Of a stretch of 64,000 bases of DNA, positions 1 to 64,000 are shown piece after piece. The notes below the pieces were generated by a model. That model was not told the origin of the DNA, searched no databases, and worked only from the letters and a program-made list of their open reading frames with translations. Every line of letters begins with the position of its first letter. The first letter of the stretch is position 1. The DNA comes from Qipengyuania soli (lineage in GTDB: Bacteria > Pseudomonadota > Alphaproteobacteria > Sphingomonadales > Sphingomonadaceae): the NCBI RefSeq assembly GCF_015529805.1, contig NZ_CP064654.1, positions 2,604,001 to 2,668,000 on the forward strand. Direction: 5' to 3'. The position numbers were made by a program, and so were the translations under genes.

Positions 1-856
1 CGAGCACCATTCCAACATCGTCCCGTGGCAGATGGTGGCCGAGCGGACCGGCGCGCAGATCGACGTCTGCCCGTTGACCGAGGACCACCGGATCGATCTC
101 GGCGCGCTCGAGGCGCTGCTGACGCCGCGCACGAAACTGGTCGCGCTGGCCCATGTTTCCAACGTCCTGGGAAGCGTGCTCGACGCGCGGGCGGCGGCGG
201 ACCTGGCGCATTCGGTGGGGGCGAAAATCCTTCTCGACGGGTGCCAGGCGGCCCCACGCATGGCGCTCGACATGGTCGCGCTCGATTGCGACTTCTATGC
301 CTTCTCGGCGCACAAGCTGTATGGTCCGACAGGCATCGGCGTGTTGTGGGCGCGCGAGGACATCCTCGATGCCATGCCTCCCTGGCAGGGCGGCGGTGCG
401 ATGATCGAGCGGGTGACCTTCGACAAGACCACCTACGCCCCGCCGCCGCAGCGCTTCGAGGCTGGAACGCCGATGATCACCGAGGCGATCGCGCTCCATG
501 CGGCAATCGATTATGTCGCGGCGCTCGGCCCCGATGCCCTGTTCACCCATGAGGCGGCGCTGGCGCGGACCCTGCGCGAGGAACTGCGCAACTTGAACTC
601 GATCACCTTGTTCGGGCCGGAGGACAGCGCGGGCATCGTCAGCTTCGCGATGGAGGGGGTGCATCCGCACGACCTCGGCACCATATTGGATGAAGAGAAC
701 GTTGCGATCCGCGCCGGACACCATTGCGCGCAGCCGCTGATGGACCACCTCGGCGTACCTGCGACCGCCCGGGCCAGCTTCGGCCTCTATTCGGACGAAA
801 CCGACATTGCTGCGCTGCTGCGCGGCATCGAACGCACCCAGAGGATCTTCGGATGA
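1..856 (+). CDS. sufS: Cysteine desulfurase SufS (5' end outside window)
   Basis: PLP enzyme that removes sulfur from cysteine for Fe-S cluster assembly. About 285 codons are present; the N-terminus lies upstream of the window. The first codons read EHHSNIVPWQ, the conserved SufS segment carrying the PLP-stacking histidine. HVSNVLG and DGCQ follow. The PLP lysine is in SAHKLYGP (codon near 314-316) and the sulfur-accepting cysteine in GHHCAQP (near 725). The TGA stop overlaps the ATG of the SufT-like gene (ATGA at 853-856), so this is the end of a SUF operon whose sufBCD genes would lie upstream. Confidence 0.95.
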   Translation, partial: EHHSNIVPWQMVAERTGAQIDVCPLTEDHRIDLGALEALLTPRTKLVALAHVSNVLGSVLDARAAADLAHSVGAKILLDGCQAAPRMALDMVALDCDFYAFSAHKLYGPTGIGVLWAREDILDAMPPWQGGGAMIERVTFDKTTYAPPPQRFEAGTPMITEAIALHAAIDYVAALGPDALFTHEAALARTLREELRNLNSITLFGPEDSAGIVSFAMEGVHPHDLGTILDEENVAIRAGHHCAQPLMDHLGVPATARASFGLYSDETDIAALLRGIERTQRIFG

Positions 857-1356
857 GCGAGGACATGGACGACAAGGATTTCATCGCCGCCCCGGCTTCG
901 ATCGAGGACGTGCTCAGCAAGCCGCCCCGCGCCCGGGTTGAGGACGCCGTCGATCCCGACGAGACCGCGGGCGAGAAGCTCGAGCGCAAGCGCGACTACC
1001 TTGAGGGGTTCCTGCAGAAGAAGCCGGAAAACCTGCCCGCAGGCGCGCCGGGCGGCGAGCTGTACGAGGCGGTCGTCGCAGCGATGAAGGAAATCTACGA
1101 CCCGGAAATCCCGGTCAACATCTACGATCTCGGACTCATCTACGGGATCGATGTGACCGCTGATGCCGATGTCGCGATCACCATGACGCTGACTACGCCG
1201 CATTGCCCGGTTGCCGAATCGATGCCGGGCGAGGTCGAACTGCGCGCCGCTTCGGTGCCTGGCGTGCGCGATGCCGAGGTCAATCTCGTGTGGGATCCGC
1301 CATGGGGCCCGGACAAGATGACCGACGAGGCGCGCCTCGAACTGGGGATGTTGTGA
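853..1356 (+). CDS. sufT: SufT-like MIP18/DUF59 Fe-S assembly factor
   Basis: A 167-residue protein of the MIP18 (DUF59) family, which helps mature Fe-S proteins. The first ~70 residues are charged and poorly conserved. The C-terminal ~95 residues carry the family block DPEIPVNIYDLGLIY and the reactive cysteine in TTPHCPVAE, ending with VWDPPW. The start at 853 is chosen because it overlaps the sufS stop (ATGA) and gives a family-typical length. The stop overlaps the next ATG (TGATG), so sufS, sufT and sufA are probably translationally coupled. Confidence 0.9.
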   Translation: MSEDMDDKDFIAAPASIEDVLSKPPRARVEDAVDPDETAGEKLERKRDYLEGFLQKKPENLPAGAPGGELYEAVVAAMKEIYDPEIPVNIYDLGLIYGIDVTADADVAITMTLTTPHCPVAESMPGEVELRAASVPGVRDAEVNLVWDPPWGPDKMTDEARLELGML

Positions 1357-1715
1357 TGACCGAAACCCGCACCCGTCCCGCCCCCAAGGCTGCCGTCATC
1401 CTGACGCCGCGCGCCGAGGAGCGTATCGCCGAACTCATGGCCAAGGCGCCTGACGATGCCATCGGCGTGAAGCTGTCGACCCCGCGCCGCGGCTGTTCGG
1501 GCCTTGCCTATTCGGTCGACTACGTCAGCGAGGAAACGAAATTCGACGAGAAGATCGCCACCCCCGGCGGCATTTTCTATATCGATGGCGCCAGCGTGCT
1601 CTACCTCGTCGGCAGCACGATGGATTGGGTCGAGGACGATTTCACCGCCGGCTTTGTGTTCGACAACCCCAATGCCAAGGGCGCGTGCGGCTGCGGCGAG
1701 AGTTTCATGGTCTGA
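1356..1715 (+). CDS. sufA: A-type Fe-S carrier SufA/IscA/HesB family
   Basis: A 119-residue A-type carrier that hands Fe-S clusters to apoproteins. The three conserved cysteines are visible: one in RRGCSGL and two in GACGCGESF at the C-terminus. The N-terminal ~20 residues are an extension before the core that begins near VILTPRAEERI. The ATG overlaps the upstream TGA by one base. This is the last gene of the SUF segment. The stop codon runs into a 120-bp inverted-repeat element that may end the transcript. Confidence 0.93.
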   Translation: MTETRTRPAPKAAVILTPRAEERIAELMAKAPDDAIGVKLSTPRRGCSGLAYSVDYVSEETKFDEKIATPGGIFYIDGASVLYLVGSTMDWVEDDFTAGFVFDNPNAKGACGCGESFMV

Positions 1716-1833
1716 ATTTCTCCAGCTTCGGCTGCAAACCGCGCCGTCCTGCGCTTCCGGTGCTCACGGGCCGTATGCCCGCTCCGCTCCGGTTCTCGGT
1801 CGTCACGACTTTCGCTCGAACCTGAAGAAATTC
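1714..1833. repeat. 120-bp element with inverted terminal repeats
   Basis: The intergenic stretch after sufA starts GAATTTCTCCAGCTTCG and ends with the near reverse complement of it (15 of the first 17 bases match). It fills almost the whole gap between sufA and the convergent lipoprotein gene. It has no credible ORF. It could be a MITE/REP-like palindromic unit or a large bidirectional terminator structure. I saw no second copy in the window. Confidence 0.45.
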
Positions 1834-1840
1834 CCGTGTC

Positions 1841-2266
1841 TCAGCGCCTGAGCGCCCGTACGCAGGCGGCACGGTCGACGTCGAGCCCGTCGCTCGCGCG
1901 GCGCGCATCTACGTAGGTCGCGCTGGGTTCGGCGCGCGGCTGCAGCGGGTAGAGGTAGACATCGAGCACGCAGGCATCGCCGACGAACTGCAGCTTGCGC
2001 ACATCCCCCTCCTTCACCGCCAGTCGCGGCGGGCCGAAAATGTTGGCGAGGGCGGTTTCGTTCTTCCCGATCACGCCCTCCAACCCCGGCAGGTTCATCA
2101 CCTTGGGCGCGCGGAAAGCGGTGGTGGAGGGCGCGGGCTGCGTCACCTGCGGCGGCGGCGCGGACCTGACGACCGGTCGCTGTGGCGCTGGCGCGCCCAC
2201 CTGGGGCGCGGGGTTCGATCCGCATGCGGCGAGGAGCGGGATGAGGAGGATGGGGAGTCTACGCAT
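1841..2266 (-). CDS. Small proline-rich lipoprotein, function unknown
   Basis: A 141-residue predicted lipoprotein. The start at 2266 gives MRRLPILLIPLLAAC, a short basic n-region, hydrophobic core and LAAC lipobox with Cys15. A Pro/Ala/Gln-rich linker follows (about residues 18-50). The C-terminal ~90 residues hold GLEGVIGKNETALANIFGPP, a pattern common in small alphaproteobacterial outer-membrane lipoproteins of unknown role. It overlaps the end of the upstream EI24-family gene by 8 bases, so the two are probably one transcript. Confidence 0.75.
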   Translation of the reverse strand: MRRLPILLIPLLAACGSNPAPQVGAPAPQRPVVRSAPPPQVTQPAPSTTAFRAPKVMNLPGLEGVIGKNETALANIFGPPRLAVKEGDVRKLQFVGDACVLDVYLYPLQPRAEPSATYVDARRASDGLDVDRAACVRALRR

Positions 2267-2951
2267 GAAGTCTTTCGGTCCGCCCGCGATGGACGAGGTG
2301 GGTTGCACTCGCCGCGCCGAGCACGGGTGCGAGAAGATTGACGAAGGGAACGAGCAGCATGGCCGCGACGATGCCGCCGAGCGCGAAGCGGGTCAGAGCA
2401 CCGATGGGCGCGATCTCGTCCGCATTCCGGCGATGGCGCAGCCAGACCATGTCCTGCAATTCGCGGCCCAGTAGCAGCGCGTTGACCGTCCAGAAGACGA
2501 GCGCGGTGCCGATACCGGTCACCAGTAGGGCCGCGGCAAGCGGTAGGGCGAGGAGGTTAAACCCTACGGTCCTTCCGAGCGAGCGAAGGCTGTTCGCCAG
2601 TTCCTCCCGCAGCGGGAGTCGCCGCAGGCTGGCAGCGGCGTGGGGATAGTGTCGCGATTCGACGGCCTCGACGACCTCGTCAGCGAAGAATTGCAGGACA
2701 AAAAGCGCAACCACACGAAACAGCAACCACGCGGCTACCAGCATCCCCGCCGCGGCGAGCAGCGCGCCGAACCCTTGCGGGTCGCCCCCGGCATAGCGCT
2801 CCAGCGCGGCCTCGAGGAGGAAATAGAGCCCGACACCAAGCCCTGCGAAAATACCCAGCGATATCAGCGCGGTCTTGCCGAGAACCCGGAGGATTGCCGG
2901 ATCGCCGAGCTGGCCGACCGAGAGGGCAAGGGCGCGCATGAGCGAGGTCAT
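2259..2951 (-). CDS. EI24/CysZ-like membrane protein
   Basis: A 230-residue multi-pass inner-membrane protein. Several hydrophobic segments are visible: ALISLGIFAGLGVGLYFLL, LLAAAGMLVAAWLLF, LLALPLAAALLVTGIGTALVFW, and a C-terminal segment ending MLLVPFVNLLAPVLGAA. Segment order and the motif LLGRELQDMVWLRHR near the third helix match the EI24 (PF07264) family, which includes CysZ sulfate permease-like proteins. No substrate can be assigned. An alternative ATG lies 12 bases downstream (2939). It reads into the lipoprotein gene. Confidence 0.75.
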   Translation of the reverse strand: MTSLMRALALSVGQLGDPAILRVLGKTALISLGIFAGLGVGLYFLLEAALERYAGGDPQGFGALLAAAGMLVAAWLLFRVVALFVLQFFADEVVEAVESRHYPHAAASLRRLPLREELANSLRSLGRTVGFNLLALPLAAALLVTGIGTALVFWTVNALLLGRELQDMVWLRHRRNADEIAPIGALTRFALGGIVAAMLLVPFVNLLAPVLGAASATHLVHRGRTERLHA

Positions 2952-3064
2952 CAGGCGGCGGACTTGGCGGCGTGGTGCGCCCGAGTCAACGCCGCCCTTG
3001 GCCAATGCCCGACGAACCGCTAACCGCGCCCGACGTATCCAGAATCCCCCTACCCGGAGTACCC

Positions 3065-4060
3065 ATGACCGAACCCCGCTACGACGTCATCGCGATCGGT
3101 AATGCCATCGTCGACGTGATGTCCCCCTGCACCGACGAGCTGATCGAGGAGCTCGGCCTCGCCAAGGGCGGGATGACGCTGGTGGACGAAGACGGCGCCC
3201 GCCGCCTCTACGATGCCATGGGTCCGGCGAAGGAAATTTCCGGCGGCTCGGCGGCCAATACGCTTGCCGGCATGTCGGCACTGGGCGCGCAGTGCGCCTT
3301 CATCGGCCAGGTCGCGAAGGACCAGCTTGGCGACGTCTTCAGCCACGACATTCGCGCCGTCGGCATCGATTTCGACACGCCTGCACGCGAAGGCCAGCCT
3401 TCCACCGCGCGCTGCCTGATCTTCGTTACGCCCGATGGCGAGCGGACGATGAACACCTTTCTCGGCGCGAGCCAGTTCCTGCCGCCCGCCGCTCTCGACG
3501 ACGAAACCATCGCCAGCGCCGCGATCCTCTATCTCGAAGGCTATCTGTGGGACCCCGAAGAGCCGCGCAGTGCCATGCGCCGCGCGATCGAGGTCGCGCG
3601 CAAGGCTGGTCGCAAGGTCGCCTTCACGGCCAGCGAAAGCTTCGTCATCGACCGCCATGGCGACGATTTCCGCGCGCTCATCGACGAAGGCCAGATCGAC
3701 ATCCTCTTCGTCAACGAACACGAACTCGCCTCCCTGACCGGGGAGAGCGATTTCGAGAAGGGTGTTGCGGCGGTTGCGGGCAAGGTTCCCGTGCTCGTCG
3801 CCACGCGCAGTGCCAAGGGCGCCATCGCGGTAGCGCATGGCGTGCGCGCCGAAGTCGAGGCGGAGCCGGTTGCACAGGTGGTCGACACCACGGGCGCGGG
3901 CGACCTCTTTGCCGCCGGGTTCCTTACCGGCCATGCCCGTGGCGCCAGTCTCGAGCGGTGCCTGCGCATGGGTGCGATCTGCGCCGCTGAGATCATCTCG
4001 CACTACGGCGCGCGCAGCGAGGTCGACTTGAGGGCGCTGGTGGCTGAAAAGCTCGGCTAA
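3065..4060 (+). CDS. PfkB-family adenosine kinase
   Basis: A 331-residue ribokinase-fold sugar/nucleoside kinase that would phosphorylate adenosine to AMP with ATP. The N-terminus reads YDVIAIGNAIVDV, followed by the substrate-binding GGSAANTLAG. The C-terminal signature DTTGAGDLFAAGFL places the catalytic Asp at residue 280. Start 3065 follows GGAG about 7 bases upstream; the frame also stays open upstream to 2972 but without support. The TAA stop overlaps the stop of the convergent VOC gene by four bases. Adenosine kinase rather than fructokinase is inferred from overall resemblance to alphaproteobacterial homologues. Confidence 0.85.
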   Translation: MTEPRYDVIAIGNAIVDVMSPCTDELIEELGLAKGGMTLVDEDGARRLYDAMGPAKEISGGSAANTLAGMSALGAQCAFIGQVAKDQLGDVFSHDIRAVGIDFDTPAREGQPSTARCLIFVTPDGERTMNTFLGASQFLPPAALDDETIASAAILYLEGYLWDPEEPRSAMRRAIEVARKAGRKVAFTASESFVIDRHGDDFRALIDEGQIDILFVNEHELASLTGESDFEKGVAAVAGKVPVLVATRSAKGAIAVAHGVRAEVEAEPVAQVVDTTGAGDLFAAGFLTGHARGASLERCLRMGAICAAEIISHYGARSEVDLRALVAEKLG

Positions 4061-4401
4061 AGGTCCGGACGCAGCGTCCGGTCGATCTCCATCAGTTCGA
4101 CCGGGGCGCCGCGCACTTCAACGAAGGCCACGCGCACGCCCTTGCTCGGCGAGTTGGGCGCGATAAGCACCTTGTGATCCGCCATTGCCGCTTCGAGGTC
4201 GTCCACCTCGAAGGCGACGTGCGGCACGGTCTTGACGAGATCGGGGTAGGGCGCACCCTCCCAGTATCGCTGCCACTGGATGCCGAAGGGGTTGTCCTGG
4301 TGATCGCTGACGGTGATCTGCAGGTGCGGCAGGTCGATTTCGCCCTCGAACCCGTCCTGCGTCGGAATGCCGATATGGTTGAAGCGTGCGCCCTTGATCA
4401 T
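4057..4401 (-). CDS. VOC/glyoxalase-superfamily protein
   Basis: A 114-residue single-domain member of the vicinal oxygen chelate superfamily. The paired beta-alpha-beta-beta pattern is visible: FNHIGIPT at the N-terminus (His9 at a usual metal-ligand position), then VPHVAFEVDDLEAAM and VELMEI at the end, where Glu is often a ligand. Substrate unknown. Start 4401 is preferred over the longer open frame because the fold begins at residue 5. It lies immediately downstream of the cytochrome c gene on the same strand. Confidence 0.8.
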   Translation of the reverse strand: MIKGARFNHIGIPTQDGFEGEIDLPHLQITVSDHQDNPFGIQWQRYWEGAPYPDLVKTVPHVAFEVDDLEAAMADHKVLIAPNSPSKGVRVAFVEVRGAPVELMEIDRTLRPDL

Positions 4402-4417
4402 CGCACGCCGCCCATGT

Positions 4418-4822
4418 TCAATAGACCGGCTTTTCGTAGTTCGGGTCGCGCAATCGCAGCATGTGGCGCGCGATCGTTTCGACCTGCTTCTGGTTGAGGT
4501 CGAAATCCATTTCCTCGGGATAATTGTGCGCGTCGGCCAGCCAGATCGCCAGGGTCGCATCGGTCAGCCCCGGGCTGTTGGCGATATCGGCGAAAGGCGG
4601 AGACTTGGGGTTGGGCGAAAGGCCCGGCGGCTCGACTGCGTGGCAACCGCCGCATGCTGCCTGCGCAAAGGCAAGGTCGGTGGCGGCGTCGGTCCCGCCT
4701 TCCTCCGCGAGGATAGGTCTCGGAACTGACGAGACATGGGTCGCACCGGGTTCACTGGTCGCAATGCAGGACGTCAGCGCGATGGCGAAGCCGGCGATGA
4801 GGGCGGGTGTGCGATAGGCCAT
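4418..4822 (-). CDS. Small c-type cytochrome lipoprotein
   Basis: A 134-residue exported cytochrome c. It has a signal sequence with probable lipobox LTSC (Cys19), the haem attachment motif CGGCH at residues 57-61, and Met residues around 93 and 109 as candidate axial ligands. This is the size of a class I mono-haem cytochrome anchored to the periplasmic face of the membrane. The redox partner is not evident from the neighbours. The next gene downstream is the VOC protein, 16 bases away. Confidence 0.85.
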   Translation of the reverse strand: MAYRTPALIAGFAIALTSCIATSEPGATHVSSVPRPILAEEGGTDAATDLAFAQAACGGCHAVEPPGLSPNPKSPPFADIANSPGLTDATLAIWLADAHNYPEEMDFDLNQKQVETIARHMLRLRDPNYEKPVY

Positions 4823-4893
4823 AGGACAATTGTGCGCCCGCCATGGCTGTCAGATCAACTGCAAAATCGGCACTGCTGCTTGCGCGCCCTGCG

Positions 4894-6171
4894 TCACGCG
4901 TCGCGTTCGCGCCTCACCTCGCGCTGGCCGATGTCGCGGCGGCAGAAGCCATCGGGAAAATCGATTGCGTCGACGGCAGCATAGGCCTTGCGCTGCGCGT
5001 CGGTCGCGCTTGCGCCCTTGGCGGTAACGTTGAGAACGCGTCCGCCGCTTGCGACCAGCTTTCCGCCATCCATCGTCGTGCCGGCGTGGAAGACCTTGGC
5101 CCCGTCGGTCTCGGCATTTCCGAGATCGATGGCGCCGCCCTTCTTGGGCGTGCCGGGATAACCCTCGGCCGCCATGACCACCGTCAGCGCGAATTCGTCC
5201 GCCAGCTTCGGCGCGGCGACTTCGCCCAGCTTCCCCTGCGCGCAGGCGAGCATCAGTTCGACGAGGTCGTTTTCCAGCCGCATCATCAGCACCTGGCACT
5301 CGGGATCGCCGAAGCGGGCGTTGTATTCGATCAGCTGCGGCCCCTCGCTCGTCAGCATCAGCCCGGCATAGAGGACGCCCGAATAGGGCATGCCCTCTTC
5401 GCGCATGGTCCTGACCGTCGGCTCGACGATTTCGCGCATGGCGCGGGCCTGCAGCGCCTCGGTCAGCACGGGTGCGGGCGAATAGGCACCCATGCCGCCG
5501 GTGTTGGGACCGGTGTCGCCATCGCCGACGCGCTTGTGGTCCTGCGCGGTGCCGATGGGAGTGATGGTCGTGCCGTCGGTGAGCGCAAAGAAGCTCGCCT
5601 CTTCGCCGGTGAGGAACTGCTCGATCACCACCTCGCTCCCGGCGGCGCCGAACTGGCCGTCGAACATGTCGTGAAGCGCGTGCTGCGCTTCATCGCGCGT
5701 TTCGGCGATGATCACGCCCTTGCCCGCCGCGAGGCCATCGGCCTTGAGCACGAAGGGCGGGTCGAAGCGTTTCAGCGCGCCCCAGGCCTGTTCGAGCGAG
5801 GCGCAGCGTTCGTAGCGGGCTGTGGGAATGTTGGCCCGCTTACACAGCTCCTTGGTGAAGCCCTTGCTCCCTTCGAGCTGCGCTGCCTGCCTGGAGGGAC
5901 CGAAGGTATCGATCCCCGCGGCGCGGAGCGAATCCGCAAGCCCGTCGACCAGTGGCGCCTCGGGCCCGATGACCACGAGAGCGATGTCGTTTTCGCGCAC
6001 GAAAGCGATTACTGCGTCATGGTCGGTCGCGTCGAGCGCGACGCATTCCGCCTCCTGCGCAATGCCGGGATTGCCTGGCGCGGCCCACAGCTTGTCGCAC
6101 ATGGGCGATTGCGCCAGCTTCCACGCCAGCGCATGTTCGCGCCCACCGCTGCCGAGCAGAAGGATATTCAT
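4894..6171 (-). CDS. purD: Phosphoribosylamine-glycine ligase PurD
   Basis: ATP-grasp enzyme making GAR from 5-phosphoribosylamine and glycine in purine synthesis. It is 425 residues, full length. It begins [19 protein letters not shown] and carries [22 protein letters not shown] and [11 protein letters not shown], all hallmark PurD blocks. Its ATG overlaps the divergent xseA ATG inside a CATG tetranucleotide at 6169-6172, so each ribosome-binding site lies inside the other gene's coding sequence. Confidence 0.97.
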
Positions 6172-7567
6172 GGCCGACGTTCCCCAGGATTACGAAGATG
6201 AAGATGAGGGGCTGGTAGCGAAGGGTCGCGCCGGGGACAACGCCGAGCCGCTCTCGATCAGCGAAATCTCGCAGATGCTGAAGCGCACGGTCGAGGACCG
6301 TTTCGGCTTCGTGCGCCTGCGCGGCGAGCTGTCGGGAGTGAAGCGGGCGGCATCGGGCCATCTCTATTGCGCGCTTAAGGACGACAAGGCGGTCATCGAC
6401 GGGGTGATGTGGCGCGGCAGTGCCGAGCGCCTGCCGTTCCGGCCGGAGGACGGGCTGGAGGTCGTCGCCAGCGGCAAGCTCACCACCTATCCTGGCCGCT
6501 CCAAGTACCAGATCGTCATCGACCGCATGGAGCTTGCGGGCGAGGGCGCACTGCTCGCGCTGCTCGAGAAGACCCGTGCACGGCTGGCGGCGGAGGGACT
6601 GTTCGACGAACGCCGCAAGCGGGCGCTGCCGTTCCTGCCGAGGACCATCGGCGTCGTCACATCGCCTACCGGCGCGGTCATTCGCGACATCCTCCACCGC
6701 CTTGCCGACCGCTTTCCCACTCGCGTCATCGTCTGGCCGGTGCTGGTGCAGGGGCAGGGCGCGGCAGAGCAGGTGGCCGCGGCAGTGCGCGGCTTCTCCG
6801 CCATGCCCGAGGGCCATCCGGACCGCCCCGACCTCGTCATCGTCGCGCGCGGTGGCGGCTCGATCGAGGACCTGTGGTCCTTCAACGAGGAGGTCGTCGT
6901 CCGCGCCATCGCCGAATGCTCGATCCCCACGATCAGCGCGGTCGGGCACGAAACGGACACGACGCTGGCCGACTATGCCGCCGACCGCCGCGCACCCACA
7001 CCCACCGCGGCCGCCGAAATGGCCGTGCCGGTGCGCGCCGAACTCGCCGCGACGCTCAAGGATTTCGGTGCGCGCAAGGAGCGCGCTATTCTGCGGCCCG
7101 TGCAGCTGGGGCGCGAACGGCTGGAAGCGCGCGTCCAGCGCCTGCCGCGGCCCGAGGCACTGCTCCAGCCGCAGGCGCAGCGCCTCGACGATCTGGTGGG
7201 GCGCCTCGGAAATGGCTTGCGGGAAAGGGCCAATCGGGCGCGCGAGCGGCTCCAGTCGGATCGCGCACGGCTCAATGCCCCGCTGCTCAGGGCCAGAATC
7301 GAGCGGGCGCAGGACCGGTTGAGCGCGGTGGCGCGGCTGATGATCTCGCTCGATCCCGACAATGTGCTCCAGCGCGGCTATGTCCGGGTGGTCGGATCGG
7401 GCGGCACGGTGACCGACAAGGCGGTCGCTGCGAAGGAGGCCCTGCTGACCCTCAAGTTCCGCGACGGCGACCTTGCGGTTACTCCATCCGCCAGTGCATC
7501 GCCCCCGGTGCGGCGCAAGCCCGCGCCCCAGGGAACGCCGCCGAAGCAGGACGATTTGTTCGGATAG
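6170..7567 (+). CDS. xseA: Exodeoxyribonuclease VII large subunit XseA
   Basis: Large subunit of ExoVII, which degrades single-stranded DNA in repair. It is 465 residues. An OB-fold N-terminal domain begins near residue 28 with [15 protein letters not shown] and includes [11 protein letters not shown]. The catalytic domain holds [26 protein letters not shown] and [29 protein letters not shown] coiled-coil C-terminal region follows. The first ~27 residues are an acidic extension, so the true start could be a little downstream of the ATG at 6170. Confidence 0.96.
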
Positions 7568-7591
7568 GCCCGAAGTGCTAGGAGCGCGGCC

Positions 7592-7801
7592 ATGCTGATG
7601 AACAAGAACTCGACCCCCTCCAACGGCGAGGCCCGGCTCCATTACGGGCCGAGCGGCTTTCGCGTACTTCGCGCCGGCCAGTTCGTGACCTGTGCGATGA
7701 GCGGCGTGCCCATCGCGCTCGAGGAGCTGCGTTACTGGTCGGTCGAGTACCAGGAACCCTACGCGACTGCGCAACTGGCGACCGAGCGACTGAAGCCGTG
7801 A
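7592..7801 (+). CDS. DUF2093 small conserved protein
   Basis: A 69-residue protein matching the DUF2093 family, which is widespread in alphaproteobacteria and uncharacterised. Visible family features are LHYGPSGFRVLRAGQFVTCAMSG and the ELRYWSVEYQEPYA block. It lies 24 bases after xseA. Its TGA overlaps the GTG start of the LytM peptidase (GTGA), so it sits in an xseA-DUF2093-peptidase operon. No function can be assigned. Confidence 0.85.
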   Translation: MLMNKNSTPSNGEARLHYGPSGFRVLRAGQFVTCAMSGVPIALEELRYWSVEYQEPYATAQLATERLKP

Positions 7802-8736
7802 CCGCGCGCCGGGTCGCACCGCTCCTTCCGACTATCGCCCTTGCCGCCTGCGTCCCGGCATCCGAGCCGGTCGGGACGAGCGTTCCTGTGCCGGTGGCGG
7901 AGACGGTCCAGCCGATTCGCACCCCCGCTCCCACCCCTGCGCCCGCCAGCATGCCGCCATCGGCAGTCTCCTCGCGCCCGCAGGTCTTCACCTTCGCCGG
8001 CGAACTTACGCAGGGCGGCTTCCTGCGCGGCACCGTGCCCGGCGGCGCAGTGTCGGTGAAGCTGGATGGCGAGGATGTCGCCTTCGGCAGCGACGGGCGC
8101 TTCTTCGCCGCTTTCGACCGCGACGCAGGCACCAATGCCACGCTGGTCGCGACCATGCCCGACGGGCGCGAGATCCGCAGTCCCGTCAGCATATCCCCGC
8201 GCGACTGGCAGATCGAGCGCATCAATGTCGCCCGCACCCCGGGCGGCGCATCCGATTCGTACATGAAGATCCGCCAGCCCGAGCTCGACGCGATCTGGGC
8301 ATCGCGGCAGAAGCAGACCGGGGCGCAAGGCTGGCAGCAGGAGTTCATCTGGCCGGTGAAGGGCCGCATCTCGGGCCGCTTCGGTTCGCAGCGCATCTAT
8401 CGCGGCGAGCCCGGCGCCTACCACACGGGCCTCGACATCTCGTCCGGGACCAGCGGCACACCCTATGTGGCGCCGGCTGACGGCGTCGTCGTGCTCGCGG
8501 TGCAGGGTTACAGCCTCGAGGGCAACCTCCTGATCATCGACCATGGCAACGGGCTCAACAGCGCCTTCCTCCATTCCTCGCGGCTGTATGTAAAGGAAGG
8601 GGACGTGGTGAAGCAGGGCCAGCATATCGGCGATATCGGCATGTCGGGCCGCGCCACCGGCCCGCACCTGCACTGGAGCATCAAGTGGCACGAGGCGCGC
8701 CTCGATCCGCTGCTTTTCACCGGGCCGATGGACTGA
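7798..8736 (+). CDS. M23/LytM-type peptidase, lipoprotein
   Basis: A 312-residue envelope peptidase of the M23 family (lysostaphin-type peptidoglycan endopeptidases). GTG start at 7798, coupled to the preceding stop. The signal sequence ends in the lipobox LAAC. A Pro/Ala linker follows, then a beta-rich middle domain. The C-terminal LytM domain contains the zinc motifs HTGLD and GPHLHW, both intact, so it is probably catalytically active rather than an EnvC-like activator. Domain order and lipidation fit a cell-wall remodelling role. Confidence 0.9.
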   Translation: MTARRVAPLLPTIALAACVPASEPVGTSVPVPVAETVQPIRTPAPTPAPASMPPSAVSSRPQVFTFAGELTQGGFLRGTVPGGAVSVKLDGEDVAFGSDGRFFAAFDRDAGTNATLVATMPDGREIRSPVSISPRDWQIERINVARTPGGASDSYMKIRQPELDAIWASRQKQTGAQGWQQEFIWPVKGRISGRFGSQRIYRGEPGAYHTGLDISSGTSGTPYVAPADGVVVLAVQGYSLEGNLLIIDHGNGLNSAFLHSSRLYVKEGDVVKQGQHIGDIGMSGRATGPHLHWSIKWHEARLDPLLFTGPMD

Positions 8737-8750
8737 CGGCCCCGGGAGGA

Positions 8751-9743
8751 ATGGTGCGTAGGGCAAGGTTGTTACTGGGCCTCCTCGTGGCCGGCACGCT
8801 CGGTGCTGCGACGTGGTTGCGCAGCGACCTGCCGGCTGCTGATCCCAAGCCCGCAATCCGCTTCGCGCGCCTGATATCGACACCCGCCAAAGTTGGCCCC
8901 TTCACGCTTGAGAAGGCCTGGCAGCTGATCAATCCGAAAAAGAACTTCGGCGGCTATTCGGCGCTGGTTGCGCTGCCCGATGGTACGCTGCGCGCAGGCA
9001 GCGATGGCGGTTCGTCACTGGATTTCCAGCAGCCGGATATCGATCCCGGCAATGGACGTGTGCGCTGGATGGCAAAGGCCGAAATGGCCGACAAGCAATC
9101 GGTCGATCTCGAAGCCCTGACCAGCGATGCGGACGGACGCACGATCTGGGGGGCCTATGAGATGAGCAATTCCATCGTTCGCTTCACCACCGACATGGAG
9201 CGGCGTGGCGAAATACGTCCCGCGGCAATGGCCGACTGGGGCAGCAATTCCGGTCCCGAAGCATTTACCCGTCTTGCCGACGGACGCTTCCTCGCGATCG
9301 AGGAGCGGGAGCTGGAATGGGACGGCGCGCGCCATCGCGCAGTGCTGTTCGACGGTGACCCCGTAGCGGGCGGCAAGGCGAGGAAGCTGACCTTCGTGGG
9401 TATCGCGGGTTATCGTCCGGTGGACCTGGTGGCAGTCGGGGGCGGGCGGGCGCTGGTGCTTTTCCGCGACCTCGTCTTCGGCCTCCCGCCGCGATTTCGC
9501 ACGGCGATCGGTATCATTGACCTGGATTCGGCGAAGGATGGCGGGGACATCCGCACCAGCGTGCTCGCCAGGTTCGACGGGCGCATTCCGCAGGACAATT
9601 ACGAGGGCATGGCCCTGACCCGGGATTCACAGGGCACGCATGTCTGGCTCATCTCGGACGACAATCTCATGCAGTACCAGCGCACGCTGCTGCTCAAACT
9701 GCGCTGGAACGAGGGCCGCGAACGGCAAAAGGCGCGCGAGTGA
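8751..9743 (+). CDS. Esterase-like activity of phytase family protein
   Basis: A 330-residue exported protein. The start at 8751 follows a strong GGGAGGA site and gives a signal peptide (RRARLLLGLLVAGTLGAATWL). The body matches the phytase-like esterase domain (PF13449): blocks such as GGYSALVALPDGTLRAGSDGG and DNYEGMAL. This family forms beta-propeller-like periplasmic proteins, and real substrates are mostly unknown. The stop codon lies in the loop of the hairpin that terminates the convergent rpmB. Confidence 0.8.
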   Translation: MVRRARLLLGLLVAGTLGAATWLRSDLPAADPKPAIRFARLISTPAKVGPFTLEKAWQLINPKKNFGGYSALVALPDGTLRAGSDGGSSLDFQQPDIDPGNGRVRWMAKAEMADKQSVDLEALTSDADGRTIWGAYEMSNSIVRFTTDMERRGEIRPAAMADWGSNSGPEAFTRLADGRFLAIEERELEWDGARHRAVLFDGDPVAGGKARKLTFVGIAGYRPVDLVAVGGGRALVLFRDLVFGLPPRFRTAIGIIDLDSAKDGGDIRTSVLARFDGRIPQDNYEGMALTRDSQGTHVWLISDDNLMQYQRTLLLKLRWNEGRERQKARE

Positions 9744-9754
9744 ACCCGCGCGCC
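9731..9754 (-). terminator. Intrinsic terminator of rpmB
   Basis: Perfect 8-bp GC stem (GGCGCGCG / CGCGCGCC) with an 8-base loop. On the minus strand the stem is followed directly by TTTT. It lies 57 bases past the rpmB stop and also covers the last codons of the convergent esterase-like gene. Confidence 0.8.
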
Positions 9755-9810
9755 CTTGCTGTTGTCCGTTGAGGAAGAGGCGCCGAAGCGCCCCAAACCT
9801 TGCAGCGTTC

Positions 9811-10098
9811 TTAGGAAGCCGCCGCAGCCTTCTTCAGCTCGCGCTTCACCTTGAGCGCGTTGGCCGAAAGCTTCTCGTCCTTGGTCTTCAGCAGCCAGTT
9901 GTCGAGGCCGCCGTTGTGCTCGACCGAACGCAGGCCCTGGGTCGAAACGCGGAACTTGAAGCTGCGGTCGAGCTTCTCGCTCAGCAGCGTGACGTTCTGC
10001 AGGTTCGGCAGGAAGACCTTCTTGGTCTTGTTGTTGGCGTGGCTCACATTGTGACCGACCTGGCGGCCCTTGCCGGTGAGTTCGCAAATGCGCGACAT
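9811..10098 (-). CDS. rpmB: 50S ribosomal protein L28
   Basis: A 95-residue ribosomal protein. It begins [11 protein letters not shown] and continues [13 protein letters not shown], typical of L28 in alphaproteobacteria; the Lys/Ala-rich tail is also usual. Start 10098 is fixed by the conserved N-terminus. It appears to be a single-gene transcript ending at the hairpin at 9731-9754. Confidence 0.97.
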
Positions 10099-10254
10099 GA
10101 TACGTCTCTCGTTCAAATGGCTGGGCGAGTTCCCTTGGCCGCATTTTGCGGGCGCGGGGCTCATTTATCCCGGAAAGCGGCGCGCATAGCGGCGACCTCG
10201 CGAATCGTCAAGCACGTTGCGCCCCCGGATGCGAGGGGCTAGCGCGGCGCTGCG

Positions 10255-10710
10255 ATGACCGGCTGGACCCTTCCCGTACCCATGGCCCGTGCCCTGGCTC
10301 AGGCCGAGCAATCGGCGGCTGCGGGCGAAGTGCCCATCGGCGCCGTCGTCACCTGCAGGGGCGAGGTCGTTGCCGAGGCGCATAACGAGCCGCGCGCCAC
10401 GCACGATCCCACCGCCCATGCCGAAATCCTCGCGATTCGGCGAGCGGCAGAGGCGCTGGGCAGCGAGCGCCTGACCGACTGCGAGCTGTGGGTGACGCTC
10501 GAACCCTGCGCCATGTGCGCCGGGGCCATCGTGCATGCGCGCATCGCCAAGCTCTACTACGCCGCGAGCGACCCCAAGGGCGGCGCGGTCGAACACGGCG
10601 CGCGGGTGTTCGAACAGGACCAATGCCTGCACAAGCCCGAGGTCTATTCCGGCATGGGTGAGGCGCGGGCGGCGGAATTGCTGCGCGAGTTTTTCAGGGA
10701 GCGGCGGTAG
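10255..10710 (+). CDS. tadA: tRNA-specific adenosine deaminase TadA
   Basis: Deaminates A34 to inosine in tRNA-Arg(ACG). It is 151 residues. The zinc deaminase motifs are intact: HAE (catalytic Glu) in PTAHAEILAIR, and PCAMCAGAI. The C-terminal FFRERR tail is typical. It starts at the ATG at 10255, giving MTGWTLPVPMARAL. It lies about 150 bases from the divergent rpmB. Confidence 0.95.
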   Translation: MTGWTLPVPMARALAQAEQSAAAGEVPIGAVVTCRGEVVAEAHNEPRATHDPTAHAEILAIRRAAEALGSERLTDCELWVTLEPCAMCAGAIVHARIAKLYYAASDPKGGAVEHGARVFEQDQCLHKPEVYSGMGEARAAELLREFFRERR

Positions 10711-10758
10711 GCGCGGCTTATGCGCCAGCAACCCGCAGAAATTGGCGGGCAGTTGCGG

Positions 10759-11316
10759 CTAGCTGGCGATCTCGAAAATGGCAGTTGCCAATACTTGCAC
10801 CCTATCGAGCCGCTCACCTGACTTGTCCGCTCGACTGATGGTGATGGTCAGAGCCGGTTCTTCCCTGTTGCGGAAAACGGTCGTCGCAATGCCATCCTTC
10901 ACCGTCGAAGTTTCGGACTGCCACCTGTTTTCGAAGTCAGTGGAAGAAAGGACGCTCTGGACGCTTGGTTGGAGATCGACGCCGCCGCCAGTAATGTGGC
11001 ACATCGGCAGCTGATCAGAGACAACAAGGACATATCCTGCATCCGGCGAAGAGTTGATACGCCAATAGTGGTTGGCGCGCCGGAGTTGTGGCGGTGGGAA
11101 ATTCACCTCTTCTACTCGGTCGACAAGACCCATCTGCGCTCCAAGGCCCACAGCCTCGACGAAAAGGCCGGTTCCATCTGCCCAGCTCGCAGGATTCAGC
11201 AGCCATTCTTCGCAACCGCGCAGCGCGCCGTCGAACCCTCTCTCGAGGTTGGCATCGGCATATATTGGTGACGACACAGATGCGCAGACCAAGGCGGCGG
11301 GGAGCAAATATCGCAT
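10759..11316 (-). CDS. Secreted protein of unknown function
   Basis: A 185-residue protein with a clear signal peptide when started at 11316 (MRYLLPAALVCASVSSPIYADA). The mature part has two cysteines (around 35 and 105) that could form a disulfide, a GLFVEAVGLGAQMGLVDRV segment and a C-terminal beta-rich region. I do not recognise a family. The DNA is visibly more AT-rich than its neighbours, which suggests recent acquisition or relaxed selection. It sits between tadA and the RNase T2 gene with no obvious operon partner. Confidence 0.6.
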   Translation of the reverse strand: MRYLLPAALVCASVSSPIYADANLERGFDGALRGCEEWLLNPASWADGTGLFVEAVGLGAQMGLVDRVEEVNFPPPQLRRANHYWRINSSPDAGYVLVVSDQLPMCHITGGGVDLQPSVQSVLSSTDFENRWQSETSTVKDGIATTVFRNREEPALTITISRADKSGERLDRVQVLATAIFEIAS

Positions 11317-11378
11317 TCCGAGACATTTACATGTGAAACCAGCAGTTTTCCACCCGATCGCTGCCAATCAATTCGCTA

Positions 11379-12134
11379 TTACAACCCTCGCCAGATTTTC
11401 ACCGATGCCTTATCGCGCGCGCCGAGCCGACCCCTCTCGCACGCCTTCGGCATGAAGCGCTTGTCATAACAGAGGCGCAATTCCTCCAGCCAGCCGCGCG
11501 AGTTGAGCTTCACGCCCACTGCCGAGGCCTTCCAGCCCGGGTTGGCGTCGACGAAGCGGGTGCGGATAGTCCCTGCGGTCAGGCCTTCCTCGCGGCTGAT
11601 GCGGTCGAAATCGGGCATGGCGAGGCCGTCCCACAATATGCGGGTGACCTTGAAGTAGGTCGCCGGGCGACGCGCCATGCAGCTTCCGTGTTTGGCCCAT
11701 TGCCGCGCAAGCAGGGCCGCCGAGGGCGACAGGCACATGTTCGGCTTGAGGTCTTGCGGGCGCGGCTGGGTCCCGGCGGCGCACCATTGGGGCCAGCTGC
11801 GCGAGCCTTCCGGCCACAGGCCGTGGACGACCATGCCGAAGCTGCCGCTGCGCCCCGAGCATTGCTGGCGATCGGCAGCGCGGGTCTCGCGTCCGCGGCA
11901 GTATTCCGGGCTCCAGCTCAGCGACAGCGTGTAGCCGGTGACCGCGCTGCGCCGTGGCGGCCCGTCCGGCGTGACCTTCGGCACCGCCAGCGTTCCCGGA
12001 ATGCGGCACTGGTAGGCCTGTGCCAGCGCCGTCGCGGGTTGCAGCGCCAGCAGCGCTACGGCTGCCGACGGCAGGCCGCGCAACAGCTTCCCGATGTTAG
12101 GCGCCCCGCTTCTCGGCGAACCATGCCTTCGCAT
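11379..12134 (-). CDS. Secreted ribonuclease T2 family protein
   Basis: RNase T2 enzymes cleave RNA through 2',3'-cyclic phosphate intermediates in the periplasm or outside the cell. The two catalytic segments are present: HGLWPEG (CAS1) and WAKHGSC (CAS2, with Ser where Thr is usual). Paired cysteines suit an exported protein. A signal segment (SAAVALLALQPATALAQA) precedes AYQCRIP. The ATG at 12134 would overlap the upstream membrane-protein gene by 38 bases. A TTG at 12083 preceded by GGGAAG gives a cleaner signal peptide and no overlap, so the true start is uncertain. Confidence 0.85.
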   Translation of the reverse strand: MRRHGSPRSGAPNIGKLLRGLPSAAVALLALQPATALAQAYQCRIPGTLAVPKVTPDGPPRRSAVTGYTLSLSWSPEYCRGRETRAADRQQCSGRSGSFGMVVHGLWPEGSRSWPQWCAAGTQPRPQDLKPNMCLSPSAALLARQWAKHGSCMARRPATYFKVTRILWDGLAMPDFDRISREEGLTAGTIRTRFVDANPGWKASAVGVKLNSRGWLEELRLCYDKRFMPKACERGRLGARDKASVKIWRGL

Positions 12135-12513
12135 CGGGCCGGAACAGGAAATAGATCGCCGCCACGGTCATCACCGTGCTGACAAGCCCCGAGATGATCG
12201 ACAGATCCATCCGGGAATCGAACGAGACGATGTAGGACACCACGCTCCAGCCGGTGAACAGGGCGATGATCCACTTCACCATCTCGATCCTGAGGACCGA
12301 GACGAGGAACCACAGCGCCAGGCTGATGACGACGCCGAAAAGCAGCGAGACGACGATCACCCCGCCGCCCATCGTGGCTTCGAGGCCCTGTGCGGCCATC
12401 TCCGCATTCGCGGCATCGACGATATTTCCGTAATTGAGCGCGACCCCGACCAGCCCCACGGCCACCGAGCCGAGATAGAGCATGTCGAACTTCTTCACCG
12501 ATGCGGGCTTCAT
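12097..12513 (-). CDS. Small four-helix membrane protein, unknown function
   Basis: A 138-residue integral membrane protein with about four hydrophobic segments: LYLGSVAVGLVGVAL, GVIVVSLLFGVVISLALWFLV, WIIALFTGWSVVSYIV and LVSTVMTVAAIYFLF. It ends in a short basic tail. Similar unnamed four-helix proteins are common in sphingomonads. The start at 12513 (MKPASVKKFD) is preferred over the ATG 12 bases upstream, but both are possible. Confidence 0.7.
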   Translation of the reverse strand: MKPASVKKFDMLYLGSVAVGLVGVALNYGNIVDAANAEMAAQGLEATMGGGVIVVSLLFGVVISLALWFLVSVLRIEMVKWIIALFTGWSVVSYIVSFDSRMDLSIISGLVSTVMTVAAIYFLFRPDAKAWFAEKRGA

Positions 12514-12553
12514 GCAACCTCCCAAGTTCGTTCTCGCGGCAAATGCCGCAAAG

Positions 12554-13414
12554 CTAGAGCGGGGTAAAGTCGAGACCGATGTCTGCTGCGGGCGCGCTTT
12601 GCGTCAGGCGCCCGACGGAGACGAAATCGACGCCCGTCGCGGCCTTGGCCTTGATCGTCTGGAGGTTGATTCCGCCGCTCGCCTCGGTCGGAACGCGGCC
12701 CGCCACCAACGCCACCGCCTCGCGCAGCGTCGCGGGGTCCATGTTGTCAAGCAGGAGCCGTGTCGCACCCGCGGCCAGCGCCGGTTCGATCTGGTCGATC
12801 CGGTCGACCTCGCAGATGATGTCCTTCACTCCCGCCGCGACCGCGCGTCGCACCGCCTCGCCCACCGATCCGGCGACAAGGACGTGGTTGTCCTTGATCA
12901 TCGCCGCATCCCACAGGCCCATGCGATGGTTCGCACCGCCACCCATGCGCACGGCGTATTTTTCCAGATGCCTGAGACCCGGGATGGTCTTGCGCGTGTC
13001 GAGCAGGGTGCAATCGGGATTGTCCATCGCCCGCACATACTCGGCGACCATGGTAGCGATGCCGGAGAGGTGCTGGACGGTATTTAGCGCGCTGCGCTCG
13101 GCCGTAAGCATGGCCCGCGCATTGCCTTCCAGCCGCATCAGGTCGGTGCCGGCCGGGACGCTTGCACCCTCGTCCACGAGGATGTCGATTGTCATGTCCG
13201 GATCGAGTGCGCGAAGGAACGCCTCTGCTACAGGAAGCCCCGCAACCTCTATGGCATCACGAGTGTCCATTACACCGGAGAAGCGCGCATCGGCGGGGAT
13301 GACGCTCTCGCTGGTGACGTCGATCCCGCCGCCCGGAAGCCCCTCGCCGAGGTCCTCCGCCAGCGTATCGCGCACGAAGCGGTCGAGGTCGAAGCCTTCG
13401 AGAGTGAATGCCAT
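12554..13414 (-). CDS. nadC: Nicotinate-nucleotide pyrophosphorylase NadC
   Basis: Quinolinate phosphoribosyltransferase of NAD synthesis, converting quinolinate and PRPP to nicotinate mononucleotide. It is 286 residues, full length. Family blocks visible: LAEDLGEG near the N-terminus, DTRKTIPGLRHLEKYAV with the substrate-binding RKT, GGGANHRMGLWDAAMIKDNH, and EASGGINL near the end. Its ATG overlaps the stop of the upstream response-regulator gene (TGATG), so the three genes from 15443 down are probably cotranscribed. Confidence 0.95.
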   Translation of the reverse strand: MAFTLEGFDLDRFVRDTLAEDLGEGLPGGGIDVTSESVIPADARFSGVMDTRDAIEVAGLPVAEAFLRALDPDMTIDILVDEGASVPAGTDLMRLEGNARAMLTAERSALNTVQHLSGIATMVAEYVRAMDNPDCTLLDTRKTIPGLRHLEKYAVRMGGGANHRMGLWDAAMIKDNHVLVAGSVGEAVRRAVAAGVKDIICEVDRIDQIEPALAAGATRLLLDNMDPATLREAVALVAGRVPTEASGGINLQTIKAKAATGVDFVSVGRLTQSAPAADIGLDFTPL

Positions 13415-14214
13415 CAGTGGACGAAACGGGCCACGACGTCGCGGTACGAGCGGCTGACCTTCACCTCGGCGCCGCTATCCAGCACCAGGAAGCATTCGCC
13501 ATTGGTGTGCGGCTTGACCTGCCGGACCTGGTCAAGATTGACGATGGTCGAACGGTGGACGCGCTGGAACTTGCGCGGGTCGAGGCGACGCTCGAGGTCC
13601 TTCATCGTTTCGCGCAGGATCAGCGAATTGTCGCCGGTGTAGATGCACATGTAGTCGCCGGCGGCTTCGATATGCTCGATCGTGCCAACCTCGACCCGGA
13701 AGATCTGGCCGCGGTCCTTGACGTTGATCAGCTTCTCGTAACGGCTTGCGGCCTCGGCATCGTCATCGGTCGAGAATTCCTCGGCGGCCTCGGGCGCGAC
13801 TTCGGACAGCACGCTCTTCAGCTTCTCGGCTTCTTCGGTCGATTTCTTCTCGGCAAGGCGCTGGCGCACGCGCTCGATGGTGTCAGCGAGCTTGTCCTCG
13901 TCGACCGGCTTCATCAGGTAGTTGACCGCATTCGCTTCGAACGCACGGATCGCGTGTTCCTGGAAAGCGGTTACGAAGACGAACAGCGGCGGCTCGATTT
14001 CCATTACCCCTTGCACGACCGAAAAGCCGTCAAAGCCGGGCATCTGGATGTCGAGGAAGACGAGGTCGGGTTTCAGTGTCTTGATCGCGCGGATCGCCTC
14101 GCGCCCGTTCTGGCAGGTTTCGATGATCTCGACGTCCTCGAAGGGTTCGAGGCGGAGCTGGAGACCCTGGATGGCGAGCTTCTCGTCGTCGACGAGGATG
14201 GTGCGAATAGTCAT
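13414..14214 (-). CDS. LytTR-family response regulator
   Basis: A 266-residue regulator. The receiver domain (residues 1-120) has the acidic pair DDE near residue 9, phosphoacceptor Asp55 in LVFLDIQMPG and the conserved Lys in MKPVDEDKL. An acidic linker (about 125-165) follows, then a C-terminal LytTR DNA-binding domain (about 165-266) with FRVEVGTIEHIEAAGDYM and VHRSTIVNLDQV. LytTR proteins bind direct repeats upstream of target genes. Its ATG overlaps the sensor kinase stop (ATGA), which makes the two a cognate pair. Confidence 0.93.
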   Translation of the reverse strand: MTIRTILVDDEKLAIQGLQLRLEPFEDVEIIETCQNGREAIRAIKTLKPDLVFLDIQMPGFDGFSVVQGVMEIEPPLFVFVTAFQEHAIRAFEANAVNYLMKPVDEDKLADTIERVRQRLAEKKSTEEAEKLKSVLSEVAPEAAEEFSTDDDAEAASRYEKLINVKDRGQIFRVEVGTIEHIEAAGDYMCIYTGDNSLILRETMKDLERRLDPRKFQRVHRSTIVNLDQVRQVKPHTNGECFLVLDSGAEVKVSRSYRDVVARFVH

Positions 14215-15443
14215 GATGCCTGTGGTGCTTTCCGGGGAGGTTGCAGCGGAATAACGGGCGAGGCGCCCGCTTGTTTCTGGGAGGCTGCGATTTGAGCGCC
14301 GCTATCTGGCGCTGCGGTGAACGGAGCGGGCGCTTCGTCGCTCTCATAGGGCAGTTCGATGAGAACCGAGAAGCCGCCGCTCTCGGGCGAGCGGATTTCG
14401 AACCGGTGCTCGTCGCCATAGGCCTGGGCGAGCCGGTCGCGGATATTGGCCAGGCCGACGCCGGTGGAATCGCGCCGGGCGTTCGTCGGCCGCACTGCAG
14501 GGAGCCCCGCCTCGACACTGTTGAACGACATGCCCGGCCCGGTGTCCGCGACGGTCACGCGCAGGCGCGGGCCGACGACCTGTGCGACCACGCTGATTTC
14601 GGCACCCTCTTCCTGCGGGCTGACGCCGTACTTGATCGCATTCTCGACCAGCGGCTGGAGCAGCATGGACGGAAGGCAGGCCTTCGCTGCTTCGGGCTCG
14701 ATGCGGAAATCGGTGCGCAGGCGCTCCTCGAACCGCATGCGCTCGATATCGAGATAGAGCTTCAGCGTCTCGACCTCCTGCGCGACCGTGACCTTGCCGC
14801 CGGGCTGAGTGACGAGGGTATGCCGCAGGAAGCTGGACAGTCGCGTCAGCATCGCATTCGCAGTCTCGGTCTGCTTGAGCAGGACCAAAGTGCTGATCGA
14901 ATTGAGCGTGTTGAACAGGAAATGCGGGTTGAGCTGGTAACGCAGCATGGCGAGCTGCGCACTGGTTGCCTGCGCCTCCAGTCGTTCCAGCCGGTCGGCC
15001 TGTTCCTCGACCTGGAGGAAGAAATTGATTGCGTAATAGAGCGCCGACCACGCGCCCAGCAGGGTCAGGTCGATAAAGTAGATGCCGACGAACAGGCTGG
15101 CAAAGCTGCCCGAAGTCGCGCCCCCGGCAAGTTCGAGCACCCAGCTGTCGATGAAGGCATAGAGCCCGGTCGCGACCATCAGCACGACCGCCGTCGCGCC
15201 CCATGTGATCAGCGGGCGCTGCTTGATCAGCTGAGAGTAGATCACCGCCAGGATGAGGCTGACCGAAAAGCCGGTGATCGTGGCGATGAGGATGATGACC
15301 AGGCGGTCGGTCGGCTGGCCATTGGCAAGCGACGACATTGCGCGCAGCATCGCGGTCCCGCCCCAGCCGGCCAGCTGGAGGTTCCAGAACGCCTGGTTCT
15401 TGTTGGCAAAGAACGGCGTCGGTCGAATGGGCAGCACTGCCAT
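14211..15443 (-). CDS. LytS/YehU-type sensor histidine kinase
   Basis: A 410-residue membrane kinase. The N-terminal half has about four transmembrane segments (roughly residues 48-70, 80-98, 110-130, 130-145). A short coiled coil (EEQADRLERLEAQ) leads into the His_kinase domain (PF06580) with phosphoacceptor His174 in LNPHFLFNTLNS. The HATPase domain follows with LVENAIKYG and DTGPGM. No extracytoplasmic sensor domain is apparent. Start 15443 begins MAVLPIRPTP. It partners the LytTR regulator downstream. Confidence 0.93.
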   Translation of the reverse strand: MAVLPIRPTPFFANKNQAFWNLQLAGWGGTAMLRAMSSLANGQPTDRLVIILIATITGFSVSLILAVIYSQLIKQRPLITWGATAVVLMVATGLYAFIDSWVLELAGGATSGSFASLFVGIYFIDLTLLGAWSALYYAINFFLQVEEQADRLERLEAQATSAQLAMLRYQLNPHFLFNTLNSISTLVLLKQTETANAMLTRLSSFLRHTLVTQPGGKVTVAQEVETLKLYLDIERMRFEERLRTDFRIEPEAAKACLPSMLLQPLVENAIKYGVSPQEEGAEISVVAQVVGPRLRVTVADTGPGMSFNSVEAGLPAVRPTNARRDSTGVGLANIRDRLAQAYGDEHRFEIRSPESGGFSVLIELPYESDEAPAPFTAAPDSGAQIAASQKQAGASPVIPLQPPRKAPQAS

Positions 15444-15524
15444 TGCCGCCCCCTCTAGCCCAATTGCGACGAATTGCACCAGTCGCTACACTCACCCATG
15501 CTGACGAAGCGAGGGAGAGACGCG

Positions 15525-16136
15525 ATGGGCGTGCACGAAACGATCGACCACGAGAACCGCGAACGGGCAAAGTTCCGTGAGATGAAGCAAGGCACGGCCG
15601 AGGATTGGGCGATCATCGGCGGGGAATATCGCGCCTTTGCCAAGGGCCTGCCCGACCGCGTGCTCGACCATCTCAAGCTGCTCGACGGTGATTTCGGCGG
15701 CTTCCCCGTCGACCGGCTGGAGCATTCGCTGCAGACCGCGACTCGCGCGCATCGCGACGGGCGGGACGAACAGTATGTCGTGATGGCGCTGTTGCACGAC
15801 ATCGGCGACACGCTCGGCAGCTACAACCATCCCGAAGTCGCGGCCTCGATCATCAAGCCCTTCGTTTCCGAAGAAGTCCACTGGATCTGCCAGAACCACG
15901 GGGCCTTCCAGGGCTATTACTACTTCCACTTCCTCGGCATGGACCAGAACGCGCGCGACAAGTTCATGGGGCACCCGCATTACGAGGCGTGCCGCGAGTT
16001 CTGCGAGAAGTACGACCAGTCGGCCTTCGATCCGGACTACGACAGCGAGCCGCTCGAATTCTTCGAGCCGATGGTGCGCCGCGTGATGGAGAAGCCGCTC
16101 GCTTCGATGTACGCTAAGGCTATCGCCGAAGAGTAA
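15525..16136 (+). CDS. HD-domain protein, possible diiron oxygenase relative
   Basis: A 203-residue HD-superfamily protein. The start at 15525 is fixed by GAGGGAGAGA just upstream. The metal-ligand pattern is EHSLQ (His67), LLHDIGD (His91-Asp92), NHPE (His102), NHGAF (His125) and a late Asp in EKYDQS (Asp163). This six-ligand layout, with extra histidines after HD, resembles the PhnZ/TmpB/MIOX mixed-valent diiron oxygenases more than phosphohydrolases. The order is seen; the function is inferred. No phosphonate genes lie nearby. Confidence 0.8.
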   Translation: MGVHETIDHENRERAKFREMKQGTAEDWAIIGGEYRAFAKGLPDRVLDHLKLLDGDFGGFPVDRLEHSLQTATRAHRDGRDEQYVVMALLHDIGDTLGSYNHPEVAASIIKPFVSEEVHWICQNHGAFQGYYYFHFLGMDQNARDKFMGHPHYEACREFCEKYDQSAFDPDYDSEPLEFFEPMVRRVMEKPLASMYAKAIAEE

Positions 16137-16139
16137 GCC

Positions 16140-16826
16140 TCAGATCTTGATGTCGAGCGCCTCGGCGAGGCGCGATGTCGGTACGAGCCCTTCGACCACT
16201 TCGCCACCGGCGATCCAGCTCGGCGTCCCGGTGAAGCCCAGCGTCCGGGCAAGGGCCATGTTGCGCTCGAGCTCCGCGGTCACCTCTTCCGACGTGGCGT
16301 AGGCGCTTGCGGCCTCCAGATCGACACCGGCGATCCTGGCTGCCTGCTCGATGGTCGTTGCGTTGGGCGGGCCGAGCTTGAACATCTCGTGATAGAAAGA
16401 GGCATACTTGCCCTGCTTGGCCGCGGCGAGGCCGATGCGCGCCCACGTCTCGCTGCCTTCGAAGATCGGCCATTCGCGAATCACGACCTTCAATTCGGGG
16501 TCTGCGGCAATCAGGCGATCGACCTGCGCCACGCTCTGGCGGCAATAGGTGCAGGCGAAGTCGGTGAATTTCACAAGGATCTTCGACCCGTTCGGATTGC
16601 CCAGCACCGCGCCGGGGAAGACGTCGTCGACCGCATCCTTAACCTCGGCCAGCCGCTCCTGCGACTGTCCCTGCTGGTAAGCCTGTGCCATTTCGGGAAG
16701 GATTTCGGGATTGGCGACGAGATAGTCGCGCACCTGCCCATTACCGAGGCCGGAAATGGACCAGATACCTGCCCCGGCAAAGCCGAAAACCAGCGCGATG
16801 ATTGCGGTGACGATGTAGTTTCTCAT
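16140..16826 (-). CDS. DsbA-like thiol:disulfide oxidoreductase
   Basis: A 228-residue exported thioredoxin-fold protein. The N-terminal segment (YIVTAIIALVFGFAGAGIW) is a signal anchor or cleavable signal. A helical region, residues 35-75, precedes the DsbA domain, which opens with KILVKFTDFACTYC. The active-site pair is CTYC at 92-95. FTGTPSWIAGG includes the cis-Pro loop (TP). It resembles the Com1/BdbD/ScsC-like group. It is 18 bases downstream of the M48 protease gene, so both may act in envelope protein quality control. Confidence 0.88.
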   Translation of the reverse strand: MRNYIVTAIIALVFGFAGAGIWSISGLGNGQVRDYLVANPEILPEMAQAYQQGQSQERLAEVKDAVDDVFPGAVLGNPNGSKILVKFTDFACTYCRQSVAQVDRLIAADPELKVVIREWPIFEGSETWARIGLAAAKQGKYASFYHEMFKLGPPNATTIEQAARIAGVDLEAASAYATSEEVTAELERNMALARTLGFTGTPSWIAGGEVVEGLVPTSRLAEALDIKI

Positions 16827-16844
16827 GCCCCCTCCTATGCGGCC

Positions 16845-18224
16845 CTAAAGCCTGTCGCAATTGCGACCGCGCTGCATCTCGCACTCGCGTTCCAGCATGG
16901 CACGGGCCTCAAGACCGATATCCTGTGCGCGCAACCAGTCAGGAGTTCCGTTTTCCAGACCGGCCTCCGCTGCCTGCGCACTGCGCAGGGCGAAGGCGTA
17001 TTGCCCGCTCATCACCTGTTGTTCCGCGCTGGCGAGCCGGGCGCGCGGCATGTCGCCCTTGGCCGCATAGACCACGCCGAGCTGGTACCATGCGAAGGGG
17101 TTGAGGCGATCGCGGCCGACTGCGGCGCGCAGAACTTTTTCAGCCTCGTCGTAATGTGAGCGGTCTTCGGTAGCGATGAGCGCATGGCCGAGGAGGCCGG
17201 CGATCAGCGGCTCGGCATTGGTCAGTTCGGTCGCCTTGCGCAGTGGCTCGATCGCCTCGGCGGGGCGCCCGGATTCGAGCAGGACCTGCCCCTTCAGTTC
17301 GAGGAAATAGGGATCCTGCGGATCGACCTTGAGCAACGCATCGGCCGCTTCAAGCGCGCGGTCCACGCGGGCGTTCTTGTGATAGGCATAGGCGCGGGCA
17401 TAGAGGGCGGGGATACTGCGATCGCTCTCGGGATAGTCGCGCAGCGTCTCGTTGGGCTTGGCGATATAGCCAGTGAGCTTGGCCTTGATCCGTTCAAAAC
17501 TGCGCTGGTTGCGCGCATTGGCGGGCTTGTCCCACGCGGGATCGGTCTCGTAGACCTGCTTCAGTGCCGAGATACGATCTCCCGACAGGGGGTGGGTGCG
17601 GTAGAAGCCGGCCTCGTCGCTCTGGCTGTAGCCATAGCGGAATTCTTGGTTGAGCAGCTTGCCGAAGAAGCTCAGCGATCCACGTCCGGAAATCCCTGCG
17701 CCGGACAGATACTTTGCCCCCGCCGCATCGGCCGAGGATTCCTGCGTCCGGCTGAAGGCGAGGAACTTGCCCAGTGCCGCCTGCTGCCCGGCGGCCATGA
17801 TGCCCATGGCGGCATCACCCGCCCCGGCCAGCGCCGCGCCGAGCCCGGCAAGCATCGACAGGATGGTGATCTTGGTCGCATTCGCCGCGCCTTCGCCATA
17901 GCGCAGGATGTGCCCACCGGTGATGTGGCCGATTTCGTGGGCGATGACGCCCTGCACTTCCTCGGCGCTGTCGGCTGCCTCGATCAGCCCGCTATGGATG
18001 TAAACGGTCTGTCCGCCGGCGACGAAGGCGTTGATCGATGGGTCGTTGAGCAACACCACTTCGACATTGCCGGGCTTGAGACCGGCGGCTTCCACCAGCG
18101 GATCGGAGATTTCCTTGAGGAAGTGTTCGGTCTCGGCGTCGCGCAAAACGCTCTGGGCCGCAACCGGTTGGGCGGCGAGAATGCCGAGGGCAAGGAATGC
18201 CAGCAGGCGCGAGAGGAAACGCAT
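16845..18224 (-). CDS. M48 metalloprotease with TPR domain (BepA/YfgC-like)
   Basis: A 459-residue periplasmic protease. Signal peptide MRFLSRLLAFLALGILAAQPVAAQ. The zinc motif HEIGH is at 96-100, with third ligand Glu162 in ESSAD. TPR-like helical repeats occupy about residues 255-440. The same architecture occurs in E. coli BepA, which degrades misassembled outer-membrane proteins such as LptD. Start 18224 is chosen for the signal peptide. It lies 10 bases after the alpha/beta hydrolase stop. Confidence 0.92.
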   Translation of the reverse strand: MRFLSRLLAFLALGILAAQPVAAQSVLRDAETEHFLKEISDPLVEAAGLKPGNVEVVLLNDPSINAFVAGGQTVYIHSGLIEAADSAEEVQGVIAHEIGHITGGHILRYGEGAANATKITILSMLAGLGAALAGAGDAAMGIMAAGQQAALGKFLAFSRTQESSADAAGAKYLSGAGISGRGSLSFFGKLLNQEFRYGYSQSDEAGFYRTHPLSGDRISALKQVYETDPAWDKPANARNQRSFERIKAKLTGYIAKPNETLRDYPESDRSIPALYARAYAYHKNARVDRALEAADALLKVDPQDPYFLELKGQVLLESGRPAEAIEPLRKATELTNAEPLIAGLLGHALIATEDRSHYDEAEKVLRAAVGRDRLNPFAWYQLGVVYAAKGDMPRARLASAEQQVMSGQYAFALRSAQAAEAGLENGTPDWLRAQDIGLEARAMLERECEMQRGRNCDRL

Positions 18225-18234
18225 TGCGCCCTTG

Positions 18235-19158
18235 CTAAGGCTTTCCGGCCTGAACCGGAACTGAAACTGCGGTGGCTTCGCGCGCAAACCTGGAAATCCG
18301 CGCAGCGACGTCGCGGCGGTCGCGCCATGGAGCGGCGAGCCAGATCAGCGGCGCATTGTGGTCCGCGTCTGGATAGAACAGCGTTTCGACCTTGGCCCCC
18401 TTGGCCTCGAGTGCGGCGGCAAGCGCACGCGTGTTGCGCGGTTTCACGAGGGTATCCTCTTCGCCATGGACCAGCAGCATCGGCGGCGCACCGGCCCTGG
18501 AGTGGTTTACCGGCTGGCTTTCGGCCCCGGCACCGACCGAACCGAAGCTGGCCTTGGTCGAATCGCTGTCGAAGGGGAAGAAGTCATAGGGTCCGGCAAG
18601 GCCGACGACCCCGCGAATGCTCGCTTCGGGCACGCCGCGTGCTGCCAGCCACTTGGGCTCGAGCGCAACCTGGACCACATTGTAAGCGCCGGCCGAATGG
18701 CCCGCCAGAACGATGCGGTCGGGATCGCCGCCCAGCCTTGCGGCATTGGCGCGGGTCCAGGCGATCGCGGCTGCCGTGTCCTCGAGCATCGCCGGATATC
18801 GTCCCGATTCGCCCAGGCGATAGGCGGCGAGCACAACCAGATAGCCTTCGGGCGCCATGGCCCGCGCGACGAAGCCGTAATCATCCGGATCGCCCCAGCG
18901 CCAGCTTCCGCCGTGGACGAACAGGAAGACCGGAATCGGTTCGCCGGCCTTGCCCTGGCGGTAGACGCGGACTTTCTGCTTCGCCGCATCGCCGTAGCGG
19001 GCCTTTTCGACCAGAACCACGTCGCGCTTGCCGCCGGCGATCCGGTCGACCGCGTCGAGCACGGCGGGCCCGTTGTTGCGGATGGCGAGCAAGAGCGCTC
19101 CACCGGCGAGGAGCAGCACCAGCACGATGCCGCCGAGTATCTTGATCATGCGCCTCAT
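18235..19158 (-). CDS. Alpha/beta hydrolase (BD-FAE/esterase-like)
   Basis: A 307-residue hydrolase anchored or exported by an N-terminal hydrophobic segment (ILGGIVLVLLLAGGALLLAI). The oxyanion-hole motif HGGSWRWGD and nucleophile elbow GHSAGAYN are intact; later DTLV and DADHNA supply the likely acid and base. This fits the carboxylesterase/feruloyl-esterase-like alpha/beta hydrolases. The start at 19158 overlaps the stop of the App1-like gene (ATGA); a second ATG nine bases on is possible. Confidence 0.87.
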   Translation of the reverse strand: MRRMIKILGGIVLVLLLAGGALLLAIRNNGPAVLDAVDRIAGGKRDVVLVEKARYGDAAKQKVRVYRQGKAGEPIPVFLFVHGGSWRWGDPDDYGFVARAMAPEGYLVVLAAYRLGESGRYPAMLEDTAAAIAWTRANAARLGGDPDRIVLAGHSAGAYNVVQVALEPKWLAARGVPEASIRGVVGLAGPYDFFPFDSDSTKASFGSVGAGAESQPVNHSRAGAPPMLLVHGEEDTLVKPRNTRALAAALEAKGAKVETLFYPDADHNAPLIWLAAPWRDRRDVAARISRFAREATAVSVPVQAGKP

Positions 19159-20258
19159 TTCTTTTGCGGGTCGGTGGTTTCTACTGTTTCGACGATGGCT
19201 CGCGCCTCCTCGTCGCCGAGGAGGCCGATCGAGGCAAGGAAATCGCGTCCGGTGGCGTAACTGTCGCCCAGCCAAAGCGGTATCTTGGCCGCTTCGATGG
19301 CCTTTTGCGCCGCGAGCTCCTCGGGGCTCATGGCTTCTCCCACCTTGCGAATGAAGATCGCCCGGATCCTGCCGGGGTGGTCTGTGGCGATCGCCGAGAA
19401 TGCCGTGAGGTCGCCCTGGCTGTCATCGCCGATGAGGGCGAACTTGAGCTCCGGATAGGTGGCGAGAATTGCCTCGATTGCGACCAGCTTGTGCGCCCCA
19501 TGGCTGGCCGAACCGAAGGTGTCGCGGTTGAGGCCCCAGTCGCGCAACATGATCGGGCCCAGCGGCAGTCCGCGTCCGCGAATGTAGGTGACCAGATAGG
19601 AGAACAGGTTCCACGGACTGGACGAGACATAGAAGAACGGTCGGTTGGTTGCCGGCTGGCTTTCGCCGGCATGCCCGTCACCCGCCGGCAAAATGGCCCC
19701 GCCTCCCAAGGCATTGTAGAATATGTCGGCACCTGGAACGAGGATGCGTTCCTCGGGCATTTCGAGCAGCACGCGGCGCCAATTGCGCATGACCGCCCCA
19801 AAATCGCCGGTGATTCCGGTTTCGACAATCGTGTCGTCAATGTCGGAAATGACGGCGAGACCCGTTGCAGTGCCCGGAGCGAGCACGTGCCCATCGATGC
19901 AGTGCGCCCCCGTCCCGTTGGTCCAGTGGAAGACGACCGTCTCCCATTGCGTTTGCTCGGCCAGGGCCCACTCCGGATCGAGCCGGATGTCGAAGTGGAC
20001 GTAGCCCTCCTTGTCGGTCAGGCCCTGGTGGCGATGACTGGTACCGCCGGGGCGCGCGATTTCGAGCTCGACGGGGAGGTCGGGGACCTCGTGACTGACG
20101 AACTGCGCCAGCATGGTGCGCACTGCGCGCCAGCGGCCGCCCTTCTCGAACCGGTCTACTCGCGAGCGCAGGGCCCGGGCAGTGATGTGGAGCCGCTCGC
20201 GATTGCGGTATCCGAAATAAGGCTGGATGCGGACCGGAGCGGTGGGGAAAAACGGCAT
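19155..20258 (-). CDS. App1-like phosphatidate phosphatase (DUF2183)
   Basis: A 367-residue protein of the App1 catalytic family, HAD-type enzymes that convert phosphatidate to diacylglycerol. The HAD nucleophile motif DIDDTI is near residue 145, YVSSSPWNLF follows, and GDDSQGD supplies the later acidic residues. An N-terminal beta-rich domain (residues 10-130) precedes it, starting RIQPYFGYRNRERL. The ATG at 20258 sits at the base of a 13-bp hairpin; a TTG at 20276 in the hairpin loop is an alternative start. Confidence 0.83.
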   Translation of the reverse strand: MPFFPTAPVRIQPYFGYRNRERLHITARALRSRVDRFEKGGRWRAVRTMLAQFVSHEVPDLPVELEIARPGGTSHRHQGLTDKEGYVHFDIRLDPEWALAEQTQWETVVFHWTNGTGAHCIDGHVLAPGTATGLAVISDIDDTIVETGITGDFGAVMRNWRRVLLEMPEERILVPGADIFYNALGGGAILPAGDGHAGESQPATNRPFFYVSSSPWNLFSYLVTYIRGRGLPLGPIMLRDWGLNRDTFGSASHGAHKLVAIEAILATYPELKFALIGDDSQGDLTAFSAIATDHPGRIRAIFIRKVGEAMSPEELAAQKAIEAAKIPLWLGDSYATGRDFLASIGLLGDEEARAIVETVETTDPQKK

Positions 20259-20292
20259 CGCCCGGGCGCTACCCAATGGAGCGCCCGGGCGA
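20258..20292 (-). terminator. 13-bp perfect hairpin over the app1-like start codon
   Basis: TCGCCCGGGCGCT and its exact reverse complement flank a 9-base loop. It lies between the acidic PAS-like gene and the App1-like gene. On the minus strand a run of five T follows, but five bases after the stem and inside the App1 coding sequence. It may be an intrinsic terminator or attenuator, or may block translation of the downstream gene. Confidence 0.6.
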
Positions 20293-20319
20293 CAAGGAAT
20301 TTCTCGGTGTAGAAGGGGT

Positions 20320-22401
20320 TTAGCCCAGCAGCTTGCGCGCGGCGCGTTCGACCAGCGGGACGTCCTCTGGCACTTCGCCCAGCACCACCAGTTCGCCCTC
20401 GGGCGTGCGACGGACCATGACAAGCGCGAACTCGGGCCCGCCCTGGGGCAGCGCGTCGAAATCGACCGGATCGATCTTGCGCAGCTTTTTCGCCAGGGTC
20501 GAGCGTACGCCGTCGGTATCTTCGACGGGCTTGCCCTGCTCTTCCTTGCGCGCGCGGCGCTCGGCATTGACGACGCCCTTGAGGCCGCCCTCTGCTTCGT
20601 GAAGGAAGCCGGCGAGAGCGCCACGTTCCACTCCGATGCGATGTGCGTGCATCAGCACGGCGGCATATTCGGTGAGGCGGGTCTTGTCGTATTCCGCGCC
20701 GAACACGAGCTTGACGACCGGGGTCATCGGCGCGCGATCCTGAACGGTCAGGCCGTTGTCGGATAGCAGTTCGTCGAAACCTTCGGGGTCTGCCTCGGTC
20801 TCGAGGCTGAAGTCGTAGGCAAGGCCGACTGCGGCGTAGAGCGCCTTGCGGCTGCGGTCCTCGGTGTTCTGAGCCGCTTGGGCCAGTTCGCGCGCAGCAG
20901 CGAGGCAGTCGTAGAGGCCCTCCGGCGATTCCTCCGGCACCACGACCGGCTCGTCATCCTGGATTTCCTCGGAGACTTCCGCATCGACTGTAGCGACCGG
21001 TTCGGCAATTTCCTCGACGCTGTCTTCGACGACTTCCTCGAGTTCGAAAATCTCGTCTTCGCTGTCGTCGTCTTCGGCGATTGCCTCGAACCCGAGTTCG
21101 TAGGCGTCGTCCTCGTCTTCGCCATCGGCATCGAAGCCGGAGGTTTCGACGGAAATTTCATCGCTGAGCTCGAATGCCTCGCTTTCGACCACTTCGGATG
21201 CGGCGAAGTCTTCGTCGATCTCGTCCGCGACCTCATACGGATCGGGCAAAGAGAATGTAATGGTCGGCGGTTCCGGAACGAACTCCTGCGGAGTGGCCGG
21301 ACCATCGTCCATGGCGGACAGGTCAACGGCTTTCTTGGTCCGTTCGCCGCGGCTCACCAGCGAAGTGAGGCTGCTCGATACGTCTTCGTCCGCCAGCGGA
21401 TCGACCACGTCGTCGACGTCCTCGTTCTCGAGGTCTTCCTCGTCGTCCCAATCGGGCAGGCCGTAGTCGGCAGCAGTCTTCAGGCCGCCGTCGAAATCAT
21501 CTTCGCCCTCGTCCGAGAGCTCGTATCCCTCGTCGTCGCGCAGGCTGCCAATCGGATTGCCAAGCGCATCGACGCCGCGGTGCGGTTTGATCGCTGCGTC
21601 GGAAACTTCCTCGGCCGCGCCGAAAGCCGGTTCGGGCAGTGCGGAAAGCGAAGCGTCTGCGGCTCCGGCGATGCTGCCTAGCTCGAGCACGTCGGCATCG
21701 TCCTCTTCGCTCTCGGCTTCGTCATCGTCCCAGCCATCGGCATCGACGGCGGTCAGGGTTTCGGCAGTCTCGATGTGGTGCTCTTCGTCGGCAAGGTCGT
21801 CGTCGAAGTCGCCCAGGGCCTGGCCGATCTGCAGCAGCAGTTCGTCGGCGGTCTGCTGGTCGGCCATCTCCTTCCAGTTGATCACGCCGTAGATGTAGTC
21901 GATCGTCTCGTTGTCGCTCGAATAGGGCAGCAGGATGCCGCGATAGAGCACGGTCACACCGCGTTCGTTCACGAATTCCGCTTCAAAGCCGATCGCCGCT
22001 TGGTTGGCGAGGATCTGCATGTAATGGTCGGTGATGCGGCTGAGGACCGAACGGCTCGGCACGTCGGACAGCTTGCCCATGGCACCGGCTTCGCCGCATT
22101 CCTCGACGAGCTCGGAGCCGACGAACAGGACATCGGGATCCTCGATACCGTCGACCATGCCGAGGAGGACGGAATAAGGACCGAAATCATCGAGCTTCTC
22201 CGGCTCGAGATCATCGATATTGGGGTAGTTCAGGTCGCCGAGCAGGCTTGCCCAATGATTATAGGCGCGCACCTGCATGCGCCGCTCGTCCTGCCCCACG
22301 GGCGAGGGCGGCGGATCGAGATCGGCATCCCCCTCATCGACGTAATCGTCGAAGAGTTCTTCTTCGTCATGCGTGCCGAAATAGCCGCCAAGCCTGTCCA
22401 T
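20320..22401 (-). CDS. Long acidic PAS-like protein, unknown function
   Basis: A 693-residue protein. Residues 45-180 resemble the PAS_5 domain of alphaproteobacteria (RAYNHWASLLGD, LPYSSDNETIDYIYGVINW). Residues about 190-490 are extremely rich in Asp and Glu, low complexity and probably disordered. The last ~180 residues form a helical domain containing GLYDCLAAARELAQAA and LTEYAAVLMHAHRIG, ending KLLG. No enzymatic motif is seen. The acidic centre could be a flexible linker or a binding surface for basic partners. It ends at the hairpin before the App1-like gene. Confidence 0.8.
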   Translation of the reverse strand: MDRLGGYFGTHDEEELFDDYVDEGDADLDPPPSPVGQDERRMQVRAYNHWASLLGDLNYPNIDDLEPEKLDDFGPYSVLLGMVDGIEDPDVLFVGSELVEECGEAGAMGKLSDVPSRSVLSRITDHYMQILANQAAIGFEAEFVNERGVTVLYRGILLPYSSDNETIDYIYGVINWKEMADQQTADELLLQIGQALGDFDDDLADEEHHIETAETLTAVDADGWDDDEAESEEDDADVLELGSIAGAADASLSALPEPAFGAAEEVSDAAIKPHRGVDALGNPIGSLRDDEGYELSDEGEDDFDGGLKTAADYGLPDWDDEEDLENEDVDDVVDPLADEDVSSSLTSLVSRGERTKKAVDLSAMDDGPATPQEFVPEPPTITFSLPDPYEVADEIDEDFAASEVVESEAFELSDEISVETSGFDADGEDEDDAYELGFEAIAEDDDSEDEIFELEEVVEDSVEEIAEPVATVDAEVSEEIQDDEPVVVPEESPEGLYDCLAAARELAQAAQNTEDRSRKALYAAVGLAYDFSLETEADPEGFDELLSDNGLTVQDRAPMTPVVKLVFGAEYDKTRLTEYAAVLMHAHRIGVERGALAGFLHEAEGGLKGVVNAERRARKEEQGKPVEDTDGVRSTLAKKLRKIDPVDFDALPQGGPEFALVMVRRTPEGELVVLGEVPEDVPLVERAARKLLG

Positions 22402-22516
22402 TGGATTCCACTGCCCCCGAAAGAGTTGTGCTCATTCGGAAGAGGGTATGACCCCTGCGTGGTAAACATTGGGTTAAATACGTTTGCCAACTCTGCCCGG
22501 CGGCAGGGTCGGCGCA

Positions 22517-22966
22517 TCAGAGCATGTAGCGCATGCGGATGGTAAGTGCCTGGTCCTGGCCACCGATATCGATGGCAGCATCGGAAAACTTCGGCGGGCC
22601 CATGCGCACTGCCGCATCGCGTGAGAAGCCGAAGCCTTCCTTGGGCATCATGCCCAGTGCCCGGTCGGCCTTGCCGTTGGAGTTTTCGTCATGGAGGAGA
22701 GCAATGGCGTATCGGCCCGGCTTTACGTCGGTGAAGGTGAAGCTCACGCTACCCTCGTGCGCCTGGGCCGTCGCGCCATAGGCACCGGGCACACCGCGAC
22801 ACTTCGGGAAACTCTTCATATCGGTGGTCATGCAGGCGCGAACGATGCCCTTGGCGTTGCGCACCTCGGTAACCTTGACGGTAATCGTTGCCCCGCCGGC
22901 GGGCGTTGTTGCACCACCGAGCATGGCGGCCAGGGGCAGGGCCAGTAAGGCGGCGAAGCGGCTCAT
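22517..22966 (-). CDS. DUF2141 exported protein
   Basis: A 149-residue exported protein. Signal peptide MSRFAALLALPLAAMLGGATTPAGGA, then the DUF2141 fold: VKVTEVRNAKGIVRACM, PGRYAIALLHDENSNGKAD with an EF-hand-like Asp/Asn loop, and FSRDA. Its function is unknown. Its ATG overlaps the stop of the sterol-desaturase family gene (ATGA), and DUF2141 next to such a hydroxylase suggests a linked membrane-lipid or carotenoid role. A second DUF2141 protein is encoded at 26877-27374. Confidence 0.85.
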   Translation of the reverse strand: MSRFAALLALPLAAMLGGATTPAGGATITVKVTEVRNAKGIVRACMTTDMKSFPKCRGVPGAYGATAQAHEGSVSFTFTDVKPGRYAIALLHDENSNGKADRALGMMPKEGFGFSRDAAVRMGPPKFSDAAIDIGGQDQALTIRMRYML

Positions 22967-23679
22967 ATGTTCGCGCTCAGTCCGTGGTCGGTGCCACAGA
23001 GCCGGTCCCAGAAACGGAAATAGAGGCCGTAATTGCATCGATACTCTTCATGGTGACGCTGGTGATGGCTGGCCGTTATCAACCATTCTCCCAACCGCGA
23101 ATGAACGAGCCGGCGGGGAAACATCTCCCAGCCCATGTGGTTGGTGACGCCCATCACCGTCATGACCAGAAGCACGAGTCCGAGCATGGCGACATGGATG
23201 GGTACGAGGAAAACGAGCGCCGGGATTACCACCGCCCCTGTAATCGCTTCCCACGGATGGAAGCTCATCGCGGCCCAGGCCGTCGGCGGGCGGCTGGCAT
23301 GGTGGACGGCATGGGCAATGCGGAACAGGCGCGGCCGATGCATCCAGCGATGGGTCCAGTAGAACCAGGTGTCGTGCGCGAAAAGAAAGATGAGCGGCGC
23401 CAGCGGCAGGTACCAAACGGGGTAGTCGGTCCAACCGGTGTATATCCGGGTCCAGCCATGCTCCTGCCAGCCCCAGGCGACGACGCCCGCGGGGATGCCG
23501 TAAATGGCCGCCGAGGCGAACGACCAGCCGATCTCGCGCCGGATCTGCGGGCCGAGCTTCGTGTGATAGCCGGGGCGGACATGCCGCGTTAGCAGGGCGA
23601 AGCCGCCGCTGGTCGCCAGGTAACGCACCGCGACGATGGCGGTCATGGCGAGTGCTGAAAAGGCGATCCCGGTCCACAT
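22963..23679 (-). CDS. Sterol desaturase/fatty acid hydroxylase family protein
   Basis: A 238-residue integral membrane diiron oxygenase. The histidine clusters of the family are intact: HDTWFYWTHRWMH, HAVHH, NHMGWE and ASHHQRHHEEY. Three or four hydrophobic segments surround them. Likely substrates are lipids, hopanoid/sterol-like molecules or carotenoids; CrtZ-type carotenoid hydroxylase is shorter and not a clear match. It starts MWTGIAFSALA at 23679, with nothing else upstream on this strand for 49 bases. Confidence 0.85.
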   Translation of the reverse strand: MWTGIAFSALAMTAIVAVRYLATSGGFALLTRHVRPGYHTKLGPQIRREIGWSFASAAIYGIPAGVVAWGWQEHGWTRIYTGWTDYPVWYLPLAPLIFLFAHDTWFYWTHRWMHRPRLFRIAHAVHHASRPPTAWAAMSFHPWEAITGAVVIPALVFLVPIHVAMLGLVLLVMTVMGVTNHMGWEMFPRRLVHSRLGEWLITASHHQRHHEEYRCNYGLYFRFWDRLCGTDHGLSANI

Positions 23680-23728
23680 GCTTGCGCCACCCTATGCCCG
23701 AGGCGTGCAAATGCGAACAGGGGCGTTG

Positions 23729-24211
23729 CTATTCGGCGGTGCCCCAGGGCGCACAGTGTGGATCGATGGCAACGGTCATCCGGCGCAGCGCCGCGCGGGC
23801 GAGACGTTCGACCTCGACCTTGCGGCGTGCAGCGGCAAGCGGGTGCAGTGGTGCGGGGCGCAGGATCTCGCCGTCATACCCGTCGGCCACAATGATGCCG
23901 CAGCAACCAGGGCGATAGTCGGGCCCCTCCAGCGGAGAACGATCGAGCCCCGGCGGCAGACCCCAGTAGAAGCGGTCGCAAAAGTCGAGATAGTCGGGCC
24001 ACTTGCCATCGCCCAGCAGGTCTCCTCGCTGGACCTTGATCTCTACGATGATGATCCGACCCTTGGGGTCGACGCCCATGAGATCGGCGCGGCGGCCGTT
24101 GCGCAGGGGCATTTCGGGAATGCACCAGATGTCGTTGCGGGCGAACAGCCGTGCAATGCCACGCGACACGCTTGCCGCTGTTTCCGCCTGTGCCAATGCC
24201 GAATCCGTCAT
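23729..24211 (-). CDS. mmcB: MmcB-family DNA repair protein
   Basis: A 160-residue protein of the MmcB (DUF1052) family, first linked to mitomycin C response in Caulobacter. A PD-(D/E)xK-nuclease-like core is visible: RRADLMGVD then GRIIIVEIKVQRGD (the VEIK is the expected E-x-K), followed by DFCDRFYWGLP. A GAAC-N7-GAAC LexA box lies 13 bases upstream of the start, matching damage-inducible control. Confidence 0.92.
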   Translation of the reverse strand: MTDSALAQAETAASVSRGIARLFARNDIWCIPEMPLRNGRRADLMGVDPKGRIIIVEIKVQRGDLLGDGKWPDYLDFCDRFYWGLPPGLDRSPLEGPDYRPGCCGIIVADGYDGEILRPAPLHPLAAARRKVEVERLARAALRRMTVAIDPHCAPWGTAE

Positions 24212-24223
24212 CCGGCGAAACTG

Positions 24224-24238
24224 GAACAGATGGCGAAC
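24224..24238 (-). promoter_or_regulatory. LexA (SOS) box upstream of mmcB
   Basis: GTTCGCCATCTGTTC on the minus strand is an exact match to the alphaproteobacterial SOS box GTTC-N7-GTTC. It ends 13 bases before the mmcB ATG, where bound LexA would block transcription. Another GAAC (24256-24259) lies 21 bases, about two helical turns, further upstream. Confidence 0.85.
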
Positions 24239-24271
24239 GACGTCAACCGTCGATCGAACGCGAAAGTTGGC

Positions 24272-24670
24272 TCAGTCGGTCTCGACGATGCTCAGGATAG
24301 CAGCGCGCGCGTGGTGGAATTCGCGCCACAGCGTCAGGGCGGCGGCGGTCGTGTCCTTGCCCTGCGCCGTGATCGCCAGGAGGGCGCGCAGGCCAGGCTG
24401 CATCACGGCGGAGAGATCGTCGATCCCGCGGGCGACCGCCTCGAAGGTGTAGCCGCCGGTTTCGGCAGCGCGCAAAGGCAGGGCGAGCACTTCGTCGCTC
24501 GGTTCCTCGCGACCCAACTGGGCAAGGTGGCCGACTGCGGCGGCGGCCTCGTGCACCGCTTCCCACTGGTTCGCCAATGTCGCCACATCCCCCAACAGGC
24601 GGGGCGACGCGGCAACCGGCGGCAACATGGTGGCCTGGCTCAGGTCGAATTCGTGGGACATCGCGCTCAT
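24272..24670 (-). CDS. Small helical protein of unknown function
   Basis: A 132-residue, mostly helical, soluble protein with no cysteine. It begins MSAMSHEFDLSQATMLPP and contains GDVATLANQWEAVHEAAAAV and LTLWREFHHARAAIL. It starts at 24670 or at a second ATG nine bases later. I recognise no family. It lies 60 bases upstream of mmcB on the same strand, but the SOS box between them makes a separate mmcB promoter likely. Confidence 0.6.
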   Translation of the reverse strand: MSAMSHEFDLSQATMLPPVAASPRLLGDVATLANQWEAVHEAAAAVGHLAQLGREEPSDEVLALPLRAAETGGYTFEAVARGIDDLSAVMQPGLRALLAITAQGKDTTAAALTLWREFHHARAAILSIVETD

Positions 24671-24807
24671 GCATGCGATGATTAACCCGGCATGCTTGCC
24701 AAATGGCTAACGCGTGAAGCCATGGCCCGCTCGCGATTTGCACTGGCGAGCCACCCCGCCCTTTGCTAAGCGCCCCGCTCGCCGAAAGGCTGCCCTCGCG
24801 GCTCCAG

Positions 24808-24884
<77 letters not shown>

Positions 24885-24952
24885 CGCGGTTGGCACTGCC
24901 AGAGAAATTCCTAGATAAGCCGGCACTGCACGGGCTAAGGCTTGGGCCGACC

Positions 24953-25993
24953 ATGGACCGCACGATTTACCGTTTCGACCAGCTCCAGATGAACGCCTTC
25001 GGCGGCGAGGGCGAGCGCATGCCTGCGCGTGCCGCGGGAAGGGCAAGGGTTGTGCGGCCGCGGATCGGGGTCATCTACAATCCCCGCAGCCACCGCAACC
25101 GCGGGCAGGACCTTGATTGCACGCAGGGTGCGGACATTACCGTTGCCCAGCCCAAGCAGCGCGAGGACATAGCGACCGCGCTTGCCGAATTCGCCGAGCG
25201 TGGCATCGATTATCTCATCATCAACGGCGGCGACGGAACGGTGCGCGATGTGCTCACCATGGGCCAGGGCGTCTTCGGGGCGAACTGGCCGGCGCTCGCC
25301 ATCTTACCCAAGGGCAAGACCAATGCGCTGAACGTGGACCTTGGCGCACCCGCGGGATGGAATCTTGCCGATGCCATCGCAGCCTATGGCGATGGCAAGC
25401 GCATCGTTCGCCGCCCGCTCGAGGTGGTTCGCGAGGGTGCTGGCGAGCCGCCGATGATCGGCTTCATCTTCGGCGCCGGCGGTTTCACGCTGGGCGTAGA
25501 GACGGGGCAGGATGCGCACAAGCTCGGCTTCTTCAATAGCCTCGCGGTGGGCGTGTCGGGCGCATGGGGCCTCGCGCAGGCGCTGTTCGGCAGTGACGAG
25601 AACAAGTGGCGTCGCGGGACCGGAATGGTGCTCGAATACCTGCCTTCGCGCGAACCGGTGCCGCGCTCGCGGCATGGCAATCAGCAGCGCAGGGCGTTCC
25701 TGCTGTCGTCGACCCTGCGCAAGATGCCTGGCGGCATCCAGCTTTTCGGGCCCGAGCGTGACGGGCTGAAACTGTGCCTGCTCGACAAGCCGCTGCGCCG
25801 GATCATCGTGTCCGCACCTGCTATCCTCTTCGGCTGGCGACCGGCCTGGCTGGGCGAAGCAGGCTTCCACCAGCTGGACGCGGAAGCGTTCTCGGTCGAC
25901 ATCGACGAGGCGGTAATCCTTGATGGCGAGGCTTTCCCGCCGGGCCGCTACATCATCGGGCAAGGTCCGGAACTGACCTTCGTCACCCCGTGA
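24953..25993 (+). CDS. Diacylglycerol kinase catalytic-domain protein
   Basis: A 346-residue lipid kinase of the DAGK_cat superfamily, which uses ATP to phosphorylate diacylglycerol or related lipids. IGVIYNPRS is at residues 38-46, the nucleotide loop GGDGT at 92-96 and [13 protein letters not shown] further on. A C-terminal beta domain holds [10 protein letters not shown]. The first ~30 residues are an extra N-terminal segment. Start 24953 is the first ATG after the tRNA. Its stop overlaps the GTG of the following gene (GTGA), so the pair is coupled. Confidence 0.88.
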
Positions 25994-26886
25994 GCGAAAC
26001 GCTCGGCCAGCGCGTGCGCGCTTCGCTGGCGCGCGAAATCCGTCCCGAAGTCGCTGCCTATGCCCGCAAGCTGGGCGAGGAGGCGGGCGCGCTCGGCGTG
26101 CTGTTCTACGGTTCGAACCTGCGCTCAGGATCGCTTGAGGGGGTACTCGATTTCTATGTCCTGCTGCCCGGCCCGCAGCGCGAGCGCGTGTGGCCGCGCG
26201 TGAGCTATCGCGAGTGGGAGTACGGCGGCGAAGTCCTGCGCGCCAAGATCGCGACGATGTCGCTCGAGCAGTTTGCGGCAGCAGCAACGGGCAAGTCTCG
26301 CGACACGACGATTTGGGCGCGTTTCGTCCAGCCCAGCGCGCTGATCTGGGTGCGAGACGAGGCTGCGCGGGAAGCGATCGCCGATGCGGTGACCGGTGCC
26401 GCGCGGACTGCTGCAAGGCTCGCAGCGGCTCTGGGTCCGGAAACCGGCGAGGCCGAGGACTATTGGCGGGCGCTTTTCAGGGCGACCTACCGCGCGGAGT
26501 TCCGGGTCGAGAAGCCCGGGCGCGAGGATTCGATCCTCTCTGTCAACCGCGAGCATTTCGACGGGCTGCTGCCCACGGCATGGCAGGCCGAGGGCATCGC
26601 GTTCGAATGCGAGGGTACGGAATTACATCCGGACTTACCGGAGGAACGGCGCCGCTCGATACTGAAATGGTGGAACAGTCGTGCGCGCCTCGGCAAGCCG
26701 CTCAACGTGCTGCGTCTGGCCAAGGCGACAACGACTTTCGACGGCGCTGCCGACTATGCCGCGTGGAAGCTCCACCGGCATACCGGCATCGAACTGAAGG
26801 TCACGCCGTTCCGCGCCCGCCATCCGCTGCTTGCGATGCCGGGCGCACTGGTCGAGCTGCTAAGAAAGCGCCGCGCTCAGCGGTAG
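25990..26886 (+). CDS. Possible Tam41-like CDP-DAG synthase
   Basis: A 298-residue protein, GTG start coupled to the DAG kinase. It looks like a nucleotidyltransferase of the Tam41/Mmp37 kind: YGSNLRSG at residues 40-47 with an acidic residue after it (Asp54 in LDFYVLL), LRAKIATMSLEQF at 83-95, RFVQPSALIW at 111-120 and a later FRATYRAEFRVEKPG. Tam41 makes CDP-diacylglycerol from phosphatidate and CTP. The family call is by pattern, not search. Its partner upstream could supply phosphatidate. Confidence 0.55.
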   Translation: MSETLGQRVRASLAREIRPEVAAYARKLGEEAGALGVLFYGSNLRSGSLEGVLDFYVLLPGPQRERVWPRVSYREWEYGGEVLRAKIATMSLEQFAAAATGKSRDTTIWARFVQPSALIWVRDEAAREAIADAVTGAARTAARLAAALGPETGEAEDYWRALFRATYRAEFRVEKPGREDSILSVNREHFDGLLPTAWQAEGIAFECEGTELHPDLPEERRRSILKWWNSRARLGKPLNVLRLAKATTTFDGAADYAAWKLHRHTGIELKVTPFRARHPLLAMPGALVELLRKRRAQR

Positions 26887-27374
26887 CGCATCTCGATGGT
26901 GATCGAGCGCACGCCAGGGCCGACGTCGAAAGCGGCCTTCTTGTAGTTCGGCTTGCCCAAGTTGAAGACGCTGACGCTCGGGTCGTTCGACATGGCGCCG
27001 CCATCGCCGAAGATGTCGGTCTTGCCGTTGCCGTTCAGATCGTGCCTTGCGGCGATGCCATAGGACCCGGGTCCGGGGACGGGAACGCAGAAGGTCATGC
27101 TGCCGGCTTTTGCCGGTGCCTCCATGCGATTGATCCACTTGCCCTTCTCCAGCCAGTCCTGCTTGGTCGCGCGGTAGCTCTGCACGCGGATGGTGCCGCG
27201 CGATTCCTTGATGTCGGTGATGGTGACGCGCACGGCGGAGCCGGCACCCGCGCTGCAGTTGGCGGGATTGTTGGAAATCTTGTCGCGGTACTGGGCCTGG
27301 ACCGGAACGGCGATTGCCGTGGCGGCCAGGGCAGCGCCGGCCATGCCGGCAAGGGCGAGTTTCGTCTTGGTCAT
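26877..27374 (-). CDS. DUF2141 exported protein (second copy)
   Basis: A 165-residue exported protein. The start at 27374 gives a signal peptide (KLALAGMAGAALAATAIAVPVQAQ). The body shares the DUF2141 pattern of the protein at 22517-22966: VRVTITDIKESRGTIRV, GSYGIAARHDLNGNGKTDIFG with the Asp/Asn-rich loop, and SITIEMRYR at the end. Its stop overlaps the end of the convergent Tam41-like gene by 10 bases. Function unknown. Confidence 0.83.
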   Translation of the reverse strand: MTKTKLALAGMAGAALAATAIAVPVQAQYRDKISNNPANCSAGAGSAVRVTITDIKESRGTIRVQSYRATKQDWLEKGKWINRMEAPAKAGSMTFCVPVPGPGSYGIAARHDLNGNGKTDIFGDGGAMSNDPSVSVFNLGKPNYKKAAFDVGPGVRSITIEMRYR

Positions 27375-27500
27375 TTCGATCCCTGTTGCTTCATTCACAC
27401 GGCCGCGGACATCGCGGCCAAGGCCGAACCACGGCCCTCTTCATTGGGCTTATTAGCATTTGGCACTGAATTGCGGCTGAATTTGCCCGCCAAGTGCCGT

Positions 27501-29150
27501 TCATGCTTCCTGCAGCCGCCCACCGCGCAGATGGAAACGCAGGCTCGCCACGTCAACCAGCGCGCCGCGATGGCCGATGATGAGGACGGTGCACGAACCC
27601 GCGAGGGCAGCCACAGCTCCGGCGATGAGGCGCTCGCTCTCCGGATCGACCGCGCTGGTTGCCTCGTCGAGGATCAGGAGGTCGGGCTCGCGCAGCAATG
27701 CGCGGGCAAGGGCGATCCTGTGCCGCTCGCCGCCCGACAGGTTTCGCCCCCCTTCTCCCAGCTGGTAATCGAGGCCATCGGGCAGGTCTGCCACGAAGCG
27801 CGCTGCCGCCCGATCCAGTGCGCGTTCGCACTCCGCGTCGCTGGCATCGGGCTTCGCCCAGAGCAGGTTGGATCTCACGGTACCGGTGAACAGGACCGGC
27901 TCCTGCTGGACGTAGGCGACCCGCGCCCGCCAGCCATGCCTCTGAGCCGGTGAAAATCCGCGCCCATCAAGCAGCATCTGGCCGGTGTCAGGGGAAATCA
28001 GGCCACCGAGGAGATCCGCGAGCGTGCTCTTGCCCGCGCCCGAGGGACCCTCGACGGCTGTGATGCTGCCACGCGGGATCGAGAGCGTGACACCATCGAG
28101 CGCCGCGCGGCCTCCAGCGTGCGAGACGCTGGCCGAGGACAAGGCAATGCTTTCCTGCATCGGCGGACAGGCCTCGGCAGGCATCTCGGCAACAGCCTCG
28201 ACGCCGGCGATAAGGTCCTGCGCCTCCGCAATGGCAGGTGCGGCGTGGTTCCATCCCTGCCAACCTTCCTGCAAGGCTTCGAGCAGGGGAATGCCGCGCA
28301 CGGCAATTGCTGCGAAGGTGATGAGGTGGGCCGGCCGCACACCCCAGCGCTCGACCGCCAGCCAGAGGAAGATCGCCAGGAGGATTGCTGCTGCCACTTG
28401 TAGGACCGAGCGCGCGAAGGCCGACTGGCGAAGATACTGCCGCTCCGCTCTGCGCAGGTCGGAGAAGGCCACACTGACACGGACTGCCTCGTCAGCCTCC
28501 CTGCCATAGCTCTTCACTATGCGGATGCTGGACAGGGTTTCCTCAAGCCTCAGGTAGACTTGCTCGTAACGTACCGAAAGCGCCTCGCCGAGCGAGCGCG
28601 CCGTACGCCGCGTTCCAGCGAAGAGAGCAACGGCCAGCGCTGCGGCAACGAGCATGGAAAGCGCGAAGGGTGGCGACAGAAACAGCCCGGCTACCAGCAG
28701 GGCGAGCAGGGCAACGAGACTGCGGACGAACGCCGTGGCATGGCCCACCGCCTCGCCGGCGCGGTCTACCGAAGTTATCAGCAAAGCGCGATTGGCGCTC
28801 TGTCGCATCGCCGCAAGCACACGCCATTCCGCTCCGAGCAGGGCGGCCACGGCCTCACTGCGGAGACCGTCGACGAGGCGCACCTGGAGATCGAAGGCGG
28901 CGAGCCCGCGCCACGCATCGACAAGGGCTCTTAGCGTTACCAGTCCCACGAAAATCGCCAGCAGAACGCCAAGCGACCAGTCGGGGAAGCCGGGAATGAG
29001 GTTCTCGCCTCCGCCGAGCGATGCCAGCAACGGGACGATCAGGACCAGGCCGAAGCCCTCGGTCGCGGCTGCAATTGCGGCCAGCATGACGAAGCCGGCG
29101 ACGCGTTTGCCACCGGCGTAGGACAGGAGCGAGACCAGGAACCGGTTCAT
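27501..29150 (-). CDS. ABC exporter of the RiPP cluster (fused TMD-NBD)
   Basis: A 549-residue half-transporter. An N-terminal six-helix membrane domain (about residues 10-300) is followed by an ATPase domain with Walker A GPSGAGKST (368-376), signature LSGGE (471-475) and Walker B LLILDEATSAVD (491 on). No C39 peptidase domain precedes the helices, so it would not trim a leader. It follows the asparagine-synthetase-like gene; a TTG at 29189 overlaps that stop (TTGA) but the ATG at 29150 is the better start. Position suggests export of the modified peptide. Confidence 0.88.
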   Translation of the reverse strand: MNRFLVSLLSYAGGKRVAGFVMLAAIAAATEGFGLVLIVPLLASLGGGENLIPGFPDWSLGVLLAIFVGLVTLRALVDAWRGLAAFDLQVRLVDGLRSEAVAALLGAEWRVLAAMRQSANRALLITSVDRAGEAVGHATAFVRSLVALLALLVAGLFLSPPFALSMLVAAALAVALFAGTRRTARSLGEALSVRYEQVYLRLEETLSSIRIVKSYGREADEAVRVSVAFSDLRRAERQYLRQSAFARSVLQVAAAILLAIFLWLAVERWGVRPAHLITFAAIAVRGIPLLEALQEGWQGWNHAAPAIAEAQDLIAGVEAVAEMPAEACPPMQESIALSSASVSHAGGRAALDGVTLSIPRGSITAVEGPSGAGKSTLADLLGGLISPDTGQMLLDGRGFSPAQRHGWRARVAYVQQEPVLFTGTVRSNLLWAKPDASDAECERALDRAAARFVADLPDGLDYQLGEGGRNLSGGERHRIALARALLREPDLLILDEATSAVDPESERLIAGAVAALAGSCTVLIIGHRGALVDVASLRFHLRGGRLQEA

Positions 29151-29185
29151 GTCGCATCCCGTCTGCCCGCGCTCGCCCGGCGCTG

Positions 29186-31075
29186 TCAAAACTCGTTCCT
29201 TCCCTCGACTGTCCCAATGAAGCGCACGGCCATCAGGGCGCGCGGCAAGGCAGTGCGCAGCGGCCAGTCATGTTCGATCGTGAAGTCGGGTGCTTCGGGC
29301 CAGGTGTCGAGCATGCCGATCAACCTTTCGAGATCGAGGTTCTCGGCCAGCCAGCCATGGTCCGCGGCGGCAACAAAGGCCGCGCGCATCGCCTCCCTCT
29401 CGCGCGACATGCGCACGTGCCAGTCGACATTGTGTTGCCCGTGGAGGACGTTGGTGCGGATGCTCTCCGGAACCCGGCCGCGTCCCATCAGTCGGGCAAG
29501 GCGCCGGTCGGTCCCGTCCCAGGCATAGGCGCGCAGCGGGAGCGAGAGACAGAACTCGACCAGAGGGCGATAGGCGCAGACGTCGCGCTTGCGGATGCGG
29601 TAGAGTTGTTCGAACGCCAAATCGACGTCGCGCGCCGGACCGTCCGCGTCCTGCCATTCGCGTTCGATCATCGCCCGGCGGGTGAGATCGTAGGTGAAGT
29701 CTTCGAGCGCGGCCTCAGTACCCCTTGCCGCTGCAAGCCGTCTCTGCCTCTTCCACCCTCTCGGGGATAGAGGTGACAAGAATGCCGCGAAGTCACGCCG
29801 GGCGGGATGGACGAGGGCGCGAAGGACACTGCGCAACGAGCGCGGCGCGCGCGGAAGGAGGCTCAAGGCGATGAACTTGCGGTGCAAAGACCGGGGATCG
29901 CCGCTTCTCGCTTCGAGCAACCGCTTGAGCTGCCGGAACCGTCCTGGTCGGACGTATTCGGTATAGGCTTCCAGTCCCTCATTGCTGAAAGTGAGGTTGC
30001 CGAAGTCTGCAACCAATAGAGCGTCGCATTCCAGTTCGCGCGCCTTGGCGTAGACATCGTGGTACATGCCAACGTTCGACAGGCCCTGCGCAAACACGCC
30101 CGATGCAGCGTACATTTCCTTTGCCCGGCGGTCGAATGCCCCGGGGTGGCGGTCGGCAAGATGCCAGTCGAGTGCCGGGTTTCCTTTAACGAATTCCCTG
30201 ACGAGGCTTGTCTCGTCGCCCATGGTACCGGGTGGCGTTTCTCCCTGCCACTCCTCGTCCGGGGCAAACGTAATGGCCGTCAGAGTCTCCGCCTGCGGAA
30301 GCCTGTCGAGCAGGGCGCGTGCGACGAGCGGGGAATCGAGGCCGCCCGAAAGCGCCAGGGCGGGCTTCGCTGCCCAGGCCAGCGCCTTGCCGGCCGCTTC
30401 GTCCAGCAAGGCGATGGCCTGCGCAACGGCAGCATCCTCGTCGAATTCGTTGTCCGGCGCCGGAGCGGGAGGCGAATACCAGCGGTGGGTTTCCCGTCCG
30501 CCGGGCGTGAGCGACACGATCGCGCCCAAAGGGACCATACCGATGCCGCGGTACCATGCCGCCTCGTCGCCAGAGCGCCAGTCGAGTGCGAGTTCGTCGA
30601 TAATGCGTTCGTAGTCGAGCTCGCGCGGCGCTCCTGCGGCGAACAGCACTCGGAGAAGGGGCGAAGCGACCGCGCGGTTCGCGTCGCGGTGATAGTAGAG
30701 TGGCGGCGCCTCCCAGGGGGACCTGCTCAGCCTCAGGCAGCCGTTCGGCATTACCAGAACCGCAGCATAGCAGCCGATGATGCGGGCATCGGCATCGCTT
30801 CCCCAACTTGCGACTGCTGCAGCATAAAGAGCCGCAAGGTCGTCCGCAGCCACCTGCAGCGTCCCGGCCAGTTCCGCGGCGTTGTCTATCCACCCGCAGA
30901 AGGCCGAGCCTGTCGCGTGACTTGTGGCGATGCGGTCGCGAGGCCCTGCGCCGAGGCAAAACCCGGCTGCCGAGCGGACTTCGACGCCCGTGTCATCATA
31001 GAGCGCGAGGCTGGCCCTGATGGCTTGGGCGGGCGGCTCTTCCGCGCCGCCCCAGCGGCTCCACGCAGCGATCAT
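29186..31075 (-). CDS. Asparagine-synthetase-like lasso cyclase (C protein)
   Basis: A 629-residue protein. The C-terminal ATP-pyrophosphatase domain carries SGGLDS at 243-248, the nucleotide-binding PP-loop used to adenylate a carboxylate. The N-terminal half keeps the class II glutaminase fold (CGWIDN, PLYYHRD) but lacks the nucleophile Cys2 (residue 2 is Ile), so it should not hydrolyse glutamine. That matches lasso-peptide cyclases rather than true asparagine synthetases. It is 24 bases after the 45-residue precursor gene, with PqqD and an ABC exporter alongside. Confidence 0.82.
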   Translation of the reverse strand: MIAAWSRWGGAEEPPAQAIRASLALYDDTGVEVRSAAGFCLGAGPRDRIATSHATGSAFCGWIDNAAELAGTLQVAADDLAALYAAAVASWGSDADARIIGCYAAVLVMPNGCLRLSRSPWEAPPLYYHRDANRAVASPLLRVLFAAGAPRELDYERIIDELALDWRSGDEAAWYRGIGMVPLGAIVSLTPGGRETHRWYSPPAPAPDNEFDEDAAVAQAIALLDEAAGKALAWAAKPALALSGGLDSPLVARALLDRLPQAETLTAITFAPDEEWQGETPPGTMGDETSLVREFVKGNPALDWHLADRHPGAFDRRAKEMYAASGVFAQGLSNVGMYHDVYAKARELECDALLVADFGNLTFSNEGLEAYTEYVRPGRFRQLKRLLEARSGDPRSLHRKFIALSLLPRAPRSLRSVLRALVHPARRDFAAFLSPLSPRGWKRQRRLAAARGTEAALEDFTYDLTRRAMIEREWQDADGPARDVDLAFEQLYRIRKRDVCAYRPLVEFCLSLPLRAYAWDGTDRRLARLMGRGRVPESIRTNVLHGQHNVDWHVRMSREREAMRAAFVAAADHGWLAENLDLERLIGMLDTWPEAPDFTIEHDWPLRTALPRALMAVRFIGTVEGRNEF

Positions 31076-31099
31076 GATCTCGGGAGCCGGAAAGCGTGA

Positions 31100-31237
31100 T
31101 CAGGATTTCTTGGAATTGGCGGCCTGGTTGTTGGGGAAATTGCGCACGGCGATGTCGCGGATCGACCCAACCTTGTCGAGCCGCGGTTTGCTCCATGTCG
31201 GCTTCGCATTGCTGCCGCTCTTTTGCTCTTCCGTCAT
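31100..31237 (-). CDS. Lasso-type RiPP precursor peptide (45 aa)
   Basis: A small gene preceded by GAAGGG nine bases upstream. The leader holds W-x2-P-x-L-x3-G (Trp15, Pro18, Leu20, Gly24), the lasso RRE-recognition pattern Y-x2-P-x-L-x3-G with Trp for Tyr. The usual Thr five residues after Gly is Ala30. The predicted core from about Arg32 is RNFPNNQAANSKKS. It has no Gly1 and no Asp or Glu at core position 7-9, so a classical macrolactam is unlikely. It lies between the PqqD-like and asparagine-synthetase-like genes. Confidence 0.65.
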   Translation of the reverse strand: MTEEQKSGSNAKPTWSKPRLDKVGSIRDIAVRNFPNNQAANSKKS

Positions 31238-31295
31238 AGCATCGCGCCCTTCACTGGTTGGCGGTACATTAGCAAATCACTGCAGGCACAGGAAG

Positions 31296-31562
31296 TCATA
31301 CCAATTCGACCAATGCAGCCCGTTCGAGGTCGGAGAGTAGCTCATCGATATCGTCTGCGATCAGGCGCACATCTCCATCATGGGCAATCGCCATGCTTTC
31401 GGCGATGAGCGCAGCATCCGATACGCCGTCGATCGCATGCCAGACGGCGCGGGCCGTGCCCGACAGCGAGAACAGGAAACCGCCGTCGAGATCGACGATC
31501 AGAGTCTCGTCGTCGACCTCGGTCGCGACGAAGTTCGCGGTCAGCTTGCGGGGAATCGCCAT
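31296..31562 (-). CDS. PqqD-like stand-alone RRE protein (lasso B1)
   Basis: An 88-residue PqqD family protein, which binds the precursor leader and presents it to the maturase. It has the PqqD beta-wing pattern (ATEVDDETLIVDLDGGFLFSLSGTARAVW) and a helical C-terminus ending ERAALVELV. In lasso systems of this split type B1 and the protease B2 are separate genes; only B1 is present here. RBS GAGGGG precedes ATG 31562. First gene of the minus-strand cluster. Confidence 0.85.
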   Translation of the reverse strand: MAIPRKLTANFVATEVDDETLIVDLDGGFLFSLSGTARAVWHAIDGVSDAALIAESMAIAHDGDVRLIADDIDELLSDLERAALVELV

Positions 31563-31676
31563 GCCATGGGCCTAGCCCCTCGGCACCATGTGGAAAAGGC
31601 GGCGCGGCGCGCTTGTTAACCGTCCTTTCGCGCGCGTAGGGCTGGGCAAGGCTAAGGCGACAGGGCCCCCGCGCAA

Positions 31677-32336
31677 ATGACTCCACTGATTTCCCCTTCC
31701 ATCCTCTCGGCCGATTTCGCACGGCTGGGCGAAGAAGTGCGTGCGATCGACGAGGCCGGGGCCGACTGGATCCATGTCGACGTGATGGACGGCCATTTCG
31801 TGCCCAATATCACCATCGGCCCGGCCGTGGTGAAGGCGCTGCGTCCCCACACCGACAAGCCCTTCGACGTGCACTTGATGATCGCGCCGATCGACCCCTA
31901 TCTCGAGGCTTTTGCCGAGGCGGGCGCGGACATCATCACCGTCCATCCCGAAGCGGGGCCGCATATCCACCGCACGGTCCAGGCGATCAAGGCGCTGGGC
32001 AAGAAGGCGGGCGTGGTGCTCAATCCGGGCACGCCGGCGAAGATGCTCGACTACCTCATCGACGAGGTCGATCTTGTCCTGGTGATGAGCGTCAATCCCG
32101 GCTTCGGCGGGCAGAGCTTCATCTCCAGCCAGCTGCGCAAGGTCGAGGCGATCCGTAAGATGATCGAGAAGAGCGGGCGGCCTATCCATCTCGAGGTCGA
32201 TGGCGGGGTCAATGTCGAAACCGCGCGCCTGTGCGTCGATGCGGGGGCGGACGTGCTCGTGGCGGGATCGGCGACATTCAAGGGCGGACCGGCAAATTAC
32301 GCGGCCAACATCGCCGCGCTGAAAGGCGGACAGTGA
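31677..32336 (+). CDS. rpe: Ribulose-phosphate 3-epimerase
   Basis: Interconverts ribulose-5-phosphate and xylulose-5-phosphate in the pentose phosphate and Calvin pathways. It is 219 residues. TIM-barrel landmarks are intact: [46 protein letters not shown], and the phosphate-binding EVDGGVN and AGSATFKG. It starts at ATG 31677. The stop overlaps a possible GTG start of the heparinase-like gene. Confidence 0.96.
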
Positions 32337-32341
32337 ACGAC

Positions 32342-34198
32342 ATGGCGCGCACCCTCCTCCGCGAGGCGAAGGGTGCCTCGCCTGCTGCGGCTTCCCCGGC
32401 GCTCCCGCTGGGCGATGCGGATGAGCCGCTGGTCGTCACCCGCACCGACGAAACGCTGGCCGATGCCGTACCGCTCGAACCTGCCCGTTCGCTCGTACTT
32501 TCCGATTTCCAGCCGCCGCACGCGGGGGCCGTCGACAGCATGCTGCGCTGGGCTTACCGCCTCGGCATACCCGGGTCGGTGCTGGCCTCGCCACTGCGCA
32601 AGCCGGCTGCCCCGCGCCTGCTCGGCACGGTGGCAAGCGCGCTCAACGGAGATCGGGCGTCGGGAATGGCCCTGCGTGCGGGCCAGTTCCTCGTCCACGG
32701 ACTAAAGGCTCCCGTCGACAAAGTCGATTTCGCCAGCAGCGCGCCGCTCACGCCCCCCTTCCTGCGCGCCGTGCACGGTTTCACCTGGCTGCGCGACCTT
32801 GCCGCCAGCGGCCCGCGCGAAGAATGCTCCGGCATCGGCGAGAAGCTGCTCAAGAAATGGCTCGCCGCTAACCCCGAGCCGGCCAAGGGTGCCGCCTGGA
32901 CCGTCGAACATGCAGGCCTTCGCCTGCTCGCATGGCTCACCCATGCGCCGTTGATCCTGTCGGGCGATGCCAAGCTCCGCGCCCGCGCACTGGAGCAATT
33001 CGAAGCGACCGCCCGCTGGCTCGACCGGCAGGTTGCCCGGGCGGAGGACCGGCTGGGCCAAGTCGCGGGATGGTGCGCCATCGTGGCTGCAGGGCTGCTG
33101 CTGCCCGATGGTCGTGCGCGTCGTCTCTATGGCGAGGCGGGCCTTCTGCGCGCGCTAGGCGAACTGGTCAGCGACGATGGCGGCGTTCTCTCGCGCAGCC
33201 CGCTGGCGCAAATGGAAGCCATCGCCCTGCTGATCGATCTCAAGGCTTGCTATGCCGCAGTGAACCGCGACCCGCCGCAGGCGCTCGACACGATGATCGG
33301 CCTGCTCGTGCCGCCGCTCCTCACCTTGCGCATGGGCGACCGCGCGCTCGGCAGCTGGCAGGGTTCGGGCGCTACTTCGGCCTCGCGCCTCGACGCGCTG
33401 GTCTCTGCAAGCGGGGTGCGCGCACGCCCAGCCAAGGACATGCGCCACTGGGGCTACCAGCGCGTCGATGCCGGCAAGGCCGTTCTGGTCCTCGATGCCG
33501 CGCCACCCCCGCGGGCCCGCCACGCGCGTTTCGGCTGCGCTTCCACGCTTGCGTTCGAGCTGTCGCATGGCGAGCAGCGCCTGATCGTCAATTGCGGTGG
33601 TGCCGAACTCGCAGGTGGCCAGACCCCGATCCGCATCGAGCAAGGGCTGCGTGGCACGGCGGCCCATTCGACGCTCGTGCTCGACGAAGCGAATTCGACC
33701 GCGGTCCTGATCAAGGGCCAGATCGGCAAGGGCGTCGAGGAAGTCGACGTCGCCCGCACGACCGTGAAGCAGCGCGGCCGCGACGCGACGCGGCTGGAGG
33801 CGGTGCATAACGGCTATGCCGCGCGCCACGGGCTGATGCACCGGCGCATCCTCCTGCTTTCCGCCGACGGGGAAGAGCTCCGCGGCGAGGACCTGCTCGA
33901 GCCTTCGGGTCGCAAGGGGCAGCGCGGCAAGATCGGCTTCGCCATCCGCTTCCACCTCGGATACGGGATCGAGGCGGGCCTGTCGGAAGACAAGCGCGGC
34001 GTGGGCCTCGCACTTCCCGACGGAAGCTACTGGCAATTCCGCCTCGGAGGCGATAGCGGCGAGGCCGAAATCGGACTCGAGGACAGCCTGTGGGTCGACG
34101 GGCAGGGCCGCCCGCGCGCCACACGCCAGATCGTGGTCGAAGGACTGACGCCGCGCAGCGGGGGACGCTTCCCCTGGCTGCTCAAACGAATGGGATAG
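32342..34198 (+). CDS. Heparinase II/III-like protein
   Basis: A 618-residue protein of the heparinase II/III superfamily. An N-terminal alpha-helical domain (about 100-320) includes [19 protein letters not shown] and [14 protein letters not shown]; the C-terminal beta-sandwich (about 370-610) follows, with [12 protein letters not shown] and [14 protein letters not shown]. This lineage-wide neighbour of purH is of unproven substrate; a cell-wall or polysaccharide lyase role is inferred. GTG 32333 overlaps the rpe stop (GTGA) and would add three residues; ATG 32342 is taken here. Confidence 0.85.
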
Positions 34199-34203
34199 AA
34201 TTC

Positions 34204-35790
34204 ATGACCGACGTAGCGATCAAGCGGGCACTGCTCTCGGTGTCCGACAAGACCGGCTTGGCGGAACTGGGGCAGGCTCTGGCAGCCAAGGGCGTCGAAC
34301 TGGTCTCGACCGGCGGCACCGCCAAGGCGCTGCGCGACGCGGGCCTCGAAGTGCGCGACGTTTCGGACCTGACCGGCTTCCCCGAAATGATGGACGGGCG
34401 GGTGAAGACGCTCCACCCGATGGTCCATGGCGGCCTTCTCGCCGTGCGCGACAATCCCGAGCATGCTGTGGCGATGGCCGAACATGCGATTGGCGCGATC
34501 GACCTCGTCGTTGTCAATCTCTACCCCTTCGTCCAGACCGTCATGCGCGGCGCCTCGCGTGATGAGATCATCGAGAACATCGATATCGGCGGCCCCTCGA
34601 TGGTCCGCTCGGCAGCCAAGAACCACCAGTTCGTGACCATCGTCACCGACCCGGCGGATTACCCGACGCTGATCGCCGAACTGGAAGCCACCGGTGCCAC
34701 CACGCTCGACTTCCGCCGCAATTGCGCGGCCAAGGCCTTCAGCGCAACCGCTGCCTATGATTCGATGATCAGCCAGTGGTTCGCCTTCGCCGACCAGCAG
34801 CAGCTCTTCCCCGACATGCTCGCTGTGAACGGTAACCGCGTTACCGAACTGCGTTATGGCGAGAATCCGCACCAGAAAGCGGCGCTCTACACCCCGGTCG
34901 GTCCGCACGGTCGCGGCATCGCGCAGGCCGAGCAGCTCCAGGGCAAGGAACTCAGCTACAACAATTACAACGACGCCGACGCCGCGCTCGAACTCTGCGC
35001 GGAGTTCCGCGGGCAGGACCCGGCGGTGGTCATCGTCAAGCACGCCAATCCTTGCGGTGTCGCCCAGGCGAACACCCTGCTGGACGCCTGGAATGAAGCG
35101 CTTCATTGCGACAGCGTTTCGGCCTTTGGCGGCATCGTCGCGGTCAACACCGAACTCGACGGTCCGACGGCCGAAGCAATCTGCGAAATCTTCACCGAGG
35201 TCGTGATCGCTCCGTCGGTCAGCGAGGAAGCCAAGGCTGCCTTCGCCAAGAAGAAGAACCTGCGCCTGCTCGTCACCGGCGAGCTGCCCGATCCGCGCCG
35301 CGGGGGGCTGGCAATCAAGCCGATCACCGGCGGCCTCCTCGTCCAGAGCCGCGACAATGGCGCGATCACCGCGGAAGAGCTGAAGGTCGTGACCAAGCGT
35401 GCGCCGACCGAGCAGGAATTGAAGGACTGCCTTTTCGCCTGGACCGTCGCGCGCCACGTCAAGTCGAACGCCATCGTCTATGCCAAGGACGGGGCGACTG
35501 CGGGTATCGGCGCGGGCCAGATGAACCGCCGTGATTCCAGTCGCATCGCCGCGATGAAGGCCGCCGAGGCTGCCGAGAAATACGGGTGGCCGCAAAGCCG
35601 CGCAGTGGGAAGTGCTGTCGCCTCCGACGCCTTCTTCCCCTTCGCCGACGGACTGCTTGCTGCGGCCGAAGCGGGTGCGACGGCGATCATCCAGCCGGGC
35701 GGCTCGATCCGCGATGACGAGGTCATTGCCGCTGCCGACGAGGCAGGGCTGGCGATGGTATTCACCGGAATGCGCCACTTCCGCCACTGA
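34204..35790 (+). CDS. purH: Bifunctional AICAR transformylase/IMP cyclohydrolase PurH
   Basis: Catalyses the last two steps of IMP synthesis. It is 528 residues, full length. The N-terminal cyclohydrolase domain has [22 protein letters not shown] and [10 protein letters not shown]; the transformylase domain has [17 protein letters not shown] and the C-terminal [11 protein letters not shown]. It lies 5 bases after the heparinase-like gene, so rpe, heparinase-like and purH are probably one operon. Confidence 0.97.
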
Positions 35791-35801
35791 GTTACCGGCG
35801 C

Positions 35802-35844
35802 GTTCATGTTTATGAACCTCGAACGACATGCGCATTAAGCATGT
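35802..35844. promoter_or_regulatory. Two short inverted repeats before the msrA operon
   Basis: GTTCAT-N4-ATGAAC (35802-35817) is followed by ACATGC-N7-GCATGT (35826-35844). Both lie in the 108-base gap between purH and the 43-residue ORF. They could be regulator sites or a purH terminator remnant. No clear -10/-35 pair is visible. Confidence 0.3.
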
Positions 35845-35898
35845 TGCAATAGCTCCAACTGTAACCACGTCGGCAATGCTGACGAAAGAACCCGTGAC

Positions 35899-36030
35899 AT
35901 GAGCCTGTTCACCCCTGACCTCTATCGCAATTTCGGCATCGGTTTCGGTGCTGGCGCGCTTGCGATCCTCATCGCCAACGGCGGCGATTTCCTGTCCGCC
36001 GTGCCGCAGGTCATCGCGTCCATCTTCTGA
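35899..36030 (+). CDS. 43-residue membrane ORF coupled to msrA
   Basis: A short gene starting MSLFTPDLYRNFG with one hydrophobic segment (IGFGAGALAILIANG). GAAAGAA lies about 8 bases upstream of its ATG. Its TGA overlaps the msrA ATG (TGATG), a coupling seen across this window at real gene junctions. Whether it has a function of its own or mainly couples translation of msrA is unknown. Confidence 0.6.
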   Translation: MSLFTPDLYRNFGIGFGAGALAILIANGGDFLSAVPQVIASIF

Positions 36031-36710
36031 TGCGCAGGGCCGCTTCTCTCCTCGCGGCCACCATCGCAATTGCTACGGCTGCCTGCCAGGGCCCGGCGCT
36101 TGCCGCCGAGAAAGTGGTCGAGGCGCCCGCGGCAAAACGGGTCGCGAAAGAGGGCAAGGGCCTCAAGACCGCAGTATTCGCCGGTGGCTGTTTCTGGGGC
36201 GTGGAGGGCGTCTTCAGCCACGTGAAGGGCGTCAAAGGCGCGGTGTCGGGCTACCACGGCGGGACAGAGCGGTCCGCCAGCTATGAGGTGGTATCGAGCG
36301 GCGTCACCGATCATGCCGAAGCGGTGAAGGTGACCTACGATCCTGCCGTGATCCGCTACGACCAGCTGCTGCGCATCTTCTTTTCGGTCGTGACCGACCC
36401 CACCCAGCTCAATCGCCAGGGTCCCGATACGGGCAGTCAGTACCGAAATGCCCTGGTCCCGATGTCGGCAGAGCAGAACGCCGTCGCAAAGGCCTACCTT
36501 GCCCAGCTGCGAACAGCGAAACTGTGGGACAAGCCGATCGTCACCCGGATCGAGCGTGCGCAGGGGTTCTATCCTGCGGAAAGCTACCACCAGGACTTCA
36601 TGCTGAAGAACCCGCGTCACGGATATATAGTTCGGTGGGACGCGCCCAAGGTGGCTGCGCTCAAGCGGCTCTACCCCAGTGCCTACAGCGAGAGCTTCCA
36701 GCGCAACTAG
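36030..36710 (+). CDS. msrA: Exported peptide methionine sulfoxide reductase MsrA
   Basis: A 226-residue enzyme that reduces methionine-S-sulfoxide in proteins. Unlike cytosolic MsrA it carries a signal peptide (SLLAATIAIATAACQGPALAA); Cys19 could be a weak lipobox. The catalytic motif GGCFWG has nucleophile Cys54, and GYHGG, HAEAVKV and YHQDF blocks follow. It acts in the periplasm. An exported MsrB is encoded at 52598-53092. It is coupled to the small ORF upstream. Confidence 0.93.
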   Translation: MRRAASLLAATIAIATAACQGPALAAEKVVEAPAAKRVAKEGKGLKTAVFAGGCFWGVEGVFSHVKGVKGAVSGYHGGTERSASYEVVSSGVTDHAEAVKVTYDPAVIRYDQLLRIFFSVVTDPTQLNRQGPDTGSQYRNALVPMSAEQNAVAKAYLAQLRTAKLWDKPIVTRIERAQGFYPAESYHQDFMLKNPRHGYIVRWDAPKVAALKRLYPSAYSESFQRN

Positions 36711-36747
36711 CTTGATACTCGCCCTGCGCGGGCTTACCTCGGTGCGC

Positions 36748-37215
36748 ATGGCAGGACATTCCCACGCTCACAAGGAACACGAGGGCGCTGCCCTCATCGA
36801 TGCGGCCCGCAGCACGTTGATCGACAGCGGCGAGCAATGGACCGGCATGCGTCAATCCGTGTTCGAGGAACTGGCCAAGCACGACAAGCCGGCCAGTGCC
36901 TACGATATCGCCGACAACCTTTCCGCTGCCCGCGGCAAGCGTGTCGCGCCAAACAGCGTCTACCGCATCCTCGACCTCTTCGTGCGCACCAACCTTGCCA
37001 ACCGGATCGAGAGCGCCAACGCCTATCTCGTCAACACCCACCCCGGGTGCAGGCACGACTGCATCTTCCTGATCTGCGACGATTGCGGGAAGGCGACCCA
37101 CATCGACGACGAGCGCGTGACCGGCGCCCTGCGCGAGGCGGGCAAGGATGCCGGTTTTACCGACGTGCGCCCTGTGGTCGAACTGCGCGGTCTATGCGAC
37201 GATTGCGCTGCCTGA
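36748..37215 (+). CDS. Fur-family regulator, Zur-like
   Basis: A 155-residue metalloregulator. The winged-helix part covers residues 15-90 (TGMRQSVFEELAKHDKPASAYDIADNL). The dimerisation and metal domain contains HPGCRHDCIFLICDDCG and a C-terminal CDDC, a structural zinc-binding set typical of Fur/Zur proteins. The His-rich N-terminus (AGHSHAHKEHEG) favours zinc sensing, hence Zur. Its stop touches the convergent VOC gene's stop directly. Regulon members cannot be deduced from this window. Confidence 0.85.
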   Translation: MAGHSHAHKEHEGAALIDAARSTLIDSGEQWTGMRQSVFEELAKHDKPASAYDIADNLSAARGKRVAPNSVYRILDLFVRTNLANRIESANAYLVNTHPGCRHDCIFLICDDCGKATHIDDERVTGALREAGKDAGFTDVRPVVELRGLCDDCAA

Positions 37216-37596
37216 TCAGTCGAACTGCGATATCGAGAGGTTGTTGCCTTCGGGGTCGAGGAACCAGGCGACCTTGACCGGTCCTGCCGACCAGACGCCG
37301 TTCTCGTCCTGGCCCATCCCATCATAGACCTGAAACGCGACGCCCTTTGCCGTGAGGTCCGCCATGGTCGCGGCAATGTCCTCCACCCGCCAGCCCAGGA
37401 CAGTATGCGGTGAGGGTATGTGGCTGGCCATGTCTGTGAGGCGCAGCATCGCTCCGTGCCCCAGATCGAAAGCGACGGCGAAATCATCTTCGCCAAGCAA
37501 AGGCAGGCCGAGAATCTTCGAATAGAACGGCTTGGACAGCGAGCGATTAGCGGTAAGCACGAACGCAATCGGTGGCGAAAGCGGAGGCAGCGACAT
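37216..37596 (-). CDS. VOC-superfamily protein (glyoxalase/bleomycin-resistance type)
   Basis: A 126-residue single VOC domain. It opens with PPIAFVLTANRSLSKPFYSKILGLPLL and closes with VKVAWFLDPEGNNLSISQFD, the standard final strand. Glu near the end and earlier His could chelate metal. Substrate unknown. Start 37596 (MSLPPLSPP) matches the family length; a longer frame upstream lacks support. Confidence 0.82.
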   Translation of the reverse strand: MSLPPLSPPIAFVLTANRSLSKPFYSKILGLPLLGEDDFAVAFDLGHGAMLRLTDMASHIPSPHTVLGWRVEDIAATMADLTAKGVAFQVYDGMGQDENGVWSAGPVKVAWFLDPEGNNLSISQFD

Positions 37597-37739
37597 TGGG
37601 CGAATCCCGTTTTTTCTTGCCGACATTCTAGGCGCCTGCATTTCGACTGCAAGGCGTTCTCTCGGAGCGACAAAACGGGGCCGGTCAGCGATGAAGCGTT
37701 CATCGACAGGCATGAATTCAGCGTGTAAGGCCGCTTCCC

Positions 37740-39662
37740 ATGACGACGCGCCCCGATACGCCGCTGCTCGACACGGTCGATACGCCCGCAGATCTCCGCA
37801 AACTCGACAAGAGCCAGCTGCGCCAGCTGGCCGACGAGTTGCGCACGGAAGTGATCGACGCCGTAGGTTCGACCGGTGGGCACCTCGGCTCCGGTCTGGG
37901 TGTGGTCGAACTGACCACCGCGATTCACTACGTCTTCGACACGCCGACCGACAAGCTGGTCTGGGACGTCGGCCACCAGTGCTACCCGCACAAGATCCTG
38001 ACCGGTCGCCGCGACCGTATCCGGACCTTGCGCCAGGGCGGTGGCCTCAGCGGCTTCACCAAGCGGGCGGAGAGTGAATACGATCCCTTCGGCGCGGCGC
38101 ACAGCTCGACCTCGATCTCGGCAGCGCTCGGCTTTGCGATGGCCAACAAGATGCAGGGACGGCCCGGCCGCGGGATCGCGGTGATCGGTGACGGCGCGAT
38201 GAGCGCGGGCATGGCCTATGAGGCGATGAACAATGCCGAACAGGCGGGCAATCGCCTTATCGTCATCCTCAACGACAACGATATGTCGATTGCCCCGCCC
38301 GTCGGTGGCCTGTCCGCCTATCTTGCGCGCATGGTGTCATCGAGCGAATATCTCGGCCTGCGCTCAATGGCCTCGAAGATTGCCAAGAAGCTCGGTCGCC
38401 GCGTCTGGGGCGGGCTCGAAAAGGCCGAGGAATATACTCGCGGCATGGTCACCGGGGGTACGCTGTTCGAGGAGCTCGGCTTCTACTATGTCGGGCCGAT
38501 CGACGGGCACAATCTCGATCACCTCATCCCGGTGCTGGAGAATGTGCGCGACAGCGAGCAGGGCCCGGTGCTGATCCATGTCGTGACCAAGAAGGGCAAG
38601 GGCTACGCCCCGGCCGAAAACAGTGCCGACAAGTACCACGGCGTCGCCAAGTTCGATGTCGTTACCGGCGAGCAGAAAAAGTCTTCCGGCGGTCCGCCCG
38701 CCTACCAGAATGTCTTTGGCGAAACGCTGGCCAAGCTGGCGGACAAGGATCCGCGCATTTGCGCCATCACTGCGGCCATGCCGAGCGGCACGGGCGTCGA
38801 CAAATTCGCCAAGGCGCATCCCGACAAGAGCTTCGATGTCGGAATTGCGGAGCAGCACGCGGTGACTTTCGCGGCAGGACTTGCTGCCGAAGGCATGCGG
38901 CCGTTCTGCGCGATTTATTCGACCTTCCTCCAGCGCGCTTACGACCAGGTGGTCCACGACGTCGCAATCCAGAACCTGCCGGTGCGCTTCGCAATCGACC
39001 GCGCAGGGCTCGTGGGCGCGGACGGTTGCACCCATGCGGGCAGCTTCGACATCACCTATCTCGCGACCCTGCCGAACATGGTGGTCATGGCCGCTGCGGA
39101 CGAAGCCGAACTGGTCCACATGACCTATACTGCCGTCGAGCACGACAGTGGTCCGATCGCCTTCCGCTATCCGCGTGGCAATGGCGTGGGGGTCGAACTG
39201 CCCGAGGTTCCGCAGAAGCTCGAGATCGGCAAGGGTCGCATTGTGCGCGAGGGTTCCAAGGTTGCGATCCTGTCACTGGGCGCGCGCCTCGCCGAAGCGC
39301 TCAAGGCCGCCGACCAGCTCGAGGCCAAGGGCCTTTCGACCACCGTCGCAGACCTGCGCTTCGCCAAGCCGCTCGACACTGCGCTGATCGAGAAGCTGAT
39401 GCGCACGCACGAAGTCGTCGTGACGGTCGAAGAGGGCGCCATTGGCGGCCTTGGCGCGCATGTCCTGACCTTCGCCAGCGACAGCGGCCTCACCGACGGC
39501 GGCCTCAAGGTCCGCACGATGCGCCTGCCCGATACCTTCCAAGATCACGACGACCCGGCGAAGCAGTATGACGAGGCAGGCCTCAACGCACCGCACATCG
39601 TTGACACGGTTCTCAGTGCCCTGCGGCACAACAGTGCCGGCGTGGAAGAGGCCCGCGCTTAG
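37740..39662 (+). CDS. dxs: 1-deoxy-D-xylulose-5-phosphate synthase
   Basis: ThDP enzyme joining pyruvate and glyceraldehyde-3-phosphate, first step of the MEP isoprenoid pathway. It is 640 residues, full length. It shows [30 protein letters not shown], the ThDP motif [17 protein letters not shown], the acceptor loop VGPIDGHNL and RAGLVGADG. The TAG stop overlaps the stop of the convergent urcA by four bases. Products would feed carotenoid, hopanoid and quinone synthesis. Confidence 0.97.
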
Positions 39663-40009
39663 CCGCCCTTGGCCCGCGCGATCGCCTGGTCCATCTGGGG
39701 CCTTGCCCCTTCCCAGGCATAGGCGCTGCAGTCTTCGCTGTCCTTCACCTGCCACCTGGCGGGCTTGGTGTAGATGTAGCACATCTTCTTGATCGTCTTC
39801 GCGACCCGCTTCTCGAGCTTGCGTTCACCGCTTGCCGTCGTGAGATCGAGGTCGCCGATGGTCACGACCTGGGTTACGGGCTCGAAACCGTCGGGGACCT
39901 TCTTCTTGCCGGTGACCACGATCTCCGGTTCCTCCGCGGCGGCAGGAATGGTGAGGCCGACAAGGCCGATCGCAGCAAGGACCGGCAATGCAACTATGCG
40001 CTTGTTCAT
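39659..40009 (-). CDS. urcA: UrcA-family exported protein
   Basis: A 116-residue protein. Signal peptide [27 protein letters not shown]. It holds the UrcA-family pattern [22 protein letters not shown], followed by two cysteines (residues about 79 and 96) likely to form a disulfide. UrcA proteins are found in sphingomonads and caulobacters with unknown function. A perfect AAAGGAG site precedes the ATG at 40009. Convergent four-base overlap with dxs. Confidence 0.85.
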
Positions 40010-40233
40010 CTTGGTGACTCCTTTGCTAGCATGACAGCGGACGGACATGGTCGCGCCGCACTGTCCCTCTTCCAGGGGGCGAGCGCCTGATCTTGATGCC
40101 TGGTCGCTCCGATCGCCTCTCGACGGTCGTGCCTTGCCGGGTCCTGTTCGCCATGTGCGAACTTGCGCGCGCGAGACTGGGGTGACGAACCGATCCCTGG
40201 CTGGCATGAGCAGGGTGAAAGGATGCGCCGCCC

Positions 40234-41031
40234 ATGTCATTGCTCCAGATCAAGTCTGCCAACCACGTCACCACGCTGACGCTCGACCGTCCCGACACGA
40301 TGAATCCGCTCGGGGCGAAGGGCGATGGCGACGCATTTGCCGCGGCCTGCGATGCGATCAATGCCGATATGGACGTGCGCTGCGTGATCCTCACCGGTGC
40401 CGGACGGGCCTTCAGTGCGGGTGGCGACATCAAGGCGATGAAGGAGCGGACAGGGACCTTCGGCGGGACCGCCCCGGAAATCTCCGACGGCTATCGCAAC
40501 AACATCCACAAGGTGCTGCGCGCGCTATACGGCCTGCGGGTTCCGCTGATCGCTGCAGTCAACGGGCCGGCGATCGGGCTGGGGTGCGACCTCGCGTGCC
40601 TTGCCGATATTCGCATTGCCAGCGACCGGGCCAAGTTCGGCGTCACTTTCCTCAAGCTCGGCATCATCCCGGGCGATGGCGGAACCTGGATCCTGCCGCG
40701 CATCATCGGTGAGGCGCGGGCGGCGGAGCTGTTCTACACCGGGGACGTGATCGACGCGGCAACTGCTCTCGACTGGGGCCTCGTCAGTCGCGTTGTGGAC
40801 GGAAATGCGTTGATGGCAGAAGCCGAAGCCCTTGCCGCCAAGGTAGCGGCAATGCCCCCGCACGCATTGCGCCATGCCAAGAACCTGATGCGCCAGGGCC
40901 GGTCGGTGAGCTACGACACCGCACTCGAGCTCGCGGCAAACACGCAGGCGCTGATGCACCTGACCGATGATCACATGGAAGGCGTCGACGCGCTGATCGA
41001 AAAACGCGCGCCTGCCTTCAAAGGCACATAG
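40234..41031 (+). CDS. Enoyl-CoA hydratase/isomerase family protein
   Basis: A 265-residue crotonase-fold enzyme. The oxyanion-hole segments GRAFSAGGDIKAM and NGPAIGLGCDLACLADIRIAS are intact; the position of the second catalytic Glu (KLGIIPGDGG) holds Asp instead of Glu. Ends ALIEKRAPAFKG, the usual crotonase tail. Probably a fatty-acid or aromatic acyl-CoA hydratase/isomerase. AAGGA precedes the ATG at 40234. The 224-base gap before it is a divergent promoter region with urcA. Confidence 0.88.
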   Translation: MSLLQIKSANHVTTLTLDRPDTMNPLGAKGDGDAFAAACDAINADMDVRCVILTGAGRAFSAGGDIKAMKERTGTFGGTAPEISDGYRNNIHKVLRALYGLRVPLIAAVNGPAIGLGCDLACLADIRIASDRAKFGVTFLKLGIIPGDGGTWILPRIIGEARAAELFYTGDVIDAATALDWGLVSRVVDGNALMAEAEALAAKVAAMPPHALRHAKNLMRQGRSVSYDTALELAANTQALMHLTDDHMEGVDALIEKRAPAFKGT

Positions 41032-41032
41032 G

Positions 41033-41719
41033 CTAACCGATCCAGCGCCAGATACCTGCGGGGATGCCATTGGCGTGAATGTGGCCATAGGTCGCGCCGA
41101 GCCAGAGCAGCAGCCCTCCGATCCAGGCCGTGGCTCCGCCCTTGGCAAGCTGCCCGAAACGCGGCCAATAGCTGGTCTGCGCCTCCCATTCAGCCCACGC
41201 GGTGCCCATCAGGACTTCCTTCTTGCGGTCCTGCATGTGCGCACCGACGAGCGAGAGAAAACCGAGCGCGCCTGCAAGCACTAGCTGGCGCGGGGTTGGG
41301 CTGAGCATCACATGAACTGCTGCCCACAGCGCGAAGGACCACATCATCGGGTGGCGGGTGACATAGAATACGCCATGCGGACCCATCGCGGCATGGGCCG
41401 CGGCGCGCGGATCGGGCATGGCGGGATTGCGGACGAAGGATCCTGCCAGCAGGACAGATGCAACCAGCATGACCAATGTGGCGATGACCCACGCGACATC
41501 GCCCATTCCGTCCCACAAGGGAAGCCCGCCGGGGCCGACTGCGCGAAATGCGAGGACTGCCCAGACGAATGTGGCGAGCGATACCAGCGAGTAGAGGCCG
41601 CGGAACCCGTTCTCTCCGAGCCGAGCAACGAGCGGCGCGCGAAGGGGATGCGACAGGGCGAAGTGCGTGCCGACGAAGGCAATCGCGGCGGCAACTAGCG
41701 AAAGCAGAGGCTGGTCCAT
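41033..41719 (-). CDS. NnrU-family membrane protein
   Basis: A 228-residue polytopic protein of the NnrU family, named for a denitrification-linked gene but of unproven function and related to isoprenylcysteine-methyltransferase-like membrane proteins. About six hydrophobic segments occur, with the conserved YVTRHPMMWSFALWA motif near residue 120-135. Start 41719 gives MDQPLLSLVAAAIAFVGTHF. A 21-bp dyad lies 12 bases upstream of the start. Confidence 0.85.
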   Translation of the reverse strand: MDQPLLSLVAAAIAFVGTHFALSHPLRAPLVARLGENGFRGLYSLVSLATFVWAVLAFRAVGPGGLPLWDGMGDVAWVIATLVMLVASVLLAGSFVRNPAMPDPRAAAHAAMGPHGVFYVTRHPMMWSFALWAAVHVMLSPTPRQLVLAGALGFLSLVGAHMQDRKKEVLMGTAWAEWEAQTSYWPRFGQLAKGGATAWIGGLLLWLGATYGHIHANGIPAGIWRWIG

Positions 41720-41730
41720 AACGAAACCCC

Positions 41731-41751
41731 CATGTTGACGTTGTAAACATG
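41731..41751. promoter_or_regulatory. 21-bp dyad operator before the nnrU-like gene
   Basis: CATGTTGAC-GTT-GTAAACATG is a dyad with 8 of 9 half-site bases matching and a three-base centre. It lies 12-32 bases upstream of the nnrU-like start. The symmetry points to a dimeric repressor or activator; I cannot name the protein. Confidence 0.5.
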
Positions 41752-41795
41752 AGTAGCACGATAATGCCGATTGGCAAGGTCTGTCGTGCGCCAGC

Positions 41796-42290
41796 CTATT
41801 CCCGAGCTTCGATGTCGAGCAGCTTGACCTTGAACAGCAGTGTGGCGCCGCCGGGAATGGGGCCCTTGCCCTTCGCACCGTAGGCAAGGTCGCCAGGTGC
41901 CGCGATCTCGATCGTGTCACCCACGCCCATCTGCGGGATGGCTACCTGCCACGCCTTGATGAGGCGACCGAGCGGGAAGGTGGCAGGTTCACCGCGGTCG
42001 AAGGATGAATCAAACGTAGAGCCGTCGGTGAAGGTGCCGGCGTAATGGACGGTCACCGTGTCCGCCACGGTGGGATGCCTGTCGCTGCCCGCATACTCGA
42101 TATAGCGCCAGCGCAGGCCGCCATCCATGTAGTGCCAGCCGTCCTCGCGCTTGAGACCGGCCAGATAGGCTTGCTGAGCGCTCATCCAGACAAGGTCCTG
42201 CGACCGGTCGGGTCCGGAATCCTGCGCGGAGAGCGCATGGAACCCTACCGCCAGGGCAGCAGCGCCCAACGCGATCAGTGTTGTCCGCAT
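41796..42290 (-). CDS. Exported FKBP-type peptidyl-prolyl isomerase
   Basis: A 164-residue periplasmic foldase. Signal segment MRTTLIALGAAALAVGFHALSAQ, a short helical region, then an FKBP domain (residues 75-160) with DTVTVHYAGTFTDGSTFDSSFDRGEPATFPLG and LAYGAKGKGPIPGGATLLFKVKLLDI. The ATG at 42290 is preceded by AAGAAGGAA with short spacing; an ATG at 42314 would overlap the preceding amidohydrolase. It lies 13 bases after that gene, so it belongs to the same operon. Confidence 0.9.
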   Translation of the reverse strand: MRTTLIALGAAALAVGFHALSAQDSGPDRSQDLVWMSAQQAYLAGLKREDGWHYMDGGLRWRYIEYAGSDRHPTVADTVTVHYAGTFTDGSTFDSSFDRGEPATFPLGRLIKAWQVAIPQMGVGDTIEIAAPGDLAYGAKGKGPIPGGATLLFKVKLLDIEARE

Positions 42291-42303
42291 TTCCTTCTTG
42301 TCC

Positions 42304-43592
42304 TTACCAGTCATAGGCCTTGGGCTGGTCGCTCTCGTCGAGATCCTTGTAGCGATCCCGGAGCCGGGTCTGATGGCTCTCGAGCGGTTGCTTGACGCCG
42401 TCGATATAGACATCGGTCGGGACCGAGCCGACCTCGAGCGGGTCGCCGTCCCAAATCACCACGTCGGCTACCGCTCCGGGTGCCAGCTGCCCGCCCTTCG
42501 CGCCCAGCCCGCTTATCTGCGCAGGGATTGAACTTATGGTGGCAAAGGCCTGCCCCCAGCTCAGCCCGTCCGCCCCCGGGATGCGCGTCAGGGCGACGAG
42601 GTTTCCGGCATACTGGTTGAGGTTGCGAGGATTTTCCATCGCATTGGCGTTGATCGCCACCTTCACGCCCGCCTTGACCATGCGGCCCACGTTAGATTGC
42701 GTCGCGGCGAGCTCTTCGAAGCTGCCGGGCAGATCGTCGAGTCCGTCTGCGATGACGGGAACGCCCGCTGCGGCGATTTCGCGGGCCGCCAGCCAGCCCT
42801 CGCTCGCTCCGAGGAGGACGAGGTCAAGCTTGGGCATTTCCCGCTTCAGGCCCAACACTGCGCGGATATCGCTCGCCCGCTCGACACCGACGTAGAGCGG
42901 TTGCTTGCCGTTGACCACGGCACCGAGTGCCTCTGCGTCCGCGCGCGGCAGGATGGCGCTTTCGGCGTCCCAGCGTCCGTTGGCATAGGCCACGGCCTCG
43001 CGCAGGGCCTCGGCCAGCTCGACGAATGTGGCCGCCCTGCTACCACCGGAAATGCGCGCACCGCGCTCGCCAAGCGCCACAATCTGGAACGCCCTCGCCT
43101 TGGTCACCGGCTGTGCATCGGCGCCGAGGTCGATGATCGCCCCCTGCCCGCCGAAGATCGAGCCGCTGGGCGAAGTGACGGTAGCTGCGCGCGTGATCCC
43201 GGCCCCGCGGTGGACAAGGATATGCTGCGAAGCGGGGTTTATGGCGGGCGAAACGTCCAGCGCCGCGCCCCATCGGGACTTGCCGGGTCGGCTGTCGTTC
43301 GATTCACTGACCGCTGACACGTCGGACAAGCCGAGAGATGTCATCGTCGCGACGAGCCCGGGTGTCACCCACTTGCCCTGCGCGTCCATTACCAAGTCGG
43401 TTTCGAAGGAACTGACGCCGGACCGGGGGCCTGCATAGGTGACGCGATTGCCCGCGACTATCACGACCCCGTCCGGAATCGGCTCGCTGCCGTCACCAGT
43501 GACGACGGTGGCGTTGACGATGACGAAATCCTCTGCTGCGGCAGGGACGGCAAGAGCCAGCGTAGCGGCAGCGGCGAGCAGTGCGCGGCGGA

Positions 43593-43596
<4 letters not shown>
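42304..43596 (-). CDS. Amidohydrolase-like protein lacking metal ligands
   Basis: A 430-residue exported homologue of the amidohydrolase encoded just upstream. It has the N-terminal beta-sandwich (VTGDGSEPIPDGVVIVAGN) and the C-terminal GAVADVVIWDGDPLEV. The metal site is gone: the HxH segment reads VATMTSLG (residues 82-89) and the segment aligned to HSDD reads NANA. It is therefore probably a pseudo-enzyme or subunit. Its ATG overlaps the upstream gene's stop (ATGA), so it is produced with the intact partner. Confidence 0.88.
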
Positions 43597-44975
<1,379 letters not shown>

Positions 44976-44991
44976 GGAACCCCCAATGCAG

Positions 44992-45021
44992 TCGGGCCGG
45001 AGCATTGCTGCCCCGGCCCGA
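44992..45021 (-). terminator. Hairpin after the POT transporter gene
   Basis: A perfect 9-bp GC stem (TCGGGCCGG / CCGGCCCGA) with a 12-base loop sits 59 bases past the transporter stop and 17 bases before the amidohydrolase start. No T-run follows on the minus strand, so it may be a partial terminator or mRNA-stability structure between the two genes. Confidence 0.5.
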
Positions 45022-45079
45022 ACCGTCAAATGCATTCGTCGGCGCCAGCGCGGCTTTCGCCGATTGGTGCCGAAGCCCG

Positions 45080-46729
45080 TCAGCGGGTTTCCGGATGGAC
45101 GCCCGCTGCCTGCGGTTCGCCCGGACCTTCCTGCTGTCCGAGCAGGTCATCGCCAGCATCATCGTCACGCAGAGTCTCGAGATGCATGAGCTTCTTGACC
45201 AGCGGGCTGACCACGATGACGAAGATGCCGATGCCGACAGCCACGAGACCCATGGTCCAGTAGATGTTGAGCGCCGCTTCGCGGGTCATGTCGCCGCCTT
45301 CGCCTTCACCCATCAGCGAACCCATGAACCCGGCGACATAGTTGCCGCCCGCGGTGCCGAAGAAGAAGGCCGCCATCATCAGCGATGCCATATGCTTCAC
45401 CGACAGGCGGTTCATCGCCGAAAGGCCGACCGGGCTGAGGCAGAGCTCGCCGGTGGTCGACAGCAGGTAGAAGAGGAAAATGAACAGCACCGGCACCAAT
45501 GCGTTGCCGGCATTGTTCGCGCCCCAGACCAGCACCACGAAGGCGAGACCCATCTGGACGATCCCGAGACCCATCTTGGCCGGGGTCGAGGGTTCGAGCC
45601 CGCGCTTGGCCAGCACCTGCCAAAGACCGGCAAAAAGCGGGCCGAGCAGGATGATGTAGATCGGGTTGATCGACTGGAACAGTGACGTCGGTACGCCTTG
45701 GCGATCGACGAAGCGATCGGTGAACAGGTTGATCGAACCACCCGCCTGCTCGAACAGGCCCCAGAAGACCGGCATCAGCAGGATGAGGAAGATCATCGCG
45801 AAGACGCGGTCGCGCGCTTCGTTGTCGAGCTTGAAAGCTTCCTTGAGGACATAGAGCAGCAGCGCTGCGCCCGACAGGAGCAGGATCCAGCCCACGGCTT
45901 CCTGGTACTGGATCAGCATCCAGATGACCGCCACGCCGGCGAAGCCGACGAGGTAGAGGAAGTGCTCGAGCTTCAGGCCGGCAACGCGGTCGTGCAGCTT
46001 GGCCGGGACAGGCGGTTCGCCGCGGCCCATGAGCAGCGGCTTGCCGATGATGAACACGACGAGGCCGAGCAGCATGCCGATGCCCGCAGCGCCGAAGCCA
46101 TAGGCCCAGCCGATGGTTTCGCCGAGGTAGCCGGCGATGATCGTACCGGCAGCCGCGCCGAGGTTAATCCCCATGTAGAAGATGGTGTAGGCGGAATCGC
46201 GGCGGATGTCGGTGCGCGGATAGAGCTGGCCGACGATCACCGAGATGTTCGCCTTGAGGAATCCCGAGCCGACGATGATCAGCGACAGTGCAAGCCAGAA
46301 CATGTTGAGCGCCGGATCGCTTTGTCCGCCGTCGCCTTCGAAGGCCATGCAGAAGTGACCCAGCGTCAGCAGCACCGCCCCGAACAGCACGGCCTTGCGT
46401 TGACCGAGATAACGGTCGGCCAGCCAGCCGCCGAGGACCGGGGTAATGTAGACGAGGCTGGTGTACGCACCATAGATGAGGTTGGCGTTGCCGTCCGAAT
46501 AGAGCCAGTGCTTGACGAGGTAGAGCGTCAGCAGTGCGCGCATGCCGTAATAGGAGAAGCGCTCCCACATTTCGGCAAAGAAGAGGACGAACAGTCCCTT
46601 GGGATGGCCGAGAACTTCCGGTTTCGGGCGAGTAACCGCCCAGGCACCGATAACCAGGAAGAAGGCGAGGACGACCGACGCGATCGCGACGATCCAGTCC
46701 GCCTCCTGCCACAAAGCCATGTCTTTCAT
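45080..46729 (-). CDS. POT-family proton-dependent oligopeptide transporter
   Basis: A 549-residue MFS transporter importing di-/tripeptides with protons. The POT motif ExxERFxYY is at 53-61 (EMWERFSYY). Twelve or more hydrophobic segments follow, with GGWLADRYLGQRKAVL and the family STTGELCLSPVGLSAM. The C-terminus is a charged tail. Start 46729 could also be ATG nine bases later. It lies upstream of the two amidohydrolase genes and divergent from a GntR regulator, whose shared 195-base promoter region suggests a local control. Confidence 0.92.
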   Translation of the reverse strand: MKDMALWQEADWIVAIASVVLAFFLVIGAWAVTRPKPEVLGHPKGLFVLFFAEMWERFSYYGMRALLTLYLVKHWLYSDGNANLIYGAYTSLVYITPVLGGWLADRYLGQRKAVLFGAVLLTLGHFCMAFEGDGGQSDPALNMFWLALSLIIVGSGFLKANISVIVGQLYPRTDIRRDSAYTIFYMGINLGAAAGTIIAGYLGETIGWAYGFGAAGIGMLLGLVVFIIGKPLLMGRGEPPVPAKLHDRVAGLKLEHFLYLVGFAGVAVIWMLIQYQEAVGWILLLSGAALLLYVLKEAFKLDNEARDRVFAMIFLILLMPVFWGLFEQAGGSINLFTDRFVDRQGVPTSLFQSINPIYIILLGPLFAGLWQVLAKRGLEPSTPAKMGLGIVQMGLAFVVLVWGANNAGNALVPVLFIFLFYLLSTTGELCLSPVGLSAMNRLSVKHMASLMMAAFFFGTAGGNYVAGFMGSLMGEGEGGDMTREAALNIYWTMGLVAVGIGIFVIVVSPLVKKLMHLETLRDDDAGDDLLGQQEGPGEPQAAGVHPETR

Positions 46730-46924
46730 GCGAATTCCCCGTAGATTATCTTGGTTCGGCCCTCCCCGGGCCGAGAATGGCGGGCACCCTAGCGGCTGAA
46801 ACGCCTATGTGAAGCATTAGTTACAGCTGTCACCGCCTTGCGCTGCCCTGAACAGTACAATGCGGGAACCTTGTGCGCCGCGCTGTATTATGGCACTGTA
46901 GCAGCAAGTCTTCGGGGAATCGCC

Positions 46925-47266
46925 ATGTCCAGCCAGTCAAAGCCCGTTTACCTCAAGCTCCGCGACATGATTGCGGCGGCCATCATCGACGGTCGCTATC
47001 CCGAGGGCGAGATGCTTCCGTCGGTACGGGCGCTTGCCGCCGAACAGGGCGCCAACCCGCTGACTGTGGCCAAGGCCTACCAGCAGTTCCAGAACGATGG
47101 CCTCGTCGAGGTGCAGCGCGGGGTTGGCATGTATGTCGTCTCCGGAGCTGCAGACCGCCTTCTCAGCAGCGAACGGCGCGAATTCCTGTCGCGCGAGTGG
47201 CCCGAGATCCGGGCGCGCATGGAACGGCTCGGGGTGAGCGTGGCAGACCTTCTCTCGGACGCCTGA
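46925..47266 (+). CDS. Short GntR-family (YtrA-like) regulator
   Basis: A 113-residue regulator. Residues 1-75 form the GntR winged helix: PVYLKLRDMIAAAIIDGRYPEGEMLPSVRALA, then NPLTVAKAYQQFQNDGLVEVQRGVGMYVV. The short helical C-terminus matches the YtrA subfamily, which usually represses transporter genes. The divergent POT transporter is the obvious candidate. Two -10-like hexamers (TACAAT at 46856, TATTAT at 46886) lie upstream of the ATG, but no clean -35 is paired with them. Confidence 0.88.
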   Translation: MSSQSKPVYLKLRDMIAAAIIDGRYPEGEMLPSVRALAAEQGANPLTVAKAYQQFQNDGLVEVQRGVGMYVVSGAADRLLSSERREFLSREWPEIRARMERLGVSVADLLSDA

Positions 47267-47421
47267 CCTACTGTTCCATTTGATGATTTCGCGGGTTGCC
47301 CGCGGCGGGACCATCTGCCAGAATGCACGGATTCCTTGGCGCGGTCGATGACTGCGGGGGGCGGGTCGCGAAAAACAACAGACGGGGTCGTGCCTGCTCG
47401 CAGGCATCCGGGAGAGCGCGT

Positions 47422-47703
47422 ATGATCCGATCCGAATTGCTGGCGGCAATGGCCCAAGACAACCCCGACTTGCGCGTCGAAGAGGTCGAACGGGTGGTCG
47501 ACATTTTCTTCGAGGAAATCGCCCAGCGCCTGGCCGAAGGCGGACGCGTCGAACTGCGCGGCTTCGGTGCCTTCTCGACCCGCGAGCGAGAAGCGCGCAA
47601 GGGCCGCAATCCGCGCACCGGCGATACGGTCGACGTGCCGGCGAAGAAGGTCCCCTACTTCAAGCCGGGCAAGGACATGCGCCGCCGTCTCAACGACGCG
47701 TGA
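47422..47703 (+). CDS. ihfB: Integration host factor beta subunit
   Basis: A 93-residue DNA-bending protein. [11 protein letters not shown], then [14 protein letters not shown] and the DNA-binding arm with [15 protein letters not shown], ending [13 protein letters not shown]. The hydrophobic and arm residues match IHF-beta rather than HU. GGAG precedes the ATG at 47422. It heads the way to tRNA-Leu 58 bases downstream. Confidence 0.93.
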
Positions 47704-47761
47704 TTTCCGCAAGGCGCGCGATTGCGCCGCAAAGCTCCAGCCGTTAACGCCGGACCCGCTT

Positions 47762-47846
47762 GCGGGTGTGGCGGAATGGTAGACGCCGGGGACTTAAAAT
47801 CCCCTGTCCCTTGGACGTGTGGGTTCGAGTCCCACCACCCGCACCA
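47762..47846 (+). tRNA. tRNA-Leu (anticodon UAA)
   Basis: An 85-base class II tRNA with encoded CCA. Acceptor GCGGGTG/CACCCGC, anticodon stem GGGGA/TCCCC around loop CTTAAAA (UAA), a long variable arm, and T-arm GTGGG-TTCGAGT-CCCAC. Confidence 0.97.
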
Positions 47847-48031
47847 CTCTCCACTACATCGAGCCGTCGGTCGGACGCCTGCCAGCCGGTCCCGTATGGG
47901 TAACAAACGACAACCAGCGCCTTATTCCGGTGTTAACACCTATGTGCCTATTAGCCACGAAGGAACGGGAAGAAACTAGAGCCTGACTTCGCGGCCCGGT
48001 TGGGGCCGTGGTGGCTAGGGAAGAGAAATTG

Positions 48032-48667
48032 ATGGATTTCACGTCGGGACACGTGAGCGATCAATTCGGGTTGGCATCGGCGAGCGACCAGAGGTCGGCG
48101 CCGCGTTACACCTCGTTGATACGCGCAGCAAAGCTGGTTTGCGGACAGGGTGAGTTCGTCTGCGTCATACGCGACGTATCATCGACAGGGGTCAGCCTGC
48201 GAACATTTCATGCACTGCCTACCGATGTGTCCATTGCGTTGGAATTGCAGAACGGCGAAACCTATGAATTGCGCCAGGTCAGAAGGAACGGGTTCGAAGC
48301 AAGCTACCGCTTCCTGAAGCCGGTGCCGGTCGAACGACTGATCCATGAGAACTGGAATTTCCCCAAGCGGCAGCTGCGGCTCAATCTCGTAATGCCGCTC
48401 ACCATCTCGACGCTCACGCAGAAAGCCAATGCGCTCTCGCTCAATATCTCGCAGCAGGGGGCGAGGGTGGAATGCGATGCGGTGTTCGCAATCGACCAGA
48501 ACGTGCGTGTCTACAATGACTTCGTCCCGGAAATCCGCTGCAAGGTCCGCTGGCGCCGTGACGCGAATTACGGTCTCGCATTCGACAATTTCTTCACGCT
48601 GCGTGAATTCGCCCTGCTCGCTGCACGCGTGCAGTGTCCGATCCTGCTGACCGAAGAGAACCAGTAA
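48032..48667 (+). CDS. PilZ-domain protein, probably tandem PilZ
   Basis: A 211-residue cyclic-di-GMP-binding candidate. Residues 15-105 form a first PilZ domain with the start of the RxxxR motif in DQRSAPRYT and VIRDVSSTGVSLRT. A second, less conserved copy covers about 110-200 (LSLNISQQGARVECD, CKVRWRRDANYGLAFD). The ATG at 48032 follows AGGGAAGAG; a GTG frame starts 24 bases earlier. It may tune motility, adhesion or the polysaccharide operon that follows. Confidence 0.8.
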   Translation: MDFTSGHVSDQFGLASASDQRSAPRYTSLIRAAKLVCGQGEFVCVIRDVSSTGVSLRTFHALPTDVSIALELQNGETYELRQVRRNGFEASYRFLKPVPVERLIHENWNFPKRQLRLNLVMPLTISTLTQKANALSLNISQQGARVECDAVFAIDQNVRVYNDFVPEIRCKVRWRRDANYGLAFDNFFTLREFALLAARVQCPILLTEENQ

Positions 48668-48758
48668 GGGCACTTCCAAGGCACGCAGACTGCGCGCGTT
48701 AACCATGCCCTAACCAATTTCCTTCATTCCCCGGGAAGACAGCCATTCGGGGGAATTG

Positions 48759-50336
48759 ATGGGTAAGCAGGCGAGTGAACTCAGCGTCGACGTAGCGATC
48801 ATCGGCGCCGGTCCTGCCGGACTTACAGCGGCGTACCTGCTGACCAAGCAGGGCAAGACAGTCGCGATCATCGAAAAGGACGATACCTACGTCGGCGGCA
48901 TCAGCCGTACGGTGGAACACGAGGGCTATCGCTTCGATATCGGCGGCCACCGCTTCTTCTCGAAGAGCCAGCAGGTCGTCGACCTGTGGAACGAGATCCT
49001 GCCGGACGACTTCATCCAGCGGCCGCGCATGAGCCGCATCTATTACGAGGGCAAGTTCTACAGCTACCCGCTGCGTGCGTTCGAAGCTTTGTGGAACCTG
49101 GGCATTCTGCGCTCGACCGCCTGCATGGCGAGCTATGTCTGGTCCAAGGTCTTCCCTATCCGCGACGTGAAGAGCTTCGAGGACTGGACGAGCAACCAGT
49201 TCGGCAAGAAGCTCTACGGCATCTTCTTCAAGACCTACACCGAGAAGGTTTGGGGCATGCCTTGCGACGAGATGAGCGCGGACTGGGCGGCGCAGCGTAT
49301 CAAGGGCCTGTCGCTGTGGAGCGCAGTCATCGACGGGCTCAAGCGCAGCCTCGGGCTCAACAAGAAGCCCAATGACGGCATGGCGACCAAGACGCTTCTC
49401 GAAACCTTCCGCTATCCGCGCCTTGGCCCCGGGATGATGTGGGACGCTGCGCGGGACAAGGTGATCGCAAGCGGACTGGGAAACCTGTTCATGGGTCACA
49501 GCTTGAAGCAGCTGAGCGCCGACGCGCAAGGCGGCTGGCGCATGAGCGCGAGCGGACCCGAAGGTGAAGTTGTCGTCAGCTCCAGGCACGCAATCAGCTC
49601 CGCGCCGATGCGCGAGCTTTCGAAGCGCCTGCACCCGTTGCCGGCTTCGACGCTCCAGGCGAACGAGCTCAAGTACCGCGACTTCCTCACCGTCGCGCTG
49701 ATGGTCGAGGGCGAGGACCTGTTCCCGGACAACTGGATCTACATCCACGACAGCAAGGTGAAGGTCGGACGCGTGCAGAACTTCCGCAGCTGGTCGCCGG
49801 AAATGATTCCCGATCCCGACATGGCTTGCGTCGGCCTCGAATATTTCTGTTTCGAGGGTGACGGCCTGTGGTCGATGGCGGACGAAGACCTTGTCGCGCT
49901 GGCGAGCGAGGAAATGGAAATCCTCGGGCTCGTCGACCGGAGCAAAGTAAGGGGCGGCACTGTCGTGCGACAGGAAAAGGCATACCCCGTCTATGACGAG
50001 GATTACTCTGCCAATGTCGATGCGATGCGCCGCGAACTCGAGGACAAGCACCCCACGCTCCACCTCGTCGGCCGCAACGGCATGCACCGCTACAACAACC
50101 AGGACCACGCGATGATGACCGCCATGCTGACGGTCGAAAACATCCTCGCCGGCAAGCGCATCTACGACACCTGGTGCGTCAACGAGGACGCCGAGTATCA
50201 CGAGGCCGGAGACGAGGGCGCAGAGAAGGTCCTGCCCGCTCGCGAGACACTGCCGGTCAGCGAGGACCAGGCGGCCGCGCTCGCTTCGGTGCGCGATGTG
50301 CCTGAGCGGGTCGCCAGATCGAAACGGGCCGCCTGA
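48759..50336 (+). CDS. Flavin amine-oxidase-like protein (UGM/PpoX fold)
   Basis: A 525-residue FAD-dependent protein. Dinucleotide-binding motif IIGAGPAGLTAAYLL is near residue 15, then GGISRTVEHEGYRFDIGGHRFFSK, the FAD-binding pattern shared by UDP-galactopyranose mutases, carotenoid desaturases and amine oxidases. It ends with GLGNL-type flavin contacts and a C-terminal basic tail. It sits in an operon with GtrA and GT-C-like membrane proteins, so a role on sugars or lipid carriers is likely. Its RBS lies in a possible hairpin (see findings). Confidence 0.83.
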   Translation: MGKQASELSVDVAIIGAGPAGLTAAYLLTKQGKTVAIIEKDDTYVGGISRTVEHEGYRFDIGGHRFFSKSQQVVDLWNEILPDDFIQRPRMSRIYYEGKFYSYPLRAFEALWNLGILRSTACMASYVWSKVFPIRDVKSFEDWTSNQFGKKLYGIFFKTYTEKVWGMPCDEMSADWAAQRIKGLSLWSAVIDGLKRSLGLNKKPNDGMATKTLLETFRYPRLGPGMMWDAARDKVIASGLGNLFMGHSLKQLSADAQGGWRMSASGPEGEVVVSSRHAISSAPMRELSKRLHPLPASTLQANELKYRDFLTVALMVEGEDLFPDNWIYIHDSKVKVGRVQNFRSWSPEMIPDPDMACVGLEYFCFEGDGLWSMADEDLVALASEEMEILGLVDRSKVRGGTVVRQEKAYPVYDEDYSANVDAMRRELEDKHPTLHLVGRNGMHRYNNQDHAMMTAMLTVENILAGKRIYDTWCVNEDAEYHEAGDEGAEKVLPARETLPVSEDQAAALASVRDVPERVARSKRAA

Positions 50337-50358
50337 CGGCTGCGCGGGGGAACGGATC

Positions 50359-50775
50359 ATGGGGGCATACTTCGACAGGCTGCGCGACATCAGGTTCCTG
50401 CGCTACCTGCTTGCCAGCGTTGGCGCATTGGCAGTCGACATGGGCAGCTTCCTGCTGCTCCTTTCCGCCCATGTGGCCGCCGCGCCCGCCTCCGCAGCGG
50501 GTTACAGCCTTGGCATCATTGCCCATTGGTTGCTGTCGAGCCGTGCAGTCTTCGCCGATAGCGTTGCCGCAGGGGGCAATGCCCGTCACATGCAGAAAGC
50601 CGGGTTCGTCGGTTCGGCGCTTCTCGGCCTGCTGCTGACGACGTTGATCGTGGGCGCGGGTGATGCTGCGGGGATCGATCCGCGCCTCGCCAAGGTCGCC
50701 GCAATCGGGGTCAGCTTCATCGCCACATGGATCGTGCGCAGTCGCTTCGTGTTCCGCGCGCGCACGGTGACATGA
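50359..50775 (+). CDS. GtrA-family membrane protein
   Basis: A 138-residue protein with four hydrophobic segments: FLRYLLASVGALAVDMGSFLLLL, APASAAGYSLGIIAHWLLS, FVGSALLGLLLTTLIVG and AAIGVSFIATWIVRS. It ends RSRFVFR, the GtrA hallmark. GtrA-like proteins are thought to flip or handle undecaprenyl-linked sugars for O-antigen or teichoic-acid modification. Its stop overlaps the next ATG (ATGA). Confidence 0.85.
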   Translation: MGAYFDRLRDIRFLRYLLASVGALAVDMGSFLLLLSAHVAAAPASAAGYSLGIIAHWLLSSRAVFADSVAAGGNARHMQKAGFVGSALLGLLLTTLIVGAGDAAGIDPRLAKVAAIGVSFIATWIVRSRFVFRARTVT

Positions 50776-52601
50776 TCGGCTTTGCCGAACGTCGCAGGCT
50801 TGCGCCTGTGCCGATGCCCGAGCATTCGGCGCACCGCCTGCCGTGGCGGGCGCTTCATGACGCACACAGTGTCGCCGCACTGGTCTTGCCTTGGCTGGCC
50901 TTCACGTTGCTGATCGGCTGGACCATGCGCAACCAGATCGGGACACTCGCTATCGCCGATCCCGACGATGCCATGCGCCTGCTCGAGGTACGCGACTGGC
51001 TGGGCGGGCAGAGCTGGTGGGACGTGACCAACTACCGCGCCGGAGGGGCCGAGGGCTTCTCGATGCACTGGTCGCGGCTGGTCGATGTGCCGATTGCTGC
51101 ACTGGTTCTGCTGTTCGACCTCTTTCTGCCGGCTGAGGCTGCCGAACGTGCCGCGATCGCCCTGCTCCCGCCGCTGCAGATGCTGATCGCACTTTTCATC
51201 CTGCGCAGCACTTTGCGCTGCCTCGGCTTCCGTGACGCCGCGGCGAATATCGTCCTGCTGGTAGTACCGCTGCTTTCGCTGGTAGTCGGCAATATGGTGC
51301 CGATGAAGATCGACCACCATGCCTGGCAGGCCATCTGTGCCATCGGAATCCTGCGGCTCATGGTCGACCGGCGCGCCATGACGCGCCAGACACTGTTCGC
51401 GGGCGCATTGGGCGGGCTGCTGGTCACGATTTCGGTCGAGGGCCTGCCCTTCATCGCTGCGGCATGTGCAGTGTTTGCGCTTCTCCATCTGATGGACGCT
51501 CACGATCGCGGGCTCGCACTGTTTCTCGCCGGTCTGGCAGCTTCGTCCGCCCTCCTCTTCCTCGTAACGATTCCTCCCGCGCTCTGGGCATATCCGCATC
51601 CTGACGCGATAAGTTGGCCGCACCTCGCCGGTTTCACTCTGGCAGCACTGGCTGCGTGGGCAATCTCACGCCGTGGCAAGCCTGCGCTTCCGGCGGTGCG
51701 GATCACCTTGCTTTCACTCGTTGCCATCGCCGGTGCCATGCCGGTCCTTGCCACGTTCGGCCTCGAAGGCGTCGCGCCATTCGGCAATATCGACCCGCTC
51801 GTGAAGGAGTACTGGCTCGACGGGATTCAGGAGGTGAAGCCTGTCTTCCGGCTCTTGCCCGATGCCGCCGCCATGCTGGGCTGGATGGTGGCGCTCTACC
51901 TGCTAGCGCTCGCAACGCAGCTGCGTAAACGGCTGGGTAGCGACAATCCGCGCGGCTGGTTCATCACCTTTGTGCTCGCCGGACTGATGCTCGCGCTCTC
52001 GCTGGTCGTGTTCCGCGTCGCGCTCCTGGCGCAGCTGCTGATGACGCCTCTGCTGGCGGCGATGCTCCACGACACGCTGCGCACCGCTTCGCGCTTCGAC
52101 AACCCTGTCTTGCGCGTCTTCGGCATTGCCATCGCGCTGATCGTTCTGAGCCCCACAGCGGGATCGCTCGCAGGCAAGGCTATCGTCGCCAATGCCAATT
52201 CACAGGTTCGCGGATCGTCCGACATCGTCGCGAGCGATTGCGATCTGACGCGTCTCGCCGGCCTGCCTGCCGGACGCATGCTCACCTCGATCGACATCGC
52301 GCCGCAAGTCATGCTGCGAACCGGGCACTCCACGGTCGCCGCTCCGTATCACCGCAACCAGGCGGCTTTGCGCGGCGCGATCCTAACCTTCACTTCCCCT
52401 GCCGAAGAGGCGTCCGCAAGGCTTGCCGCCCTTGATGCCGAGTATGTGATGATCTGCCAGGGCACACCGGATACCGCGAGTTATGCCGCGGCGAGCGATG
52501 ACAGCCTTGCTGCCGCCCTGCTTGCCGATCGCGCGCCTGCCACGCTCGCCCCGGTTGCCGGGTTCGACAGCGGCGCGCTCCGCGTCTGGCGGGTTCGCTA
52601 G
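50772..52601 (+). CDS. Multi-pass GT-C-like membrane protein
   Basis: A 609-residue integral membrane protein with roughly ten hydrophobic segments, the first near residues 35-50. A conserved luminal-type loop has IADPDDAMRLLEVRDWL and SWWDVTNYR, followed by HWSRLVDVPIAA, a layout reminiscent of GT-C glycosyltransferases and STT3-like proteins, whose first periplasmic loop has a DxD-type acidic pair. The C-terminal ~150 residues are soluble. Likely transfers sugars from a polyprenyl carrier. Coupled to gtrA by ATGA. Confidence 0.75.
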   Translation: MIGFAERRRLAPVPMPEHSAHRLPWRALHDAHSVAALVLPWLAFTLLIGWTMRNQIGTLAIADPDDAMRLLEVRDWLGGQSWWDVTNYRAGGAEGFSMHWSRLVDVPIAALVLLFDLFLPAEAAERAAIALLPPLQMLIALFILRSTLRCLGFRDAAANIVLLVVPLLSLVVGNMVPMKIDHHAWQAICAIGILRLMVDRRAMTRQTLFAGALGGLLVTISVEGLPFIAAACAVFALLHLMDAHDRGLALFLAGLAASSALLFLVTIPPALWAYPHPDAISWPHLAGFTLAALAAWAISRRGKPALPAVRITLLSLVAIAGAMPVLATFGLEGVAPFGNIDPLVKEYWLDGIQEVKPVFRLLPDAAAMLGWMVALYLLALATQLRKRLGSDNPRGWFITFVLAGLMLALSLVVFRVALLAQLLMTPLLAAMLHDTLRTASRFDNPVLRVFGIAIALIVLSPTAGSLAGKAIVANANSQVRGSSDIVASDCDLTRLAGLPAGRMLTSIDIAPQVMLRTGHSTVAAPYHRNQAALRGAILTFTSPAEEASARLAALDAEYVMICQGTPDTASYAAASDDSLAAALLADRAPATLAPVAGFDSGALRVWRVR

Positions 52602-53092
52602 GCGGGACGGAAGTCCAGCGCCACGCCGTTGATGCAGTGGCGCTTGCCGGTCGGGCGCGGGCCATCGTCGAAGATGTGACCGAGATGCCCGCCACAGGTC
52701 GCGCAATGCACTTCGGTACGTGCGTAGCCGAGCTTGTAGTCTGTCGACGTGCCGACGGCTTTTGGCAGCGACTGCCAGAAGCTCGGCCAGCCGGTGCCCG
52801 AATCGTACTTGGCCTTCGACGAATAGACGGGCGTTGCACAGCCGGCGCAGGCGAAGGTGCCGGCGCGGTGCTCCTTGTTGAGTGGTGAGGAGAAGGGGCG
52901 TTCGGTCCCTTCATCGCGCAGTACCCAGTATTCGGTCCTGGTCAGCCGCTTGCGCCATTCGGCGTCGGACAGGGTGACCGGAAATCCCTTCGCCTCGGCG
53001 CGTCCCGAGCCGCAGGCGGTGAGGGCGATGAAACTCGCGGATGCGCCTATCCAGCCGAGAAGGCCGCGGCGGTCGAGCGAAGGCGTGTGCAT
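52598..53092 (-). CDS. msrB: Exported methionine-R-sulfoxide reductase MsrB
   Basis: A 164-residue enzyme reducing methionine-R-sulfoxide. The N-terminus has DRRGLLGWIGASASFIALTAC, a Tat-like twin-Arg signal with a possible lipobox, so it acts outside the cytoplasm. Zinc cysteines CAGC and CATC and the catalytic RHCINGVALDF are intact. The ATG at 53092 follows GACGGA; another ATG at 53107 adds five residues. It is downstream of the P450 gene on the same strand, 67 bases from it. It complements the exported MsrA at 36030-36710. Confidence 0.92.
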   Translation of the reverse strand: MHTPSLDRRGLLGWIGASASFIALTACGSGRAEAKGFPVTLSDAEWRKRLTRTEYWVLRDEGTERPFSSPLNKEHRAGTFACAGCATPVYSSKAKYDSGTGWPSFWQSLPKAVGTSTDYKLGYARTEVHCATCGGHLGHIFDDGPRPTGKRHCINGVALDFRPA

Positions 53093-53173
53093 GGCAATCC
53101 GTCTCATGGCGCGGGGATAGTACCCCGCGCCTGAACTACGCTTGAAATGGCAGAAAGGTTACTGCCGGCCCGA

Positions 53174-54514
53174 TCAGAAGTTGGTGATCTCGACCTCGAG
53201 CTTGCGGAAGCCGTGGACGAAGTTCGCCTTCACCCGCTCGACGTCACCCGCAAGATGCACGCGCATGCGGCGCTTGTGCATTTCCTCGAGAAGGACGCGT
53301 AGCTGCAGTTCGGCAAGTCGTGCGCCCACGCAGCGGTGGATGCCGTAGCCGAAAGCGATGTGGCGGCGGGCATTCTCTCGCGTGAGGTCGAGCTTGTCGG
53401 GGTTCTCGAACACTTCTTCGTCGCGGTTGGCCGACAGGTACCATAGGACGACCTTGTCGCCTTTCTTGATTTGCTGGCCGAACACTTCGGTGTCCTCGAC
53501 ACAAGTCCGCCGCATGTGGGCAAGCGGCGTCTGCATGCGGAGCATTTCCTGCACCGCGTTGGGGATTACCTCGGGGTTCTGTTCGAACAGCTTGCGCTGG
53601 TCCGGGTTCTTGTCGAGCTGGTAGACGAACCCGCTCATGGAATTGCGGGTCGTGTCGTTGCCGCCGACGATCAATAGGATGAGGTTGCCCATGAATTCCT
53701 GCGGGCTCATCTGGTTCATCGCCTCGGAGTGAATCATCATCGAGATGAGATCGTCACCCGGCTCCTTGTCGTGCGTGCGCTCGATCCACAGCGACTGGAA
53801 ATAGGCCGCCATCTCGTGGAGGAAGCCCCAGCGCATGTTGTCGAGCTCGCGCACGGTGGCGAGTTCGGTATCGCCCGACCAATCGGACCAGAAGGTCAGC
53901 AGGCGGCGGTCTTCCCAGGGGAAGCCGAACAGGATCGCAAGCATGCCCGTGGTCAGTTCGATGGAGACCTTGTCGACCCAGTCGAACACTTCGCCGCGCG
54001 GCAGCGTGTCGAGAAGTTCTCCGGTACGCTGGCGGATCTCGCCTTCCATTTCGGCCATGCCGCTGGGCGTGAACTTGGGTGCGACGGTGCGGCGCTGGCC
54101 GGTGTGCTGCGGGCGGTCCATGGCGATGAACATCGGCAGCTCGCGCCGTTCTTCGATCCCGGCCTCCTTCAGCTCCTCATCGGTCAGCCGGTTGAGGATG
54201 GTGATGCCGCCATGCTCCCAGCTCGACGAGAAAATGTCGGGCAAGGCCTCGATGTGCTGGATCGCCTTGTGGCTGACCACCGCCCAATATGGCCCGAACG
54301 GGCTTTCGGGGATGTAATGGAGGGGCCCCGCCGCGCGCATTTCACGGAAGATCGGGTGCCAGGTGTTCTCGGCGTAGATGTCCGACCGGCTGACGTCCCA
54401 CTTGTGCGGATGCTCGAGCTTGTCCTCGGGGTGCTCTTCGAAATGCTTCTTCAGCGCCTGGTAGGCGCTCGGCTCGGAGCGGCATTCGGGACGGGCGACG
54501 GCGGCGGTTGCCAT
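53174..54514 (-). CDS. Cytochrome P450, CYP153-like
   Basis: A 446-residue soluble P450 haem monooxygenase. I-helix GGNDTTRNSMSG (284 on), ExxR as EMLR (323-326), and haem loop FGYGIHRCVG with Cys395 are all present. GGNDTTRNS and the block LPMFIAMDRPQHTGQRR are typical of CYP153 alkane/alcohol omega-hydroxylases, but the subfamily is by recall. It would need a ferredoxin and reductase; a reductase gene is at 59108-60334, no ferredoxin here. Start 54514. Confidence 0.9.
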   Translation of the reverse strand: MATAAVARPECRSEPSAYQALKKHFEEHPEDKLEHPHKWDVSRSDIYAENTWHPIFREMRAAGPLHYIPESPFGPYWAVVSHKAIQHIEALPDIFSSSWEHGGITILNRLTDEELKEAGIEERRELPMFIAMDRPQHTGQRRTVAPKFTPSGMAEMEGEIRQRTGELLDTLPRGEVFDWVDKVSIELTTGMLAILFGFPWEDRRLLTFWSDWSGDTELATVRELDNMRWGFLHEMAAYFQSLWIERTHDKEPGDDLISMMIHSEAMNQMSPQEFMGNLILLIVGGNDTTRNSMSGFVYQLDKNPDQRKLFEQNPEVIPNAVQEMLRMQTPLAHMRRTCVEDTEVFGQQIKKGDKVVLWYLSANRDEEVFENPDKLDLTRENARRHIAFGYGIHRCVGARLAELQLRVLLEEMHKRRMRVHLAGDVERVKANFVHGFRKLEVEITNF

Positions 54515-54577
54515 TCTTCTCTCCTCTCGCGCCGACTCTTTGTGCCGGCCTTCTCTCGAAACGCATCCTGCCGCAAC

Positions 54578-54591
54578 TGACAGGAGTGTCA
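54578..54591. promoter_or_regulatory. Dyad operator candidate before the P450 gene
   Basis: TGACA-N4-TGTCA lies 64-77 bases upstream of the P450 start. On the minus strand it overlaps a TTGACA that could be a -35. A TetR-like repressor site is plausible; no regulator gene is adjacent. Confidence 0.4.
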
Positions 54592-54659
54592 ATAGTGCGT
54601 TGCAAATTGGAACCTATCTATCAGGCCCACAACGAGAGAAATTGCACCGGTGCGACCGT

Positions 54660-55871
54660 TCAAGTGGCGCTAACTGCGCCGGAACGTCCCTTCGTGGCGC
54701 GACCCGCCTTGCCTGACTTCATCACCCGGCGCCGGAACAGCGTCGCCCCGAAGCGGACAAACAGCGCCACGCAAAGTCCCTGCCATGCAAGGGCCAGTGC
54801 ATGGGGCCAGACTGCCTCGGACTGGGCGGCGCGGGCAAGCATGGCGAAGGGCGAAGACAGGGGGAAGATCGCTGCGAACAGCTCCATCGGCGATCCCGGC
54901 CGGGTGATGGACCCTGCGGCGAGGAAGAACACCAGGAGTTGCGCCATGGTCACGGGCATCGACAACGTCTGCACCTCGCGCACCGTTGCCGCCATCCCCC
55001 CGATGGTCAGGAAGATCGAACCGAGCAGCAGATAGCCCATCGCGAAATAGGCGATGCCGAGGGCGATGAAGGCGGGCCAGCCCAGCGCCGGTTCGGGCAG
55101 CTGCGGCAGGCTCTCGCCTGCGACGAGCCCGACCAGGCCGCCGAAGCTTGCCCACACGATGATTCCGACGAAGCTCACGCCAAGCATGGCGAACAGTTTG
55201 CCGAGAAACACTGCGTCCATCGGAATGGCTGCGGCGAGTACTTCGATGACCTTGTTCGCCTTCTCTTCGACGAGGTTCGAAAGCACCATGCCTGCCAGCA
55301 GCATCATCAGCAGGAACAGCAGCAACTGTCCCGCCTGTGCGGTGCTGATGCGATCGGTTCGCGCTGCTGCCGCGCTGGTGGCGACGGGGTCCTGTTCAAC
55401 CTTCGGGAATGCCCTGGGCGACGAATCTGCAGCGGTCGCGGCTATCAGTGCTATCGATCCGCGCCAGCGTTCGATCTGTCCCTCTGGCGCAGTCAGCCTG
55501 GGGGCTGCGATGGTGCCCGTCACTACGGCGGAGAAGTTCTGCTCCGGCCGCTTGAGTATCTCTCCCGGCGGATCGCCACTCTCCTCGGCCACAAGGCCGG
55601 GCAGGGCATAGCCGACTTCGGGTGCCAGCGTATCGCGGGCTGCCATCATCGCCGCATTGTCGGCAGGCGACATGGCGATGGCCACGGCATTGCTGACCGA
55701 TTCGCGCTGCACCTGTCCCCCGATTCCGCCGGCCAACCCGCCAATAAGGAGCGGGAAGAGCGGGCCGAGCAGGAAGAAGAAGAACGCGCGGCTGAACAGG
55801 ATCGCGTGAAAATCGCGCCGGGCAATGACGCGCGCGGCCTCGAAGCGAGAGAGGCGGGTGGTATCGCTCAT
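54660..55871 (-). CDS. ABC-2-type permease (NatB/YhaP-like)
   Basis: A 403-residue membrane subunit. An N-terminal helix (FFFFLLGPLFPLLIGGL) is followed by a large extracytoplasmic loop (about 45-200) and then five hydrophobic segments (LLLFLLMMLLAGMVLS onward). This is the NatB/ABC-2 exporter topology, often sodium or small-molecule efflux. It pairs with the ATPase: its ATG overlaps that gene's stop (ATGA). Confidence 0.88.
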   Translation of the reverse strand: MSDTTRLSRFEAARVIARRDFHAILFSRAFFFFLLGPLFPLLIGGLAGGIGGQVQRESVSNAVAIAMSPADNAAMMAARDTLAPEVGYALPGLVAEESGDPPGEILKRPEQNFSAVVTGTIAAPRLTAPEGQIERWRGSIALIAATAADSSPRAFPKVEQDPVATSAAAARTDRISTAQAGQLLLFLLMMLLAGMVLSNLVEEKANKVIEVLAAAIPMDAVFLGKLFAMLGVSFVGIIVWASFGGLVGLVAGESLPQLPEPALGWPAFIALGIAYFAMGYLLLGSIFLTIGGMAATVREVQTLSMPVTMAQLLVFFLAAGSITRPGSPMELFAAIFPLSSPFAMLARAAQSEAVWPHALALAWQGLCVALFVRFGATLFRRRVMKSGKAGRATKGRSGAVSAT

Positions 55872-56848
55872 CGTGCAGCCTCCTCGGCATTGTCCTCGGC
55901 AAGCGCACGGGCAGCCGCCTCGCCAGCGATTTCGACGAAGGCGTCGTGCAGGCCGGCGCGTTCGATCGAGAGCGACAGGATACCCGCTCCGCCGTCGATC
56001 AGGCGCTTGAGCAGCACCTCGATCCCGGTGTCGGGAACAGGGAAATACCAGAAGTGCCCGGCCCCGGCCTTGGCATCATGGCGGGCATCTTCTGGCAGGG
56101 CGTTGCGCCATTCGCCGCTCTCGGCCCGGGTTTCGAGCCGTACCTGCGCCGGTATGCGATCGCGCGCCACGTCGACCGAGCCGGCATAGGGCACTTTGCC
56201 CCCGGCAATGATCGCGACCTCGTCGCACAGCCGCTCGGCATGATGGATGACATGAGTCGAGAAGATCACCGTCGTGCCTTCGTTGGCGAGGCGGCGGATC
56301 ATCTGTTCGAGCTTGCCCTGGTTGATCGCATCGAGCCCGCTGAAGGGCTCGTCGAATACCACCAGCTTCGGCTGGTGGACCAGCGTGCCGAGCAGCTGCA
56401 CGGTCTGCGCCATGCCCTTCGACAGCTGGCGGATCTGGCGGTCGATCGCGTGACCCATGCCGTGCGCCTCGAGCAACTCGCGCCCGCGTGCCTTGCCTAC
56501 TTCCAGCGGAAGGCCGCGCAGCGCGCCGAGGAAGGCGATGGCATCGTCGCATTTCATCGCCGGATAGAGCCCGCGTTCTTCCGGCAGGTAGCCGATCAGC
56601 TTCGCGACTTCGTGCGGGCGATCGTTGCCGAATACGCGGCGCACGCCCTCATCGGGATCGATGATGCCCAGGAGCATGCGCAGGGTCGTGGTCTTGCCAG
56701 CGCCATTTGGGCCGAGGATGCCGTAGATCGCGCCCTCCGGCACCGAGATGTCGACGCCGTCGACCGCCAGCGTGTCGTCGAAACGTTTGACCAGTCCACG
56801 CGCCTCGATGGCGAGGCCTGGTTGACTGTCAGCAAAGGGTCGCGTCAT
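55868..56848 (-). CDS. ABC transporter ATP-binding subunit (NatA-like)
   Basis: A 326-residue ATPase. Walker A GPNGAGKTT near residue 45, signature LSKGMAQTVQ and Walker B KLVVFDEPFSGLD. The C-terminal ~100 residues form an extra domain common in NatA-type subunits. Start 56848 (MTRPFADS) is chosen; an ATG 21 bases upstream is possible but has no better RBS. Confidence 0.9.
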   Translation of the reverse strand: MTRPFADSQPGLAIEARGLVKRFDDTLAVDGVDISVPEGAIYGILGPNGAGKTTTLRMLLGIIDPDEGVRRVFGNDRPHEVAKLIGYLPEERGLYPAMKCDDAIAFLGALRGLPLEVGKARGRELLEAHGMGHAIDRQIRQLSKGMAQTVQLLGTLVHQPKLVVFDEPFSGLDAINQGKLEQMIRRLANEGTTVIFSTHVIHHAERLCDEVAIIAGGKVPYAGSVDVARDRIPAQVRLETRAESGEWRNALPEDARHDAKAGAGHFWYFPVPDTGIEVLLKRLIDGGAGILSLSIERAGLHDAFVEIAGEAAARALAEDNAEEAAR

Positions 56849-56913
56849 GGCGCCTGTCTCGGTAAGCATGCCGGATCATTAACCGCTGCCAGTGAACGGG
56901 AGCCTCCGCAAGA

Positions 56914-57966
56914 TTGGTTAATCCGGCCTCAACAGGCGCGCTGCGTCAGGCCCTTATCGAAGAGGCCCGGAAGCTCGGCTTCGTCGCCTGCGGTTTCACC
57001 GTGGCGGGGCGCGATGACGTGCGTGCCGCGCGTCTGGAAGAGTGGCTGGGCGAGGGTCGCCATGGCTCGATGGAGTGGATGGAGGCGCGCAAGGAACAGC
57101 GCGTCAGCCCACAAGGCTTGTGGCCCGAGGCTAGGAGCGTGATCGCGCTCGGCATGAGCTATGCGCCCGACATCGACCCGCTGGCGCTGGAAGGCCGACC
57201 GGACAAGGCACGTATCTCGGTCTATGCGCAGGGGCGCGACTACCATGATGTCGTGAAGAAGGCGCTCAAGGCGCTGGCTCGCTGGCTCATCGAACGGGAG
57301 CCGACAAGCAAGCTCAAGGTCTTCGTCGACACCGCGCCGGTGATGGAGAAGCCGCTTGGGCAGGCAGCCGGGATCGGCTGGCAGGGCAAGCACACCAATC
57401 TGGTCAGTCGCGAGCACGGCAGCTGGCTGTTCCTCGGGGCGATCTATACTACGCTGGAATTCGAACCAGATGCACCGGGCAAGGACCGCTGCGGATCGTG
57501 CCGCGCCTGTCAGGATGCCTGCCCCACGGACGCCTTCCCCGCACCCTACCAGCTCGATGCGCGGCGCTGCATTTCCTACCTGACCATCGAGCACAAGGGA
57601 CCGGTGCCGGAGGAATTGCGCGAGAAACTGGGCAACCGCATCTACGGATGCGACGACTGTCTTGCCGTCTGCCCGTGGAACAAGTTTGCCGATGTCGCGC
57701 ATCGCCACCTCAAGCTCGCTCCGCGAGAGGAATTGATTGCACCCGATCTCGCAACCTACCTTGGCTTCGACGATGCCAGCTTTCGCCAGCATTTCTCGGG
57801 CTCGCCGATCAAGCGCATCGGCCGCGACCGCTTTGTCAGGAATTGCCTCTATGCCGCGGGTAACGGCCGACTGGCGGCGTTGCGCCCCCTAATCGATCCT
57901 CTGCGTGGTGACCCGGACCCCGTCGTCGCCGAAGCCGCCGCGTGGGCACTCGCCCGCATCGGTTAG
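56914..57966 (+). CDS. queG: Epoxyqueuosine reductase QueG
   Basis: Cobalamin-dependent Fe-S enzyme of the last step of queuosine synthesis in tRNA. It is 350 residues. The two [4Fe-4S] ferredoxin clusters are set by [16 protein letters not shown] and the later [43 protein letters not shown] and the C-terminal HEAT-like WALARIG are typical. It starts at a TTG (56914); I see no ATG or GTG in frame that would keep the conserved N-terminus. Its stop overlaps the convergent CoA-transferase stop by four bases. Confidence 0.95.
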
Positions 57967-59111
57967 GGCTTGTTGTGTTGTCCCAATAAGGGCGCGGGGG
58001 CGGGTTCGGCCTGCTCCCAGCCCGAAAACCGGGAGGGTTCTCGCATCTCCAGATGCGCGCCCTCGCTCGGATGCTCACGCCGGGTCATAAAGCCGGTAGC
58101 GGTGAGATGCGGTTCGCTCGCCATGTCGGCCATGTCGCGCACGGCCATGGCAGGCATGTCATTGGCATGCATCAGCGCGACGACTTCCGCGGTGGTGAAC
58201 TTCGGTGTGAGGGCGGCGATCCGGTCGTAGAGTTCAGGCACCGCGGCAATGATTCCGGGAAGGGTGGAGAAACGCTCCTGCCTCGCAAATTCCTCGTCAC
58301 CCAGGATTGCGATCACCTCGCAGAAGTGCTGCGGCCGATAGGGGACGACGCTGACATAGCCGTCGGAAGTCGGGAAGGGCTGGCGATGCGGGTCGATCTG
58401 GCGGGCATAGCACGCCTGTCCGACCGGCGGATCGAAAGTGATGCCGCCGAGATGTTCCTTGAGCATGAAGCTGCTGAAGGCCTCGAACATCGGGACCTCG
58501 ACATGCTGGCCCTCGCCCGTGCGCAGGCGGTGGATCACGGCGGCCATCACCGCATAGGCGGCATGCAGTCCGGCAACCTTGTCCGCGATGAGCGAGGGCA
58601 GGTAGCGCGGACGCGGATCGCCATCGACGCGCGGCAGCAAGGTGGTCGTCCCGGTTCCGGCCTGGATAACGTCGTCATAGGCCTGCAGGCCGGCATAGGG
58701 TCCGTCCGACCCGAAGCCGACGCAATGGACATAGATGATGTGCGGCGCGAGTTCGCGCACGTCCTCGTAGCCGAAGCCCAGCCGCCCGATCGCCTCGGCG
58801 CGGACATTGTGGATGAAGATGTCAGCCTCGCGCAGCATTTCGCGCATGGCCTCGCGGTCGGCTTCGAGCTTGAGGTCGAGCATGACCGACTTCTTGCCGC
58901 GGTTGAGCGCGATGAAGGCCGGGCCCATGCCCAGCGTCTGCGCGGGACTGGCGGCATAGCGGAAACCGTCGCCGCCGGGTGCCTCGACCTTGGTGACGTC
59001 GGCTCCGAAGTCGGCGAGGATCTGGGTGCAATAGGGCCCGAAGACCACCGAAGTCATGTCGACCACCCGCAGACCGTCGAGCATCGCGCGACCGTCCGCA
59101 GGATCGATCAT
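57963..59111 (-). CDS. CaiB/BaiF family CoA-transferase
   Basis: A 382-residue type III CoA-transferase. It opens [33 protein letters not shown] and has [14 protein letters not shown] and [14 protein letters not shown]. The Asp aligned to the catalytic Asp of the family is in the [13 protein letters not shown] stretch, which differs from the usual position, so activity is likely but not proved. Substrate unknown. Its ATG overlaps the ferredoxin reductase stop (ATGA), so the two are coupled. Confidence 0.87.
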
Positions 59112-60334
59112 TGCATTTCCTTCAGCTGGACTTCGGCATCTGCGAGGAGTTCGGGCGCGAGTTGCGCGCGGTCCATCACCAGCTTGCGACCCTGCACGTA
59201 ATCCTTGGTGTTGTTGACGCAGTCGAGCGCGATCACTGCGCCCTCCTTGAGGTAGATTACGCTGAACTTGCGCGCCGCAGGATCGCCGCGCAGCACGGTG
59301 GCATCATAGCCCATCGAGATGCCGACGGTCTGGAGCTTCAGGTCGTACTGGTTGGACCAGAACCACGGCACCGCGTCGTAATCTTCCTTCTCGCCCATGA
59401 TCGCCTTGGCCACCAGCGTCGCCATGTCATTGGCGTTCTGGACCGATTCGAGGCGAATGACGGCATTGCCAGCATAGGGATTGGCGTGGCTGGCGCAGTC
59501 ACCGATGGCGTAGACGTCGTCGAGCGGCGTGCGGCAATAGGTATCGACGTCGACCCCGTTGGAACCCGAGGCCCCTGCCGCGATCAGGGGACCGACCGAG
59601 GGGACAATACCGATCCCGACGATTACGATCTCACACGGGATGGTTTCGCTGGCATCGGTAACGACTGCGGTGACCCGGCCGTTCTCGCCCTCGATCCGCT
59701 CGACGCCGGTCGACAGGCGCAGGTCGACGCCATGCCCGCGATGCTCCGCGGCGTAGAAGTCCGAAAGCTCCTGGCCTGCCACACGGGCGAGGACCCGGTC
59801 CTGCATTTCGATGACCGTTACTTCGCAGCCGAGCTTGCGCAGGACGGCAGCGGCCTCGAGCCCGATGTACCCTGCTCCGACTATGACTGCCCGCTTCGCG
59901 CCGGCGGCGAGTTCGTCGCGCAGGGCGTCGACGTCCCGGCGATTGCGGACATAGTGGATGCCAGTCAGCTCGGCTCCCGGGCAGGACAGGCGCCGGGGAT
60001 CCCCACCCGCTGCCCAGATCAGCTTGCGGTAGGTGACGCGCGTATCGTCCGACAGCAGCAGCTCGTGCGCCTTGGCATCGACCTCGTTGACGTTGCGACC
60101 GAGGCGCAGTTCGATCTTGCGATCGGCCCAGAACTGTTCGGGCCGAATCTGGATGCGCTCGAACGGCTTTTCGCCAGCGAGGTATTCCTTCGACAGCGGC
60201 GGGCGCTCGTAAGGCGGGTTACGGTCGCGGCTGACCATGAGGATCGAATCCTCGTGACCGGCCTGGCGCAGGGCGATCGCGGCCTGGGCACCACCATGCC
60301 CCGATCCGACAATGACGACGTCGAAATGCTCCAT
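59108..60334 (-). CDS. FAD-dependent ferredoxin reductase
   Basis: A 408-residue NAD(P)H-dependent reductase of the ferredoxin/rubredoxin type. First dinucleotide fold [10 protein letters not shown] (residues 10-20), second [13 protein letters not shown] near 140, and the FAD-binding [14 protein letters not shown]. It resembles reductases that feed P450s such as CYP153 or Rieske oxygenases. The start at 60334 gives [12 protein letters not shown]. It is followed by a coupled CoA-transferase gene. No ferredoxin gene is in the window. Confidence 0.88.
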
Positions 60335-60390
60335 TGCGCCGCTGGCTGGCGTCAAAATCGCCGGCGGTCAAGCATTCGCGCGCCTGTGGA

Positions 60391-63300
60391 TCACCGCGCC
60401 AGGAGGTTGCGTGCCATACTTGCGACCTGCGCCAGCATGGCCGGAGCGACCGGGGTCTGCGCCTGAGCCCGAGCGATCATGCTGCGGAAGTTGCGCACTG
60501 TCGCGTCCTGCTCGTCGGCCCACTTGCCGGCCATGGCGAGCATATCCTTCTTGGCGTCCTTGCGCCGTGCGAGGCGCCGCAGGAGCTCTAGCCGCATCTG
60601 CTGGAAATCGCGCGCCAGTCCCGAAACCAGCAGGCGTTCCCAAACGTCCGAGGGGCTCATCAGAGCTGCGGTCGACTGGGCCCAGTCAAGGCCAAGGCGA
60701 TGACCGATATCGGTGAAGGCACGGGTGAGGTTGCCTGGCTCGATGCCCGTCTCGCTCGAAAGGCGCGCGAGGCCAACCGAACCGTCGAGATCGTAAAGGT
60801 GCGTCACACGCGCGGCCAGTTTCTCCGGCGCTCCGGCCTCGACCAACTGGGCAAGCAGGCGCGACGATTGGGTGCGCGATTCGCTCGAGAGCAGGTCCTC
60901 GGTCGCCTGCGAAAGGAAACGGACACCCTTGCCGAGATCATGAACCAGCGCGCTGGGGACGACCTTGCCGGCCGCGCTGCGCAGCACGTCGGACATGAGG
61001 TTTCCGACGGCCGCCGCCAAGCGGTCGAACAGCATCAGGCGTGCCTTCTCGGGCATGGCGGCGCTGTCGATTGCTGCCCACAGGTCCTGGAGATCGAACA
61101 GGCTCTCGGTCGCGACGAATGCCGCAGCGACTTCGGCAAGTTCGACGCCTTCTTCTTCCGCTAGCTCGAACGGGTGGATCACGCCGAGGCGGTTGACCAT
61201 GCGGTTGGCGAGCTTGGTGGCAATGATTTCGCGACGCAGGCGGTGACCCGCGATTTGCGCCTTGTACTTGCCGCGCATGGGTTCGGGGAAAGCCGCGAAC
61301 AATGTGGCGGAGAGCAGGGCATCGTCGGCCAGTGCGCTCGTCTCGATCGCGGCCTGAAGCACCAGCTTGGTGGAGGACAGCAGGACCGCGAGTTCAGGGC
61401 GGGTCAGACCCTGACCGTCCGCAGCGCGGCGATGCAGTACCTGATCGTCGGCAAGACCTTCGGTCCGGCGATCCAGGTTGCCGCCGGCTTCCAGCGTCTC
61501 GATGATGTGGCGCTGCGAATTCATCGCCCGTGCACCGCCGAAGCTGGCGATGGACAGGGCCAGCGCCTGCAGGCGGTTGTCTTCGAGCACGATGGCGGCA
61601 ACTTCGTCGGTCATCGCTTCGAGCAGCTCGACGCGCTTGGGTTCGGAAAGCTTGCCCGAGCGTTTGGCCGCGGCGAGCGCGATCTTGATGTTGACCTCGT
61701 TGTCCGAGCAGTCGACGCCGGCCGAATTGTCGATGAAGTCGGTGTTGATCCGGCCGCCGCTCTGCGCGAATTCGATGCGCCCGGCCTGGGTGATGCCGAG
61801 GTTGGCGCCTTCGCCGATGACCTTGGCGCGCAATTCCGCCGCATCGACGCGCAGCACGTCGTTCGCAGGGTCGCCCACGGCCACGTTGTTCTCGTGGCTG
61901 GCTTTCACATAGGTGCCGATCCCGCCGAACCAGATCAAGTCGACCGGTGCCTTGAGGATGGCCGAGATGAGCGCTTCCGGCTCCATCTCGTCCTGCGCGA
62001 TACCGAGCTTGGCTTGCATCGCCTTCGAAAGCTTGATCGACTTCGCATCGCGCGGGAACACGCCGCCGCCGCGAGAGATCAGCTCGGCATTGTAGTCCTC
62101 CCAGCTCGAGCGCGTCAGGGCGAACATGCGCTTCCGCTCCTTCCAGCTGACGGCCGGATCGGGATCGGGGTCGAGGAAGATGTGGCGGTGGTCGTAGGCG
62201 GCGACCAGCTTGATCGCCTTCGACAGCAGCATGCCGTTGCCGAACACGTCGCCCGACATGTCGCCGCAGCCGACGACCTCGACGCTCTCGGTCTGCACGT
62301 CGACGCCCATTTCCAGGAAGTGGCGCTGGACGCTGACCCAGGCACCCTTGGCGGTGATGCCCATCGCCTTGTGGTCGTAACCCTTTGAGCCGCCGCTGGC
62401 GAAGGCATCGTCGAGCCAGAAATCACGGGCTTCAGCAATGCCGTTGGCGATGTCGGAGAAGGTCGCGGTGCCCTTGTCGGCGGCGACCACGAAATAGGGG
62501 TCATCACCGTCCGTGATCACGACGTCCTGCGGGTGGACGACCTTGTCGTTGACGATGTTGTCGGTGACCGAGAGCAGCGTGCGAATGAAGATCTCGTAGC
62601 TGGCCCGGCCTTCGGCGGCCCAACCCTCGCGGTCGGTGACCGGGCTCGGCAGCTGCTTGGGATAGAAGCCGCCCTTGGCCCCTGTGGGCACGATAACCGC
62701 GTTCTTGACCCGCTGGGCTTTCATCAGGCCGAGGATCTCTGTGCGGAAGTCGTCGCGCCGGTCGGACCAGCGCAGGCCGCCGCGGGCGACCGGGCCGGAG
62801 CGCAGGTGGATGCCCTCGACGCGGCGCGAATAGACCCAGATCTCGCGCCAGGGAACGGGCTTGGGCAGGCCGGGAACGAGTGCGGAATCGATCTTGAAGG
62901 CCAGCGCTTCGTGCGACGCCGGGGCAAACGCGTTGGTGCGCAGGATCGCGTCGATAAGCGCATTGTAGAGGCGCAGCAGTCGATCGTCGTTGATCGCCTT
63001 GACCTTGCCCAGCCCGCGCTTGATCGCGGCGCGCGCTTCCTCGATCGCGGCCTCGCGTCCCTTGCCGAATGCGGGATCGTGGCGCGCGGTGAAGAGCGCG
63101 ACGAGTGCGCGCGTCACATCTGGCGCGGCAGCCAGGGCATCGACGACGGTATAGATCGTGAAGCTGGTCCCGGCCTGGCGCAGGTAGCGGTAGAAGGCGC
63201 GCAGCCAGTTGGCCTCCCGCGCAGACAGTCCGGCTTCAGGCACGAGGCGGTTGAACGGGTCGTTCTCGGCCTCGCCATTGAGCACCGCAGAGATGGCTTC

Positions 63301-64000
63301 CTCGATCGCTGCATCGCGTTCGATGAGGTCCCTGGGATCGCTGCTGTCCTTCGACTGCAGCTTGAAATCGTGGATCGTGCCGAGGCGCCCGTCGTCGAGC
63401 ACGGTCGGCATTTCCGATTGCACGTGAAAACCGAAGTTCTCGAGCGCAGGGACGCCCTCGGACAGCGGCAGGCTGCCTTCGGACTGATAGAGCTTGAGGC
63501 GCAAGCAGCCCACGGTCTCGCGGTCACAGAAATACATGCGTGCGCCGCGCACGACTTCCTCGCTCTCGAGGCTGGCGCCGAGATGGTGGAGGCGGGAAAT
63601 GTCGAGTGCTGCCTCGCGCACGCCGAAACGGCCGCGAAACGCAGTCGGGAAACTGTCGGCAAAGCGCAGGGCGAGGGCAGCCGCACGCGAGGGCTCCTCG
63701 AACTGGGCGAGTTCGGCTTCGACCGCTTCGCTCCAACCGCGCAGCAGGGTCTGGAGCTTTTCCTCGAGCACATGCTCGTCGGGGACGCCCGCGCCATCGC
63801 GGATGTCGAGCACGAAACGCAGCATGGCAAGGTTGCCGCCCTCGACCTCGAGACTCCAATCGAGCAGGCGTGCCGAGGCACCGTCCTCGAGCAGGGCCTG
63901 GATTTCGAGGCGAACCTGCGTTGCGAGCATGTCGCGCGGCAGCCAGACGAAGGCGAAGAGGTGGCGGGCGAGCGGCGCTTCGACCAACGCAAGGCGCGGG
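60391..64000 (-). CDS. gdh: NAD-specific glutamate dehydrogenase, large type (5' end outside)
   Basis: C-terminal ~1,200 residues of the ~1,600-residue Bac_GDH family, which oxidatively deaminates glutamate to 2-oxoglutarate. The catalytic core is visible: GPVARGGLRWSDRRDDFRTE, VPTGAKGGFYPKQLP, FVVAADKGTATFSD and NNVAVGDP. A long helical C-terminal region follows, to NLLAR. The gene runs off the right edge, so the start and N-terminal regulatory part are absent. Confidence 0.93.
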   Translation of the reverse strand, partial: PRLALVEAPLARHLFAFVWLPRDMLATQVRLEIQALLEDGASARLLDWSLEVEGGNLAMLRFVLDIRDGAGVPDEHVLEEKLQTLLRGWSEAVEAELAQFEEPSRAAALALRFADSFPTAFRGRFGVREAALDISRLHHLGASLESEEVVRGARMYFCDRETVGCLRLKLYQSEGSLPLSEGVPALENFGFHVQSEMPTVLDDGRLGTIHDFKLQSKDSSDPRDLIERDAAIEEAISAVLNGEAENDPFNRLVPEAGLSAREANWLRAFYRYLRQAGTSFTIYTVVDALAAAPDVTRALVALFTARHDPAFGKGREAAIEEARAAIKRGLGKVKAINDDRLLRLYNALIDAILRTNAFAPASHEALAFKIDSALVPGLPKPVPWREIWVYSRRVEGIHLRSGPVARGGLRWSDRRDDFRTEILGLMKAQRVKNAVIVPTGAKGGFYPKQLPSPVTDREGWAAEGRASYEIFIRTLLSVTDNIVNDKVVHPQDVVITDGDDPYFVVAADKGTATFSDIANGIAEARDFWLDDAFASGGSKGYDHKAMGITAKGAWVSVQRHFLEMGVDVQTESVEVVGCGDMSGDVFGNGMLLSKAIKLVAAYDHRHIFLDPDPDPAVSWKERKRMFALTRSSWEDYNAELISRGGGVFPRDAKSIKLSKAMQAKLGIAQDEMEPEALISAILKAPVDLIWFGGIGTYVKASHENNVAVGDPANDVLRVDAAELRAKVIGEGANLGITQAGRIEFAQSGGRINTDFIDNSAGVDCSDNEVNIKIALAAAKRSGKLSEPKRVELLEAMTDEVAAIVLEDNRLQALALSIASFGGARAMNSQRHIIETLEAGGNLDRRTEGLADDQVLHRRAADGQGLTRPELAVLLSSTKLVLQAAIETSALADDALLSATLFAAFPEPMRGKYKAQIAGHRLRREIIATKLANRMVNRLGVIHPFELAEEEGVELAEVAAAFVATESLFDLQDLWAAIDSAAMPEKARLMLFDRLAAAVGNLMSDVLRSAAGKVVPSALVHDLGKGVRFLSQATEDLLSSESRTQSSRLLAQLVEAGAPEKLAARVTHLYDLDGSVGLARLSSETGIEPGNLTRAFTDIGHRLGLDWAQSTAALMSPSDVWERLLVSGLARDFQQMRLELLRRLARRKDAKKDMLAMAGKWADEQDATVRNFRSMIARAQAQTPVAPAMLAQVASMARNLLAR

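Follow-up and report, generated by a model that had tools for sequence, protein, structure and literature searches.

A lasso-type RiPP locus of Qipengyuania soli with a conserved glutamine in the acceptor column and a candidate B2 protease encoded elsewhere in the genome

Main finding

On balance, we favour the reading that the RiPP locus of Qipengyuania soli analysed here belongs to a lasso-type pathway split over two chromosomal sites, in which the B2 protease is supplied in trans and the cyclase acts on a conserved glutamine at core position 7 (Gln7). Comparison of related genomes supports the split architecture and indicates that B2 and the cluster are inherited together. Searching related genomes and aligning their precursors, the check suggested by the original prediction, turned up a conserved core with another residue (Gln7) in the acceptor column, and a scan of the genome itself a B2 homologue elsewhere. 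The locus lies in a 64,000-nucleotide stretch of contig NZ_CP064654.1, referred to as the window. Lasso peptides are defined by an isopeptide bond to Asp or Glu, and the acceptor position helps to recognize their cores; since the locus falls outside this definition, we class it as a variant of the lasso-type pathway.

Organization of the locus

The genes for B1, a 45-residue precursor, an asparagine-synthetase-like cyclase and an ABC exporter follow one another on the minus strand (27501-31562), and all four ORFs are present as originally described. B1 (31296..31562, minus strand) is a PqqD-like RiPP recognition element of 88 residues, which matches Pfam PqqD (PF05402) at 37.9 bits, above the cut-off of 23.4, and the NCBIfam lasso PqqD models below their cut-offs. 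It starts divergently beside a gene that we take to be rpe in all seven cluster-bearing members of the genus among the sampled genomes, the window included. The precursor A (MTEEQKSGSNAKPTWSKPRLDKVGSIRDIAVRNFPNNQAANSKKS; 31100..31237, minus strand) is followed by the cyclase C (629 residues; 29186..31075, minus strand) and the exporter D (27501..29189, minus strand). Pfam finds only the fused membrane and ATPase domains in D (PF00664 and PF00005) and no peptidase domain. Of the 29 loci examined for this in the clade of related cyclases described below, 24 have a homologue of D next to the cyclase.

Split-B lasso pathways, for example those of the paeninodin and fusilassin types, consist of A, B1, B2, C and D. 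The locus shares with them the leader motif, B1, B2 (here in trans), an asparagine-synthetase-like cyclase without the glutaminase cysteine and an ABC exporter without a peptidase. It differs in having Gln at the ring position, Ala at position -2 and an unlinked B2.

Precursor family and leader

The leader W15-S-K-P-R-L-D-K-V-G24 matches the pattern W/Y-x2-P-x-L-x3-G, with Ala30 in the place of Thr(-2), as had been predicted, and the predicted core RNFPNNQAANSKKS (31103..31144, minus strand) is without any Asp or Glu. The core was delimited with the canonical leader-to-core spacing, reportedly that of fusilassin, which places Ala at -2. An alternative cut one residue earlier would give a core starting VRNFPNNQ..., and Gly is found at -1 in 32 of 42 related precursors; the cleavage register is uncertain.

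NCBIfam and Pfam searches returned no family for the precursor. It has relatives throughout the clade of 42 cyclases to which that of the window belongs (Q-clade): a same-family precursor is located directly upstream of the cyclase in 41 of the 42 loci, as judged with an HMM seeded from pattern-picked members of the same locus set, and the sole locus without one (L062) is broken by a contig end. These 41 loci yield 42 precursors, which share the leader pattern partly because they were picked and registered with it. Position -2 is Ala in 40 of them and Lys in two, and the lasso Thr(-2) is missing throughout. A natural break of the Thr(-2) rule has been described for the lasso pathway of BsfA from Bradymonas sediminis, which has Ile(-2), and the same report mentions predicted precursors with Ile, Val or Ala at this position, those with Ile or Val also from Sphingomonadales (PMC10368454). 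Unlike the window locus, the BsfA system has Gly1, Asp8, a B2 within the bsf cluster and a kinase (PMC10368454).

Within the genus, every one of the seven cluster-bearing members has a single strong copy of the precursor (E <= 1.4e-18), and the three members lacking the cluster have no match better than E 0.2. Retention of the family in 41 of 42 loci, together with a dN/dS of 0.09-0.13 among three close Qipengyuania copies from other species, argues that the ORF is not a chance one. Homologous loci keep and conserve the short ORF, and the cyclase stands apart from true asparagine synthetases (see below); none of the three findings that would have spoken against the original prediction was made. 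The local absence of B2 and of an acidic acceptor could be taken to mean that the lasso locus is decaying or non-functional, which is scarcely credible given the intact SGGLDS motif of the cyclase, the low dN/dS of the precursor, the conservation across genera and the co-retention of the distal B2. A pseudogene specific to the window was rejected. An overlapping ORF at 31072-31209 was also considered as the precursor and discarded, the conserved frame being 31100-31237.

The acceptor column

Among the 42 precursors, the canonical acceptor site at core position 7 is occupied by Gln 35 times, by Glu twice and by Asp once; the remaining four have Gln or Asn at core 8, so that Asp, Glu, Asn or Gln occupies core 7 or 8 in all of them. 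Counted by locus, Gln is present at core 7 or 8 in 36 of the 41 loci, with the rest of the machinery conserved. Asp and Glu are missing from core 7-9 in 35 precursors and from the entire core in 24, and Asp at 6 or 8 is also present in some of the Gln rows. Column 7 carries 3.25 bits, the most among core columns 1-9. Judged by these alignments, the odd core is a trait of the whole family: the features that had been called non-canonical are real but clade-wide, not special to the window locus. The earlier statement that the usual macrolactam is impossible holds for an Asp/Glu lactam but overlooked Gln38 (codon 31124..31126, minus strand), which is core position 7 and falls in the conserved acceptor column.

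The Glu7 and Asp7 rows are scattered within the Gln clade in the cyclase tree. Gly is found at core 1 in all three of them versus two of the 39 other rows, so the acceptor may not be the sole difference of the acidic rows. Glu or Asp in the same column in three of 42 precursors would fit a route that begins with deamidation of Gln7 to Glu, whether by C itself or by some unlinked enzyme, and then proceeds to a standard lasso lactam. However, no deamidase is found among the four cluster genes and there is no evident reason to encode Gln in 35 of 42 precursors if Glu is needed, and we consider this route improbable.

The C-terminal Ser is more constant than column 7 (41 of 42 precursors, 4.16 bits). 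In 24 of the 42 cores (one of which, L168, ends in Thr), no carboxylate other than the terminal alpha-carboxylate is present. Asparagine-synthetase-like RiPP enzymes that modify C-termini do exist (PMC13060819). The same split pathway could accordingly be read with C activating the carboxylate of the C-terminal Ser for a head-to-tail ring or another C-terminal modification, and with Gln7 serving recognition or folding. We regard this reading as unlikely, though less so than prior deamidation. Ser also ends the three strong precursors of the nearest sister group (L063, L064 and L176), which have Asp8 in the register set by this analysis, and 13 weaker outgroup candidates, and therefore occurs whether or not the acid has been lost. 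In addition, ring position 7 or 8 is D, E, N or Q in every precursor, and the missing glutaminase Cys of C makes ammonia-dependent amidation less likely.

The cyclase

C passes the Pfam Asn_synthase model (PF00733) narrowly, with 24.3 bits against a cut-off of 21, whereas the genome's own AsnB scores 333 bits. NCBIfam matches are all far below their cut-offs (NF033561, 34.9 bits; NF033535, 33.1 bits; the AsnB model TIGR01536, 33.7 bits). As predicted, SGGLDS is intact (residues 243-248) and Cys2 is absent: the protein begins with MIAAW, so that Ile stands where the glutaminase Cys would be, and none of the 16 aligned cyclase members has Cys at residue 2. Loss of Cys2 with retention of SGGLDS would fit a reaction in which an amine of the same molecule serves as nucleophile. 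In the phylogenetic tree, all 13 AsnB rows form a separate clade with support of 100, and the cyclase is positioned outside it (L197, a wrong ORF, was disregarded, which leaves the asparagine-synthetase-like protein of G016 unplaced). A true asparagine synthetase was rejected on the basis of this separation and the missing Cys2. The cyclase is sister to cyclases from other sphingomonad loci, three of them with Asp8 precursors. Columns that separate the Gln-clade cyclases from the outgroup track the clade and not the acceptor; this comparison used 11 hand-named outgroup members, some without a confirmed acidic core, and hand-assigned acceptor labels, with the distant rows L069-L074 and L183 excluded.

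The nearest solved relatives of C are beta-lactam and carbapenam synthetases and the hydroxyamidotransferase TsnB9 (PDB 1jgt, 1q15 and 7ylz), enzymes that act on small-molecule substrates. A sequence-profile search of the PDB points to 7ylz and 1jgt, and the fold of the predicted model is nearest to TsnB9 and the two synthetases. This AlphaFold model is weak and serves for fold comparison; around the active site (mean pLDDT 67) it is too poor for docking.

A distal B2 homologue inherited with the cluster

The reported absence of B2 is correct for the 18 kb around the locus, where none was found, but not for the genome. A PF13471 scan of the complete genome gave a single match over the cut-off (E 2.7e-19), 0.84 Mb from the cluster and outside the window (G000:C1, about 1789713-1790162); three other matches have E 0.005 or worse and stops inside. 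A profile search of the PDB with this B2 returned no match. It contains Cys84 and His119, both of which are conserved without exception in an alignment of 10 B2s of this type. These residues, the Pfam name of PF13471 (Transglut_core3) and the use of Gln as acyl donor by real transglutaminases would be compatible with a B2 that makes the Gln isopeptide bond itself while C only folds the peptide. This is very improbable, given that known B2 proteins are leader proteases (PMC10368454) and that a Lys partner is not universal, the penultimate Lys being present in 18 of 42 precursors.

Among the 10 sampled genomes of the genus, seven have both the orphan-type B2 and the cluster and three have neither (P = 0.008, kinship ignored). 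In two of these three (G078 and G393), the B2 site can be located between csp and the acyl-CoA dehydrogenase gene but contains no B2. At the cluster site, all three cluster-less genomes have DUF2141 as the adjoining gene. G354, which has neither locus, contains a 53-residue B2 remnant at the B2 site (E 1e-7 to 3e-9, small database) and a 26-residue B1 remnant at the cluster site (E only 0.003, small database, with the right place and orientation). These apparently decayed remnants at both sites are consistent with joint loss.

Across the Q-clade, all 24 loci without a nearby B2 are found in genomes having B2 elsewhere (17 from a 248-genome sample, seven from another set). In the 248-genome sample, B2 thus accompanies 17 of 17 such loci, versus 58 of 200 genomes without the cyclase. 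B2 and the cluster are not paired exclusively: a second cyclase is found near B2 in four genomes (G002, G158, G096 and G222), the orphan-type B2 is 6-9 kb from another asparagine-synthetase-like gene in four (G120, G291, G322 and G104), and five of 21 genomes with an orphan-type B2 are without a window-type cyclase.

A candidate B2 leader peptidase of the lasso type is encoded in the genome, unlinked to the cluster, and is predicted to act on this leader. Of the options put forward originally, an unlinked protease is borne out by a single co-inherited homologue over the cut-off, while a product that keeps its leader for want of B2 was rejected, losing ground to the presence of that homologue. 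Maturation proteases encoded far from their cluster and found by genome-wide correlation are likewise known for lanthipeptides, although the RiPP class and the proteases differ (PMC8960859). Judged by titles and abstract openings, with subscription journals mostly outside, our literature search turned up no lasso cluster whose B2 is unlinked and no lasso peptide with a Gln acceptor; a passage in a 2026 review gives only Asp and Glu as acceptors (PMC13352647).

Proposed pathway

In the favoured pathway, B1 would bind the W-x2-P-x-L-x3-G leader and recruit the distally encoded cysteine protease B2, which would cut behind the Ala(-2)-x site and so remove the leader. Using ATP, C would then link the N-terminus exposed in this way to the Gln side chain at core 7, and D would secrete the ring-bearing peptide. 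We infer that B2 cuts this leader, that Gln7 closes the ring and which bond results. The suggestion of different chemistry accords with the clade-wide Gln at the acceptor position, the bond itself being deduced.

The ring probably runs through Gln7, and we slightly favour an ordinary lactam (NH3 lost, net -17.03 Da) over a macro-amidine (H2O lost, -18.01 Da). The calculated mass of RNFPNNQAANSKKS is 1574.791 for the linear core, 1557.765 for the lactam and 1556.781 for the amidine or a head-to-tail ring; for a core that begins at Val, the corresponding values are 1673.860, 1656.833 and 1655.849. The deamidation route would yield the same mass as direct transamidation and overlaps with the lactam branch. 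A more speculative and rather doubtful extension is that the cyclases of this clade, in Qipengyuania and its relatives, adenylate the side-chain amide of a conserved Gln (or Asn), with attack by the N-terminus giving macro-amidine lasso-like peptides through the split pathway. Amide activation by an asparagine-synthetase-like RiPP enzyme has a proposed precedent in the nitrile synthetase PesC, for which conversion of a C-terminal amide into a nitrile via an AMP-imidate was put forward (PMC13060819). PesC differs in targeting the C-terminus, drawing nitrogen from glutamine (or ammonia) and producing a nitrile without a ring (PMC13060819). Glutamine-dependent nitrogen supply of this type does not fit C, which is without the glutaminase Cys, although free ammonia might serve instead.

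A macro-amidine, if true, would be a new linkage for the lasso class. If the cyclases can close rings on amides, both the lasso class and engineered macrocycles would gain in chemical scope; otherwise, these asparagine-synthetase-like enzymes would modify a lasso-like precursor in some other way. The link with the distal B2 means that seemingly incomplete clusters can be complete at the genome level, and heterologous expression without the distal gene would be expected to fail.

Distribution

A single-protein scan of genome contigs gave 23 pattern stretches and no relative. The contig scan was done with a close 8-row alignment (A3), the 16-row alignment (A2) being too diverse, and recovered 11 loci, four of them MAGs. 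In the class-wide search, seven of 318 genomes matched, the six besides the genome's own at E 6e-27 to 1e-65. In the flanks of these matches, limited to 1.5 kb, the precursor HMM scored every ORF below 10 bits (highest 9.3, L244), with two loci also read in three frames. As far as seen, the Gln family therefore does not extend beyond the GTDB family to which the window belongs. A search of plasmid records gave one distant match, from Tistrella.

The four-gene locus

The window spans positions 2604001–2668000 of a one-contig genome of 2.91 Mb, and its four minus-strand genes, for a PqqD-like B1 (Pfam), a 45-residue precursor, an asparagine-synthetase-like cyclase (C) and an ABC exporter, are present as originally predicted. 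The cyclase retains the SGGLDS motif and lacks the glutaminase Cys, as had been read from the sequence, with Ile in its place. Its score just exceeds the cut-off of the Asn_synthase model (24.3 bits, versus 333 for AsnB of the same genome), and the lasso-type and AsnB models of NCBIfam score about alike, at a low 33–35 bits. A quick tree gives 13 AsnB proteins, labelled by their Asn_synthase-search scores, a clade of their own (support 100), and the window cyclase groups with cyclases of lasso-type loci. Its nearest solved relatives by profile and fold are TsnB9, beta-lactam synthetase and carbapenam synthetase; other relatives are found in further Qipengyuania species, Pontixanthobacter luteolus, Parerythrobacter lutipelagi and MAGs. 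A quick tree of 60 cyclase loci (40 from one search set and 20 from another) places it in a 42-row clade (SH-aLRT 100), referred to as the Gln clade. The window also encodes two related 173-residue proteins (22517–23038 and 26877–27398), of which the second is a DUF2141 protein (Pfam) and the first gives weak matches at the same places, as well as tRNA-Arg(CCG) (24808–24884) and tRNA-Leu(TAA) (47762–47846).

Leader peptidase encoded apart from the cluster

The absence of a B2 leader peptidase, part of the original prediction, holds for the locus but not for the genome, where a PF13471 search gave one match above the cut-off (E 2.7e-19) 0.84 Mb from the cluster and three further weak matches, each with internal stops. 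This orphan B2 is a 149-residue ORF directly before a gene that we take to encode an acyl-CoA dehydrogenase, with a small Cys-rich copper-protein-like gene, presumably csp, on its other side. The dehydrogenase gene adjoins B2 in eight of ten aligned loci with this B2 type (exceptions G222 and G037) and in genomes G374, G333, G305, G274 and G104; no B2 was found beside that of G120, G322, G291 and G016.

B2 is linked to the cluster in 17 of the 42 Gln-clade loci, and one locus (L062) is cut by a contig end. In the other 24, the fetched stretch has no B2 closer than 5 kb to the cyclase (limited on one side by a contig end in L165), and all of their genomes encode B2 elsewhere (17 from one genome draw, seven from a family-wide B2 search). 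The elsewhere-encoded B2 is of the orphan type in 16 genomes and of other types in G208, G092 and G273; it lies beside a second cyclase in G002, G158 and G096, likewise in G222, 5.6 kb away in G135, and 8.6 kb away, with one more on another contig, in G065. With B2 present in 24 of 24 cases, in differing settings, complementation in trans, by more than one B2, looks like the rule in this clade. Unclustered proteases are known for lanthipeptides (PMC8960859). The second cyclase of G002, G158, G096 and G222 (loci L113, L114, L116 and L108) is more distant, and their Gln-type clusters lack B2; possibly, one B2 is shared by two pathways in these genomes.

Co-inheritance and joint loss

Orphan-type B2s (over 170 bits; next match 131) are present in 21 of 397 genomes of the family, and the cyclase (E ≤ 1e-30) is found in 16 of these versus 45 of the 376 others. 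The remaining five (G016, G104, G120, G291 and G322) each carry another asparagine-synthetase-like gene (95–109 bits, but 50 in G322), located 6–9 kb from B2 in four and on a separate contig in G016. Some PF13471 protein is encoded in all 48 genomes with a cyclase match at E ≤ 1e-10, versus 58 of the 200 remaining genomes.

The draw included ten genomes from the genus of the window: cluster and B2 occur together in seven and are both missing from three (P = 0.008, from a small test that ignores kinship). Each of the seven yielded one strong precursor copy (E ≤ 1.4e-18), and the search of the three cluster-less genomes gave nothing better than E 0.2. B1 is divergent beside a gene that we take to be rpe in all seven; at the cluster site of the other three, the next gene is that for DUF2141. 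The B2 site of G078 and G393 has csp on one side and the dehydrogenase gene on the other, with no B2 between them. G354 keeps a decayed 53-residue piece of B2 before the dehydrogenase gene (L207:1280–1438; E 1e-7 to 3e-9). Of its B1, residues 1–26 survive beside rpe (L216:1377–1300; E 0.003, the assignment resting on place and orientation) and run, by eye, into sequence resembling the region downstream of the exporter gene. Loss of two distant loci in the same genomes argues for one pathway, whose parts, conservation and co-inheritance are evident. The G354 remnants at two distant sites are a natural record of split-pathway loss.

A conserved Gln in the acceptor column

With an HMM whose seed precursors had been picked by pattern, 42 precursors were recovered at 41 of the 42 Gln-clade loci; positions are numbered relative to the leader Gly (G0). 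Forty retain Asp(-4), and likewise forty Ala(-2). Core position 7, the canonical acceptor column, holds Gln in 35, Glu in two (L057, L058) and Asp in one (L174), the remaining four having Gln8 (L054, L166) or Asn8 (L067, L179). D/E/N/Q occurs at position 7 or 8 in all 42 and at 6 or 7 in 39, the latter resting on the same column 7; the next best pair reaches 22. Information at position 7 is 3.25 bits, versus 0.95–2.1 in the other core columns 1–9 and 4.16 for the C-terminal Ser. Asp/Glu is absent from the whole core in 24 precursors and from positions 7–9 in 35. Four further Qipengyuania precursors, outside the 42 counted, also have Gln7. The three copies tested are under purifying selection (dN/dS 0.09–0.13).

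Lasso peptides are described with an Asp/Glu acceptor (PMC13352647, PMC10368454). Ala(-2) by itself is not new: the latter source cites predicted precursors that have it, besides reporting Ile(-2) and finding Ile/Val(-2) in Sphingomonadales. Metanodin shows that Asn is possible at residue 1 (PMC12670498). Earlier predictions of lasso clusters in Erythrobacter and Qipengyuania (PMC9723273, PMC9318849) do not, in the passages concerned, describe the present Gln family; the cluster of PMC9318849 has B2 and an isopeptidase. In a Sphingomonas lasso locus, B2 is linked and the core is a different one that contains Asp (PMC11006600). No Gln-acceptor lasso family was found in our literature searches. 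The locus works like a lasso pathway; since the Asp/Glu acceptor is lacking, we do not class it as a lasso peptide proper.

We propose that B1 would hand the leader to the distal B2, that a cut near Ala(-2)-x would release the core, and that C would close a ring on Gln7. The Gln7 side chain might lose ammonia to form a lactam, either in one step or by way of Glu; alternatively, its oxygen might be adenylated, giving an amidine with loss of water. Amide activation occurs in argininosuccinate synthetase and TilS, members of the same ATP-pyrophosphatase superfamily. The nitrile synthetase PesC is proposed to activate an amide in a like manner (PMC13060819). There is a chance that the Gln-type pathway involves new bond chemistry. 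C could instead activate the carboxylate of the C-terminal Ser, which ends 41 of the 42 precursors but also the Asp8 precursors of the nearest sister group. Against closure on Gln7, no column of the cyclase alignment tracks the acceptor residue, and the cyclase structure model is poor in the region relevant to mechanism. A further point against it is that Gly is at core position 1 in all three Glu/Asp7 rows versus 2 of the 39 others; the acidic and Gln types may thus not share one register.

In neighbouring clades, read in our register, Asp8 occurs in L063, L064 and L176 and Asp7 in weak candidates of L178, L180 and L182; several other loci there yielded no sure precursor. Ser is also the last residue of thirteen weak candidates (8–16 bits, some away from the cyclase; L065, L066, L069–L072, L074, L177, L178, L180–L183), a feature reminiscent of phosphorylated paeninodin-type peptides. 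The outgroup candidate at L181:3865–4014 has a core without Asp/Glu (...AGTSGFNSQNAGRSFKSGGQS) and is possibly an independent Gln/Asn case. Within genome G015, L043 carries tandem precursors (6421–6630 and 6669–6833), one with Gln7-Asp8 and the other, whose core is free of acidic residues, with Gln7-Ala8.
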